NCBI GenBank assembly: GCA_022393335.1
Contig: JAJEKB010021085.1
Coordinates: forward strand, 44,956 to 108,955
DNA length: 64,000 bases
Reading direction: 5' to 3'
Origin: Macrotrachela quadricornifera
Taxonomy: Eukaryota > Rotifera > Eurotatoria > Philodinida > Philodinidae
The position numbers and the translations under genes were made by a program. This document shows positions 1 through 64,000 of the stretch, one piece after another (positions within the stretch are counted from its first letter, which is position 1; the number at the start of each line of letters is the position of its first letter). The notes beneath the pieces are model-generated. The model saw nothing but the letters and a program-made list of their open reading frames with translations, had not been told where the DNA came from and ran no database searches.

Positions 1-80
1 CAAATATTCCTACATGTGAAAGTTTGTTTTTATTTTTTTATTTAATTCATTCATTCTTTATTTCTTCTATTTATTAATAG

Positions 81-1359
81 AATCACTTTCATGTTTAATT
101 CCATCATTACCTCCACATAGTCGTTATATAAATTTTGATCCATTTATTCAACAAATTAATGATGGTGATCAATTAGAATATATATGTGAAAAAACTCGAT
201 ATCGTCATCGAATTATATGTCGAAAAGGACATATTTTACCAAGAATACCAAGATGTTTTCATGGTAAGAAAAAAAAAAGAGGAAATTTATTGCAGTTTCC
301 TTTTATAATAAATATTTTTTTTTATATAGGTTGTCGAGTTAAGAATGATCAAATAATATTTTCAAAAAGATTTTATCGTCATAGAGAAAAAATTTATTTT
401 ACTTGTAATAACAATAGTATACCATTATTAAATAATGAAACAATACGTTGTATTAATGGAAAACTTTCTAAACAACCAATATGTCAAAAAATTCCATCAA
501 TATGTACTGTTCCTCATACAATTTTTTTACGTAATATTGCTAATACATCAATTTCATCTGGAATATCATTTAATATTGGTACATCATTTTCTTATACATG
601 TAATCAAGATTATCAACCAATTAATAATTCAACAATAGTTGAATGTCTTGAAAATGGAAAATTATCTCATCAACCACATTGTATACCAATATCATGTAAA
701 GAACATCCTCCTATAATAAATAATGCTCGAACTATATTTCGTTCAACAAAACATGGTTCTATAGCAAGATATAGATGTTATCCAGGTTATAGATTTGAAG
801 ATAATAATTTAGCAAAATTAACATGTCATTTTGGTTTATGGTTACCAAAACAATTACCAAAATGTTTACCGAGTAATAATTAAAAATTTGTTTTCTCTTA
901 TTTTATTTAGTAGCTTGTTTATAAAAGAGAAATATGTATTAGTTAAACTAGGGATGTATTATAAAGAATTGTTATATACTTTTTGTAGTTTTTTGTCCAA
1001 ATCCTGGTTCATTATTAAATGGACGAATATACGTTGTATATAAAGATGAACGTATATCATCAATACCAATTCGAAGTGAATTTCGTTCATATATACCAAA
1101 TGTTAGTCATGGTCGAACAATTGAATTTGAATGTAATTCAGGTAAGAAAATGTTTTATTTTTATTGAAAATAATTTGATTGATAATTATAGGATATATTC
1201 TTCATGGACCAGCTGGATTAACATGTAATCATGGTCGATGGTTGCCTGTAGAAAGACCACGTTGTGTTATGGGTAGATTTTAATTTTATTTGTGTTTTTT
1301 ATTTATTTTGTTTTTTTTTAGAAAATCATGTACAACCAAATATTGTTTTTACAGGATAA
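81..1359 (+). CDS. Sushi/CCP-domain protein, 5' end outside the window
   Basis: Exons 81-263, 330-872, 989-1141, 1192-1272 and 1322-1359 join in phase and end at TAA 1357-1359. The translation is a string of complement control protein (sushi) modules. Each has the family's spacing of four cysteines, a Gly-Tyr before the third Cys (for example C-Y-P-G-Y and C-N-S-G-Y) and a Trp/Leu-Pro-x-x-x-x-x-C ending. About five modules are visible. CCP modules act in extracellular adhesion or recognition, so a secreted or membrane-bound surface protein is likely. The first exon begins after a splice acceptor, so the start and any signal peptide lie upstream. If the last intron (1273-1321, 49 nt) were retained, translation would stop at 1281-1283 instead. 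The tail after the last module is only about 12 residues, with no membrane anchor. Which member of this large family it is cannot be told. Confidence 0.85.
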
Positions 1360-2393
1360 ATGATATTGATGAATAAATGATTTTTTAAACAAATGAAGCT
1401 GGTCTTCATATATATCGCTTAGCGGTCTTTCTATGTCATACAAATATTTTATTGAATAACATTTTATGAATGAATACATGTTTTGTTTTTCTTTTGTCAT
1501 TGTACTTTTTTTTTCAATATCAGTCATGAATAGATTTTTTTTGTCTCTTTGTTTATTTATTCAATAGGTGACTGTAAGATATGAAAAAAAAAACTTTTTT
1601 TGATTTTGCGAAAACAAATACGAATATTTAACAGATGCATTTTTCTATATCATCTCATCGCCGATTAGTATTTCCTACAGTATACATTTATTCATTTCTA
1701 TTAATATAACCAAATAAAGTCTTTACCTTTTGGTTTTTATATTAAAATAATGTACAACATAAATAATGTGAACATAATATATTATGTTATAATACAAACA
1801 TATATCGATTAGTAAGACATTAAATAAAAAAAAGTATTTCAGTAAAATACACTTCGATCACATATATAAAAGGCGTCTAGACAAAGAAACATATTACATG
1901 AATATATATAAACATTGTATAGTCTGATGAATTGACATCTATTCTATAACAGAAATAAAATATACATTTTTACTCTAGAATTATTTCTACATATTACATT
2001 AATATTGATATTTTATTTTCTTTCATAAATAAATTCAAATCTTTTTTTTATATGATTTCAATAGCATTATAGTTTTCGAGAGTTAGATATAATTTGTATT
2101 TGTTTTATTATCATATATTTCATCATTACTTTCGTTCTTTAATAAGAAACGCATGGTTAGAGAATGACCAGTGCGTGATCACATTATGACGAAGTTAACC
2201 TGCGGGGCATAACGAAAAGGACCAAATAGAAAGAAAAGTGAATGAAAAAGAAACGAACAAGTCCCTATCGTTATTTTTCTCTTAAATTTTTCGTCCGTAT
2301 ATAATATTAACCTATACATATATATAATCGTCGACGAGAAAAAATATATACATTCGAACGTACACATATCTTAACATTATTACTTAACCAACT
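1360..2393. other. Intergenic region upstream of glutamine synthetase
   Basis: AT-rich spacer of about 1 kb with no coding exon that I can support. The last 100 bases before the glutamine synthetase ATG contain AT-rich stretches (near 2300-2330) that could be core promoter, but no element is clear enough to name. Confidence 0.5.
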
Positions 2394-3755
2394 ATGATGA
2401 CCACCTCCACATTAAATCCGATGTTCACAAATACAGCTGCCATGGATAAAGGAGTTCTTCGCCGTTACTTAGATTTACCACAACCTGATAACAAAATTAT
2501 GGCTACTTATGTATGGATTGATGGTACTGGAGAAAATCTTCGAGGTAATGATTCATTTTTTTTTGACAATATTTCATCTAATCATTTGAATCAAATAGGC
2601 AAGACTCGAACTATCGATCATGAACCAAAATCACCTCAAGATTTACCATGGTGGAATTTTGATGGTTCATCAACAGGACAAGCTGAAGGTTCAAATTCAG
2701 ATATTTATCTTAAACCAGTAGCAATTTTCAATGATCCATTCATGCTTGGACATAATAAACTTGTCATGTGTGAAACATACAAATATAATAGAGAACCAAC
2801 TGGTTAGTAAAAGGAATATACCAATTTATATTGTTTTCTAATAATTTATCGTATTTTCTATAGCATCAAATAAACGATGTGAATGTGAAGAAACTATGAA
2901 AAGAGCAGCTAATCAACATCCATGGTTTGGTCTTGAACAAGAATATACTCTTTTAGATCGTGATGGTTGGCCATTTGGATGGCCAAAAGGTGGATTTCCT
3001 CAACCACAAGGTCCTTATTATTGTGGTGTTGGTGCATCACAAGCTCTTGGTCGAGATATTGAAGAAGCACATTATAAAGCATGTTTATATGCTGGCATTA
3101 ATATTAGTGGAACAAATGCTGAAGTTATGCCAGCACAATGGGAATATCAAGTTGGTCCTTGTGAAGGAATCGATGCTGCTGATCAACTTTGGCTATCACG
3201 TTATTTATTATTACGTATTGCTGAAGAATTTGGTGTTCAAGTTAGTTTCGATCCAAAACCGATACCAGGTGATTGGAATGGTGCTGGTTGTCATACAAAT
3301 TTTTCAACAAAAGCAATGCGAGAACCAAATGGTATCGAGTAAGTTGTTTGTCTTTAGTAAATTATGTTTAAAAAGAATATATATTTTAATCATTTGTAGA
3401 GCTATTAATGAAGCAATTAATTTACTTCAATTACGTCATAAAACACACATCAAACGATATGGTAGAGATAATGAACGACGATTAACTGGTCGACATGAAA
3501 CAGCTAATGTAAGTTAATATAGATAATAGATAATGATTGTATTTATTTATATATATATATATTTAGATTAATCAATTCAATGCTGGAATTGCAAATCGTG
3601 GTGCATCAGTACGAATTCCACGTCAAGTTGGTGAAGATAAATGTGGTTATTTAGAAGATCGTCGTCCAGCATCAAATTGTGATCCATATGCTGTAACAGA
3701 TATTATCGTTCGAACTGTTTGTCTTAAAGAGAAAGATCCTGAACCACAAAATTAA
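2394..3755 (+). CDS. Glutamine synthetase (type II, eukaryotic)
   Basis: Exons 2394-2544, 2599-2802, 2864-3338, 3400-3508 and 3567-3755 give 375 residues, close to the roughly 370 usual for the eukaryotic enzyme. The enzyme joins ammonia to glutamate with ATP to make glutamine. Landmarks: [17 protein letters not shown] (beta-grasp N-terminal region), [13 protein letters not shown], the catalytic-domain stretch [18 protein letters not shown] with metal-binding Glu residues, the [14 protein letters not shown] loop, and the C-terminal [12 protein letters not shown] followed by [15 protein letters not shown]. All are family signatures and nothing essential is missing. The start gives a 35-residue leader before the conserved domain, and a second ATG lies at codon 2. 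No clear organelle-targeting sequence, so a cytosolic enzyme is likely. The first intron is 54 nt and stop-free in frame; see findings. Confidence 0.97.
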
Positions 3756-6700
3756 TTATTATTTAATAAATAGATTTTAATTAAGAAATAAAATAGTGCG
3801 CATAGGAAAAAAAAATTAATTAATTTATTGTTGATGTCATTTGCAATCAGTTATGCTTTTGTAACTCTTAATTAATTGATTTGTTTTTTCTTTGTTTAAA
3901 GTGGTTTTTATGTGAGTTGTATTTGTTTTATGAGTATACATTCATTGAGACAGAAGTATTTGAGAAAATTGATTTTTCTCTTCGGGTAATGTATAACTGA
4001 ATTCATATTTTGTATTTATTTTATCGAAAATATTTCTGTATCTTTTTCCATTCTCATTTCATTTTATTTTAAATAAATAAATTTCTTATTAATATCTGTT
4101 TGACATGAACTGATTTAAACCCTTTTTGTTTTTACAGATTGACCTTACAACGAAAATAAAAAAAAATCATATATCCAAGAGATATACTAAAAATTGTTTG
4201 ACATTCACTAGCAATGTTAGAAAAATAAAAGAAACTCTTTATTTCGAAGAGCTAATTAAATAATATTTACAATACTATAAAACAACTTTGAATAATCAAG
4301 AAATTATTGTACCAAATATCACAGATTAAACTTAATTCGCTTGAAACATTTTATATTTTACCTAGAATCGATTTTTTAAATCATCTACATATTAAACTGA
4401 AAGTTTTACTTCTGAAATTGCAAGAAATCTAAAAAATAAAATATAAATATATACATCGGAAATATCAAAGATAGAGATGACTCAATGAAAACAATGTATA
4501 TTAGATGTTCAATAAATCACTAGATAAATAAAGTGAAACAGTAGGTATATCATTTGTTCTTCGCATGTATGTTACAAGGAAATATTCTCAACTGGCAAAT
4601 GGCTTTTCGTATGAGACTATTGCCAATCGATAGATCTTAGTATGTGATGAGAAAGTCTATTTGAGTTTGGCTTTTCAGTGTTTTTTTGTCGAGTTATGGT
4701 CATTTTACTTGATTATTCCCATATAATTTGATCATTTCTGGAGAATGAATCATGAAATTTCGAGCTGAAATTTCATCTATGGTTGGACTTAACTCGTGAT
4801 AAGAAATATTGTTAAAAATAAACATTTTTTTAACATGTAAATATCTCATTTAGGATACGTTGGTTTTAGCTCACTCTTTGAAAAGTTTCTGATATGTAGA
4901 AGCTGTAACTACAGATGAAAGTTCAGCTTAAAAGTTCACCATTCAACCGTCCAGAAATCATAAGATCATATAGCAAAAATTGAGTAAAATGGTCATTTCA
5001 CAACAAGAGACGATCAGAAAACTAAACTTAAATAAACTTTCTTCGCTACCCACTAAGGCCGATCGAACAGCAATAATCTCATGCGAAACACAATTTGAAA
5101 TTTCGAGACAAATTGTGTCATGAAAAGTTCTACAAAAAATGTTGAAACAAATCTCTACTAACATATTCTGATAAGTTTCCTAATAATCAAGATGAAACAC
5201 CTACATATTAGTGCTACTTTCCATCGTATTTAAAATAATCGAAACGTTTAGAAGACTTTTTATTATTTTACAATAGAAGTTTGATCATACAGCTTTTATA
5301 GAACTTTTGACGGGATACCTTTTGATAAAAATATCAAGATTTTATCCTTTTCCAAAGCGAAAATATACGCAAAAAAAGTGTACAAATATTTTGGAACATA
5401 TAATATATTGTTTTTTCAAGGTAATTATCATACTTGACAATAGTTTTTCTTAATATTACTCATATACGTATGAACTTTCAACATTCGTTTATTAATAGTC
5501 CAAATTTCAGTCTAAATATGCCAAAGACATTTCATTGTTTGGTTATTTACTAGATATTCTATACATGTACATATTGTGTTTTTTCGAATCATTTCTATTT
5601 TTAGTGTACACTCAATATAATGGCATCAACTAAAGCATGATGAAATATTATGGAAATAAATAGCACCATTTGGTCTATCAGTGTATATAGAGAGAAAGAA
5701 TTTCCTCGAACTTCTTATAGTGTTATATAGAATCGGCATCATTATATCTGACATGCCCTAAGTAATTCATTTGACATATAATCTATGTCATATTGATTGT
5801 CAAGAGTAATTTCCTTTAAGTTTGTCATGTGTTGCACAACTCATCGGATTAGTTATAAAATAATTTTTAAAAATTTTATTTTCTATAGATTTTCAATAGA
5901 AAGGAACAAAAACATTTCTTGTTTCTTTTTTCACACTTTGAAATATTTTTATTATGTTATCTAATACAAGAAAGATATCATGTCTTCATCATATTCTCAA
6001 AAATTCGCTTTTCTCTTTCTATATTATCCTATACATAAATACTGGTATTATTCAGTAAAATTTTTTTAACATATATCCTGCACTTCATAACCTTGTCAAT
6101 TGGATTTTTTAATATATATACTTCAATAATTTTTTCTTCTTGATAAAATAATTAGAATCAACTATATTCATAAAAGAAATAGATGATGCATGCCTATTTT
6201 TTTTATTTCCGTTTGTCCTTGATGTGTGTCACTCTGTAGAATTGATGTAGTTCTTTCCTAGAGAGATGTATTATTCGTTTCTATAACTATATATATATAT
6301 ATAATCATTTTCTTTTTCTATTGAAAATTTGCAATTATTTTAATCTAGAATATTTTATTTATCATGTCAACTAATATTAAAATGTAAAAACTTAAGTTGC
6401 ATGAATAGAAAACTGTTTAAATCAGAAATGATACATTTATTCTCTAACATTATCACATTTTTTGCTTAATCAAGCATAAATTCAAATAATATCTTGTATA
6501 TATATTCTAGGTGTAAGTAACATAGTATTATTGAATATTTTTCTTACTAAGCAGTTTATAAAAAGAAAATCTTACACGATTAAAAAAGAAAGATATATTA
6601 TAAAAGATAAAATATAGAAAAATTTAGTTATTTAACTGATGAAAAAATAGTATTTTATTTGAATAGATCATTTTTAATATTGGTTATGTTTAATTATAAT

Positions 6701-8427
6701 TCAAGAGTTATAAATAGTTAATTATGATGCATGACTTTCTTCTTCTTTTTTTTTGTATACGTCTGATTTACACAATATAATTGATTATTAGTACATCTAC
6801 TGGTGCATTTTATTCATCTAATTGAAAAATAACGTAGAAAAAAAAAGAAGAAGAATTTGAAAGTATAAGAAAGACATATAATAATAAAAATGATTTATGT
6901 TCTTATCACATAAAAAAAAAGATTAAACTTCAAAGATTATATCAAGAATCAAATGTTGCTCAATATTATTTCGATAAACGTCATATGGCATGTATCACAA
7001 AAAAAAAGAAGTTGATAAAAAAAAAAAAAAGATAATTCATTATATGAATAAATTATAAAAGGAAACATTTCATCGTCTATCATGAGTAGAGATATGCATT
7101 GAACGTAATGTCTCTCATCGATTTTTCTTTATCTATCGTATTTATCATCACCGTTGCTTTCACATAAGACATTTGTCCAAATTAGATCTCGCAATATAGA
7201 TGAGTAAAAGGGTGTGTTGTGTTCATCATTATTTATCGTTTACGCTTGTATATATATATGATTTGTTGGTGAGCGTTAAATAAGCTTCGTCATTATTTAT
7301 TCGAACAACATTCGATAGTGTATATGTCTGTCTAATAGTAATAATTACTATATAGCAGGTCTTGTTTTTTCTCTTTCGAACATAAATTATCCTTTTAGAT
7401 TTCTTGGTAAAATCGAAAAGTGGGTAAAATATGATCGATAAGATTCTTTTTCTTTTTCTTTTTCTCTTTACTGACTTCATCGAATAGATTTATCGACTTA
7501 TGAGTATATTATTAAGTTTTACTTATCGTATATATATATATATATATATGAAAAACTATGTGACGACATATTGTGCAACTGATGGTCTTCATTTTTATGT
7601 CAGTCGGAAGTTAATAGGACATGGCAGTTAATGTCTAGACGGAAATAAGCGAAGATTCTTTAATTCTCCTTTGGAGATTATTATTAACGTTATCAAGCAT
7701 ATTTTATATGCTTGATGTTGTGACTAAGAAGAGACAAGCACTCATTTTGTCCGATGCCGTTAGCAAAAAAAAAAAGAGCCCATAAAAATGGCAATACGAC
7801 ATCCCTGTGGAGAGAAAAAAATCTAAGAGAGACAGAACGAGGAAAAGAGAAAAATGAGAGAAAGAAGAAAACAACAGCAGATTGAAGCAGTTGATGTAAT
7901 ACGTGCTTATGGATGAATTAGAAAGACAGTGAGGAAAAAATGTGATAGTAGATTAGAGACATGAAGGGAGAAATATGACTCTGTCATACATAACTGCGTG
8001 ATGAGTAGTAGGTCATTTATTGATATTATAGAAATAACAACAACAAATCCCTGCTGTTCATTTATCTTGTTTCATATTAATGTTAGTCATTTGTATAATT
8101 TGTAATCTGTTCCTTTCTTATTCTTTTTTTCTCATATACAGTTGGATCACTATGTATTGAGTGAAGTTAATAATGACTGATCTTTATTTATTTACCAATA
8201 GAGAATATATCGGATGATCTGGTTTTTTTTCTTCTCTTTTGTATGCTGTTAGTTAAGATAAAACTATTGCATAGCTTAGTCGAACAAGTAAAACGTGACA
8301 GCGATAAACGGAATACTTAGGCTTATCAAAATGATAAATAAGACAAGATTTATAGCTCATAATAGATATATAAATTGTATAAATTTTTTTTTGTTTCAGA
8401 TTTCTTCTTTTCTTTTTATTGTTTATT
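3756..8427. other. 4.7 kb non-coding stretch
   Basis: No convincing coding exon on either strand. It contains a long diverged inverted repeat near 4540-5165 (listed separately), TA-dinucleotide runs near 6286-6302 and 7529-7550, and poly-purine patches near 7785-7880. A 5' UTR splice acceptor for the next gene lies at about 8399-8400, after a T-rich tract. Short open frames such as the one near 7229-7480 (-) are rich in Lys/Arg and Ile and look like chance. Confidence 0.5.
4540..5165. repeat. Diverged fold-back inverted repeat
   Basis: The segment around 4555-4800 matches the reverse complement of about 4890-5140 over more than 200 bases, with substitutions and small indels. Landmarks: 'ggtcattttac' near 4697 against its complement near 4985, and 'tttcatct' near 4769 against its complement near 4915. 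The two arms meet near 4840-4860. No coding capacity. It probably is an old fold-back or MITE-like DNA element; the outer ends and any target duplication are too worn to place. Confidence 0.6.
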
Positions 8428-9732
8428 ATGGGAAACTCTTTACCTCAATTAAATTCTCAACGATCAATAAAAACATCTGAAAATAGTTCACAATATTCAA
8501 CGTTAAAAAAATCACGTAGTTTACGAGAATATACTCGTAGTACATCGTTACTTACTAGTTGTATTAATAATACTAATAATCGAAGAAATATTTCATTATC
8601 AAGACCACGATCAATGGCACCAACTGATGCTGAAATAATTGATATTCATGGTTTACATTGTGATATATCAACATCAAATTTAAATGAAGATGAAAATCAA
8701 TTATTAAAACAACTTAATTATATTCATTCATGTGTACGAAAAGATAAAGGTTTATTTGGTATGTAATTATATATTTATAAAACAAATAATAATATTTAAT
8801 ACTTAAATTTTTAATAAAAAGGTATGATAACAGAAAATTTACAAAGTAAACATATTTTTTCAAATGATGAACCAGAAAATACACATGTATTAGAACAAAC
8901 ACCAGATGATTATAATATGGATTATCAATCAATTTATTTACAAACACCTGATGGAGAATTTATACATGCTTATTGGATTTATCAAATAGGAGATGTTAAT
9001 TCAACAATAACAATTTTATATTTACATGGTGCAGGTGGAAATATTTCACATCGACTTGAAGTTTTAAGACTTTTTTATGAAAATCTTCATTGTAATATTT
9101 TAATTATTGATTATCGAGGTTAGTATATACTGACAAAAGAAACAAAAAAAAAATCTCATTAAATTTATCTAATAATTATTCAATTATATCATCTAGGCTT
9201 TGGTAAAAGTTCGGGTTCACCATCAGAAGTTGGCCTTTATATTGATGCTCAAACAGCATATGATTATCTAATATGTAAACAAAAAATTTTGCCAGAAAAT
9301 ATTATTGTTCTTGGTACAAGTCTTGGTGCATCTGTTGCTATTCAACTTGTTAGTGATCCATTAAATCGTGTTAAACTTGCTATATTTGAAAATGCTTTTA
9401 TATCTGTACCTGAAATAGCAAAATATTTTTTAACATATGCTAAAAGTGTTATTGGTGTAACAAAATCTATTGGTTTTGTATATTTATTTGATTCATTAAC
9501 AAAAGTTCGACGTATAGAATGTCCATGTCTTTATTTAACAGGTTTACTTGATCCTATTATTCCAACATGGATGTCAAATACTTTATATAATGAAACACGT
9601 TTATCAAGTAAACGTCATTTATTTGAATATCCATTTGGTAAACATAATGATTTACCAATAATGACTGATTATTTTGAAAATATACAGTCATTTATTAATG
9701 AATTATCAATAAAGAAATCTGAACAAGAATAA
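8428..9732 (+). CDS. ABHD13/BEM46-like serine alpha/beta hydrolase
   Basis: Exons 8428-8758, 8822-9118 and 9197-9732 give 387 residues. The hydrolase fold begins around residue 165. LHGAGGN forms the oxyanion-hole region, YRGFGKSSGSPSE follows, and GTSLGA holds the nucleophile (Ser251). The predicted acid is Asp328 in GLLDPIIP and the base is His359 in GKHND. This order and the spacing match ABHD13/BEM46-type hydrolases, whose substrates are mostly unknown. Unlike ABHD13, which has an N-terminal membrane anchor, this protein starts with about 110 Ser/Arg-rich residues and no TM segment. The start is Met-Gly-Asn-Ser, so N-myristoylation could be an alternative way to reach membranes, but the sixth-position Ser/Thr of the usual signal is absent (Pro). 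The ATG follows a 5' UTR splice acceptor. Confidence 0.88.
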
Positions 9733-12700
9733 TCGGTGCTTAGATAATAAAATTTATTCTTCTGTTGTCTCATGTATATTTTATGTGTTCATAATAATAA
9801 GAAAATGTGTGTCATTAATTGATTTGAAATTTTGTAAAAAAAAAAGACAAAATATCAAATAAATATCTATGCTTTTTGCTTATTAGATCATTTGAAAGGA
9901 AAAATATGCTTTAAATATTGTAATATGACAAATAGTCTAAATACTACATCAGTATGTTTACATTATCATTGAGCTTATTATGTAAGATATTTTTCTTAAA
10001 GAATAAACATCTTGATGAAAATTATTCGATTACATTCTATTGAATAATACTGATAAGATTACGTCAATCAATTTTCGAAATTTTGTGTTTACACTAATTA
10101 AATGATATTTGAATTCTAGTTGACTGTGATATGTAATGCGGAATTTTCAATGTCGATTATCAATAAATAGACATTATATGTCATTCATTACCACTGGAAA
10201 TATAATACTGCACTAATTTCAAATTAAATCGATATGCTGTTAATTCATCAATCACAGTATCTATTGTACAACTAAAATATAGTGTACATGTATCACCCAG
10301 TGTTTAAATCGATTGTTCTAAGCACATATATTTCAAAAAAAAGTTCTTACAGACTATATTCTCATAATTCCTATTTTGAATTTTTTGATTTAGAATAATT
10401 TACAATATATTACTTCAAGTATATATCGCTATCAGCACTTATGAAATGATTTCAACGAAACATATTCATCATTTTAATATTAATGTAAGTATGTGCTTGT
10501 GATGTGCAGTTTACGACAAATATAGCTTCTTTAAAAAAGAAATTCATCTTGAGTTTTACTGACAAGATTATACACACTTCAAACAGGAAAATGAAAAAAA
10601 TTCAAATTGAAAAATCAACTAATTTTCTTTTTAAAATATTTTATTGTCTCAAGATTACATAAAATATTAATTCAATCCATATTATATGAAACTATTATAT
10701 TTTGATGCAGCATAAAACGTTGAATCTTTTAATAATAAATTCGATTTATCGAGGACGTAATTAGCCTTCAAACCAATCATTTATGTGAGAGGTGTTTTAT
10801 AAAGAGAAAACAGCATATTTGGTGAAAACATGTTCAGCATTAATTCGATTGAAAATCAATGAAATCTTCGACTATCTAGACTCTATTTATACTAGTTCGA
10901 AAGTATTTTTCACGAACTACAAAATCGTATAATTGGCAACTCTCTATTTTCTTGGTCAAAAGAAATCTTCTGGATGGATATTTTGGAAAACAGTCGAGTA
11001 ACGTTTATTTTGAGGCTATGGAAACACATAGTGGGACTTCCGACTCCGTAGAAGTACACTGATGCCCAACTTTGTTTATATTGGATCGATAGCGTGTTCC
11101 CCAGGCTGCAAAATAGTATATCTCTGAAGTATTAAATTTGTTCTTCAAAAGAATTCCAACAAGAAATGTTCTATGGAATAGGTCAAAATAGTACCTTTTC
11201 AGTCTGAAAAGGTACTATTTTGATAACATCTTTTACCATGTGAAAAATAAGCTGTCTATTGTTTCTGTAAGTTGCTGTGTGAAAGGTACTGTGAAGTGAG
11301 CTTCATGAAATTAAAGATCCACCAAGATATCTAAGTTTCCACAGGCATCATAATTCGAAATAAATTGGAGAATAAAATGTCTGAATATTATTAGTTTTAT
11401 GACGAGTTGATATGCCGGTTTTTTCTGATTGAAGCTATATGTTTACGTGGATATCCTGTTTGGTTAAGATGGATGACAGTTTTCAAAAATGGGAGAATCA
11501 TTTATGAGAGAAGTAATAGTAATATAAACGATGAAGAATCAATGTTACCACTTACATCCATTTTCACTGTCCTTGAAGGCACTACCGTAATCATCATTAT
11601 TTTGAATGACTTCTCTCTACGGAATGCAAACTTGGACATAAAGTAGCAGTTGACTAACCAAAAGAGGATGGTTGGAATAATTGCTTTCACCACAAGAAAC
11701 ATCAACAATTTGTCTTAAGGATTTTTTACATTAACAAAATGAAGAGTTAAGAGATACGTCATTTTGTAGCACACAAAAAAATGCTATCAAATCGAAAATA
11801 AGAGAGTCGGCCACCAACCTAATTTAATGGAAAACAAGGTTCAATAGTATCATGCATGCTCAGGGTTTTCTACGAAAAATAATGTTTTACGAGTTTTGTT
11901 ATCAGATAGATGAAGTGACACGTTTTGATTATATTTAAGGAAAGCTTTTCAAATGTTTTTGTCAGCGGGAAGCACACTTGACAAACATATGAAGATAAAT
12001 CAACTTGATCAGCTAAAAATATTTTGTTTATCAAATGGGAATGCTTCATAAATATATTTTGAAAATAAATGTTCTTAGCGTAGTATTTCTCCTTATCTAA
12101 TAATTTTGTCTTAAGGATGAATAATATTATAAAATAAGTCACTTCTTTTCGAAACGACTATCATCTCAACGATTCGATAGAATTTAATCTGATTACAGTT
12201 CATTATTTCAATAAATGGTCTATATACTGCTTTTCCACGAAGAGCGATTCAGATTTCTGTTCTAGTCTAGTGCCAAGAAATAAGCCGAATACCTTTGTAC
12301 ATCGATACAAACGACATCTGGTTTGATTGCTTTGAATGCCATTAGTCCTTTTATAAAATATTACCTTATCTTCCATCGTATACCATCTCTTGACAGTTAT
12401 AATTCAGTCTCATGTTGATTTTTTTTTTCGTTTTTATGTTAACTTATAAACGAAAAAAAAATATATGAAGTAGATTCGAATCAAGAGCCTTTATTTTCAT
12501 ACCATCAAAACAATACACATTTCTATATGGTGTCGATTTGCCATGCAATGACATGTAATTTCATCAGATTTAAATGATATAGAGCAGCTACTGTAATTTT
12601 TGCTTTCATCATTTTTTTTGCTATTTACTGAAGGCAAACGAATTGGTCTGTCATCATAAACTTAGAAATAATTGTCTTACATCATACCTTTATATTTGGA

Positions 12701-12786
12701 ATACAGTATATAAGAAGCTAAAATTAACTAAAATAAAAATAAAAATCTAATTCTATTCTTTCTGATCTTTGTAACAATTAAATAAT
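9733..12786. other. 3 kb non-coding stretch
   Basis: No supported gene. Notable content is the perfect palindrome at 11183-11223. The segment 10980-11720 is slightly more GC-rich and has broken open frames on both strands (for example 11407-11646 +), possibly an old element, but no family could be recognised. Confidence 0.45.
11183..11223. repeat. Perfect 20-bp inverted repeat with 1-nt centre
   Basis: The arm 11183-11202 is the exact reverse complement of 11204-11223, around a single T at 11203. In RNA it would form a near-uninterrupted hairpin; in DNA it could extrude as a cruciform. It lies far from any gene, so a terminator role is unlikely. A small fold-back element remnant is possible. 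Confidence 0.9.
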
Positions 12787-15506
12787 ATGTCTGAAGAAAA
12801 AAATATTGATCGTTCCGAAATGGAAAATTTACTAAAACGAAGATTTTTTTATGATCAAGCGTTTTCAATTTATGATGGTGTCTCTGGTCTATATGATTAT
12901 GGTCCCGTGGGTTGTGCATTAAAAGCAAACATTTTAGCTCTGTGGCGTCGACATTTTATTCTAGAAGAACAAATGCTGGAGGTTGATTGTTCTATGTTAA
13001 CTCCCGAACGTGTATTCAAGTAGATTTTTCATACAATATAAAAAGCATTTGTGTTATTTTTGCTTGTAGAGCATCAGGTCATGTTGATCGATTCGCAGAT
13101 TATATGGTAAAAGATATTCAAACAGGTGAATATTTTCGAGTAGATCATCTAATTGAAGGTAAATAAGAAGTTATATTTTCATTAAATTAGTTATTGTTTT
13201 CGTTTTATTGAAAAGGTCATCTTGAAAAATTGCTTGAAGCAAAAGATATTCCAGATGCAAGAAAAGCCGAAATTAAACAATTATTACGAGAGGTAACTTT
13301 ACGAAGAAACATTAAATGATCTAATTATTTCATTTAGGTTGGTAATATGAATGCGATAGATATGCAAAAACTTATAACACAATATAATATAAAATCACCT
13401 AATAATAACAACGAACTTTCAGAACTTATTCCATTTAATTTAATGTTTTCAACTTCAATTGGTCCAACAGGGCAATTAAAAGGGTTAGTTTAATATTAAT
13501 TAATATAATATATTTTAAAAATATTCAAATATTATTCTTAATCTAGTTATCTTCGACCAGAAACTGCTCAAGGCATGTTTGTTAATTTTAAAAGATTATT
13601 AGAATTTAATCAAGGTCAATTACCATTTGCGGCTGCTCAAATTGGTACTGCATTTCGAAACGAAATCTCACCACGATCAGGTTTACTTCGACTTCGGTAC
13701 GTTATTGATATATTTTATAAATCATTTTAATATAAAAAATAACATCTCTAATTCCACTCTTATTCTGTTTTAAAAAAAAGGAGTTTTGGAACATGGACAT
13801 ATTTGCTTAGAAAGATATGAAAATGAAATTTTTCTAAGCTTTTTTTTTTCTTTCTTTAGTGAATTTACAATTGCAGAAATCGAACATTTTGTTGATCCAA
13901 TTGATAAGACTCATCCAAAATTTGAAACTGTTGCTGATCTTAAAATTCAACTATATCCAGCTATTAATCAAATAGATAATAGACCAGTTGAATTGATTCG
14001 TTTAGATGAAGCTGTTCGTTTAAAAATAATTAATAATGAAACTCTTGCTTATTTTATTGGTCGAATTTATTTATATTTTATTAAAATTGGTATTGATAAA
14101 AATCGAATTCGTTTTCGTCAACATATGAATAATGAAATGGCTCATTATGCAAGTGATTGTTGGGATGTAGAATGTAAAATAAGTTATGGTTGGATTGAAT
14201 GTGGTGCTTGTGCTGATCGATCATGTTATGATTTAACACAACATACAAAATTTAGTGGTCAACGACTTATGGCTGAACGTAAATTACCTATATCAAAACA
14301 AATTCAAATTAAAGAAAGAAGAATAAATGGTAAATTAATTGGTCAAATATTTCGTAAAAATACTTCAATAATAATTGAATATTTACAAAAATTATCTGAT
14401 AATGAAGCTGATATTTTACATGAAAAACTTAATGAAAAGTATTTTTAAAAAAAAATTGTTTTTTAATAGAAATAATTACTTTATTTTATTATTTCTTTAG
14501 TAATCAAAATATTATTATTGATAACAAAGAATTTACTATTACAAGACAAATGTTCATAGTTGAAACAAATGAGAAAATAGTACAAGGTAAATATTCTTAA
14601 TTAATTCTAATAGATGAGCCTTTTTAACTCATTGTATAAACCTATTATCTTTGTCTTTGAAATAAATTTTTTTGTCTCGGTACAAAATTTTAAAAAGTTT
14701 CCAACTCTACCCATCAAGATAAATAGATTTGAAAATGAATTTTAAATTGAAGAGTAGAAACCGATTCGATTGTATCAAGTCATAGAATGGGATTAAAAAA
14801 CAAGAACAAAAAATGTTCTATTTTTTCTAGTGGAAGAATATATACCATCAGTTATTGAACCAACATTTGGTATTGGTCGGATATTGTATTCTATACTAGA
14901 ACATAACTTTAAAATTCGTCCTGAAGATAATCAACGAAAAGTAAATATTTTTCTTTTAGATATTTTTTAAGAACGTATCTGATTATTTTAGTATTTTACA
15001 TTATCACCTTTAATTGCGCCATATAAATGTGCTGTTTTACCACTGAGTAATAATACAGAATTTCAACCATTTGTTAAACAAATCTGTAGGTTTTTTAATT
15101 TTATTCTGTAATGATAGCTTATTTTTTTTTCAATATATTTAGCTAATCTTTTAACTCGTGATGGTATATCACATAAGATTGATACAAGTAGTAGTAATAT
15201 TGGTAAACGTTATGCACGTTGTGATGAAATAGCTATACCATTTGCAATTGCAATTGATTTTGATACATTACAACAACCACATTCAGTTGCATTACGTGAA
15301 TTAGATTCATTAAAACAAATTCGTATTAAAGTATATAGTTTCTTCTAGTTTTTTGAAACTTTTTAATAATTATTTATCTTTATTTTTAGATTGATGAATT
15401 AGTATCTGTTATTCAAGATCTTTCAACAGAAAAAGTAAATTGGAATGAAATATTTGCAATATATCCTCAATTTACAGAACAACAAACTAAAAGATTAGAC
15501 AGTTAA
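12787..15506 (+). CDS. Glycyl-tRNA synthetase (class II)
   Basis: Eleven exons join in phase to 622 residues: 12787-13019, 13070-13158, 13216-13292, 13338-13483, 13547-13696, 13860-14438, 14501-14586, 14831-14940, 14992-15085, 15143-15330 and 15390-15506. The enzyme charges tRNA-Gly with glycine. Class II signatures: the motif 1 region [27 protein letters not shown], motif 2 [21 protein letters not shown], then [14 protein letters not shown], and motif 3 EPTFGIGR. The C-terminal anticodon-binding domain follows ([11 protein letters not shown] through [15 protein letters not shown]). Human GARS1 is about 740 residues; the difference is mostly at the N-terminus, where no WHEP domain or mitochondrial leader is seen, so this should be a cytosolic form unless an upstream exon exists. 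The intron 13697-13859 contains a misleading open frame that joins the next exon. Confidence 0.96.
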
Positions 15507-17459
15507 TAGTGAAATATATCATTCTTTTTTTTTCCATAATTAATTTTGAACTTTTTCTTTGACAATGAAATAAAAAATTGATGAAAATAATTGAATTGAA
15601 GAAATGAATAATAAAAATAATGATTCATCTGATGCACATAGAACCCAGCTGATGCCTATATAAAAACAGAAAAAAAAAACTAGAATAATAAACATATCGA
15701 TGTATTTTTGGTTTAGACGTACGTTTGATTAATTTTTGGAAAAGACAAAATAATATTTCTTCGTTTTTGATAAATGATTCTTATGTAATTGAATAATATA
15801 TTGAAAAATAAGGTAGGATATATAGATAATTATTAATATATAATATGATATTTTTTTGTTGGATAATAAATAAATAAGGAAATTTGTAAATTTTATGGAT
15901 CTATATAGACCTTGAAACCTGCTGTTTCTTCTTGAGTCAAGGACTGTTTTTTTTTCTGCACAATTCTGCGCTTTCTCTGTTATGGTTTTTATTTATTCAA
16001 ATACAACGAAAACATTTATAAAAAAATATTTTCAGATATCAATTTGTTTTTAAGCCAAAACTTTATCTATCTTGCAGGTCGTAGTAAACTATGTCTATTA
16101 TAAAAAAGGTTTGTACTTATAATCTATTTTTAAACAGATCGAATGTTTGGCATAATGAGTATTAATGTTGGAATAAAATTGCAAATGTTTCATAATTGTA
16201 GTTTATCATGATAATATATTTATTTTTCATTTTCTTCTCATACTAAGAACATGTACCTAGAAGTATCACATATTGCTAAAAGAAAAAAACAAAAATAGAA
16301 ATCTTTTATATATACAAAATATCTCAATTAACATAATTCATCATTAATATATGAAAAATATCTTAATATTAATATCGGTAAAGACTTCAGAATAGGAAGA
16401 AATATGAATATATTATCATAATAAGCTACAATTACATTACAACATTAAAACACATTATGCTAAAAGTTTCCGCTCATAATTTCATATGAGCAGAACTATA
16501 CGTGAGGAAAATCTTAACTGATTCAAATTTTTTCTAAAGAGCTGTGTAGAATATTCAAAAATAATTCAGTATTAATAATGACTTTAAGTATGATAGATAC
16601 ATCGTTCACAAAATGTTAAAGAATATAGTAGTTTTGTAGTCTAACTTTAGTCATCTATAATTAATCATATAGAATACTATGCACTGTAAATTTAAAATAT
16701 TAATAGTGTCTGTTATTTATCCAAGTGCGATTCGATTATTTGTGATCATCCAACTTCTGAGAGTTTCAACAGTTATATTATTTAAATTTATAACAATCAA
16801 ACTTGACTATATATTCATAAGTATTAAATGAAGTATAGCCTCTCAGAGAGAAAAAAATCTAATCGCTGGATGATGCTCAAAATTTTTTTAATTTTCTGTT
16901 AGTGTATAAACAGCGATATAAAATGTGTTCTAATATTTATATATATATGTGTAATTCAACTTAGCTTATAATGTTTATAGAGAGAAGATTGTACAAAGTA
17001 TTAATACAAATATCGTAATACCTCTTCCTTTATATGAAATTATATTAGCAACGATTTCAGATTGATTCCTAGAGGTAAAATAATACTTTATGTTTTAATC
17101 GTTTGCAATAGGAAATGTTTTACATAAAAAAAAAAGGAAATCTATCATAATAAAAACTTTTCTCAGATTTTATGCAAGGAATAAATACATTGAGCGGTTT
17201 CAATAACTCTTTTACACACTCGTGAAGTACACTAAAAAAAGCTTTCAAGAAAATCGAGCAATAAAAATCGAATAAATATTCATGACATATAAAGAGTATC
17301 ATTAAAGATGAAAGAATCATTATTGTATTCAACATTTTTTCTTTTCCTTCATATAATAGAACGATATTTTGATATAACAAATGTCATTCATTTTTTATTG
17401 AATTATTCTAGAAATTAACATTGATCAACAATAAAAATAAACGATTAGAATCATCACAA
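15507..17459. other. Intergenic, nothing recognised
   Basis: About 2 kb of AT-rich sequence after the glycyl-tRNA synthetase. A weak inverted similarity lies between roughly 16735-16765 and 16838-16880 (a 'ctctcagag' and 'tggatgat' pair), too short to classify. A splice acceptor at 17410-17411 precedes the next gene, and the frame is open back to it, so further upstream exons are possible. Confidence 0.45.
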
Positions 17460-18632
17460 ATGAATAATAATCACAAAGCACATAAATTTGAAAAAATTAA
17501 TGAACAAAATACATCCTTTCGAACTGAACCTATGCGAGAACGTCGACATGCTTTAGCTGATACATCAACAGTATCAACAAATACTAATACATCTGGTCAG
17601 AATCAATGTTATTATCAATTAGCTGAACGTGTTCGAGAACTTGAAAAAGAAATTGCACCTGATCTTCGTTTTTATCAATTACCACCAAATTATTCACCAT
17701 TTTCAGCTATAACACCATGTTCAAATATTAGTGGAGCTGGTTTTTCAAATTATTCACATCCACAAAATTTTCCAATAAATCTACTTTCACCTAATTCATC
17801 TGTACCAACTCATCCATGTGGTTTATCTTCAAAAGTTATCGAGCGTGCTCATCTTATTCCCGAACGGTTAGATAATATATTAATTAATTCTACAATATAT
17901 TAATATTTGTTTTTATCTAGATTTTGGATTCAATGGCAAGAAAAACAAATGCAAAATCGAATAGAAGAACTTGAATATATTAAAAATAGTTTAACTAGTC
18001 CATCAAATGAAGTTAATTTAGGAACAACAAATCGTCGAAAAAGTCTTTTATTACTTCATAATGCACAACGTCGTGTTAGTTTTCCTCGATCTACAAATAA
18101 TTATAAAACAGTATCAACAAGTATTGGTAGTGAAACACCTTCATCAAATATTGATAATCATAATTCATTCAGTTTTGATCAACGATCGATAGATGATGCA
18201 GATATAGATAATCTAAATGATTTGAATATATCTTCGCCTAAAGAACCAACGACTCCTATTCAATGTGTTCGAAAACCTCATTCAACACTTGATCGTTCTC
18301 GTTTATCTATATTCTTACCATTTTCTAATACAAATTTACTAGAACAAACAATGCTTACTAATAATTTGACTAAATCTATATCAGAAAAACCAAATGATAT
18401 TAAAAATAATTTAAACCAAACAAATTCATCTGAAAATAATATTGATGATGTAGCACAAATTGCTACTGAATTTAATTTTACATTACTTTTACGAGAAAGA
18501 AAAGGTCGAACAAGTCCATTAGTATATTCAAAATCAATTATTAATCGTACTATTAAATTTGGTTCATCATCAAAAAATGATCCATTAATATATCAAAATG
18601 AAACATCATCTGATGAAGAAATGGTAATTTAA
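17460..18632 (+). CDS. Uncharacterised Ser/Asn-rich disordered protein
   Basis: Exons 17460-17866 and 17921-18632 (intron 54 nt) give 372 residues. I do not recognise the family. A short predicted helix near residues 62-73 (QLAERVRELEKEI) and another just after the splice junction (WQEKQMQNRIEELEYIKNSL) have coiled-coil character. The rest is Ser/Thr/Asn/Pro-rich with basic-Ser patches (RRKSL, RRVSF) resembling sites for basophilic kinases, and an acidic DDADIDNLNDLN run. No signal peptide or membrane segment. The C-terminus ends in SSDEEMVI. The frame is open upstream of the chosen ATG as far as a splice acceptor at 17410-17411, so the true start may lie in an earlier exon. A scaffold or cytoskeletal adaptor is conceivable but unsupported. 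Confidence 0.7.
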
Positions 18633-19397
18633 AAATATTTTAAAGCTTATTTAATTCAGATTTTAAATTATTTTTTTCTTCTTTACCTGATTTTTCATAT
18701 ATATGTAAAAACAAACAAAGTCGTCTGTTTAAACAAGAAAAAACTGACTGAAAATTTATTTTATAAGTTCTTTCTATGCACTTGATACGATGATAAATAA
18801 ACATAAATTTTGTCTACAAATTCTTTTCAATCAGAATACTTCCTATTTTAAGGTTTCATATTACATGATACACAAACACAGCCTTTTCATTATAAAGTAT
18901 ATCTTGAGATATATTCAACTTAATGAAGAGTGATGAAACCATATCTACATATGTTAATAAGAAACCTTCTATATATTTATTTCTAGAGATGAAATGATTT
19001 TCTCATCTAACCATTGATCAATATCTTTCAAAGATGGAGCAATTCTTTTCTATACATTCCTATTTACTTAATAACGAATTCAACAGTCAAATGGTAAAAA
19101 ACAAACTTATGAAATTTTACCGTTCGAATCAACAACACTATACTACAGAACAATGTCATTTAATTTGTTTTTTCAAGCAAGAAAATTTTCATAATAAAGA
19201 AATCGGTAATGAGATTTTCAATAGTTCAATTATTGAAGGTGAGAAAATATATTAAAGAAAAGAGAATAATGGTAATTTTCAATAAGACATGCTTATGATC
19301 AACAAGAATCACGCCATTTACCCTAAAGAAAGAGATTGAGCTGATGCAAAGCTCAGGTAAAAAACAAACAAGGTTGAAAGGAAAAAAAAAAGAAGAA

Positions 19398-19403
<6 letters not shown>

Positions 19404-19428
<25 letters not shown>

Positions 19429-19430
19429 AA
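19404..19430. repeat. GA dinucleotide run
   Basis: A short run of GA repeats inside a longer purine-rich tract (about 19378-19442), in what may be the first intron of the following gene. Confidence 0.9.
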
Positions 19431-19713
19431 GAATGAAAGAAAAAATCACGATCATCAACCGGTGAAGTAACTATATTTTTTATTTTAAATTTTTCTTTTA
19501 CTCTTGACATGGGGCATTCTTTTTCTTCTCAACAAAAAAAGCAAGAGTAATGCAAGATAAAAAAAATTATTTTTCAATACAAATATTAACAGTTCATCAA
19601 TAAAAAAACAAAACAAAGAACTGGTAAAGAATACATTCTTTTATTTTTTTATTTATCAACAAATAAATCAATTTTACTTTTTTGTTCATACTACAGTTAC
19701 AATTACATTAATC

Positions 19714-21059
19714 ATGTCTGATGAATATAATTATAATGAAATTCATAATGTTCCTAATTCTATTCGAAAGAAAAAAGAAAATATTCGAATTTTTATTCAA
19801 CGAAAACGTTTAGCATCTGGTATTTTACATAAATCTATTTCATCACAATTTAATAGCATGGAAAAATTAATTTCATTTGTAGAAAAACAATTGAATTCAA
19901 ACAAAAAAAAATCTCAAAATGATAAAAATACCATTGTTATCAATTATAAACCAGTATTCGTTAATTCGCGTCAAAAAAAACCAACAAAATCAAAACCAAT
20001 ACCAACACCAGCACATTCACCCACTCATACTAATCGACGATATAGTATAACACCAACATCAAATTCTGATAATTTATCATATACTTCGAAATCTAATCGT
20101 ACAATAAATCGACAATCAGTTTCATTTGATGTACCTGATGTTGAAGATCCATTTATGTTTATTGAAATGATGTATCAACAATTATTTACTGAAGATGGAC
20201 AATTACGTAATGGAACTGAAACAAAAGATTTAGCCGATTGTGTTAAACAAATTGTAACACATTCAAGAAGAAATTCAATGGTACGTAGAGATTCAATAGC
20301 ATCAAATATTCATCAACAAAAACTTTCATCGCCATCATTTCATAATTCAATATTATCAAAAGCAACATCATTATCATCTTCACCTCGTTTTATACCAAAT
20401 GCATTTTATGAAGAAGAAGAAGAAGGATCTAATACATTATTATCAAAAAATAGAATTTTTGATACATCTAGACGGTAATTATATTATTATTTTTTTTAAA
20501 TTTTGATACTCTAATTTTTTTTTCTCTTTCAAGAAGTTCAAAACGATCAAGTTTAGATAATTTAGTTCATCATCAACAACAACTTCATGCAATATTCAAT
20601 TCATATTATCATCACCAAAAACGAACATCAACGACTCAAACAACAATGAATCCTAATTATCCTTTTTCTATCGATGATACTGATAATGAAGATCTTGATA
20701 CATTTTCTGATTTAAATTCTTATCGTAAAACAATTTATACTCCTCCACCAACAAATATTGATGATGATATAGGTCAAACAGAATCGAAACTTTTATCATC
20801 ATCTGGTTATCAATCATTAAAATCACATGAACCAATTATTTCCGAAATACATACACAAAATGATCATTATTATTGTCCAAATTGTGTACATAAATCACAA
20901 ATTACTAAAATATCTCCAACATCATCAGTGAATATAATTCAACCAATACGAGATACATTTATGAAATATCTTAATTTTATATTGATTTCAAAAAATATCC
21001 TTATTATACCTTTGTTTATTTTTTTATTACGTCAACGATCAATGTATATAGGTAATTAG
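19714..21059 (+). CDS. Uncharacterised disordered protein with C-terminal membrane segment
   Basis: Exons 19714-20474 and 20534-21059 give 428 residues. No family recognised. Residues 10-60 are basic and probably helical (RKKKENIRIFIQRKR, FNSMEKLISFVEKQL). The middle is Ser/Thr/Pro-rich with SRRNSMVRRDS, a likely phosphorylation patch. Near the C-terminus a YYCPNCV motif precedes a hydrophobic stretch (LNFILISKNILIIPLFIFLL) and a short basic tail, the layout of a tail-anchored protein. A possible extra first exon lies at 19034-19238: it starts with ATG, ends in phase at a GTGAGA donor, and joins in frame to the acceptor at 19695-19696, which would add 74 residues. RNA evidence is needed to choose between the two starts. 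The style resembles the preceding gene, and both may be adaptor-like proteins. Confidence 0.7.
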
Positions 21060-21967
21060 AAAAAAGAAAATGAAGCAAAACTTCCATAGATTATATCCGT
21101 CCAAGATACGCACTTTGTTTTTATTGTAACCATAAATTTGTAAAAATTTTCTTTCTTCTATCTATATGATAAAGCATAGATGAAAAAAAAAATTAAAAAT
21201 AATTCTTATTGACATAGCTATTCAATAAAAATTTAATTGATATTCGTGACAAAAAAAAACCGAAGAGAAGATGACAATATAAAGTCTAATATCGATGAGC
21301 ATCAATCAAGACAAAAGTTAACTAACGATTGATTATAAAATTTTTGTCTGAAGAATTTTCAGAATTAATTTCATTTAGCTAAATTGAATGTGTTGAATCA
21401 ACTTTTCCTTTAAAACATCGGACTGAAAAATGACTATACTTACTTGAAGCTATTGGTATATGTTTATTAATCATTGATCGTGTTTGATCGAAATTTATTC
21501 ATGCTATATATTGTATGTTCAATATTTCCAGCTTCAAAACAATTCATTAATGATGAAATTGTTCTCATTATTGGTTTCGATACTATTTGAGGTTGCGTAC
21601 TTGCTGTTGAATTTTCAAAATATAATGCATTTCATTGTCTATGAGATATTGATGAAGTAGAAAATCAAAAAAACAGATGAATTATTATATGCACAATATA
21701 ATCATTGTCGAATAGTTGCAATGAAAGTTTATATTACATATTGTTATGTAAATTTTTTATTATTAAATAATTCGTTTTTTATTCAGTATATTAAGACAAA
21801 ACATCAGAAAAAATTATATAGGTGATATTGGGAATGTTTAATGCAGATGATTTTCAATATCTATAATGAGAGACTAAACATTGATACTGCTTAGAACAGA
21901 TATAATGTCATGTCAAAATAATTGTTTAGTTGTTCGATAAACTGAAGTTGGAGATAATTCAAATTGT

Positions 21968-22245
21968 TCATTTTTTAGGCCTAGCATCACTTTTTCTAAG
22001 AGAAGCACCTTTTTTCATTTTAATATAATAAATAACACTTTGTTGAAATTCAAATGTTGCAGTTGTTACAGAACGACCAGATCTTTTTTTATCTTTAACA
22101 GAGTCCTCTGTTTAATATTTGTGAGATGCACTTATGCAGTGATTTATATTTTAATGGCGGTGGATTATCATAACTTTGAACGAAACGAATTATACGACCA
22201 ACACGTCATGTTGTGTTCAGACGTTTTAAAACGAATCTTAGTCAT
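21968..22245 (-). pseudogene. Decayed transposase N-terminal region, probably Tc1/mariner-like
   Basis: On the minus strand an ATG at 22245 opens a short basic peptide. A shifted frame continues with RRVGRIIRF and a helix-turn-helix-like stretch. A further shift gives VKDKKRSGRSVTTAT, followed by GASLRKSDARPKK and a stop at 21968-21970. The DKxRSGRPxTxTT pattern is typical of the linker after the first HTH of Tc1/mariner-type transposases; here the Pro is replaced by Ser. At least two frameshifts break the frame, and no DDE/D catalytic residues were found downstream. Identification rests on this motif only. Confidence 0.4.
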
Positions 22246-22698
22246 TTTCGTGTGATATCATTCGCTAATATTTCTTTCTTCTTTTCTCCTTACTTTTATT
22301 CCTGTTCTTTCTTCATCGTTATTTCCGTATTCTTCGCTGATTCTATCTATTACATAAATTTATGTCTGTATACACGTGCACATAACAAAATTTAACACAT
22401 GACGTAATTTAGTAAATGCTACAGCTGATACTGACGCTCAGTTGGGTCGTACAAATGTGCATTACAATTTCATCATGATTGTTTATGCGCTAAAAATATT
22501 AAAAATCGATCTCAAAAATTTTTGCATTTAGGTTTGTCAATGTTACTTTACTACTAGTTATAGCTAGAGAGCTGAAACTTTCAGAAATAAAAGATTTTGA
22601 TTAGATGTATATATAGTAAAAATTTCAACCCTCTAGGCTGAGTGAAAGTATGAAAAATATGAATAACAAATTATCGTCAGTTACTATCAAACACCCTT

Positions 22699-23085
22699 TA
22701 CAAATGCGAGAAAGTAGATGGCATCTCAATTGATACTTTAGTTTTGTGCATCTTTAGTTGTCCTCTAATGCGAGGTAAATCTTCTATTCAATTTAATTCT
22801 TTTTTGTTTAAACAGTTTTCAGTTACTTCAGAAATACTCTTTTTGATGTTATAAACTGGGTTTTCAATTTCTTCATATATACTAATGTCATCTAACTTTT
22901 CTTCGATTTTTGATATGTAATCATCTGTGTTCATAATAACCACTTTTCCACCTTTATCTGGTGGTATGACTATGATATTATCCATATTTTTATTTTCGTT
23001 AGGTTGTCATTTTTTGGCTTTCTCCACGTCTTTATAAACTTTGTTACTTCTGCAATCGCCGCTTTTTTATCAATGCAGGTGTTTT
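22699..23085 (-). pseudogene. Penelope-like (Athena-type) reverse transcriptase remnant
   Basis: The minus-strand translation contains IIVIPPDKGGKVVIMNTDDY, followed by ISKIEEKLDD and then, after an in-frame TGA, LPRIRGQLKMHKT. An ADKG-x-x-VVM-x-x-x-DY block followed by a G-x-PKIHK block is characteristic of the N-terminal part of Penelope-like element reverse transcriptases. Athena elements of this class are abundant in bdelloid rotifers. Upstream, KKAAIAEVTKFIKTW lies in a different frame. With one frameshift, one nonsense codon and no catalytic YADD-type motif, this is a dead fragment of about 390 bp. Confidence 0.75.
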
Positions 23086-24605
23086 AAATAAGGCTAAGAG
23101 GACATATAATTGTGAACGATAAGTCATGAATCAATTGGTTTTTGATATAACAGATAGGAATACTATGAAGTGTTTTGCAGTGTTAGTAGATCATCATGAC
23201 ACCGTTATTCTGTTGCTTATCATTTATTAATATATACGTCCTGATACCACAATCTATAGCGATCAACGGGTAACTTATAATAGTCGCTCTACTGATCCTC
23301 AACAATATGTTCTGGGTGTGTATGTGATAAGCAAAAAGAAAGCTCAAATGGGTCAACATGTTTCTCTCCTAGAAACTCATCTAGTCAAATTCATGTATAG
23401 ACATTGATTTGGCGATTTTTCTTTCGAAAATCTTGCATCATACTGTATCTGATTGTTAGGATGATGTCACTGGATTACATCATTTATATATTTCATATAT
23501 TATTCTTTGTCATCTCTATATGTGTGTCTTTATCTTTCCTTCCGATATAAAGTGTTGTTATCTACACATATACATAATAAATAGATCGAGGAAGATAAAA
23601 CAACATCTAACATTGATGTATATGTGATTTAATTTCTTTTTTTTCAATAAATATATTACACAGCATATTCATGACATTTCTTCTACTGTCATTGTGATTA
23701 CTAGAGAAAACACGCTAATCATTTTTTTTCTTTCCTTTCATTTCATCATATACACGTCAGCAAAGAGAGTGTGTACATCGTGTAGAAGCGTCTTTCCTTT
23801 TTAGGATATAAATCTTTCGCTTTTTGCGTGTTCTCTTTTCTATAGATGGCGTTGAAGAATTGATCTTTGTGAGTCATGATTATTCTTCAGCTTTTTTTTT
23901 GAAACTTTCTATATATTTGTCTTTACGTAGCCGTTGCACTTCGATAAAAGCATTCTTTATATTCTACTATTGGCAACTCAGTAACATTACTACTCTGTTT
24001 TAAATATCTGAGTTATCTTCGTTATAAGATCATCACGCATTAACTCAATTCAGCAACGAGTAACAAATCAGGTACCAACTGCGATACATAGATACACTTA
24101 CTTCCATATTTTTGTTGCATACAGATTTAAGTAAGTCCTTGTTTAATCTATTTCCATCTATGATCAGACCTTTTGGAAAAGTATTGCATATTCTCTGAAC
24201 TAGACCTAAGAGGTGAACAACGTGCTTCATTTGATGCGATTTTTGTCTATCAGAAGTAGCGCGATCTACTTTTTGTTATCTTGAACTAATACAAGCTAGA
24301 GTGATATACATCGAAGCATTGTTTATGGATATTCTTTCACTGGTTCCTTCTTGTATTGATTAAAAACATCTTATTTCGATAAAAAAAATACTAAAATATT
24401 GCTTTCAATACACGATCTGTCAGTTAGCCTGAGAAAGAACGCCGTTCAGTTGAACACGCACCACCTCTACAGGCTCTAAGAGTCATTTTCGAGTCTTTGG
24501 TCACAATTAGTTTTTATGCAAACAAATTACATAGCTTTGGTGTCTATTTTTGGAAGAAAGAGATGAAGACGCAACTACTCATTCACAGGAAAGAGTCGAA
24601 CAGTA

Positions 24606-25287
24606 CAATTCAGTTGCAAAGAACTGAACTGTTTGAACAATTTTTTGATAGGAACTGATCTGATTGTTCGTATAGTTCCTTTGACAGGAGCTGATCTCTG
24701 AAAACAGTTCTTTTCGTAGTAACTATCCGAAATTTTCCCCAAAACCGAACAATATTACTCAACATCCGGAAATATTGTTCCCAAAAAAGAGCAATATTAC
24801 TGTGACGATTTTTGATAGAAGAGATGTTAGCACTGATGAAACTATGCTTTATTGTATATTCCCTAACCAAACATCGCATCGCTTCCATACAAAACAGACA
24901 CCTATATACTTGTCTATGAGAGAGAAGAAAAATATAAGGAAGGAAAGAATAATAGGACAGAACGTAAGAACAATATCGTGGGGACATAGTATCACATGAT
25001 GTGCATCGTAAGGACAAAAATATAAGAACTCGTCAAACATCATGTATACAAAATGCACTTAACCGGGATCGGCACAATTACTTAATACCCCGAAAATATT
25101 GTTCCTAAAGCAGAACAATATTACTCAACACCCGGAAATACTATTCCAAAATCAAAAAAATATTGGACAGTTCTTACTAGAAGAACTGTTCTTAGAGATC
25201 AGTTCCTCTAAAAGGAACTGTACGAGCAATCAAATCAATTCCTATCAAAAACCTGTTCCGACAGTTCAGTTCTTTGGAACTGAACTG
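24606..25287. mobile_element. Non-autonomous fold-back element, 682 bp
   Basis: The arm 24606-24732 is the reverse complement of 25161-25287 with roughly 85 per cent identity by eye over about 127 bp. The outermost part of each arm is itself a small palindrome (right: cagttcagttc-TTTG-gaactgaactg). Further inside, a 'gaacaatattactcaac' block occurs on both sides in direct orientation (about 24747 and 25114). No transposase is encoded; the open frames at 24610-25017 (-) and 25099-25368 (+) run through the arms and are not genes. No clear target-site duplication was found. It ends about 500 bp before the repeat-protein gene. Confidence 0.75.
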
Positions 25288-25785
25288 AAACGTCCAACTC
25301 CTATTCACAGAAAATTCATTTTATCCGTTTTTGTTTCAAATACAATGAATTCTCTTCGTGGAAATTAGTATATTTATGATAGAGGTACAATCAACTCTAA
25401 GTAACTAGACCTGCAATATTATATATGACTAGAAATTTCGAACTTCAATAAAAAAAACAGGTTGATAATTCTCAGGAATGTTCCAGAAACAGAATTTACG
25501 TAATCATCTTCTTGAAGGAAAATAATTAGAACATGCTGATTTCTAAAGAGTACGGGCGAGTGAAAATCTTCCAGGACTTAATAATTGTGGAACGCTTCAA
25601 CACTTGAATTCGAGTTTCATTTATTTCACTACTGTGATTCTACAAGAAGCAGCCAATCGCAGTAGAACAGCAAATATGGTTGCGCTGCCTTGTGAGTAAG
25701 AGTAATTGTATATTTCTATTTAGAGGACCAGCAATAAATGGCATAGTGGAACATATTGCGTGTATCGAGCGATTCCAACGGTTAC

Positions 25786-27204
25786 ATGGAAGATGCTCCC
25801 CGGACAGTTGCTCCGCAGCAAAATTTGCCTATGAGGCCCAGATCAAGTCTCAATCAAGACCGATCCTCAACCTCTGGTTCGCTCTCATTCACATCATCAT
25901 CTCCATTGTCATCTGTGCCCTCAAACTTAGTCGGACATGCGCCTATACTCTCATCGTTCGGGGGACAAGTGCCGCTAGAGAGCACCTTTGATGTTTCCAG
26001 TTCCAACAATTGTCATCTTTGTCCTCACTGTCGCAAATGCACTGGATTTAAGAGGACAAATTCCTGTATTGGAGAGCCTTGCTTGTCACATATCAAGTAT
26101 TGCGAATGCAAGAACTCGCGTGATGACGAAACCGAAGAGAGAGCCGCCGAGCAAAGGGCCGCAGAACAGAGAGCTGCAGAGAAAAGGGCCACAGAACAGA
26201 GAGCCGCCGAGCAAAGGGCCACAGAAGAGAGAGCTGCAGAGAAAAGGGCCACAGAACAGAGAGCTGCAGAGAAGACGGCCGCAGAACAGAAAGCCGCCGA
26301 GCAAAGGGCCACAGAACAGAGAGCCGCAGAGAAAAGGGCTGCAAAAGATAGAAGGGCCGCAGAACAGAGAGCCGCCGAACAGAGAGCTGCAGAGAAAAGG
26401 GCTGCAGAACAGAGAGCCGCCGAGCAAAGAGCTGCAGAAGAGAGAAGGGCCGCAGAACAGAAAGCCGCCGAGCAAAGAGCCGCAGAGCAGAGAGCCGTAG
26501 AGCAGAGAGTCGCAGAAGAAGAAAGAGACGCAATTCAGAGAGTCAGGGAAGAGCGACGGATCGCAGCTATCAAAGCCATGGAAGAGCAAAGGGCCGCAGG
26601 TCAAAGAGCTGCAGAACAGAGAGTTGGAGAAGAACAAAGAGACACAATTCAGAGAGCCGCAGAAGAGAGAAGAGTCGCAGCTATCAAAGCCATGGATGAG
26701 CAAAGGACTGCAGGTCAAAGAGCAGCAGAACAGACAGTTAGAGAAGAGGAAAGTGACATAGTTCAGAGAACCGCAGAAGAGCACTGGGTCGCAACTGAAA
26801 CAGCTGAAGAACACGCTTTGAAATTAAATGAAGAAGGATTCAGATTATTCGAAGACGGAAAAATCTTAGAAGCAGCTTTTAAAATAGAAACAGCACTCGG
26901 AAAGTATGTGGAGGCAGTTAAAAAGTTTAAAGCCGCTGCTGCAAAGAAGATCCTGGATGTTATTCACAATTCATTCGTATTTGTGATAGATGCATTCATA
27001 AAAAACGGAGCGTATGACCAAGCGAAAAAGGCAATAGCATTCGCGACACTTCATTTTCCGCGTGCAACCAATGCTTTTAGAGAAGCAGCACGAATGATAG
27101 AGAGCAATGATTGGTCTCCTAATTATACAGAGCGAAATTTGATTGGATGTGAAGAAGTGAAAAAGAATACTACTGTGCAAGTAGCGAATAGAGTGAGGGA
27201 ATAG
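25786..27204 (+). CDS. Cys-rich protein with Ala/Glu/Arg pentapeptide-repeat helix
   Basis: Single-exon frame of 472 residues from ATG 25786 to the stop at 27204. An in-frame TAG lies at 25744-25746. Residues 1-75 are Ser/Pro-rich. A Cys cluster follows (CHLCPHCRKC, later CIGEPC and YCECKN) that could bind zinc. Then comes a long run of RAAEQ-type pentapeptides (see the repeat entry), highly charged and helix-forming; its period of five is unlike a heptad coiled coil and fits a single alpha-helix or rod. The last 130 residues (ALKLNEEGFRLFEDGKILEAA onward) look like TPR- or MIT-like helical hairpins. The base composition is visibly richer in G and C than the host genes around it. The family is unknown; a structural or adaptor role is a guess. 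A foreign or transposon-borne origin is possible from composition and setting. Confidence 0.7.
   Translation: MEDAPRTVAPQQNLPMRPRSSLNQDRSSTSGSLSFTSSSPLSSVPSNLVGHAPILSSFGGQVPLESTFDVSSSNNCHLCPHCRKCTGFKRTNSCIGEPCLSHIKYCECKNSRDDETEERAAEQRAAEQRAAEKRATEQRAAEQRATEERAAEKRATEQRAAEKTAAEQKAAEQRATEQRAAEKRAAKDRRAAEQRAAEQRAAEKRAAEQRAAEQRAAEERRAAEQKAAEQRAAEQRAVEQRVAEEERDAIQRVREERRIAAIKAMEEQRAAGQRAAEQRVGEEQRDTIQRAAEERRVAAIKAMDEQRTAGQRAAEQTVREEESDIVQRTAEEHWVATETAEEHALKLNEEGFRLFEDGKILEAAFKIETALGKYVEAVKKFKAAAAKKILDVIHNSFVFVIDAFIKNGAYDQAKKAIAFATLHFPRATNAFREAARMIESNDWSPNYTERNLIGCEEVKKNTTVQVANRVRE
26146..26520 (+). repeat. 15-bp minisatellite encoding RAAEQ-type pentapeptides
   Basis: About 25 imperfect tandem units of 15 bp (consensus near agagccgcagaacag), each coding Arg-Ala-Ala-Glu-Gln/Lys with Thr, Glu or Asp variants. 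Because the unit is a multiple of three and stop-free, other frames also stay open (170 codons in +2, and 242, 146 and 95 codons on the minus strand); these are shadows. A longer, more diverged repeat of about 110 bp (ending in IAAIKAMEEQRAAGQ and its copy) continues to about 26770. Confidence 0.9.
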
Positions 27205-27231
27205 AAAATAGATAAACTGCAGTAATATTAA

Positions 27232-27325
27232 GGGGAAAAAGTGGACTTATGTACTTTTTGTGCTTCTTCGTACTTCGTGATACGTCTCTGTACTTCGGAA
27301 GTACAGAAGTCCACGTTTTTTCCCT
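27232..27325. repeat. 94-bp fold-back hairpin
   Basis: The arm 27232-27257 (ggggaaaaagtggactta...) pairs with 27300-27325 (...gaagtccacgttttttccct) as an imperfect inverted repeat, with a second small palindrome gtacttcggaagtac at 27290-27304. It starts 28 bp after the stop codon of the pentapeptide-repeat gene, so it may be a miniature fold-back element or a structured 3' UTR. Confidence 0.7.
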
Positions 27326-27429
27326 CTTTGAGTAATACTCTTAATAGTGTTGATTAATCTGTTTTATTTCATTATTTATTCTCGAACTAATCAATGTATT
27401 TTTTCTTATTTGTTCTATTCAATTGTTTT

Positions 27430-27655
27430 TCAAGCTTTTAAGCGTTCGATTTTTGTACACAGCTCTGCTTTTTTTGTACGATGTATGTAAAACAAAATCT
27501 CCTCTAGCGCTGAATCTAAGTGAATCGGATCGAAGAATGAAGTAATATTCATCAACAACTGGACGTAATCTATATATTGCAATACGGAAGTGACTGCGTC
27601 GTGGATCAATTCTTGCTTTGCTGAGCCCAATCCTCGTCAAGTGGCTCAATACATT
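27430..27655 (-). pseudogene. Short coding remnant, function unknown
   Basis: On the minus strand, NVLSHLTRIGLSK runs in one frame, and a one-step frameshift continues as QELIHDAVTSVLQYIDY, then a helical stretch ending RTKKAELCTKIERLKA and a stop. The composition looks like real protein (amphipathic helices, few low-complexity runs), but there is no in-frame ATG and the frame is broken. Its codon use resembles the two neighbouring accessory genes. It could be the last exon of a lost gene. Confidence 0.35.
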
Positions 27656-28570
27656 TTCGTCTACTGATGAAGAATGACTATCTTTTTACTTTAATTTATA
27701 TATCTAAACAAAGCTCTGACACTCGGCAAGATTGCAATGCAGATGTTTGTGGATGTCATCTCTGTGATACCATAGAACAGCTAGACTCAGTGGATTTATA
27801 GTGAGACTCTATTTAACAGAGAGAAAACCTGACAAACTGGAAAAACAAATCCTATTCATCACGGTCTTTCTTGGTCGCTCAGTATTAGCTGATATCTGAG
27901 AAAATCGCCTCAGAGATTAATCTTGGAATATAGCATTTATCTTGAAGTCATGAAGTAGGGTGTTTGATGGTGATAAGAGCATGCTACAATGATTTGATGG
28001 GTCAATCTACATAATCTTCGATTATTCTTGACAGTGTCTTATACTAATCGACTATCGTAAGTGGTTTGTTTGGAACAATTCATTTAAGTCAATTCCTCTT
28101 GTGATAAATTCCAGTAGGAGAACATACAAAACAGACGTAAGCGATGATGTTGTAAAATGACCTAAATCGAATTGTATCTACTGATTATTCTAGGAATCAA
28201 TGTTAACTAGTGCTCAATGAAATGTCATAAGAAATGGCAAGCGATCCGATAAATGTCGATTAATTGGTTTTACCACAAGAGGCCATAATTCTATTGATGA
28301 TGGCATTAATCAGAATCTGTGGATTTATTATGAAATTTTCCTTATGTGCGGGAGTGAAAAACGAATGCTGTGACAACAAATAAAATCAATTTAATTAACT
28401 AAAACTTTACACTTTAGTTTTTAAACTGAAAGAACAGTAGTTATCAAAAACACGAACCTCTGACAATAATTTGAAATTTTTTCTAATAATAATTAATCAT
28501 TCTTTGGATCTGCTGCATTATATATAGAGGATACTAGAAAATAAATTCAAAGATATGTTTTTATTTCTAG

Positions 28571-29617
28571 ATTTACTTATTGTGTTTTTTTGTAACAATA
28601 TTAGCAGCAGACTTAGACAGAAGTCTACAACATCAGATTGATAATTATCAAGCAGAAAGAAGAATAGAGTTTTTTCAAGACGGAGATCGAGATAAAAGAG
28701 TCCCAAATGAATTCAAACACGGAAAGGACGATCCAAAAGCAATAGAGAAAGTAGAGGAGTTGGTAGGGACCTTAAAAGATGGTGGCAAAGCTGGATTACC
28801 TCATTTAGGATCACTAAGTGATGAAACCGGAAGACCCATCAAAGTTTTCGATGACAAGGGGCAAGTTATACGTATTATTGGTGAGAATAAAAGTGGTGAT
28901 CCAGTAGAAGTACAATATCATAAGCCAACTGTCGATAAACCTCAAGGTCATTGGACTTTGCCAGGTGGTAAAGAACCAGCGGTTAATAATAGTGGACCAA
29001 ACAACTGTTTATTTAATGTTATTGCGCAACAAACAGGAAAAGATCCCAACCAATTAAGAAAAGATACGGTTGTTAGAATGGAAAATAATAAGACGAACCT
29101 CGCTAATCAGGCTCATGATATTAAACGATTGGAGAAGTATAAGAAAGATGCATTAACAATGGGAGGAGTGGAAGAAAGAAAAGAATTAAATCCTTCTGAA
29201 CTTCGTTTTTCGCAAACTAGTATTGGCTGTACAACAAGAGATGGAACTCCCATTGAACAGTTAGCAGAAAATATAAAACAATATGGTTTTGATGGTAATC
29301 ATCGTATTCAAGTAGTGAGAATGCAAGACGGTAAATTTACTGCATTGGATAATCGACGGGTTGCAGCGAGTGATGCAGCTCAAGTGTTAATAATAGCAGA
29401 TATTTATAATTATGATGAGATACTACATCCAGATCTACAAAAGCAGTATAAGGCGAAAACGGCACAAGCCGCCGTTCGGAAAAGAATGAATAGCAAGGAT
29501 CGTGCAAGAAACGGATATCTACAAGACGAAGTTAGAGTAAGAGGTAAAAACGTTTTCGTATCCGATTTCGTAAAGAATACACGAGAGTCTTTTCAAGAGA
29601 AATCGAATCAATTATAG
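28571..29617 (+). CDS. OTU-like protease region plus ParB-like motif, polymorphic-toxin-like; start unresolved
   Basis: The frame is open for about 348 codons to TAG 29615-29617 and has no ATG near its 5' end. It follows a TAG at 28568-28570 that may be a splice acceptor. The first residues are a hydrophobic stretch ending AA, like a signal peptide. An ATG at 28555 would enter this frame if the 7-T run at 28585-28591 were one base shorter. Residues below count from TTG 28580. About 85-125: GRPIKVFDDKGQ, VEVQYH and GHW (His 124), resembling the C-terminal half of an OTU cysteine protease. About 139-155: GPNNCLFNVIAQQTG (Cys143), resembling the OTU catalytic-Cys motif. About 239-262: QVVRMQDGKFTALDNRRVAA, like the ParB-type nuclease module of bacterial polymorphic toxins. 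The His-bearing half precedes the Cys half, as in a circularly permuted domain. Composition is less AT-rich than host genes. Horizontal acquisition is inferred; activity and target are unknown. Confidence 0.65.
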   Translation: MYLLCFFVTILAADLDRSLQHQIDNYQAERRIEFFQDGDRDKRVPNEFKHGKDDPKAIEKVEELVGTLKDGGKAGLPHLGSLSDETGRPIKVFDDKGQVIRIIGENKSGDPVEVQYHKPTVDKPQGHWTLPGGKEPAVNNSGPNNCLFNVIAQQTGKDPNQLRKDTVVRMENNKTNLANQAHDIKRLEKYKKDALTMGGVEERKELNPSELRFSQTSIGCTTRDGTPIEQLAENIKQYGFDGNHRIQVVRMQDGKFTALDNRRVAASDAAQVLIIADIYNYDEILHPDLQKQYKAKTAQAAVRKRMNSKDRARNGYLQDEVRVRGKNVFVSDFVKNTRESFQEKSNQL

Positions 29618-30615
29618 TTACGAATAAAATCATTTCTTTCATATAGTTTTACTGTTAGAATTTAAGATTTATATCATTATTGTTAGGCGCGTTCGTATTT
29701 TTCTTTTCCGTTTGCGAGTCTTTCAATTTATTTAAATTAGTTATTCCTTGTTGCATATGATTGACAGAGCGAGAGAATATTATTATTGCCAATATCTTGT
29801 ATGGGTCAGTTTTTGGTCATCCAATTTAACCTGAAGCCCTCCAAAGTTATGGTTTTTGTGAGTCGATCCGAGGTTTTATTCAAGTTTTTTCTAATCGAAT
29901 CTATGTCAAACACTATATACTATTATGTCAAAAAATAGCAGAGGACAAAAAAATTAAAAAAACTGAAGAGAATCATTTGAGATAAATGTTTTTTGTGTTT
30001 CTACCAATAGTTAATTTTTATATTTTATTGTACATAGTATTTCCATGTTACTGTTGTGAACTATCTAAATATATGATTGTAAGATTTAAATATCTATGTA
30101 TGTGTTCATTTTCTCCAGTGTAAATCCGAAATCATAATGCCCATTATGTGTCTGACTTTTGTTAAAGTTTTGTAAGTTTTCTTGTAACCTTCTTTGCTTT
30201 TGCATTTTTGTATGAATATGGAGAGAAAAGGAAAATATCACTATTCATTTTTATCCTCTACGTATACGACGTGTTGTGCTTGCTACTTCCTCTCTGCTCT
30301 TCCGTACACATATCGTTAACGGTATCAAAAATTCCTCAAAATATGAAAGCAATTTGATGAAAATTGTAATTGCTGAATCGCTAAAATCAAAGAATTATGC
30401 AAACTATGCCTATTTAATAAATTACAGTTTGATAATAATTCAATAGCTAAACACTCTTATGAAATTTACGTATACATGTAAAATGTATTCGAAAGACAAA
30501 TCTTCACCAGTTTGTTTTAGAGAACTAATTAAATTATCTATTCAGTAAGATTAGCATCAAAATTTAAAACAACTATTAACTATCTCAATGATAGAAACAA
30601 AGTGAACTATTTATT

Positions 30616-30861
30616 ATGGAGCATTTTTTTTTCGTATTATAATTGCATTCCTTCTACTCGTGTGCTCAGCAGATGATGTACCAAATTTTGTATTTGATGT
30701 TCCTAGAGTATATATCGTTAGGAGAACGAAAAAATGATAAGACAAAAGTCGACTGTACATATTTTACAACTAAGAACTATTTTGCAAAGATCTTTAATCT
30801 GAAGAATGTTTTAATCAAAGGACATTTTTTTAAGGACGAAAAGTCGGAGGATATTTCATAA
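30616..30861 (+). pseudogene. Possible small secreted protein with homopolymer frameshifts
   Basis: ATG 30616 opens Met-Glu-His-Phe, then runs into a 9-T tract (30624-30632). In the next frame there is a classic hydrophobic core (IIIAFLLLVCSA) followed by DDVPNFVFDVPRVYIVRRTKK and a stop at 30735-30737. A third frame, entered at the A run just before that stop, continues with NDKTKVDCTYFTTKNYF to TAA at 30861. The pattern suggests a secreted protein of about 80 residues broken by two one-base homopolymer changes. These could be sequencing errors or true decay. Unknown family; could also be chance. Confidence 0.3.
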
Positions 30862-32067
30862 AGGACATTCTAGCATGTATTCATAAGTTCACTGCACTTT
30901 TTACTACGGTTGTAGCAACAACAACCACAATACCACTAAATAAACCATTTCATTCATATTGTAATTCCTTACGTCTTGAAGCCTACAAAATAAAATCTTT
31001 TATAACAAAACATATGTGAACAAGTCACTTGTATTAGCTGTTCATAGATCGTACATATTCGACTTCACTTCACTATGTGCATTATATATCATCGACGATT
31101 ATGATATAATTGATGATAAATTTGATTAACCCTATTCATTTTCATGGTGATTTCTATGTCAGAAGATAAATTGATATATATTTCGTCAACTCTAATCCAT
31201 AGTTACATATTCTACTTCTTTAAACAATTCATTTTCTATGTGGATTACTACTGTAAAGTCTTTATTAAGACTTGATGTCAACATGGTCAATATTTTCACA
31301 AAATATTTGTGATGCTTATTCATATTTCAAATATTCGTCAATCAAGTATCAAGCACAAACTTTTAGTTTCATCTAAAGAGTATATTCGAAAAATATTTTA
31401 GCTCTGTTGCTCAATTACTATCAAACATCATCCAATAAGTTAAGAAAAAACCATTGTTATGACTATGGTATTTCATATGAATAAACTCTGATTCAAACAT
31501 ATTTCTCTGTCATAAAATATTTGCTTCTGTTACAAATAATTAAGGTAATTATCCAGATGAATGACATATTTGATTTGAATCCTGCTTAAGAAAAACAATA
31601 ACGATATAACTTTCCACTGAATCACAAAAAATTAATTTCTGTTTTGAAGTATGTAACATATTTGAAAAAGATTGCAGTTGAATTTTTTTTGTGAGTTTTA
31701 TCATTTGGATGAACTGTTCGATCGTCTTTTTTATTGCTTATGTATTCAATTAGTATATTCCGAAATGTTAATTTCCGTCTTCGTTCTCTTATCGTATATT
31801 TTTCCACCATTGTTTTTTATACATTATATTGCTATGGAATGAAGAATTATAATAAATAAAAAAAATATTTCAATCATATATAAGATGTCATTCAATCGAC
31901 TTAAAACAATATTTTCAATATTACTTCTAATATGTAGATCTGTTGTTCATCTATGTAAAATTAGTTTTATTATTTATATTAATATTCTTTACATGTTCAT
32001 AAAAATTTAGGATTAAATTTCTCATCCTTTTAACTTCATCATCAATAATATCAGTTTATATGATTCA

Positions 32068-32223
32068 ATGAATGACTTCGCATTATTTGATTCACTTGTA
32101 GATGTATTTTTATCGGTTTACATATTAATAGTTCTTTCCAACGATTATACATCAGCAGATGAATGTGATGTAGGACAAAAGTTGTTCGAAATATTCAAAA
32201 AGCTATTTATTCCAATCAAGTAA
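32068..32223 (+). CDS. Possible 51-residue secreted amphipathic peptide
   Basis: ATG 32068 to TAA 32221-32223. Residues 11-24 form a hydrophobic core (VDVFLSVYILIVLS). A polar stretch with a single Cys (TSADECDVG) follows, then a basic amphipathic C-terminus (QKLFEIFKKLFIPIK). The layout is like that of a short secreted cationic peptide precursor. No known family recognised, codon evidence is weak at this length, and the N-terminus lacks the usual basic residues, so this may be a chance frame. Confidence 0.3.
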   Translation: MNDFALFDSLVDVFLSVYILIVLSNDYTSADECDVGQKLFEIFKKLFIPIK

Positions 32224-32411
32224 TATTTCATTGTTGAAGCTTTTTTTATTTATATCTAATAAATGAATTCTTGTTTTCTATGTTTGATCAAGTAATTGAA
32301 ATGAATGAAATAAAGCATCATTGTGAAAACACACATAGTTATACAAAAAAACAAAAAAATCAACATTGTTTTTTATTGTTATTAACATGCGTGTGGGTGT
32401 TGCTCGTGCTT

Positions 32412-35117
32412 TCATATAGGTAGTTGACTGAAGATATCTTTAGCAGTCTGTTTCTAGAAAATAGTATATACAATCATTTAAAAAATAATCTCCTCCAACT
32501 TCCAGAAAAATATATAAACATACAGTACTTCTCCCTAATAACGACGGAAAATTTTTGCTTCATTTTGTTTTCTTTCGCGTTCATCTATTTTAATACCGAT
32601 CCCAGACCATTATATATTTGGGGAATCTTTGGATGACGCTCTTTCGAATGGTATATATCCGATCCATATTCTTCAATGTTTTGATGAAGATATCACCGGT
32701 CTACGATCAACATGTCTTCCTGTCGTTATTAGGTGCTGGTACCATAATAGCGACGGCCAGCTAAATTTTCTCCCTAATAACGACGTTTAAGCAAAATTTA
32801 TGCTAATAATTATTTTGTTTTTAAAAAATGCGTTTTTCAAGCTTATTATTCAGGAAATGAGGCCAGGTTGTATTACAAATTTTAAAGATCATCTCAAACT
32901 CTATCTATATCTAGCGGTTCATAATGATTCAATAATATCATAAGGAAATCCTAGAACCATCAAAGATTATCACGACTCAATAGAAAAAAAAAGTATCCCT
33001 AATAACGACGTCCAGCAAAATTTTCTCTCTAATAACGACGCCAAGCTATTTTTTTTCCCTAATAACGACGATAAGGTGATTCTACATCACCACAATGAGT
33101 CTAGCTAATTTTTCTCCCTAATAACGACGTCCAGCTAAATTTTCTCCCTAATAACGNNNNNNNNNNNNNNNNNNNNNNNNNNNNNNNNNNNNNNNNNNNN
33201 NNNNNNNNNNNNNNNNNNNNNNNNNNNNNNNNNNNNNNNNNNNNNNNNNNNNNNNNNNNNNNNNNNNNNNNNNNNNNNNNNNNNNNNNNNNNNNNNNNNN
33301 NNNNNNNNNNNNNNNNNNNNNNNNNNNNNNNNNNNNNNNNNNNNNNNNNNNNNNNNNNNNNNNNNNNNNNNNNNNNNNNNNNNNNNNNNNNNNNNNNNNN
33401 NNNNNNNNNNNNNNNNNNNNNNNNNNNNNNNNNNNNNNNNNNNNNNNNNNNNNNNNNNNNNNNNNNNNNNNNNNNNNNNNNNNNNNNNNNNNNNNNNNNN
33501 NNNNNNNNNNNNNNNNNNNNNNNNNNNNNNNNNNNNNNNNNNNNNNNNNNNNNNNNNNNNNNNNNNNNNNNNNNNNNNNNNNNNNNNNNNNNNNNNNNNN
33601 NNNNNNNNNNNNNNNNNNNNNNNNNNNNNNNNNNNNNNNNNNNNNNNNNNNNNNNNNNNNNNNNNNNNNNNNNNNNNNNNNNNNNNNNNNNNNNNNNNNN
33701 NNNNNNNNNNNNNNNNNNNNNNNNNNNNNNNNNNNNNNNNNNNNNNNNNNNNNNNNNNNNNNNNNNNNNNNNNNNNNNNNNNNNNNNNNNNNNNNNNNNN
33801 NNNNNNNNNNNNNNNNNNNNNNNNNNNNNNNNNNNNNNNNNNNNNNNNNNNNNNNNNNNNNNNNNNNNNNNNNNNNNNNNNNNNNNNNNNNNNNNNNNNN
33901 NNNNNNNNNNNNNNNNNNNNNCGTTATTAGGGAGAAAATTTAGCTGGACGTCGTTATTAGGGAGAAAAATTAGCTAGACTCATTGTGGTGATGTAGAATC
34001 ACCTTATCGTCGTTATTAGGGAAAAAAAATAGCTTGGCGTCGTTATTAGAGAGAAAATTTTGCTGGACGTCGTTATTAGGGATACTTTTTTTTTCTATTG
34101 AGTCGTGATAATCTTTGATGGTTCTAGGATTTCCTTATGATATTATTGAATCATTATGAACCGCTAGATATAGATAGAGTTTGAGATGATCTTTAAAATT
34201 TGTAATACAACCTGGCCTCATTTCCTGAATAATAAGCTTGAAAAACGCATTTTTTAAAAACAAAATAATTATTAGCATAAATTTTGCTTAAACGTCGTTA
34301 TTAGGGAGAAAATTTAGCTGGCCGTCGCTATTATGGTACCAGCACCTAATAACGACAGGAAGACATGTTGATCGTAGACCGGTGATATCTTCATCAAAAC
34401 ATTGAAGAATATGGATCGGATATATACCATTCGAAAGAGCGTCATCCAAAGATTCCCCAAATATATAATGGTCTGGGATCGGTATTAAAATAGATGAACG
34501 CGAAAGAAAACAAAATGAAGCAAAAATTTTCCGTCGTTATTAGGGAGAAGTACTGTACTTGACATAAACGATCAATTAGTTGTTCGATGTTATCAAGGGT
34601 AGCATTAGGCGAATTTGGCGGCATACACATTTCAGCCAATTGTCGACCATCGTGCTCCTATAATTACATGTTAATGTATTAATATAAAAAGAATGAAAAC
34701 AAAGAACTCACATAATTTTGATATTTTAAAACGTACAATGTTGACTTTAATATATGAGCAGCATCATCTAACTTAATTTTTGCATTACTATGTAAGGTAA
34801 TCGAACATAGTGTTCGAATAGTATCCAATACGTGCTTATAAGTTTCTTTATCGACCTATGTGAAAAGTAATGCCAAATTATATTGAATAAGTTACAAAAT
34901 TAATAGCAAATTTTACGTTAAAAGACAAGATAGCCATGTCTGTTGTACTATGAATTCGAGCTCAGCTCGACCGATATTTATTCTCCTATTTAATCTTTTG
35001 ACCTCGATAACTTCCCTTTTCTTTCTTAATTTCTTTCTTTACAATCTCATTGGCTTTCCTTATTGAACAATAGAATAGAAAAAAAGACAATCATACCATT
35101 GTTTTATTGTCAGTCAT
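32412..35117 (-). CDS. Small helical protein of unknown function, interrupted by a transposon in intron 3
   Basis: Minus-strand exons 35117-35097, 34855-34712, 34657-34559 and 32453-32412 join in phase to 101 residues: MTDNKTM, then VDKETYKHVLDTIRTLCS..., EHDGRQLAEMCMPPNSP..., and KQTAKDIFSQLPI before TGA. The protein is mostly helical, with no signal peptide or membrane segment. I do not recognise it. A 5' UTR splice acceptor precedes the ATG. The third intron (34558-32454) is now 2105 nt because a TA-flanked transposon occupies it; without the element and one TA copy it would be 70 nt, the usual size here. The element entered the TA of the donor itself, so the site reads GTACAG instead of GTATGT. 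Whether splicing still works is unknown. Confidence 0.65.
32523..34555. mobile_element. Fold-back DNA transposon, Tc1/mariner-type ends, TA target duplication
   Basis: Left arm 32523-33156 and right arm 33922-34555 are each 634 bp and look identical in inverted orientation. Both tips read CAGTACTTCTCCC inward and are flanked by TA (32521-32522 and 34556-34557), as expected for a Tc1/mariner/pogo-superfamily insertion. The tip motif tccctaataacgacg recurs inside each arm at about 32529, 32770, 32997, 33057, 33113 and 33143, plus variants near 32747 and 33032. Such subterminal copies often bind transposase. No transposase frame exists in the visible arms, and the 765-nt gap is too small for a full one. 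A non-autonomous element is most likely. Near-identity of the arms suggests recent insertion, although assembly mirroring cannot be excluded. Confidence 0.8.
33157..33921. other. Assembly gap (765 N)
   Basis: Run of N exactly at the centre of the inverted repeat, where a palindrome would defeat assembly. The true length may differ from 765. Confidence 0.99.
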
Positions 35118-37513
35118 GTTTTTCTTCGATGAAGAATGTTTATTAACTCTGAAAATATAAAGTATTATATATGTTGAATTTCAACTTCACAACGAAATAA
35201 AATCATAAAAATAGCGAGAGAAAAAACAATTATCGTTGTTTCTTTCTCTCTTCTGTTATAGATAGTGATTTCTTTTTTAATATGCACACATGTTTACTAA
35301 ATGAGAGCCTTCTTTTTTGTAACGTTTCGAAAATTATCTGTTGTTATTATTCCTCCGCGATGGATAAATTTAAATGAAAGAAATGCGAACAAATAATCAC
35401 TTTCTAGAAGTTTCGATATGTCCAAAAAACAAACGATTCGAACAGAGTAGAGACAACAGTGTGAATCATATATTTACTTTAAACGTCTTACTACTTAATC
35501 ATAAAGAACAAAATGATAATATTAGGTTGACTATTTGATTTAATATTTGACGACTAAAAAAGCCCAGTTCAAGAAAATATATTCTCTATTATTTCGAACT
35601 GATTGTCACTTCATCATCTTTAGTAGATTTCGATGAGAATCTCCCCATGTCACAAAAACCGGATCAGTTTTAGCGGTAAATCGCGGTTTTACCATTAGGG
35701 AGCCGGTAAATTAGATAAAACCGGCGGTTTACCGCGGTAAACCGAAAATAAATAGCGGTTCACAAAAAAACACCGCGGTTTACCGGAAAAAAGTGGCAGT
35801 TAATCGAAAATACCGCGGTTTACCGGAAAAACCGCCCGGTTTTCTGCTGGACGGGAGCCGGTAACCGGATCGGTAAAACCGCGGTAAAGCGCCGTTTTTT
35901 CTCCGGTTTTCACCAGATGGGTCTCCTAATTAAGTTTAAGTCTATTAAATCAAATGATAATGATTCGTGTCCATCGATTATGTTGGATTTGTATTGAACA
36001 AGTTTATTTTGTTTATGCTGTCGATAGAGAAAACAAAAAAAAAGTATAGATCACATTTGTCTTCATCAGTAAGACAACCTTTTATCAGTCTGTTTATTTA
36101 GTTATCAAAAACCTAACCTAGGTTCGTCTTTTTGTATGTTTCGAATCGAAAGTATATTTGTTCGATCAGTAGATTGAGATAATTGTGATGTTAGAGTATT
36201 TCTCTCAATATATTATTATTTTTTGTTTTTACTAAAAAAGATTTTTTGCTCTTGATGACTAACAGTTGGAAATGGTATTCTTCTTGCTTTTTCCAAAAGG
36301 AATTCTTATACAGTTTCAGAATCTCATTGGTATTCGAATTCATCATAGTTCACAAATAAGAGTAAAATATTATGCTATCTATCAAATCTGTATAGAGAAT
36401 TCGATAGTGGATAAAATTTCTACCTTCAAAACTTCAACATTTCGTTTGGATCATGCTGTATAAAATTGAGTTGCCACTCTCTTACTTTGACCAAAAAATG
36501 TATAATAATTTAGAAATTTAAGCAGATGTTATCTTCTATGTTCCAGGCATTAAATGCAAGACAAATAACGAAGAAGAAAAGCGCCAGTTCATCATATGAT
36601 ATAGCTTGTTTAGTTTTTTTGCAAAGCATACCTCTGAAAAAAAATAATTTTAAAGAAATTTTCTTAACATATGGTGATTATAAGAGACACCTTGTAAAAA
36701 AAATAATCATAGATAACTCTATAGAGATTCTACCACTTTTTAGAAAAAGACTTTTTTTACTCATTTGAAATAGTTCTGGTCGAAAAAAAATGATGGTTTG
36801 CATATGACATATGACTCTACAAAATTAAAACGTACATATTTCAAAGAATAGGGAGTCCATATATAGCTATTTTTTATATATTATATTTGTACCATGCTAT
36901 TCTAGATATTCTGAAAGAATGATTTCTAAGTATCTTTGGTAAGAAAAGATATTACTCGAAAACTAGTGTTAGTGACATGAAATAAAAAAGGACATCGATT
37001 TTCACTTTTTATATTTGCGTTTAAAAAGATGCTTATTTAAGAATATCAGCTTTAAAAACTGAATAGTATAATTAGAAGTTTTTTCGGAGCATGCATAGAT
37101 TTTTTTCAAAATTCGATGTAATTTTTGTTAATGATGTAAGGGAGTACGAATATATGAATGAAAAAAAGATGTGTATGCTAAAAGAATTTCTTATACAGAA
37201 ACGAAATCAAATGAAAGTAGTAAATGTTCTATTCTATTTGATTTAGACAATATGTTTTATTATTTCTTTTACAATACAAAATAATGGTCGACAACGAAAG
37301 AAAAACTTTCTATTGACAAAGTAATAAAAAATTGTTCATTGCATTCATCCGAACAATACTGACATCTTCTCTTCTATATTTTGCTGCTATCAACACAAGT
37401 CATTGCACCATCAACTGAAATCTATGACATACTACATAATATAAATAACATCTAGAGTAATACAACACACGAAACTGAACATATTTCATATTTAATCAAG
37501 ATTGAATAAAAAC
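35118..37513. other. Intergenic, with one GC-rich palindromic patch
   Basis: Upstream of the small minus-strand gene and upstream of the LRR gene. Apart from the patch at 35640-35930 nothing is recognised. An 80-codon frame at 36526-36768 (+) starts with ATG but is Lys/Ile/Leu-rich and has no family resemblance, so I did not call it. Confidence 0.5.
35640..35930. repeat. Cluster of CCGCGGTTTACCGG-like palindromic motifs
   Basis: In about 290 bp the words gcggtttaccgg, ggtaaaccg and accgcggt recur at least six times in both orientations (for example near 35722-35745, 35771, 35810 and 35877). The patch is much richer in G and C than its flanks. Motifs overlap as nested palindromes. It is non-coding. 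It may be a short interspersed element or a simple-sequence expansion of a self-complementary word; I cannot name a family. Confidence 0.75.
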
Positions 37514-38746
37514 ATGACTTCATTTCATACGTTACCGGTAGATCTTGTCTATCGAATTCTTGACTATCAAGATATCTTTACTATTATTTGTTCAATGCGA
37601 AACATCTGTCAACGATTCAATAGAATTATTGATAGTTATCATCGATATCAAGTAAATTTTTTTTCTATCGACTTTTACATCATGTTTTTTTTTTAGTTCT
37701 ATAATTGACAGTCATAACTAGAATTTACTTTTGGGACAAACTGTATTTCATTACCAGTTCATTTTTTTTTCAAAAAAACACTTTTTCAACATTAAAATGG
37801 TAGGAAAATGGGTGCAGAAATACCTTCTGTTTCTTTTCTTTCCTTCTATTGAAAATATTGTATGAAGTAATATTCTCTCTTTGAACTTTTTTTATGCAGA
37901 CATTAAAGCAACTTGAAATCGAAGATATTGAAATTACAGATGATAAAGCACAACTTTTGGCTAACGCAATAGAAAATAATACTGTAATTGTCATTCGTTT
38001 TTTTTATTGATTTCATACATTATTTATTCGTATCTTTTTATACAGACAATCACTGCATTATATCTCGTGGGAAACAATATCCGTGAGAAAGGACTTGAAT
38101 ACATTGTTAAAGCATTAAGAAAAAATACGGTAATTGTCATACGATCTTGATTTATCTCAGATACTATATATTTGCGCTTTGTTTTTCGCACAGACACTTA
38201 CTATAATTGGTATTGAAAGCAACGAACTTGGATCTGAGGAACTAAGATGTTTAGCTCCTATGATACGATACAACGAGGTACATATTATTTATTTCTTATC
38301 TTTTTTTATATACTATCCATATATATTTATCACTTAGACACTTACTAATCTATCGCTTAGCTACAACCAGATCAATGACAAAGGAGCATTTTATCTAGCT
38401 GATGCATTATCATACAATTCGGTATTTATATTTTATTTTTTTTGAATCTATTATTTAATATACATTTTTATAAACAGACATTGACTTCATTAGATCTTCG
38501 ATACAATCGAATTGGGGATGATGGAGCAAAAAGTCTAGCTGAAGTATTAAAAGAGAATACAGTAACTTTTGTTCTTTTTTTTTGTGACATCTTTCGTATA
38601 CAAATCATTTACATTTTATTTTACAGACACTCAACGATATATGTCTTGGTGACAACTGGATTTCAGACAAACTTAGAGACCGTATCTATAAATATGTCAG
38701 ACGAAATGAAAAACAAGCTAAATCTAAAAAACGACGTCGAACATAA
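37514..38746 (+). CDS. F-box plus leucine-rich-repeat (RNI-type) protein, one exon per repeat
   Basis: Seven exons give 225 residues: 37514-37651, 37900-37983, 38046-38129, 38194-38277, 38338-38421, 38478-38561 and 38627-38746. The first exon encodes an F-box-like motif (FHTLPVDLVYRILDYQDIF, CQRFNRIIDS). Each of the next five exons is exactly 84 nt, encodes one 28-residue ribonuclease-inhibitor-type LRR, starts with Thr-Leu/Ile-x-x-L and splices in phase 0. The clearest is TLTSLDLRYNRIGDDGAKSL. The last exon holds a half repeat and a basic tail (KQAKSKKRRRT). F-box proteins bind Skp1 in SCF ubiquitin ligases and LRRs pick the substrate, so a substrate receptor is the natural inference. The F-box match is moderate; an NLR-type LRR fragment is the alternative. 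Six 28-residue units is short for such a receptor. Confidence 0.8.
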
Positions 38747-41429
38747 AGTTTTGACTATGCACATGTACTTTTTCTTTTCTGCATCAAAATTGTAGAATAC
38801 ATTCATATCATCATCATTTTCTTCGAAATTTGTCATGACTTATAGGAAAATACAATTCAATACTAAATCGATTTTTAAAATATATTTATAGATTATTCAA
38901 ATATAGGCCAACAAGCAAAAGCATAGTAACACCAATTATTAATTTTATGAAATAATTGTTGAAGATGCACTCATTGATTTCCATAGTCTGATACATAGAG
39001 ATATATTTTTCAAATATACTGAAAAATTGAGGCGTTCTACAGTCTATGCCACTTGCTCTACTATTCTATACTGATTATTGAGTAGCACCAATCGTTCGTC
39101 CCATAACACGATTATTACCAAAAAAAAAATGTTCAACAAAAATTAAATTTTCATTATCTTAATAATTAAATAAAATTTCTTTTACTATGTTGAATATGTT
39201 TGTGGTTCAAGCAAATTTTTAGATTTCGGATCTGATGATCTCATTCAAAAGTCCATAAAAATTTGTTATAGATACCAAAATCTTCGCTGATTTCAATTTA
39301 CCCATAAGAAAACAGCAGAGATCTCACTTTTTTTTTACTTTTTAGGTCTTGGACTAAAAATCAAATTTTTTAATTCTAGTCGTATTTTGCAATTTTTTCT
39401 GTTTTATTTGACTAACTTTTCTTACTGCACATATTTATTAGATATGCGAGTTTTCTTAAAAATCATTAAATGTATTTCATGTATTTTTTGCTTATGTTTC
39501 TAATACTGTTTTTCTTGTTTATACTCTTTACTAACAGAATTTTGTGTAAATTTTTTGTGTCCTATATGTATTAGCAATTTGGGAATATGAGTTTAAAAAA
39601 AATCGAATAGAACAGTAATGAATATATTTACGGAATTAATAAAATAAATATCAAAAGCAAACATATAACTTATTGACTATATCATTAGATATATATAATG
39701 ACATAAATTATGAATCAGAACGCAAGATATTTGAAATTTTGTTTAACATTTTTCACTTAAACACTATGAGTATTATACGACGCTAACATAATAAGAAATA
39801 ATCACGAGAAAGGATCTTTATGTACTACTGCTATAATGTGCAGAAACAAGGGAAAAGTGAACACTTGTTGAAATTCTATCAAAGATTTGAGGTATTAATG
39901 TGTTCAGAGATTTTTTATATTGAATTTTTGTAACTATCATGGTATATAGTGAATTGTTGCAACAGCTAAGAGAGAAGTAAAATGTCTGCATTATACAATC
40001 ACCTTCACCCTCGTTCCACAAATCTTTTTTATATGATGAAAATATTTATTATTTTCTTAGCAAATTAAATGAATTAGAGTAAAACTAAGTTTTTACAAGG
40101 ACATTTTGCATTTAAAAATTATAACTATACAGTAAAGCACCCAGCTTGACTCACATCTTTGTTATGCAATTACAAATGACGTCTAGATCTTGAGCTGTCT
40201 CGAAAATCAATTGACTTAAATAGACAGTATATTTAAAATTTTTTTTTTTCTATATAACTCTTTCTTGCATGTGGTCCAACCCGATAATTTGGAAAAATGA
40301 TTCGCTTAATAACATTGACCTTGAGTTTTCTATGAATTATAGTGCCTGTCATGACTTTGTATTCAGCGAGTATCAAAAAATATTTACTTTTATGGTAAAG
40401 ACTGAATACGGATTGTTGATTTAAAGTCTACGATAGATAGTTTTTAAGTTGATATAAAATCTGTTTTTTAAATGTCTCATGGTTCAAGAGAGTCAAATTT
40501 TGATAAAATGACCCCTATAGGAACCATGGCGCAGGGAAGGGTTAAACTTACTAGTAAATGTGAGAAAGATCGGCTAATATATATGTACATAGTCATCAGT
40601 GAGTTACATGCTGCACAACGCCTACTAAAACTCACTGACAATAAGTAGGTTCCAATAGTCAAGGTTACGCGATATACGTTTTTAATCATGTAAACAAACA
40701 TATCAATCGTTTTTACGCTAAAAAGTTACTATTTTAATCATTATATGACATATGGCGTATGTACAACTATGAAATCTAAGTCATACTTGTTATTGTCATC
40801 TCTTGTCAACATAGGTCAGAAAATATAAAACAGTAATAGAAAGAATCAATATAAAATCTCAGTTTTCAAATGTAAAAAGATAAGTAGTACGAAAGATGGT
40901 TTCTCTTCATGAATAAGTTCTATTGAGTTTCATCCCTTTGAAACTGGACTCGAAAAAAGCTCGTTCACAAATATAACAAAACAATCTCTAAGTCACATTT
41001 CAACAGAGATCCGCTATCTAATAAATATCCATCACATAACTCTATTTTTATTCTTTAACTTCTGACTTTAAATGTGAATTCAAGACGGCTTCCACTGAAA
41101 AAATAGTAACATTTACGATTCTTTCTTTCAGAAGAGGAAAAAAATAGAAAAGTTACATGGAATGTCATATAGAGTATGTGACATCCAATTTCAATTCTCA
41201 ATTCTCGACAATCTACAGCAAAAATATCATCAAATGTGCGGAAAATTCGAAAGTGAGAAAAATCATTTCCGTCTAACTTGGATAGATAAACTTTAAGAGT
41301 TTTTAACCAGGTATTTAACTGATATATATATAACCCTTTCTTTTAGAAAAGACAACACTCCAATATATTTATTTATTGGAAACTTTATTAAAATGTCTAT
41401 GGTATTAGAAACAATAAAAACAAAGAAAA
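38747..41429. other. Intergenic, nothing recognised
   Basis: 2.7 kb of AT-rich sequence between convergent genes. Open frames at 39818-40021 and 40477-40701 (both -) lack family resemblance and splice context. Confidence 0.45.
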
Positions 41430-42355
41430 TCACCAGACAGGTCGTTGTGGTGAAATAACAGGTAAATCAACACCTGGCGATAATGGTGACATATTTTGAA
41501 ATGATTGAAAATTACTAAAAGGACCAGATGAACCACCTCGTGGTGATAATGGTGGCATGTTTTGAAACGGTTGAAGATTGTTATAATGGCCAGGTGAACC
41601 AGGTCGTGGTGATAACGGTGGCATATTTTGGAATGGTTGAAGATTGTGATAATGGCCAGGTGAACCAGGTCGTGGTGATAATGGTGGCATATTTTGGAAT
41701 GGTTGAAGATTGTTATAATGGCCAGGTGAACCAGGTCGTGGTGATAACGGTGGCATATTTTGAAATGGTTGAAGATTGTTATATGGACCAGGCGAACCAC
41801 CTCGTGGTGATAATGGCGGCATATTTTGAAATGGTTGAAGATTGTTATAGGGAACACGACGACCAGTATATGGTGAACCTCGACGTTGTTCATTATCGCT
41901 ACTTGACGCTGAACCACTGCGGCGATTACGTGAATGCGATCGATGACGAGATGAAGGACGCGAACGAGGTCGACCATATGAGCCACTACCAAAAGAGTTT
42001 AAACCACCAATTGGAGGTTGTTGCCCAGAAGGAAATGGAACTTGTTGAAAACCAAAACTGCTATTAGGTACTAGAGGAGTACCAAAACTGGGTCCGAATT
42101 GACCACCTATTGGTGTGAAAGAAAAGCTTGATGAGGGAAAAACAGCACTACCAGTAGGGAACATATTGCCTCCTGGGAAGGAACCTGTACCATTATAAAA
42201 TCCTCCAGAGTTACTAAATTGTCCAAAACCTGGTTGAGATAAAGGATTTGGAAATGGTGTTGAGAAACTACCACCAAAAGCGTTTCCACCAAATGAGTTC
42301 CTAATAATAAATGCATATAATATACAATAAATGTTTTAAAATTTTATACTTACAT
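41430..42355 (-). CDS. Gly/Pro/Ser-rich tandem-repeat protein with split start codon
   Basis: Minus-strand exon 2 runs 42300-41430. An intron (42353-42301) separates it from exon 1, which ends ...AT at 42355-42354, so splicing makes the ATG (AT|G) that opens MNSFGGNAFGGSF. Total 290 residues. The N-terminal third is Gly/Phe/Pro-rich (FG-type, low complexity). Next is an Arg/Ser stretch (RPRSRPSSRHRSHSRNRRSGSA) like RS domains of RNA-binding proteins. Six units of about 22 residues follow, based on YNNLQPFQNMPPLSPR. The protein ends SPQRPVW. No membrane segment or signal peptide. Disordered, possibly a nuclear or phase-separating RNA-associated protein, but this is inferred from composition only. 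An internal ATG at 42164 could serve if exon 1 is not used. Confidence 0.7.
41475..41875 (-). repeat. 66-bp tandem repeat, about six units
   Basis: Units of 66 bp coding PFQNMPPLSPR-G/P-GSPG-x-YNNLQ. The central four are nearly identical at DNA level, which suggests recent unit turnover; the outer two are more diverged. Shadow frames on both strands (for example 41528-42067 +) stay open because of the repeat. Confidence 0.9.
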
Positions 42356-44124
42356 TTTGTTTTGAGTAAATACAAATGTAATAATAATTCCGATAACATA
42401 ACGTGCTAATATATATACATCGGTTTCTTCTGGATGAATCAACTGATGTATACAAAACAAAACCAATGATGCATGAGAACGATGAAGGTGAGTAAAATAC
42501 GTAATCATATAATGATTAATCGAAAGGTGGGCACAATTTACTTTTCATCATCTATCTTTCTTATATTACTCAAGTCTGTATTAATAATGTCTGCTATATA
42601 GACACAATATTATATGAGTAAAGAATTTGAATATAATTATTGTTTCTGGTTCAATTTAGTTTTATATCAATCCATGTACTAAAGATAGATATCTTTTTGT
42701 ATTAACCTTTTGACGGGCGACTTTTGAATGGAAAAAGCTGGAGAAGGATACGGAAGTACAGAAAGAAAAAAAAAGAGGTGCATGTATGATCCATCGGTCG
42801 TTCAAAGGTTAATCGATAATCATTTGATGACTATTGAATAGACTTTTCCATATGTATCATATATTATATGATTCTTGCAATAAAATCTTGATGATAAGAA
42901 TGGTTTTTAATCTATCGTTTCATCTATATTAACTTCATTTTCATATATATTCAATTCATAAATAGAACTCATCAAAGACAATAAATACTATTATATTCTA
43001 AATAGAAATAAAATTATTTCTTTTTTATCTGTTTCCTTAACTTCTAATGACATTCATACCAAATAATTTTCAATCAATGTTTAGAATGGTCACAAAAATA
43101 ATTCTTCACAATTATCAAATTAGTGAATCTTTATTAGTTTTTTCATCAAAGATTTATCGATCTCATAAAGTGACAAAGTTATTTGCTAATAAATTGAGTA
43201 CTTCATCATATTAATTCAATTAATGCCAAAGTATCAATATTTAAACATAAAAAATAATTATTGAATTTTTGTTTGCATTGAACATCATTTACATGATCAG
43301 AAATTTTGAAAATACAAAACAAATTTTTTTATTACATAAATCACGAATAATTTGAATGTTAAATAAATTAATAAAAATCAAACATCGATGAAAAAATCTC
43401 TTTCTGTTTATTTGATAAATAAAAATTAACTCTTAAACTTACATAAGAAAGATTTTAGTATTCTCTTTGTTCTGCTTTATACAATAGGATAGAGTAAACC
43501 AAATACCCTGTAAACATCTCCCATATATACAAACTCTTCAACGTTAATGTTTATTCTTACTCTTTTAACAAACAAATATTTAAATGTATTACATATTATT
43601 CTTAGGTCGTGAGAAAAAAAAAAATATGTAGTAACCAACAATGTTACATTCTTTATTTTTGTCGGTCGAGTCTATGATACAAAAAAACACGCTTTTCCTT
43701 TTTTTTTTTCTTTCCTTCTGTCTTGTCTAGCTTTGTTTTCTATTTTTGTCGTCATCTGCTTGTTATTATCACTCAACGCATCTATATGTTATGTTGGTGA
43801 AAGCAAGTAACATAGTCAAACGTCTTGCCTTATATATCAAAATATTATACTCACAATTTTTTTTTAATATCTCATATTGTTAACAACATCAATTAAATCT
43901 ATAGTAACATTAACAAAAGCTATCAAATAGAGTTAAATTGTTATGTATATATAATTTATTAAAAAAAGAGGTAAGACAATAATAAAAAGTATGATGGGAA
44001 TATAAGAATCAATATTATACTATTTTAATATGAAATAGAACGAACAAACGAACGATACATAGACATATACATGTAGTGATTAATCTATGAGAATAAAAAT
44101 ATTATTTTCAGATTTTCATTCAAT
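42356..44124. other. Intergenic between divergent genes
   Basis: 1.8 kb, AT-rich, no exon recognised. A splice acceptor (TTTTCAG, ending about 44111) just upstream of the NYN gene ATG indicates a 5' UTR intron in this interval. Confidence 0.5.
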
Positions 44125-45483
44125 ATGGCTAAGGCTTTAGTTAGCAATTCTGAAGTTGATTTAAAACCATTTACAGATTGTATGTATTTTATAAATGGTC
44201 ATTGTAAATTAAATAATAAATGTCGTTATCGTCATTGTCCTGAAGCTGCTGCAAAACCAAATAATTGTTTTAAATGGCCAAAAACATGTCGAAATCTAAC
44301 ATGTCCTTATCGACATCCAGCACCACTGAAACTAATTGATAAGAAAAAAAAATCTACATCTGAAAAAATAACTATTCCATCTCCATTATTATCATCATCG
44401 TCATCACAATCACGACAAGAAGGCTTTATAAGTTTTTTTTGGGATATTGAAAATGTTCCTATACCAAAATTACAAAAACCATTTGATATTGTTCAACGTA
44501 TTCGACAAAAATTAGTTATTGATGCTGGTTTACGAGAATATAATTTTACATGTTATTGTAATAGTACAACAATATCTCAAGATAATCAACTTAATTTATT
44601 TCATGCTAATGTTCGTATTGTTCATGTACCTGATCGTAAATCTGGTGCAGTTGATCGTCAAATAATGCTTGAATTAGATCGTTTTGAACGAGCTCATCGT
44701 CCTCCAGCAACAATTGTACTTATTTCTGGTGATATTGATTTTGTTGGTAAATTAAGTGATCTTCGTCATCAAGCTGGTTTTCATGTTATTGTTATTCATA
44801 ATAAACCAGCAAAAGAAGAATTAAAAGCAACAGTTAATGCACATTATCCATGGGAATTATTTACACAACCACAACAATCAGTTAATGAAGCTAATAGTTT
44901 TAATAATTTAATAAATGAATTAACAGTACGAACACCACAACCATATCGAATGATTAATCAAAATAATAATGATAATTTACATCGAATAGAAACATCACCA
45001 AATCGTTCATCTCCATTGAATAAAATTCGAACACCTACAATAAAAAAACCAATACATCAATGTCCAAAATGTACAAGTGAATTTGAAACTATTCAAGCTT
45101 TACGACAACATCAAGAAGCAAAGGATCATTTATTTGATTGTCCAATATGTGATGAATGCTTTACAACATATGATGGACAAAATCAACATCAAAAAGCTAA
45201 AGGACATTATCTAACTGAATATAAATGTGCACAATGTAATCGTCGTTTTCCTAAATTTGAAAGTTTAAATCAACATCAACAAGCTACTGGTCATAATAGA
45301 TCTATTAGTCCAATATCATTAACTACTTACGAGACATTTCATGAAGGAGTTCAACTTTCAACTTTTCCAAAAACTAATCCAACTACAAGTGATATTGTTC
45401 AAGATGTAGCAATAATGGTTATTCAACAAGGTATTGAAGCTCTTGTTCAACATTATCCAAAAATATTTTCATCAAATAAATAA
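44125..45483 (+). CDS. CCCH-NYN-C2H2 protein, MARF1-like predicted RNase
   Basis: Single coding exon, 452 residues. Two CCCH zinc fingers open the protein: C19-x7-C27-x5-C33-x3-H37 and C48-x6-C55-x4-C60-x3-H64. A linker rich in Lys and Ser follows, then a NYN (PIN-like) domain from about residue 100 to 250. It begins FISFFWDIENVPIPK and contains GAVDRQIMLELDRFE and LISGDIDFVGKLSDLR, supplying the acidic residues expected of this nuclease fold. The C-terminal part has three C2H2 fingers (CPKCTSEF..., CPICDECF..., CAQCNRRF...), the type that binds double-stranded RNA or DNA. MARF1-type NYN proteins cleave RNA in animals, but MARF1 has RRM and LOTUS domains where this protein has zinc fingers. 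A sequence-guided RNase in RNA decay or transposon control is inferred. A 5' UTR splice acceptor lies just upstream. Confidence 0.88.
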   Translation: MAKALVSNSEVDLKPFTDCMYFINGHCKLNNKCRYRHCPEAAAKPNNCFKWPKTCRNLTCPYRHPAPLKLIDKKKKSTSEKITIPSPLLSSSSSQSRQEGFISFFWDIENVPIPKLQKPFDIVQRIRQKLVIDAGLREYNFTCYCNSTTISQDNQLNLFHANVRIVHVPDRKSGAVDRQIMLELDRFERAHRPPATIVLISGDIDFVGKLSDLRHQAGFHVIVIHNKPAKEELKATVNAHYPWELFTQPQQSVNEANSFNNLINELTVRTPQPYRMINQNNNDNLHRIETSPNRSSPLNKIRTPTIKKPIHQCPKCTSEFETIQALRQHQEAKDHLFDCPICDECFTTYDGQNQHQKAKGHYLTEYKCAQCNRRFPKFESLNQHQQATGHNRSISPISLTTYETFHEGVQLSTFPKTNPTTSDIVQDVAIMVIQQGIEALVQHYPKIFSSNK

Positions 45484-46366
45484 TATCATTCTTTTACTAT
45501 TATTCATTCAAAAAAAAAAATTCAAATATTTGATAAACTAATCAATATCTGAATATTTTTGAATGAATAAACAAATATGTCATGTTTTTTTTTCTTAACA
45601 TGTAGTAAAAGAATGATAAAAATAAATAAAATTATCTTCAAATAAAATATTTGAATGATTAATTTTTATTTTTACTTGTACTATTAGAAGTTTTTTCTTA
45701 GACAAGTAACAAAAATATGTAAATAATATGCGATTTTAAATTGATCGTACTTTCTTTTTTTTTTATTTTCTATAATTATACATATATCAAAATTAATTCT
45801 TTCGAATAATATTATATTAAATTTATCAATGCATATTTTTAATTAATATTGATTGAATCAATTTTGTTACATCTATTATTCATTATTATAACTTTATGTG
45901 TGTTTATTAATAATAAATGTTTAACAGTATAATCTACGAAATAAAACTATTTAATTAAATATGTATACTTCAATAATATCAAACTTTATATTAGTTATTT
46001 CAATAACTGAAAAAACGAATTTCATTAATAAGAAATTATATTTACTGCAACTAAAAAAATTTTTTATTTCACAAAAAAAAAGAAAAGAAATACATATAAA
46101 AGAAAATCACGCTATAAGTCGTGACTACTAAACATTATTTGTTTGATTTATGCTACTGTTCTTGTATGTCTATTTGAACATTAATCAATTGAAGTTGTCA
46201 TGTGTTTGATCACTAATAATAGAAAAACAAAATTTCGAACAAACAAGAAAAAAAAAAGAAAAACAACGGTTAAATTAGATTGAAATATACATATTAGAAT
46301 GACTAGATATTAAAAAAAAGAAAAGAAAAGAGAAAAATAAATAAATAAAAAGATATTTTAAATTAA
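45484..46366. other. 3' region between convergent genes
   Basis: 883 bp, very AT-rich, with several AATAAA-like words that could serve as polyadenylation signals on either strand. No gene seen. Confidence 0.5.
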
Positions 46367-49152
46367 TTAAGAAATATGTGAAGATGAATTTGTTAAATTA
46401 TTTTTTAATGTTCGATGTTGTTCATCAGTTAAACAAAGAACATTAATTGAGCTTTTATCATAACAATGTAAATTATTTGTTGATGAATCTATATGTGAAG
46501 ATAAACGTTTTGTTAATGAATTATGTCTTGAATTTTTATTACATAAATATTGATTTTGTTCATCATCATGATGAACTAATGTAATATAACAATTTTTTGT
46601 TGGTAAAGGCACTGTTTGTTCATCACTATCATCTTCAATTGATGAACTATTATTTAAATTATTATTTGCATCTTTTATTTCATTTGATATTGATCTTTGT
46701 GATAATGGACGTAAACGTTTAAGAACAAAAAATAATGCAATTAGTATTAATAATGTTAATCCAAGCATTGTTGTCATCATAATATGAAGACGATCTAATA
46801 GAGATGATGCAAATATTGGACCAACTAAAAAATAAAATATATAATATTTAAATTTATCTCATCTGTTATCATTTATTTCTTGTCTAATGTTTTCGATATG
46901 CGTACTTTTTTTTTTATTTTTTTATTTATACTTCTCATCAATCATCAAGTATATTAATATAAATCAAAATAATCTGTCAAATATACTTTTCTTTTTTTTC
47001 TACTTACTTATTGTTCCAATTCCCATAATTAATCGTTGAATACCTTGAGAAAATCCTTGTAATTCTTTCATAGTTAATTTTGTAAATAATGATACACTAG
47101 TAGCTGCTAAAAATGGTAAACCAAGTAGATCAAGTACAACAAATATAATAAACATTACAAATAAACGTTTATCAATAACATTTGTTTGTAATTGTCCTGA
47201 CCAACCAAATGAATATGATGCCCAAGTAAAAATAACTCCTAATACACAAGCAAGTGTTAATGACATAAAACCAAATACAAGTAAATATCGATCTTCAAAA
47301 CGTTTTGATAAAAAAAATACAAGTGATATATAAACAATAATTATTTCTAAACCAGCAAATGCAAATAAAACAGATGTATGTACAGTATTCCATTTAAAAT
47401 GTTTTTCTGTAAAAGCTGCTACAATTGTTTCTAATGCTGTTTGATTAAAATAAGCTATAAATGTTGCAGAAAATAAAACAAACATTTCAATACGTATATA
47501 TTGTTTTGAATAATCTTTATATGTTATATTTTGTTGTTCTTGTCTTAATGGATGATCAGAACGAATATATTTATGTTTAGGGGAATCATTTGATGTTGAT
47601 GGTCCTGTTGTTGTTGATGGTGTTCGATCATAAAAACAAAACCAACAAACAATTTGAAGTGTAAACCAAATAGAAGCCATTAAAAATCCTGGACCATTTA
47701 AATTATTTACATGAACAGAACCTGAAAGAAAAATAGTTTTATTTAAAATTTAAGAACATTTTATTAAAAGAAAAATATTAAACGAACCTATATGAAAATT
47801 CATTAAACGAACAAGAAGTGTAAAACATGGACCAATTAATAAACCTAAATACAGAAATTGATACATTAAAAATAAAAAAACTAACATTTATCATCTTTTC
47901 TATCTACCAATTTTTTAAATGCATATGAGTTATAAGTTTGAAGTTTTTTGCTTACTCCGGTGCATTTTTTGTTTAGCAACCGAAATCAAAAGTCTATAGA
48001 TACACTTTTTCGGCAACGACGGAGATTTACATGCATTAGGAAATAATAGATTTTATCACCTGAAAGCACACCTCTCTAGTAGCCAAGATTAAAGGTCAAC
48101 ACGTACGTTTTTTCCAACAACGAAAAGGGGATTTAGCAACCATTAAAGGATAGATTTTCCTAGTAATATGAGAATTATTTATTCAAAAGTAGTTTTCCAT
48201 TGGGATTAGAACGAAAACATAATTTACTTGTGTAGATATCGGTTAATACTATAATTAACATGTCATTAATATCAATTGTATTCATATCCTACTATCTCAT
48301 TCTATCAAAACACAATACATTATGTTTGTAGCTCTTTTGTTGAATTATCAAGTTTTACTCTAATAATGATTTCCCAAAAGATGAACAAAAAAGAAATAAG
48401 TCATACCAAGTTGTCGACATCCAAGAATAATCGAAATAGCTTTTGTTCGATCTTTTTCTGTTGTACGATGAGCTACATCTGCAAGAATCTGTTAATGAAT
48501 ATAGAAAATATTCATTTATAAACTCTTGAAAATAAAAAATTCTTACTGGTGGTACAGCACCCATACCAACACCAGCAATTAATCGTCCCAATAGAACAAT
48601 ATGAATATTATTTGTAACAAAATAAAGAATATTTCCACCTATTTCAAATATATTTGATACAAGTATGAGAATTTTAACTTTGCCAGTTACATCTGATATT
48701 TTTCCCATTATAACACCAGCTATTGAACCTGATATACTATAAGAAGAAAGTATTAAACCAACATAAACATTAATATTTGTCATTGTTTTGACATAATCAA
48801 AAGCAGTAGGTAAAATAACTGCATATTCAACACCAGTCATAAATGCAAATAAACATATTGTACCAAATGTTAACATTACACGTCGATGACCATGTGTCCA
48901 ACGGAAAAAATCTGCTGAATGTGTCATTGATGTTGTTGGTTCTTTTTCATCATCATCATCTTCAATAACATTATCAAGACATACAGGTGAATTTGGTATA
49001 TTATTTGTTAATGATGAAGTGATTTTCTGATGTACATCTGATACTTTTGCAGTATGTCGATCGTCAGTAAGTGTATGATCAGACGATGTTATACCTGCTT
49101 CACTAGTACTTAATGAAGATCGACGATGTGAATCAATTAAAGATCCATGCAT
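46367..49152 (-). CDS. Major facilitator superfamily transporter, MFSD8/CLN7-like
   Basis: Minus-strand exons 49152-48547, 48488-48407, 47844-47788, 47721-47008 and 46824-46367 give 638 residues. An N-terminal cytosolic part of about 90 residues (Ser/Thr/Asp-rich, with DDDDEKEP) precedes FFRWTHGHRRVMLTFGTI and TM1. The MFS loop 2-3 signature is MGKISDVTGKVK. TM4 holds GRLIAGVGMGAVPPILADV, followed by EKDRTKAISIILGCRQLGLLIGP, the most MFSD8-like part. A central loop follows TM6 (about residues 285-330) and six more TMs end near GPIFASSLLDRLHIM. The C-terminal tail of about 110 residues is polar. MFSD8 is a lysosomal membrane protein; location here is inferred. The longest intron (48406-47845, 562 nt) carries a dispersed repeat. 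The frame stays open upstream of the chosen ATG to a splice acceptor near 49185, so an extra 5' exon is possible. Confidence 0.82.
47930..48200. repeat. Dispersed repeat, copy A (inside transporter intron)
   Basis: About 270 bp similar in the same orientation to 61840-62110. Each copy is a dimer of a unit of roughly 100 bp starting near 'tagcaaccgaa-tcaaa' and ending near 'atagattt-cctaat'. No coding capacity. A short interspersed or MITE-like element. Confidence 0.65.
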
Positions 49153-50795
49153 TTCTTCGTTAATATCTAAATCTAGGTAATATACATATATATATATTTA
49201 TATATTAAATCACATCTGTATCAATAAACAATTTTTGGTAGACTATCAATATGTATCCTACTCAAGATGACAAGAGAACTTATTTGACTTTTTAACCTTG
49301 CTTGTTATTGCTTATCATTATATTTATTATTCTAACGCAAACAGCATCTTATGATGAGTAGTCAAAGCTGGAAAGAGAGATAAAATAAGCGTATTGTGCA
49401 GAACCGAGTTAAGCAATGAGTACAATGGCATCGACAACAACAGACATTTTTTTCTTTCTCGTTCGGTCGATGTATCGTTTGTTGTTAGCTACGGAAGGAA
49501 CGGAAGATTGTGTGTATGGTAAAAATAAGCGCATCGATTTTTCTGACGTAGATTCCGTTTTTTTTTCCTCCATGGAATTTTATTGAATAGAAGAAGTAAA
49601 GTGTGAGTTAAGAATCGGATATGACTAACCATATGAATTTGATTAGCATAAAATATTATCAAATAAGAAAAATTGAAAAATATTTCAATTAAAGACTAAT
49701 ATTACACTTAAAGAAAAAAAAAATCTTAATATCCAATTTGTTGCCATGTTAATGAAAAATTTCTATGTATCCTAATATAAAACTAACATCGAACAATTTT
49801 AGTTATAAAATTTTTAAAATAATAATGAATATGATTACGATAAAATAATCGAAAAAAAAATTGATTTAATTGCTCAAAATATATTAGAAAATCGAATAAA
49901 TATTAATTATTTGTACGTAATTCTAAACTATAAAAATCAAAATAATAAACTAACCAGGTATGTAAACCATTTATCATTCAATAGTAATATTATTACTAAG
50001 AATAAAACACGGAACACAATAAATGTTGTTATTGGTTAATTGTTACTTTTTGTTATAATATATTTGGATGATCAAAGGTTAATCGATTCTTTTCTTCAGT
50101 TTCACCTCATTGCATATATTATTATTATTATTATCCATATATATATATATTAGCCTTGATTAATTGTTGAAGAAAACTGCGTAGAATTTGATATACCTTA
50201 TATTACCAGTGTCATTGAGATGTGTATGTGCAACATTTGTATGTAATCATTTGATGTTATCACGTGAATGAATATTCGATCGTTCTTGCTCTTGCAATGA
50301 AACGAATAGAATATAAAAATTTCAAATAAAATATAATAAGGAAGAAAAAAAAAAGATGAATATATTGTCACTTCTGATCTATAAAGAAAAGAAAAAAAAA
50401 GACAAGCATGTTGCTTCATCTAATTTAAATGACCAATCTATATCATTGCATGTCAAGGTAAAAGTCGTAAAGAACTGATTTTTTTTTTATTCTCACACGA
50501 CAATAATAATAACAGAGACAGAAAAAAAAAGAAGCAAAAAAAAAGAGAGAAAGCAAGTTTAATAGGACAAAGATAGAAACTGGTTTTGCTTGTTTTTTTT
50601 TTTAGTAAATCATTTAGTTGTTCAAAACTGTGAGAACCATAGAGATAACAAACCTTATCAGAACTAAAAAGAAAAATTGGACTATACAATAAATAAGAAA
50701 TGAAAACTAACAACAATAGTGAAATGAAGAAAGAAGTATCCGTAAGGAAATATAATCACCGTCTTGCATAGAAAAAGAAAAACATTTTCAACTGT
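49153..50795. other. Intergenic, nothing recognised
   Basis: 5' side of the MFSD8-like gene and 3' side of the p24 gene. Contains an AT-dinucleotide run near 50133-50150 and purine tracts near 50340-50400 and 50515-50560. No exon supported. Confidence 0.45.
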
Positions 50796-51615
50796 TCATC
50801 TTGACCATGACATACTCGATGATGTTCGTCTATCAGTAAAAAATGAACGAAGTAATAATACAGTACCAATAGCAACAACTATTATTAAAATAAATTGTCC
50901 TAATGACCATATTTGCACACGTTCTTGTAAATCTTCAGCTCGTGCACGACCAGTTGCTTCACGTAATCGATGATGTGTTTGATAATCAATAACTGATTCA
51001 AGATTTCGATGAATATTTCCTACTTTTGATTCGATCTAAAATTTTAAAAAAAAGTAATTTTTTTTTGTGAAAAAATAAAAATTTTACCATTGTTAATGCA
51101 CCTTCAGCAACACGTGGACTTGCTCCACTTATTTCATGTTCAGGATCACCATCAACTCTCCAATCTTTAAAATAAAAATCATGTATATATATATATATAT
51201 TTGCATTGTTTTTTTTTTCAAAACAAACCAATATAAATAACTTTATGAGTAAATGTTGAAAATTCATTACTAAAACAAAATTCATAAGCTCCATTTTCTT
51301 CAGCAGTTTTTTCAACTTGATCATATTGTTTTTTTGCTACTTGATACAATGTTTTACCCGATGGACTTTTTAATTCAAGATCAACATCATAATTACCACC
51401 AGTTACAACCTATTTTATTTTTTTAATAAAATATTATATAAAATCTAATATTTACTTACTTGAAATTCTAATACATATTTTGAACCAACTTTAAGATTTT
51501 CATGAAAACATTCTTTTGCATTATCAGGTAATTCAAATGTTAATTCATTAGAATAAATTTGTTTTAGTACGAAGATTATCAAAAATAATAGAATATATAA
51601 CGATGAGTTTAACAT
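50796..51615 (-). CDS. p24/TMED family cargo receptor, TMED7/TMED3-like
   Basis: Minus-strand exons 51615-51460, 51409-51229, 51164-51088 and 51035-50796 give 217 residues, the family's usual size. An N-terminal signal peptide ([13 protein letters not shown] core) precedes the GOLD domain, which begins [15 protein letters not shown], continues [12 protein letters not shown] and [20 protein letters not shown], and has the two conserved cysteines. A coiled-coil stretch ([24 protein letters not shown]) leads to one TM segment and a short cytosolic tail with the Phe-Phe and Arg-Arg pair (FFTDRR) that binds COPII and COPI coats. p24 proteins cycle between ER and Golgi and help to sort cargo, including GPI-anchored proteins. 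The resemblance to gamma-subfamily members (TMED7/TMED3) is strongest at [13 protein letters not shown]. Confidence 0.95.
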
Positions 51616-51925
51616 TGTCTAAAAGAAAATATGAAAGATTAGTTGAATAGATTAATATATGGTTTCATTTTGAAAACAGATACACGTATTTCATGTATAT
51701 TAAATCAACCAATCAAATAATTACGACTATATCAATCATTGTACGCCATTCATAGAATACCTTTTTTTCATTCATTCTTCAATGAAAACATATTGTCGTC
51801 TATTTTCTTGATTGGATGTCGCCACATGTATGTATCTAAGCGACAAATTAAAATTTTATTCGATTAATGGAAGAATTAATGTATTAGATATTATAGTAGA
51901 AAATATTTAAGAATTTATAACAAAT
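51616..51925. promoter_or_regulatory. 310-bp divergent intergenic region between TMED and BBS8
   Basis: The two start codons face away from each other across 310 bp, so both promoters and 5' UTRs must lie here or overlap. No specific element recognised; no clear X-box (RFX site), which would be expected for a ciliary gene, was identified by eye. Confidence 0.5.
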
Positions 51926-54341
51926 ATGGATCCATTATTTCAAGCAATCAGTTTATTTCGTCGTCGTCAATTTGAACAATGTGTTGAAATAACAACTCGT
52001 TTACTTGAAAAAAATCCTAATGATCAAGTAAATTAAATATTATATATTATAATTATTTTTTATTAAAATTTTAGGTAGCATGGTTACTTAAAATGCGTGC
52101 ATTAACAGAACAATTATATGTTGATGAAACTGAAGTAGCTGATGATGGTCTTGCTGATATGTTAGATGAAAATGCATTTCATCAAGCACCTATGCCTGGT
52201 ACATCAATGCGACAACCAACAGCTAATCCAAATGGTGGAATGAATGGACCAAGTCCAGCAATGAGACCAATGACTATGTCTGGTCGACCTATAACTGGTA
52301 TGCTTCGTTTAAATACTCAATCAACACAAGGTGGTAAAAGTATGGAAAGTGTATTAAAAACTGCTCGTACAGCAGCTACAGCAAGACCAGTAACAACAGC
52401 TACTGGTCGTTTTGTACGACTTGGAACAGTAAGTTATGTCAAATTATAATTTAATAATTTCTTAAAATAAGAAAATATTCGAATGAAATTTTATAAAAAA
52501 GAAAACAAAGAAAAAAAAAGTGAGATATATATATTAAAAATTATTTTAAATCATTCGCTGGTGTTAAATTAATACCAAATTTAATTGGTGTTGTATTATT
52601 TTGTTCATTATCACCACAAATACATCGACAATTAAGACGATATTCAGGTAAATTAATATATTCATGAATATCACGTAAAAAATCTAATGAACCAGTTTGA
52701 CATCTTGAAATTTCTTTACTTGCATCACAACAACATTTACAATCAAGAAATGAAACATTAAAATGATCTTTTAAATAACCATTTAATACAGTTGATGTTT
52801 CATGATTATTATCATTTGTAGATAAATTTTTTGTTGAAGTTGAATTTGATATACAACTCATAATTAATTAAATACAAAAAGAGGAAAAAACAAGATATTT
52901 ACGCGCGTTTAATTATTTTCTTTAGGCTTCAATGTTAAGTTCACCTGATGGACCATTTATTCAAGTAGGTAGACTTAATCTATCTAAATATGCACAAAAT
53001 CAAGCTATAGCACGAGCACTTTTTGAACATTTATTTCATCATGCAAATGATGTTCGAACGGTAAAATATAAAAATTCATAAATTTTTTTTTCAATGATTT
53101 TGTTTTTTTTTATAAAAATTAAGGCACTTCAATTAGCTACAAATGCCAATGAAATAGCACAAAATAAAGATTGGTGGTGGTTAGTACAACTTGGTAAATG
53201 TCATCATCGGTACATATCTACATGTTTTTATCTAATATGAAAATGTTGTGTTTTTTATTATTTTTAGTTTAGATATGATTCGTGATAGTGAAAAAGAATA
53301 TCTTCTTTCAATAGAAATTCAACCTATGGTTGATACATATTTATATTTAGCTAAAGTTTATCTTCGTCTAGATCAACCATTATCAGCTATTAGTAAATTG
53401 CAAGAAGGTTTAGAAAAATTTCCATATGAAGCATGTTTAGTTCAAGCTATCGCACGTATTTATGAAGTTCGTTAATTCTACTAAAAAAAAATGATAATTT
53501 ACTCTTAAAAACTATCATTTATAGGGTCTTAATGATATGACACAAAGTATAGACTATTATCGACAAGTATTAAAATTAGATAATACAAATATAGAAGCAA
53601 TAGCATGTATTGCTGCTAATCATTTTTATAATGATCAACCAGAAATTTCATTAAAATTTTATCGTCGTCTTTTACAAATGGGTGTAACAACATCATCAAT
53701 ATTTACAAATATAGCATTGTGTTGTTTTCATGCTCAGCAATATGATATGATTATTGCGTGTTTTTTAAAAGCTTTAGCATGTGCAACTACAGATGAGGAA
53801 CGAGCAGAAATTTGGTATAATATTGGTGAAATGGCATTAGTATATATTTTTTTTTGATTATTTAGTTTGTCAAACGAAATAATTTTATTTTTAGTATACA
53901 ACAGATATTCATTTGGCTATTCAATGCTTTCGTTTAGCACTTGTTTATAATAATGATCATGCTGAAGCATATAATAATTTAGGTTTAGTAGAATTACAAA
54001 GAGAAAATAATGATATAGTAAATCAATGATTTTGTTATATAAAGTTTCAATTAATTTCTTTTCTTTTTATTGTCTTAGGGTCGAGCTTATTTACAAACAG
54101 CTCAAAGTCTTGCACCACATATGTTTGAATCATATTATAATTTTGCTAAATCAATGTATCAAGTAAATAAAATAGTTTATTTTTTTTTTCAATTAAAAAA
54201 ATATTTTAATGTTGTCTTTTTTAGCAAGGCGATTTACAGAGTTGTTTCCGTGCAGTTAAAAGTTCACTTGATGTATATAAAAATCATTCGGATTCAAAAC
54301 AAATTCATGATGAATTGAGAAAAATGTTTTCTGAACTTTAA
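51926..54341 (+). CDS. TTC8: BBS8 / tetratricopeptide repeat protein 8, BBSome subunit
   Basis: Exons 51926-52027, 52075-52428, 52926-53060, 53124-53209, 53268-53466, 53525-53839, 53895-54017, 54079-54162 and 54225-54341 give 504 residues. The N-terminus (MDPLFQAISLFRRRQFEQC) and the Gly/Pro/Thr-rich region (GTSMRQPTANPNGG, RPVTTATGRFVRLGTASM) match BBS8, which then continues as TPRs. Family landmarks: DNTNIEAIACIAANHFYNDQPE, FYRRLLQMGV, LCCFHAQQYDM, CFRLALVYNNDHAEAYNNLG and TAQSLAPHMFE. BBS8 is a subunit of the BBSome, which moves membrane proteins in and out of cilia; bdelloids are heavily ciliated. The donor after exon 5 is GTTCGT, weaker than its neighbours, but is the only choice that keeps the frame. 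The second intron (52429-52925) encloses a gene on the other strand. Confidence 0.95.
52541..52861 (-). CDS. Small Cys-rich protein nested antisense in a BBS8 intron
   Basis: Intact single-exon frame of 106 residues lying wholly inside the 497-nt second intron of BBS8. The first third is Ser/Thr/Asn-rich. The rest has cysteines in tight groups (DCKCCCDASKE, later CQTG and LNCRCICGD), suggesting metal binding or disulfides, with a DFLRDIHEYINLPEYR helix between them. No signal peptide, so a zinc- or metal-binding intracellular protein is more likely than a secreted one. Codon use matches the host genes. The host intron is otherwise much longer than its neighbours, which supports a real nested gene. 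Family unknown. Confidence 0.6.
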   Translation of the reverse strand: MSCISNSTSTKNLSTNDNNHETSTVLNGYLKDHFNVSFLDCKCCCDASKEISRCQTGSLDFLRDIHEYINLPEYRLNCRCICGDNEQNNTTPIKFGINLTPANDLK

Positions 54342-54579
54342 AAAATTTTACTTTCATAAATAAATCCAAATATTATTATGTAAATATTCCAATGAATAAT
54401 TATATTCTTTTGAATATTATAAATGAAAATTTTATATGTATTGATTTGCATAAATCAAAATCGCAGTTGTCACTTTTGTTTTTTTTCTATAGATATATAT
54501 AAATCAAAGAAAGTTAACCTTTTTTTGTTTTTATTTTTCTCTTCAATATACATGTATCACATAAAATAACAATTAGATT

Positions 54580-56292
54580 TTATTTATCAATTTTCATTAA
54601 TTCTTGAAATTGATGCCGATTTATCACGATTCGATTTATAAACCAAAGTGAACAAATAGCAAGAATAAAACTTGTTACAATATATGAAAGTGTTGATTTA
54701 AATATTAACATAATATAACCCATTATAAGTGATGAAATAATTTGCGATGCAAAATAGGTACTATCAAGAAGACCTAAAATCGTACCAATTCCACGTGTCT
54801 GTATAACTTGATTATCTATAAAATAGATCTAAAGAATAACTAATATTAAATCTTTATAAACAAATAAAAAATTTTTAATATTACTTCTTTATTTGCATGA
54901 TATGTCATAACAAGAGTATACGGTATTGATGTCAATGAAGCCATACCAAGACCAGATAATGATGCCATAATGTTAATAATAATTATATTTCTTGAGATAT
55001 ATATAACAAGCATAGATAAAGCAAAAATAAACATACCAAATGAAAATGTTAAATGAATACCAAATTGATTAATTAATGGTTTAAGTAATGGAGCATATAT
55101 AGCACCAACAATACAATGAAATAATAGACCATATGAAGCAGCACGTACACCTTGATCATATCTTATACGTTCAATAGCTAATTCATCAGCACCTGGATCA
55201 CCCATATATACAGTTTGACCAACAAAATCAGTAAAAAATAAATTAAATGTCATTATAGCTGACCTGTATTATATTAAAAAAAAATGAAAACTTTGTTTTT
55301 TTGTTGCGAAATAAAATAATTTTACAAACCATGAACAACATTCAGCAAGTGTTAAACGACGTAAAACAAATGGCATTGTTATAATAGTTTTCACTGAATT
55401 CGATACTGTATAAAATACATATTTTATAAAATCTATAGGAAATAAACTATCTGATATGTGAGTATCAGTAGATGATGTTTGATCATCAGCATAATCATAA
55501 ATTTTTTCATTCGCCGAAATTAATGTACAACATAGCGTGATTGAAAAAAATAATAATATAACAATAAATGTCAATTTTTCTTGTCCTTGCATATAATAAC
55601 TAAGAAATGATTCACTCCAATCAGTTGCTGTTATTAAATAGCCTAAACATCCACCTATACAAAAAAAAAAGAAATTTTTTGTGTTACTTTTAATAGTAAA
55701 GCAGTTTTTTTCCTTTTGCTTATTTCTTACCAAATGAAGTCATGAATGAATAAACAAAAAAACATGACGTTTCTTGAGATGTTCCTTTACATACATCATA
55801 AATTAATGATTCACATGGATTAAAACAAGCTTGAGCAGAAAAATCAAATAGAATACAGGTGATTACTAATAGAAAAAGACCTAATTTTGGTGCATGAAGA
55901 AGTTCACCTAAAATAATATTTAAAAAACAAAGATTAAATCATGTATGTATATGTATATTTAGAATTATTTTACCAATTGCTTCACTTTGTGGAATGAGTA
56001 TAAGACAAAAGATAATTGTTAAACAAAATCCAACTATAAATGGACGTCGTTTACCATAACGAGATCGACAACGATCACTTGCATGACCAACAACAGGACA
56101 AAGAAGAAATCCAAGTAATGGACCACAACCCATTAACCAAGTCATTGACGATTCTGAAATGCCAGCTTTAAGTAATATCGGTGGTATATAAGTAAATGCC
56201 GAAGCTGTACAAAATTCTAATCCACATACAAGAGATGTAATAATAAGTAAATGAAATAATTCATTATTATAAATAAATTGCGTATATTTCAT
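54580..56292 (-). CDS. SLC45-type (sucrose/proton symporter-like) transporter
   Basis: Minus-strand exons 56292-55974, 55907-55731, 55654-55330, 55263-54885 and 54828-54580 give 482 residues, somewhat short for the family. TM1 region: LLIITSLVCGLEFCTASAFTY, then WLMGCGPLLGFLLCPVVG and the signature GHASDRCRSRYGKRRPF, the (R)xGRRRP loop shared by SLC45 and plant sucrose transporters. Further landmarks: CLGYLITATDW, MTFNLFFTDFVGQTVYMGDP (family-typical TM7 region) and SLTSIPYTLVMTYH. SLC45 members move sucrose or other small sugars with protons, or control organelle pH. A central cytosolic loop is short (YADDQTSSTDTHISDS), explaining the smaller size. An in-frame stop lies three codons upstream of the ATG. 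Its 3' end is 238 bp from that of BBS8, convergent. Confidence 0.9.
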
Positions 56293-57004
56293 GTTCACAA
56301 TAAACCCATGAAAGTCATGAGATTGGCTTTAGCTATTCATAATCACAAGGACGTGTTTGTAAAGAAAAGTGAACATTTTTTTTTAATATTGCATGCAAGT
56401 GTACATCAACGCGCACCCTTTTTTTTCTTGTGTTCTGTTGTGAATATGTATCTATGCGTGTGATGCGGTCACTGAAAAAAATATTCTTTACTAGTAAATG
56501 AGAAAGAAAGAAGGAAGACAAAACAGGGCATAACTTACTGAGATGTGTGGATATGGAGACGAAGAATGTATTACCAATGAAAAAAGAATGGAACAGTGTA
56601 AGTCCTGTTTATACTCTGCTGTTATTTTTTTTCTTCTGTTCTCGTCAAGCAGAACAACAGTATATATCTGCAATTGGTTCGATAAGAACTAATAGGCGCA
56701 GCTGACAATTTTACTATGTATTAATACAGATTCACTTACTTTAATTTTTTATTTACTTTCGCCACGTTTGTCTTTTACTGCAATCATTTCGATGTGTATA
56801 TAGTGTCGTAAAATACAGTCAAATGTAACAAGACTTAAAAAAAAAACTCATACAACTTACAACTGAATCTCACGCGCTGTTTTTATTGTTAGTCAACAAT
56901 ATGAAAAAAAGAGAACAGAAAAAAAAAGAATACTGTCGACAGTAGAAGTTTTTTTTTCTTTTTATTTCGACAAAATTATGAAACATAAAATATTTATTTA
57001 GTTA
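56293..57004. other. Upstream region of the SLC45-type gene
   Basis: About 700 bp between two minus-strand genes; should hold the SLC45-type promoter. Open frames here (56333-56521 and 56491-56673, both -) have no family resemblance. Confidence 0.5.
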
Positions 57005-57794
57005 TCAATAAGCTCCAGACGGAACAGCATTATATTGATTTGTATATGGTAATGGTTGTGTTGCTCCAATACGTAAACCATGTTGTGGACGTGGAATAGC
57101 AGCTGCTGGATTATCCATAATAGTACGTTTACGTAATTTTAATCTACATACGAGAAAAATAACAATATAAATAATTGATAGAATAAAAGCTAGACCAGCA
57201 CAACCAACTTGAATTTCTAAAAAAAGTTTTTTTGAATCATAAGTTGAATAATTTGCAAATTGTGGAATAGTTTGTACAATATAATTTAATGATATTAATT
57301 GTGATTGTGATGAACATGTTGGTGTTAAAATACATGTATATGGATTAACAATAAATATAACATCAAATACAATTAATGCAATAAAAGCTATTAATGTTAT
57401 AAAATTCCATACAAATGCACATGTTGATGAACGAGTTGTTGTTGTACAACATACTAAAACAAAAGAAAAAATATTTTATTTTCAATAAAAAAAAAAATTT
57501 AATATACTAGTAACAAATATTAAAATCCAATTAATAAGAAGAATAATTGATGCCCAAATACCACCGAAAACATTTGTATGCCAAAAATCGACCAAAATAT
57601 TAAAAACTTCTGTAACAAAAATAACCTAAAATTAAATAAAATATTAATTATAAGAAATAAAATTTAAAAAGTAATTTTACTATTCCAAGTAAAATTTCTA
57701 CTATAGCAGTAATTGCTAAAAAACATTTTGGCCATGAACGTTCCCATGTAAGATTTCGTTCAAAATTTGCTTGAATAACAGGATCGACAGTCAT
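57005..57794 (-). CDS. Four-transmembrane protein of unknown function
   Basis: Minus-strand exons 57794-57681, 57625-57508 and 57453-57005 give 226 residues. The start MTVDPVIQANFERNLTWERSWPK is polar. Four hydrophobic segments follow, near residues 25-48, 58-78, 94-116 and about 155-178. Segments 1 and 2 are joined by a short loop (NILVDFWHTN). Between 3 and 4 is a loop of about 40 residues with two cysteines (YTCILTPTCSSQSQ) and an Asn-Tyr-Ser glycosylation sequon. The basic sequence CRLKLRKR follows TM4, then a Pro-rich cytosolic tail. The plan resembles MARVEL/tetraspan-like proteins, but the tetraspanin CCG motif is absent. It probably is a plasma-membrane or vesicle organiser; identity unknown. 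Confidence 0.75.
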
Positions 57795-58489
57795 ATTTTA
57801 TAAAAAATAATTTTCTTTGCTTTTATTTGGCAATTATTTTAATAGAATAAAACATTACTGACATGAGAAAATTATTGTCCTTTTAAAATAAACAAACTGA
57901 AAAATATGGCATTTAGTTAAAAGGAAACATGTTCTTTTATTTGTATTATTTCGGTATTTTTATATCATTTCAAGCACAAGAAAATTTGTTTATATATGAA
58001 TATATATACTGATGTATTGAGAAAAAAAATATTTGACATCGTTTGGTTTTATATTAACTAATTGTTTTTATTATAACACGATAGCGAATAGTTTTTTTTG
58101 CATTTTGTATTTTAAACACGTATACCACAAAAATAGATTTATGTTAAAAAAAAAAAAGAAAGGAAAATATGCGGAAATAAATATGGAATAGTGCTAGATA
58201 AGATAGATATGGGTGATGTAGATAGTATGAAATAAATATCCATAAATTTATTAAATCTGTTACATCCGTTAATAATTTTTTTGTTTTAGTTCAATATTTT
58301 TTTCCTTAAAACTACGCTCTTTCTTTAACTTTTGAAAAGAAAAATTTTTTATTATATTCTCTTTTCTGAAAGGAAGGGTTATACAGCGATTAAATACTGA
58401 GGAAAATGCATAAAGTTTGTCTGCCTCTGTCCCAATCAATCAGAAAAGAGCAACGATTATTTCTATAACACAAGAATGTAATAGTTCCT

Positions 58490-58735
58490 AATAAAGTTCG
58501 ATTAAAGAGTTTTGGGGATCGGGAAATCGAATGGCACTATTCTTTTTTTTTGGTTTTGCAAAAGAAAATGTTCTTACCGCAAAGAAATATTATTTTTTTA
58601 ATAAAAATAATGATTTTTTATAAAGTTTGACCAAAAGGTTTTCATGGTTGGGGAATCAAATGCTGCCATTAATTTTTGAAATTTTTTAAATAATTTTTTC
58701 ACTAAAAAGAGGCTTTTTTTACGAAATAGTGATTT
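58490..58735. repeat. Degenerate tandem duplication, unit about 125 bp
   Basis: The stretch from 'aataaagttcgattaaagagttttggggatcggg' onward (58490-58605) is followed by a diverged copy beginning 'ataaagtttgaccaaaaggttttcatggttggg' (58619-58735). Both end in T/A homopolymer runs. Confidence 0.5.
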
Positions 58736-60706
58736 GTCTCGTGGATTGGAGGAGAGGTCATATAATATAAATTAAGTTTGTCATTATACAGATATGCTCC
58801 TTTCTAAAGTTTCTCTGTATCATTCTGTATCCAAGTCGATCTGAAAACGTTGTCAGCTAGATAAATATCAGAAGTTTGTAATATTCTAGTTGAAAACTAT
58901 ATACAGGGTAATCGAGGGTAAAGAATTCGCATCAGGAGCCGAATTTGTGGCTAGTAACAAGTTGCCAAACAATTAGTGATTAGTTTTTCTTTTTTCCTTA
59001 AGAAGTTTGATGCAAGATGGTCGAAGATTAATAAATGAAAACTGAGTTAGTTTGACAAATAATTAATAGTAAATAATATAAACTGCCTCCAGTAAAACTT
59101 CACCAAAGACAATTGACTATGAAGAATGGAAATCTGGAGTTAGTTTTTCGATATTTTATAGGTATTAAATAATGATAAATTAGTATATCATTGTTCATAA
59201 TAAAACTTGACTGATCGTTATCGAGCATAGAAAATACGAATTCGAAATCACTAAAAATATTTGTGATCTATTTCTTAACTTTCCTTGATGAACTGCTTGC
59301 TGTTTGAAGCTTGACTCACGGATATTCGGGGGTCGTGAATCTATGTTCGATATTGATTCTAAAATAAACAATTTTCTTTATTGAGTGCTATATATCGAAA
59401 CTTTGAGCGAGATTTATACAAAAATATGTAAAAAGCGAAGCGACTGGTTGAAGTTCTCTTGTTGAGTCTCCATTGATATCATCCCTAAAATTATATTCCA
59501 AAATCGACGAAGCTCTTTCTTAGATTACAATGTGTTGTATTCTATTTTTAGCAATTCTTAAATAGTTCTCCTTTTTTAGTTGTTTCTTAACGATCGTATT
59601 AACAAGTACTCAGTAGCTTTTTGAGAAGAATTTAAACGAGATGCATGCATTAACTTCAAAGCTGAACTAATATCGGTCGATGTAGTGACGTTAAATATGG
59701 AAACGGCTAGTCGTGAGTGGCCCGACCGGAGAGAGACCGACGAATGACCAGACGTTGATTTAAAAGCTTTATCGTAAGTATAATAAGTGAGAGTTGAAGC
59801 ACTTTGAGAAATGGCGAATGATTCGATTCTTGACGTAAAATAATTCTTTATTAGACCTTTGACGTAAAAAGGACCTATTCAATAAAAGACTTCTGATTCC
59901 TAATATGGTGTTATTTGCTCGTTATCATTTCGAATTTATGTTCACTTAGTTCCGAACATCATGAGTTTTTTTCTTATATCACGAGATCGGAACAAATAAA
60001 TGCTACGGGAAATCCCAATGAAAAGTTGGGCCGAAATATTTTATCCCTGTTTTCTTGACTGAGAGGGGGGAGTCATTTGAAAAACATAATTTTGTGTGTG
60101 TTTGCTCAGGGTACAAGCTCAGGCTAAAGTAACTTAGCTGAAATCAATGGAAACGTTACGTTTTGTCTCAGTTTTTCGTTATGAACTGCGGCTGGAGTAT
60201 AGTGCAGGCGGCTCATGACAGTACTCTATCAATGCTCCATAAAAGTCAAGAAATGTTATCTATGATGAGAAAATTGTGAATGCTTGATATGTTTCGAATT
60301 TAATATTGATAGTTTTGTTGTAGAAATCATAAAATATGGGAGATTCGTTCAAACTAAGCTGGCTATAGCGTCACATTTGTCGATCATTTATCTATTACCG
60401 ATTCTCGAAATGGATAGAATGAATTCAGTCGAGGGTCAAACGAGTTACCCTTGCCGAGCGTTACTTGTTTTATCAGTTGTTATTTTTTTTTTGTTGTTAG
60501 ACCTCGATGGCCTTCTGTTTGTTATTCCAACACATATATATGTGCGTGTGTAAGTCGGGGTAGAATTTTATTAAGCATATTTTGAGCTCATGCAATCGAG
60601 CTAATAATAGTTTGAAATATAACAAGTGTATTGAAAGCAAAAGGACATTCTGTTAATTTATAGTGTCGATACTGTTGTAGTATTTTTTATTCCGTGCATA
60701 TCTTGA

Positions 60707-61337
60707 CTTATGAGGGAAGTACTTCAACTGTTAATCACCAATTGTGTTCAAATTTTGCACATAAGTAGAATTCGATAAGATTAGAAGAGCTCTATGACGA
60801 TTCGTTTCTATACACTGTCCTTTTTGATTTATGACTGTTTTACTGGATTCTCAACTTATAGTAAATCTTAAATATGAAAAAAATCGAATTGCAGAATTTT
60901 GATCTGAAATTCTACCTACAGATAGGTCTTGTGGTTATTTGATAGATCTAAAAATTTCATTCCAAAACAATGTATTGTTCCTAAGATATCGAATTTTGAA
61001 AATATTCAATTTTGCGATCTTTATTTGTAATATACGATCGTATTTTGGATATCCACCATCTCAAAAAACACACATTCTTTTGAGATGAAATTTTTAGAGC
61101 TATCTAATAATCATGGGATCTATTCGTGGGCAATATTTTAGGCTAAAATTCTGTAATTCGATATTTTTCTATATATACTTTGGTATAAATCGAAAAACCT
61201 ATAAAATTATCATAATTAAAGAAGGATAATATATGCGAGCAAATCGTCATAGGATTCTTCTAGTCTCATCAAGTTCTACGTATGGACAAAATCTGAGCTC
61301 AATTAGTGATCAACAATTGAAGTACTTCTCTCATTAG
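60707..61337. mobile_element. 631-bp palindromic (fold-back) element
   Basis: The left half from 60707 (cttatgagggaagtacttca) matches the reverse complement of the right half ending at 61337 (agtacttctctcattag). The match runs nearly to the centre near 61022, at roughly 75-80 per cent by eye. No open frame of interest. It looks like a non-autonomous DNA transposon made almost only of inverted repeats. No target duplication clear enough to state. Confidence 0.75.
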
Positions 61338-61839
61338 ATAAATGATAAAATCATGACATTTTTTCTCAACAGATGTGCCATGAAAAGCTATCCGAAATTT
61401 GTATAATTGAATCTCTTTAACCTATTCTGATATTTTATCTTATACTCAAAATGAACAGTGTTTATTCTATGAAACTTCACAGTGCATCTTTTAAAAAAAT
61501 TTTGAGGTTTTATCATTTACCTAAGGCGAGATATGCATGAAATAAAAAACATTTCAATATTATAGACATCGTATGAATAGAAAAAATTCTTCTTTTTCTT
61601 TCAATACACTTTTGATATTTTAAACTGCATTTGATGTTCAAAGTATATATATGAAAAGATACAGCAAGTTCTCTTTTTCCTTCCTATATATAGTGGATGA
61701 ATCAATAGTAATGAATGAACAACAAATTAGAGACTAGAATTTCAGCTATACTCGACTCTATTAATTGATTTTCTATACATGAAATGAAAAAATTTTTTGA
61801 AAATGATTCGTAATGGTTGGACTAATTAGTATGTATATA

Positions 61840-62110
61840 TTCCCTTCTACTCCCTTTTTTAAATAGCAACTGAAGTCAACGAGCAACAGGCACATTCTTG
61901 CAGCAACGGCCATGGTTTACAAAGCATTAAGAAATAGATTTACCTAATGATAGAGAAGGAAGTATTTCTTGAAAGACACGTTTCCTAAGTAGCCGAAGTC
62001 AAAAATCAAGAGATACATTTTTATAGAAACAGAAAAAAAGTTTAGTGACCATCAAAGGTTGGGTTATTCTAGTACTGAGAAGATTGTTTATTCAAAACAT
62101 TAAGGTCGGC
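61840..62110. repeat. Dispersed repeat, copy B
   Basis: Same orientation and dimeric structure as 47930-48200. Shared words include 'tagcaac-gaa-tcaa', 'agcaacg', 'gcatta-gaaata', 'tagccgaagtcaaa' and 'attgtttattcaaaa'. Confidence 0.65.
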
Positions 62111-63304
62111 TGGGGTAAATCAATTATGTTTTGTAGTAATAAACTTTTTTATATTTCATCGGATAAAAAGATTTTTGCTACCAAACATAGAGAGCAAATG
62201 ATGCTCTACGAAACTGTCGTATTAATTTTCCAAAATACTCTCCAGAAACGGTTCTACAGCAGTTTTCCAATATACTTTTCTCAGATAATTGATTTATCTC
62301 ATGTGATGTAAATCAATCACTACACTGATATCATTGTGTTAAACCAATTGTTTTCACTATTTTTAGTTAGGTCATGTAAAACTTAATTTTTAAAGATCTT
62401 GTAAGTTTATTTTTAAAAATTTTTACATCATTAGAAAGCCCACACATTTTCTTCAACCCTAAATTAATCTTAATTATTTCAGGTGAGATGGAATCAAAAA
62501 TGAAAGAAATTTCTTAGAACACTAGAAAAAAAATTATAATTGATTTACTCCATATGAGGTAAATGAAATATTACAGTTATTTTAGTTAGAACCTTTATTA
62601 TGCAATTTATAACAGATCTTAACGGTATTTCAAGATGATCCTGATGCCAAAAATGCTCAGTGAAACGATATCTACCATTTGAAAGCATTTCGAACATTTT
62701 TGCAAATATAAAACTCTTAATATGAACCCCATAAATGAATAAAAATAAACATTTGGGATTCATTTTCAAGTACTTCACTTAGCTTTAATTTGAAATTTCG
62801 TTTTATTTACATTTCTAATGTAAAGAAACGTTTTAAAATATAGAAGTACAAACAGAAATATAGATAAGGGTTAAGATTTCAAAGTTGAGTGTACTAGTTT
62901 GTAATTGAAAAGTATAATTCAAGAGAAATCGAGGGACTTTAAGAATTTGAGGGGTTCACTGGTTTTTTTTCTTATAGATGCTTAGATTCACAAGTAGGAG
63001 TTGCTGGATATGTGATAAATGTGCTGAGTATACGTTGGAAGCAGGTATCTCCTGAGCACGATGTACAATAAGCGATGTTGACAGATCCTTGGGCAACAGA
63101 TAATAACGAACGACAAGGAGAAAGATGACATTTTATTTTTTTGTCACTTCATTTGTTTTTCAACTTGAATCATAGAACATTATGCAATGGATCCATAATG
63201 CACATAACAGTGCATGGAATCTATATATATAGGTGTGAAAACGATTAATAGTGGATAATGTTTCCTCTCTTTCATTCAAGTGACAACTGTCCGAATAAAC
63301 GATG

Positions 63305-63320
63305 TCACTGTTAACAGTGA
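63305..63320. repeat. Perfect 16-bp palindrome
   Basis: tcactgttaacagtga is fully self-complementary. No gene context explains it. Confidence 0.9.
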
Positions 63321-64000
63321 TTTCTAGTAATTATTTTTTGCTTTTTATTGATTCAGACGAGCAAAAAATAAGGAAGGATGCCCGACATGACTGGTCCTAA
63401 ATGTCTGCATTATCGTCTGATCTGAAATGATTAGCAGTTGGTTGGGACTAGTCGTCCTTACAAGCAACGCCTTGAAAATAACTGTAGACTAGTCCATTTT
63501 CGACAATGTACGGACCATAAAGATCAGCTACTATTGGAGGACAATCGACAAGAGATTTTCCTATTTGTCTACCTGCGCGACATTTTCCTTCGCTTGTTCC
63601 ACAAAGATTACAATCAAACCAACCTCGAAGAAAATGCTTCGTTTGTACAACGCATAATATTTGACGGGATACACGATATATTTGTGCTGACTGCGATGCA
63701 CCTCTATGTATTGTTGATTGCTTCAAAGACTACCATACAAAGGTGAGTTACTAATAGTTGTTTGACACAAAAATGTTATTTCTTCGTAAAGAAATATAGA
63801 TCATTTTTAAAAATTTCATTAAAAACATTTCAAAGGACGGAGGCACATAAGATATGGATTTGGCCCATTGGTATTTTTCTTACCAATCCTATTGAATTTT
63901 ATATCAATGGAAAGAGAAAATTGAGACAAACATTTTGGTGCTAAAATCATGAGGTTTTCATTGAGATTTGAAGGCTAAAAGTTATAAACAAAATAGCTCT

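Follow-up and report, generated by a model that had tools for sequence, protein, structure and literature searches.

A permuted OTU-type core, a Gly-Gly joint and a ParB-like tip in a bdelloid rotifer: a candidate cassette of animal-encoded, polymorphic-toxin-like giant proteins

Polymorphic toxins are bacterial weapons, and bdelloid rotifers are asexual, gene-acquiring animals. An open frame of the bdelloid Macrotrachela quadricornifera, located at 28571..29617 of the 64,000-nucleotide stretch of DNA analysed here (the window), raises the question of what an OTU-type protease core followed by a ParB-type domain represents in an animal genome. The original prediction was a horizontally acquired effector reused by the animal. 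We consider it probable that the frame is the C-terminal cassette of an animal-encoded giant protein resembling polymorphic toxins, in which the permuted OTU-type core would free the tip by a cut in cis after Gly-Gly. The toxin link and the animal host are retained, while the single effector gives way to one tip cassette of a large family of SecA-containing giants.

The frame, with a provisional 5′ end, consists of 348 codons plus a stop and contains all the motifs quoted originally. All window features given here lie on the forward (+) strand, and residues are numbered on the frame's protein, P0001. Since a TAG immediately precedes 28571 and the first in-frame Met is residue 170, the TTG start proposed earlier is unsupported. 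The lead-in (residues 1-57; 28571..28741) comprises the frame edge and then a conserved helical stretch (DLDRSLQHQIDNYQAERRIEF). Residues 1-10 do not align with relatives, and AlphaFold pLDDT is low ahead of residue ∼38. Alignment to the giants begins at about LAADLDRS, leaving as surplus only ‘IYLLCFFVTI’, which may be intron or other non-coding sequence. The signal-like N-terminus is thus the frame edge, and the signal-peptide reading was dropped because homology extends almost to that edge; no signal sequence for secretion was established in the frame. An AATAAA at 29623..29628 is a possible polyadenylation signal, albeit a weak one given a frequency of 2.5 per kb across the window.

The frame is not a chance occurrence, as judged from nine relatives in a protein search with P0001 (best E 2.2e-100; six from Rotaria or Didymodactylos and one from the wasp Diachasma) and from dN/dS values of 0.14-0.19 between its core and those of three paralogues in this genome. 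A large share of the selection so recorded may be older than the loss of the giant part. An alignment-based second search gave 17 relatives, including proteins of the wasps Bracon, Diachasmimorpha, Fopius and Chelonus, which we take to be braconids. Sequence searches of Pfam, NCBIfam and PDB with P0001 returned nothing useful and no Pfam family, and phage records gave zero matches.

The core occupies residues 58-199 (28742..29167) and is described by a 142-column profile. Its predicted general base, His127 (28949..28951), is conserved in 119 of 119 aligned cores, each with W, Y or F next, and its predicted nucleophile, Cys146 (29006..29008), which starts helix 146-155 of the AlphaFold model, is Cys in 118 of 119. 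These residues are the His124 and Cys143 of the original prediction, renumbered on P0001. In the model (pLDDT mostly 82-95 over residues 51-190), the RPI-V, E-Y and GHWT strands precede the Cys helix NNCLFNVI, as expected from the permutation of the two halves proposed at the outset. The aligned cores keep this His-then-Cys order and depart from the Cys-then-His order of canonical OTU proteases (clan CA). The arrangement is that of a permuted OTU fold of the EschOTU type, with a His strand, then a Cys opening a helix, and the OTU fold spread across both parts. At His+2 the window core carries Thr129 in place of D, N or E (of 120 rows, 79 have T and 6 have E); mutants at this position are reported in the available text of PMC7396840 to lose activity completely, intermediately or not at all.

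The suggested HMM search against the OTU family yielded no Pfam match for P0001 (PF02338), and P0006 aligned with profile positions 50-119 at E 0.0018, below the cut-off. Foldseek alone detected no OTU fold at E≤0.001; a second look found it. The nearest fold is EschOTU of Escherichia albertii (PDB 6W9S), likewise circularly permuted and presented in the available part of PMC7396840 as a proven OTU deubiquitinase; LupA is named as a permuted relative in a survey (PMC10318531, as far as its available text goes). The permutation, put forward as new, had thus been described before. The two cores share 13% identity, EschOTU has Asn where the window core has Thr at His+2, and, unlike EschOTU, the window core stands ahead of variable tips with a Gly-Gly joint. 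Four lepidopteran proteins (P0057, P0060, P0072 and P0073) carry a second OTU-like copy after the first, in the tip region; this copy seems to lack the Cys and the His and so resembles a pseudo-enzyme.

Core and tip meet at Gly198-Gly199 (29162..29167), the proposed cleavage site. In 106 of 120 cores a GG lies between −6 and +8 relative to the predicted end of the core. Among the 43 cores that do not align to the end of the profile, 37 have GG within −10..+60 of the alignment end, compared with 17% of random 70-residue stretches from the same proteins; its presence in the remaining 77 of 77 is biased, the profile having been built to end at GG. In nine pairs, which we chose because their cores are similar and their tips differ, the last 25 residues ahead of the joint are 64-88% identical and the first 25 beyond it 12-28%. 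Two giants of the same genome, C4501 and C4631, have AG instead (read by eye), and these joints, together with weak profile hits in the distant giants of this genome, slightly lower our confidence in the cassette model. The position of an OTU-type protease beside a mostly fixed Gly-Gly leads us to propose cutting in cis as in ubiquitin processing.

The tip (residues 200-348; 29168..29614) is the ParB-type module foreseen in the original prediction, of Tox-ParBL1 type by its motifs and structural model. Ser214 of the FSQ motif (29210..29212) and the DNRR motif (29348..29359) are invariant in five aligned tips. The model resembles ParB, Noc and sulfiredoxin folds, none of them matched by Foldseek at E≤0.001. 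A ParB fold, a conserved Ser and an [NT]RR-type motif are also what define Tox-ParBL1 in PMC3482391, where metazoan members are reported. Unlike the Tox-ParBL1 domains described in the available text of that paper, the window tip is fused to a permuted OTU core; its activity is predicted, and it probably acts on nucleic acid.

Elsewhere in the same genome, the core lies within much larger single open frames, of 3540 codons at C4511 and 3556 at C4528. C1056 nearly duplicates C4528 and breaks off where its contig ends; their cores are 97.7% identical in bases and both contigs carry the same NHL-like neighbour, which makes them likely homologous copies of a single locus. Scanned over 3167 of its 3540 residues, the C4511 protein shows SecA_DEAD (E 6e-37) and a SecA P-loop, along with a RickCE-like domain. 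Searching the genome (450 Mb, 5695 contigs) with the TPR-to-tip part of C4528 returned ten frames with between 2002 and 6317 codons, together with C1056 and the window, 12 places in all. SecA motifs were checked in C4511, C4528 and C4501. Seven further frames were read at their ends. The core profile clearly matches C971 alone (E 1e-6), C4466 gives a marginal match (E 0.004), and in others the only sign is a His...Cys pattern seen by eye. In the C3047 and C4449 giants (L035 and L036) the Cys seems lost by eye and the protein ends in a hydrophobic tail; these are possibly tamed, membrane-anchored versions. Scans with core and ParB-tip patterns gave 7 and 10 matches, respectively, in genome contigs, and a core scan of viral contigs gave 12, with no confirmed relative in any of them; the patterns were narrow, which makes these weak negatives.

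The family extends well beyond rotifers. With the SecA-to-helical region of C4511 as query, 491 proteins were found at E≤1e-5 among the 7989 candidates with most words in common, the only ones scored; the best 120 of the 491 were examined further. Animals named among the sources include rotifers, Lepidoptera, a bee, a wasp, mosquitoes, sandflies, flukes, an ostracod, a nematode and Hydra; other named sources include Heterostelium and, among bacteria, Amoebophilus, Cardinium, Megaera and a Rickettsia MAG. The core profile (i-E≤1e-3) matches 98 of the best 120 and misses 22, including Hydra, ostracod and Microctonus proteins; in the 98 the core lies a median of 223 residues before the C-terminus, and in 88 of them no more than 350. 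Five wasp proteins of 260-509 residues (P0010 and P0013-P0016) carry a core and a GHPRGHAS-type tip, without SecA.

In a quick SecA tree of 39 named proteins picked by us and three from this genome, two mosquitoes and Phlebotomus group with Amoebophilus and Cardinium, and the Rickettsia MAG, whose 14.8-kb contig is perhaps misbinned, adjoins rotifer proteins. These placements suggest several transfers between intracellular bacteria and animals, with no direction given by the tree. In Amoebophilus and Cardinium the SecA domain also occurs in very large proteins, members of which hold the core by profile. SecA genes are known from phage WO (PMC5062602); the permuted OTU and Gly-Gly joint of the rotifer giants are not described for them in the available text of that paper.

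What follows the joint varies largely independently of what precedes it. The 119 tips of at least 30 residues fall into 36 clusters, an overcount because several singletons are cut or shorter than 90 residues, P0020 duplicates C4511 and one gene can be represented by more than one row. Clustering was by single linkage, which can chain, above all in the largest cluster, GHPR (GHPRGHAS-type; 48 of 119), whose one member scanned alone had no Pfam family. Three of ten representative tips scanned passed the Pfam cut-off, as Endonuclea_NS_2 (Adineta), a ribonuclease and AHH (mosquito). ADP-ribosyltransferase-like and HNH-like labels come from motif reading by eye, Pfam making no call, and the C4501 tip matches RHS and haemagglutinin-type proteins. 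With known toxin domains among its tips (the three Pfam calls plus ParB) and a constant part bearing interchangeable C-terminal ends, the family has a polymorphic-toxin layout, which bears out the bacterial connection seen at first.

On a tree of the constant region, 21 tip changes are counted against a shuffled mean of 21.7, with 52 of 200 shuffles as low. ParB and HNH labels (five rows each) require five changes each, equal to shuffled labels, and GHPR and ART labels show some clustering, 22 and 12 of 500 shuffles, respectively, being as low. The tree is of a quick kind, with long-branch warnings, and holds 63 of 121 core proteins: 52 were dropped for scores below 100, six were removed by hand (five short or partial, one duplicate), and two rows with very short tips were unlabelled. 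The sister of the window core (SH-aLRT 98; 76% identity across 199 columns) belongs to a giant of Adineta vaga that ends in another tip. P0078 and P0080 share 92.7% identity across 3141 residues and are unrelated past the joint, and P0025, with a ParB tip, is 83.9% identical over 3362 to P0026, with another. Within this genome the ends also differ: C4372 has an HNH-like tip, C4238 and C4466 share another, and the others are unlike any.

The window carries a further frame of possible relevance. At 25756..27204, 1.4 kb upstream of the cassette, lies a frame that combines AAEQR-type repeats with a C-terminal domain (26812-27201) that is conserved and, by eye, TPR-like. The same family occurs upstream of the C4511 giant (about 11 kb off, 41% identity) and of the C4528 giant (about 6 kb off, on the opposite strand, 48% identity); it lies beside three of three close-clade loci and is missing from the stretches read at four of four distant giants (C4501, C4238, C4631 and C4372). 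It could possibly be a partner or antidote, in the place that an immunity gene takes next to a polymorphic toxin. The frames at L015 (7007-7702) and L016 (4842-6656) have the C-terminal domain in common with that of the window; long AAEQR/AAEKK-type repeats are present in two of the three family frames, L015 being without them. At 32521-34557 the window also contains a perfect inverted repeat, with arms of 1018 nt set 1 nt apart and a run of N, which is either a palindrome or an assembly artefact.

Other explanations have to be weighed for the window copy itself. That it is a dead, 5′-truncated fragment left functionless by duplication or transposition is a serious possibility, if short of probable. 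It has no in-frame start, repeats lie nearby, remnants of the giants' upstream parts, SecA ATPase included, were sought and not found in the 64-kb window, and its dN/dS (0.19 against C1056, 0.18 against C4528) is slightly higher than that of the C4511 core (0.16 and 0.14). However, all these values are well below 1, the 348 codons are intact with His and Cys kept, P0006 and P0012 start near the same point (on contigs below 1.6 kb, maybe cut), and the four wasp genera of the second search have versions of 422-509 residues. On our reading, the copy is either a standalone or spliced cassette, or a 5′-truncated one with its coding part intact. Bacterial contamination or symbiont sequence is very improbable: like giants do exist in Amoebophilus, Cardinium, Megaera and a Rickettsia MAG, but the window holds frames with glutamine synthetase, NYN plus zinc-finger, Sushi and MFS domains, three paralogues sit on contigs between 0.35 and 1.9 Mb long, one of them close to what by eye is a retroelement-like frame, and the nearest named proteins are those of Rotaria, Adineta and Didymodactylos.

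The function of the domains can likewise be read in other ways. The core could be a deubiquitinase effector acting in trans on the ubiquitin of a target cell, with Gly-Gly a mere hinge. EschOTU, its nearest fold, has this activity (PMC7396840, available text), and ubiquitin or SUMO is also suggested by the RickCE-like domain of C4511 and by PF22179 or PF02902 in 21 of the best 120 giants (precomputed domains). We find this rather unlikely, as the core lies directly ahead of unrelated tips, where polymorphic toxins have their processing proteases, and the joint is mostly Gly-Gly. More improbable still is a ParB-like tip serving as a DNA-binding or sulfiredoxin-like regulator in giants that are ordinary host proteins: sulfiredoxin and Noc are among its fold matches, but nuclease tips alternate at the same joint, and the C4501 tip matches RHS and haemagglutinin-type proteins.

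In the self-cleaving cassette model that we favour, full-length relatives run from helical repeats through a CE-clan protease segment (RickCE- or Ulp1-like, and carried by some members only), a SecA-like ATPase and a hydrophobic helical region to the circularly permuted OTU-type core, the Gly-Gly joint and one of many unrelated tips, which are exchanged at the joint between otherwise alike proteins. The core would cut in cis after Gly-Gly, in the way that deubiquitinases act at the Gly-Gly of ubiquitin, and would release the tip, which for a window-type cassette, if expressed, would be the ParB-fold domain as a putative toxin acting on its target. Sequence and model show the core topology, the conserved His and Cys, the joint, the swapping of tips and the animal genome as host; cleavage, release, toxicity, target and expression are predictions. 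A bolder version, which we put forward only tentatively, is that bdelloids keep in their own genomes a working arsenal of giant SecA-driven polymorphic toxins, in which the permuted OTU takes an internal Gly-Gly for the end of ubiquitin and self-cleaves there, and that they renew it by tip swaps with orphan cassettes such as the window copy as donors.

Zhang et al. (2012, PMC3482391) describe bacterial polymorphic toxins that carry OTU or other processing peptidases. These share with the rotifer giants a constant region with interchangeable C-terminal tips, a protease directly before the tip and some kinds of tip. Unlike the toxins described in the available text of that paper, the giants, as candidate toxins, are encoded by animals and have a SecA-like ATPase in the constant part and a permuted OTU with a Gly-Gly joint. 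Each component of the fusion claimed as new was known from toxins, OTU domains in polymorphic toxins and metazoan Tox-ParBL1 having been described in 2012 (PMC3482391, available text); the novelty is an animal-encoded family of polymorphic-toxin layout with a permuted OTU at a mostly fixed Gly-Gly joint. Titles and opening lines of abstracts in one literature collection contained no description of such giants in rotifers and nothing on polymorphic toxins together with bdelloids.

Ten related giant frames in one animal genome, members of a family in which the tip says little about the remainder of the protein, would make a new setting for polymorphic toxins. A Gly-Gly beside a permuted OTU provides one simple, testable rule for the release of the tip which, if true, would extend ubiquitin-type cleavage to self-processing toxins. 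The family also bears on the fate of bacterial genes in bdelloids.
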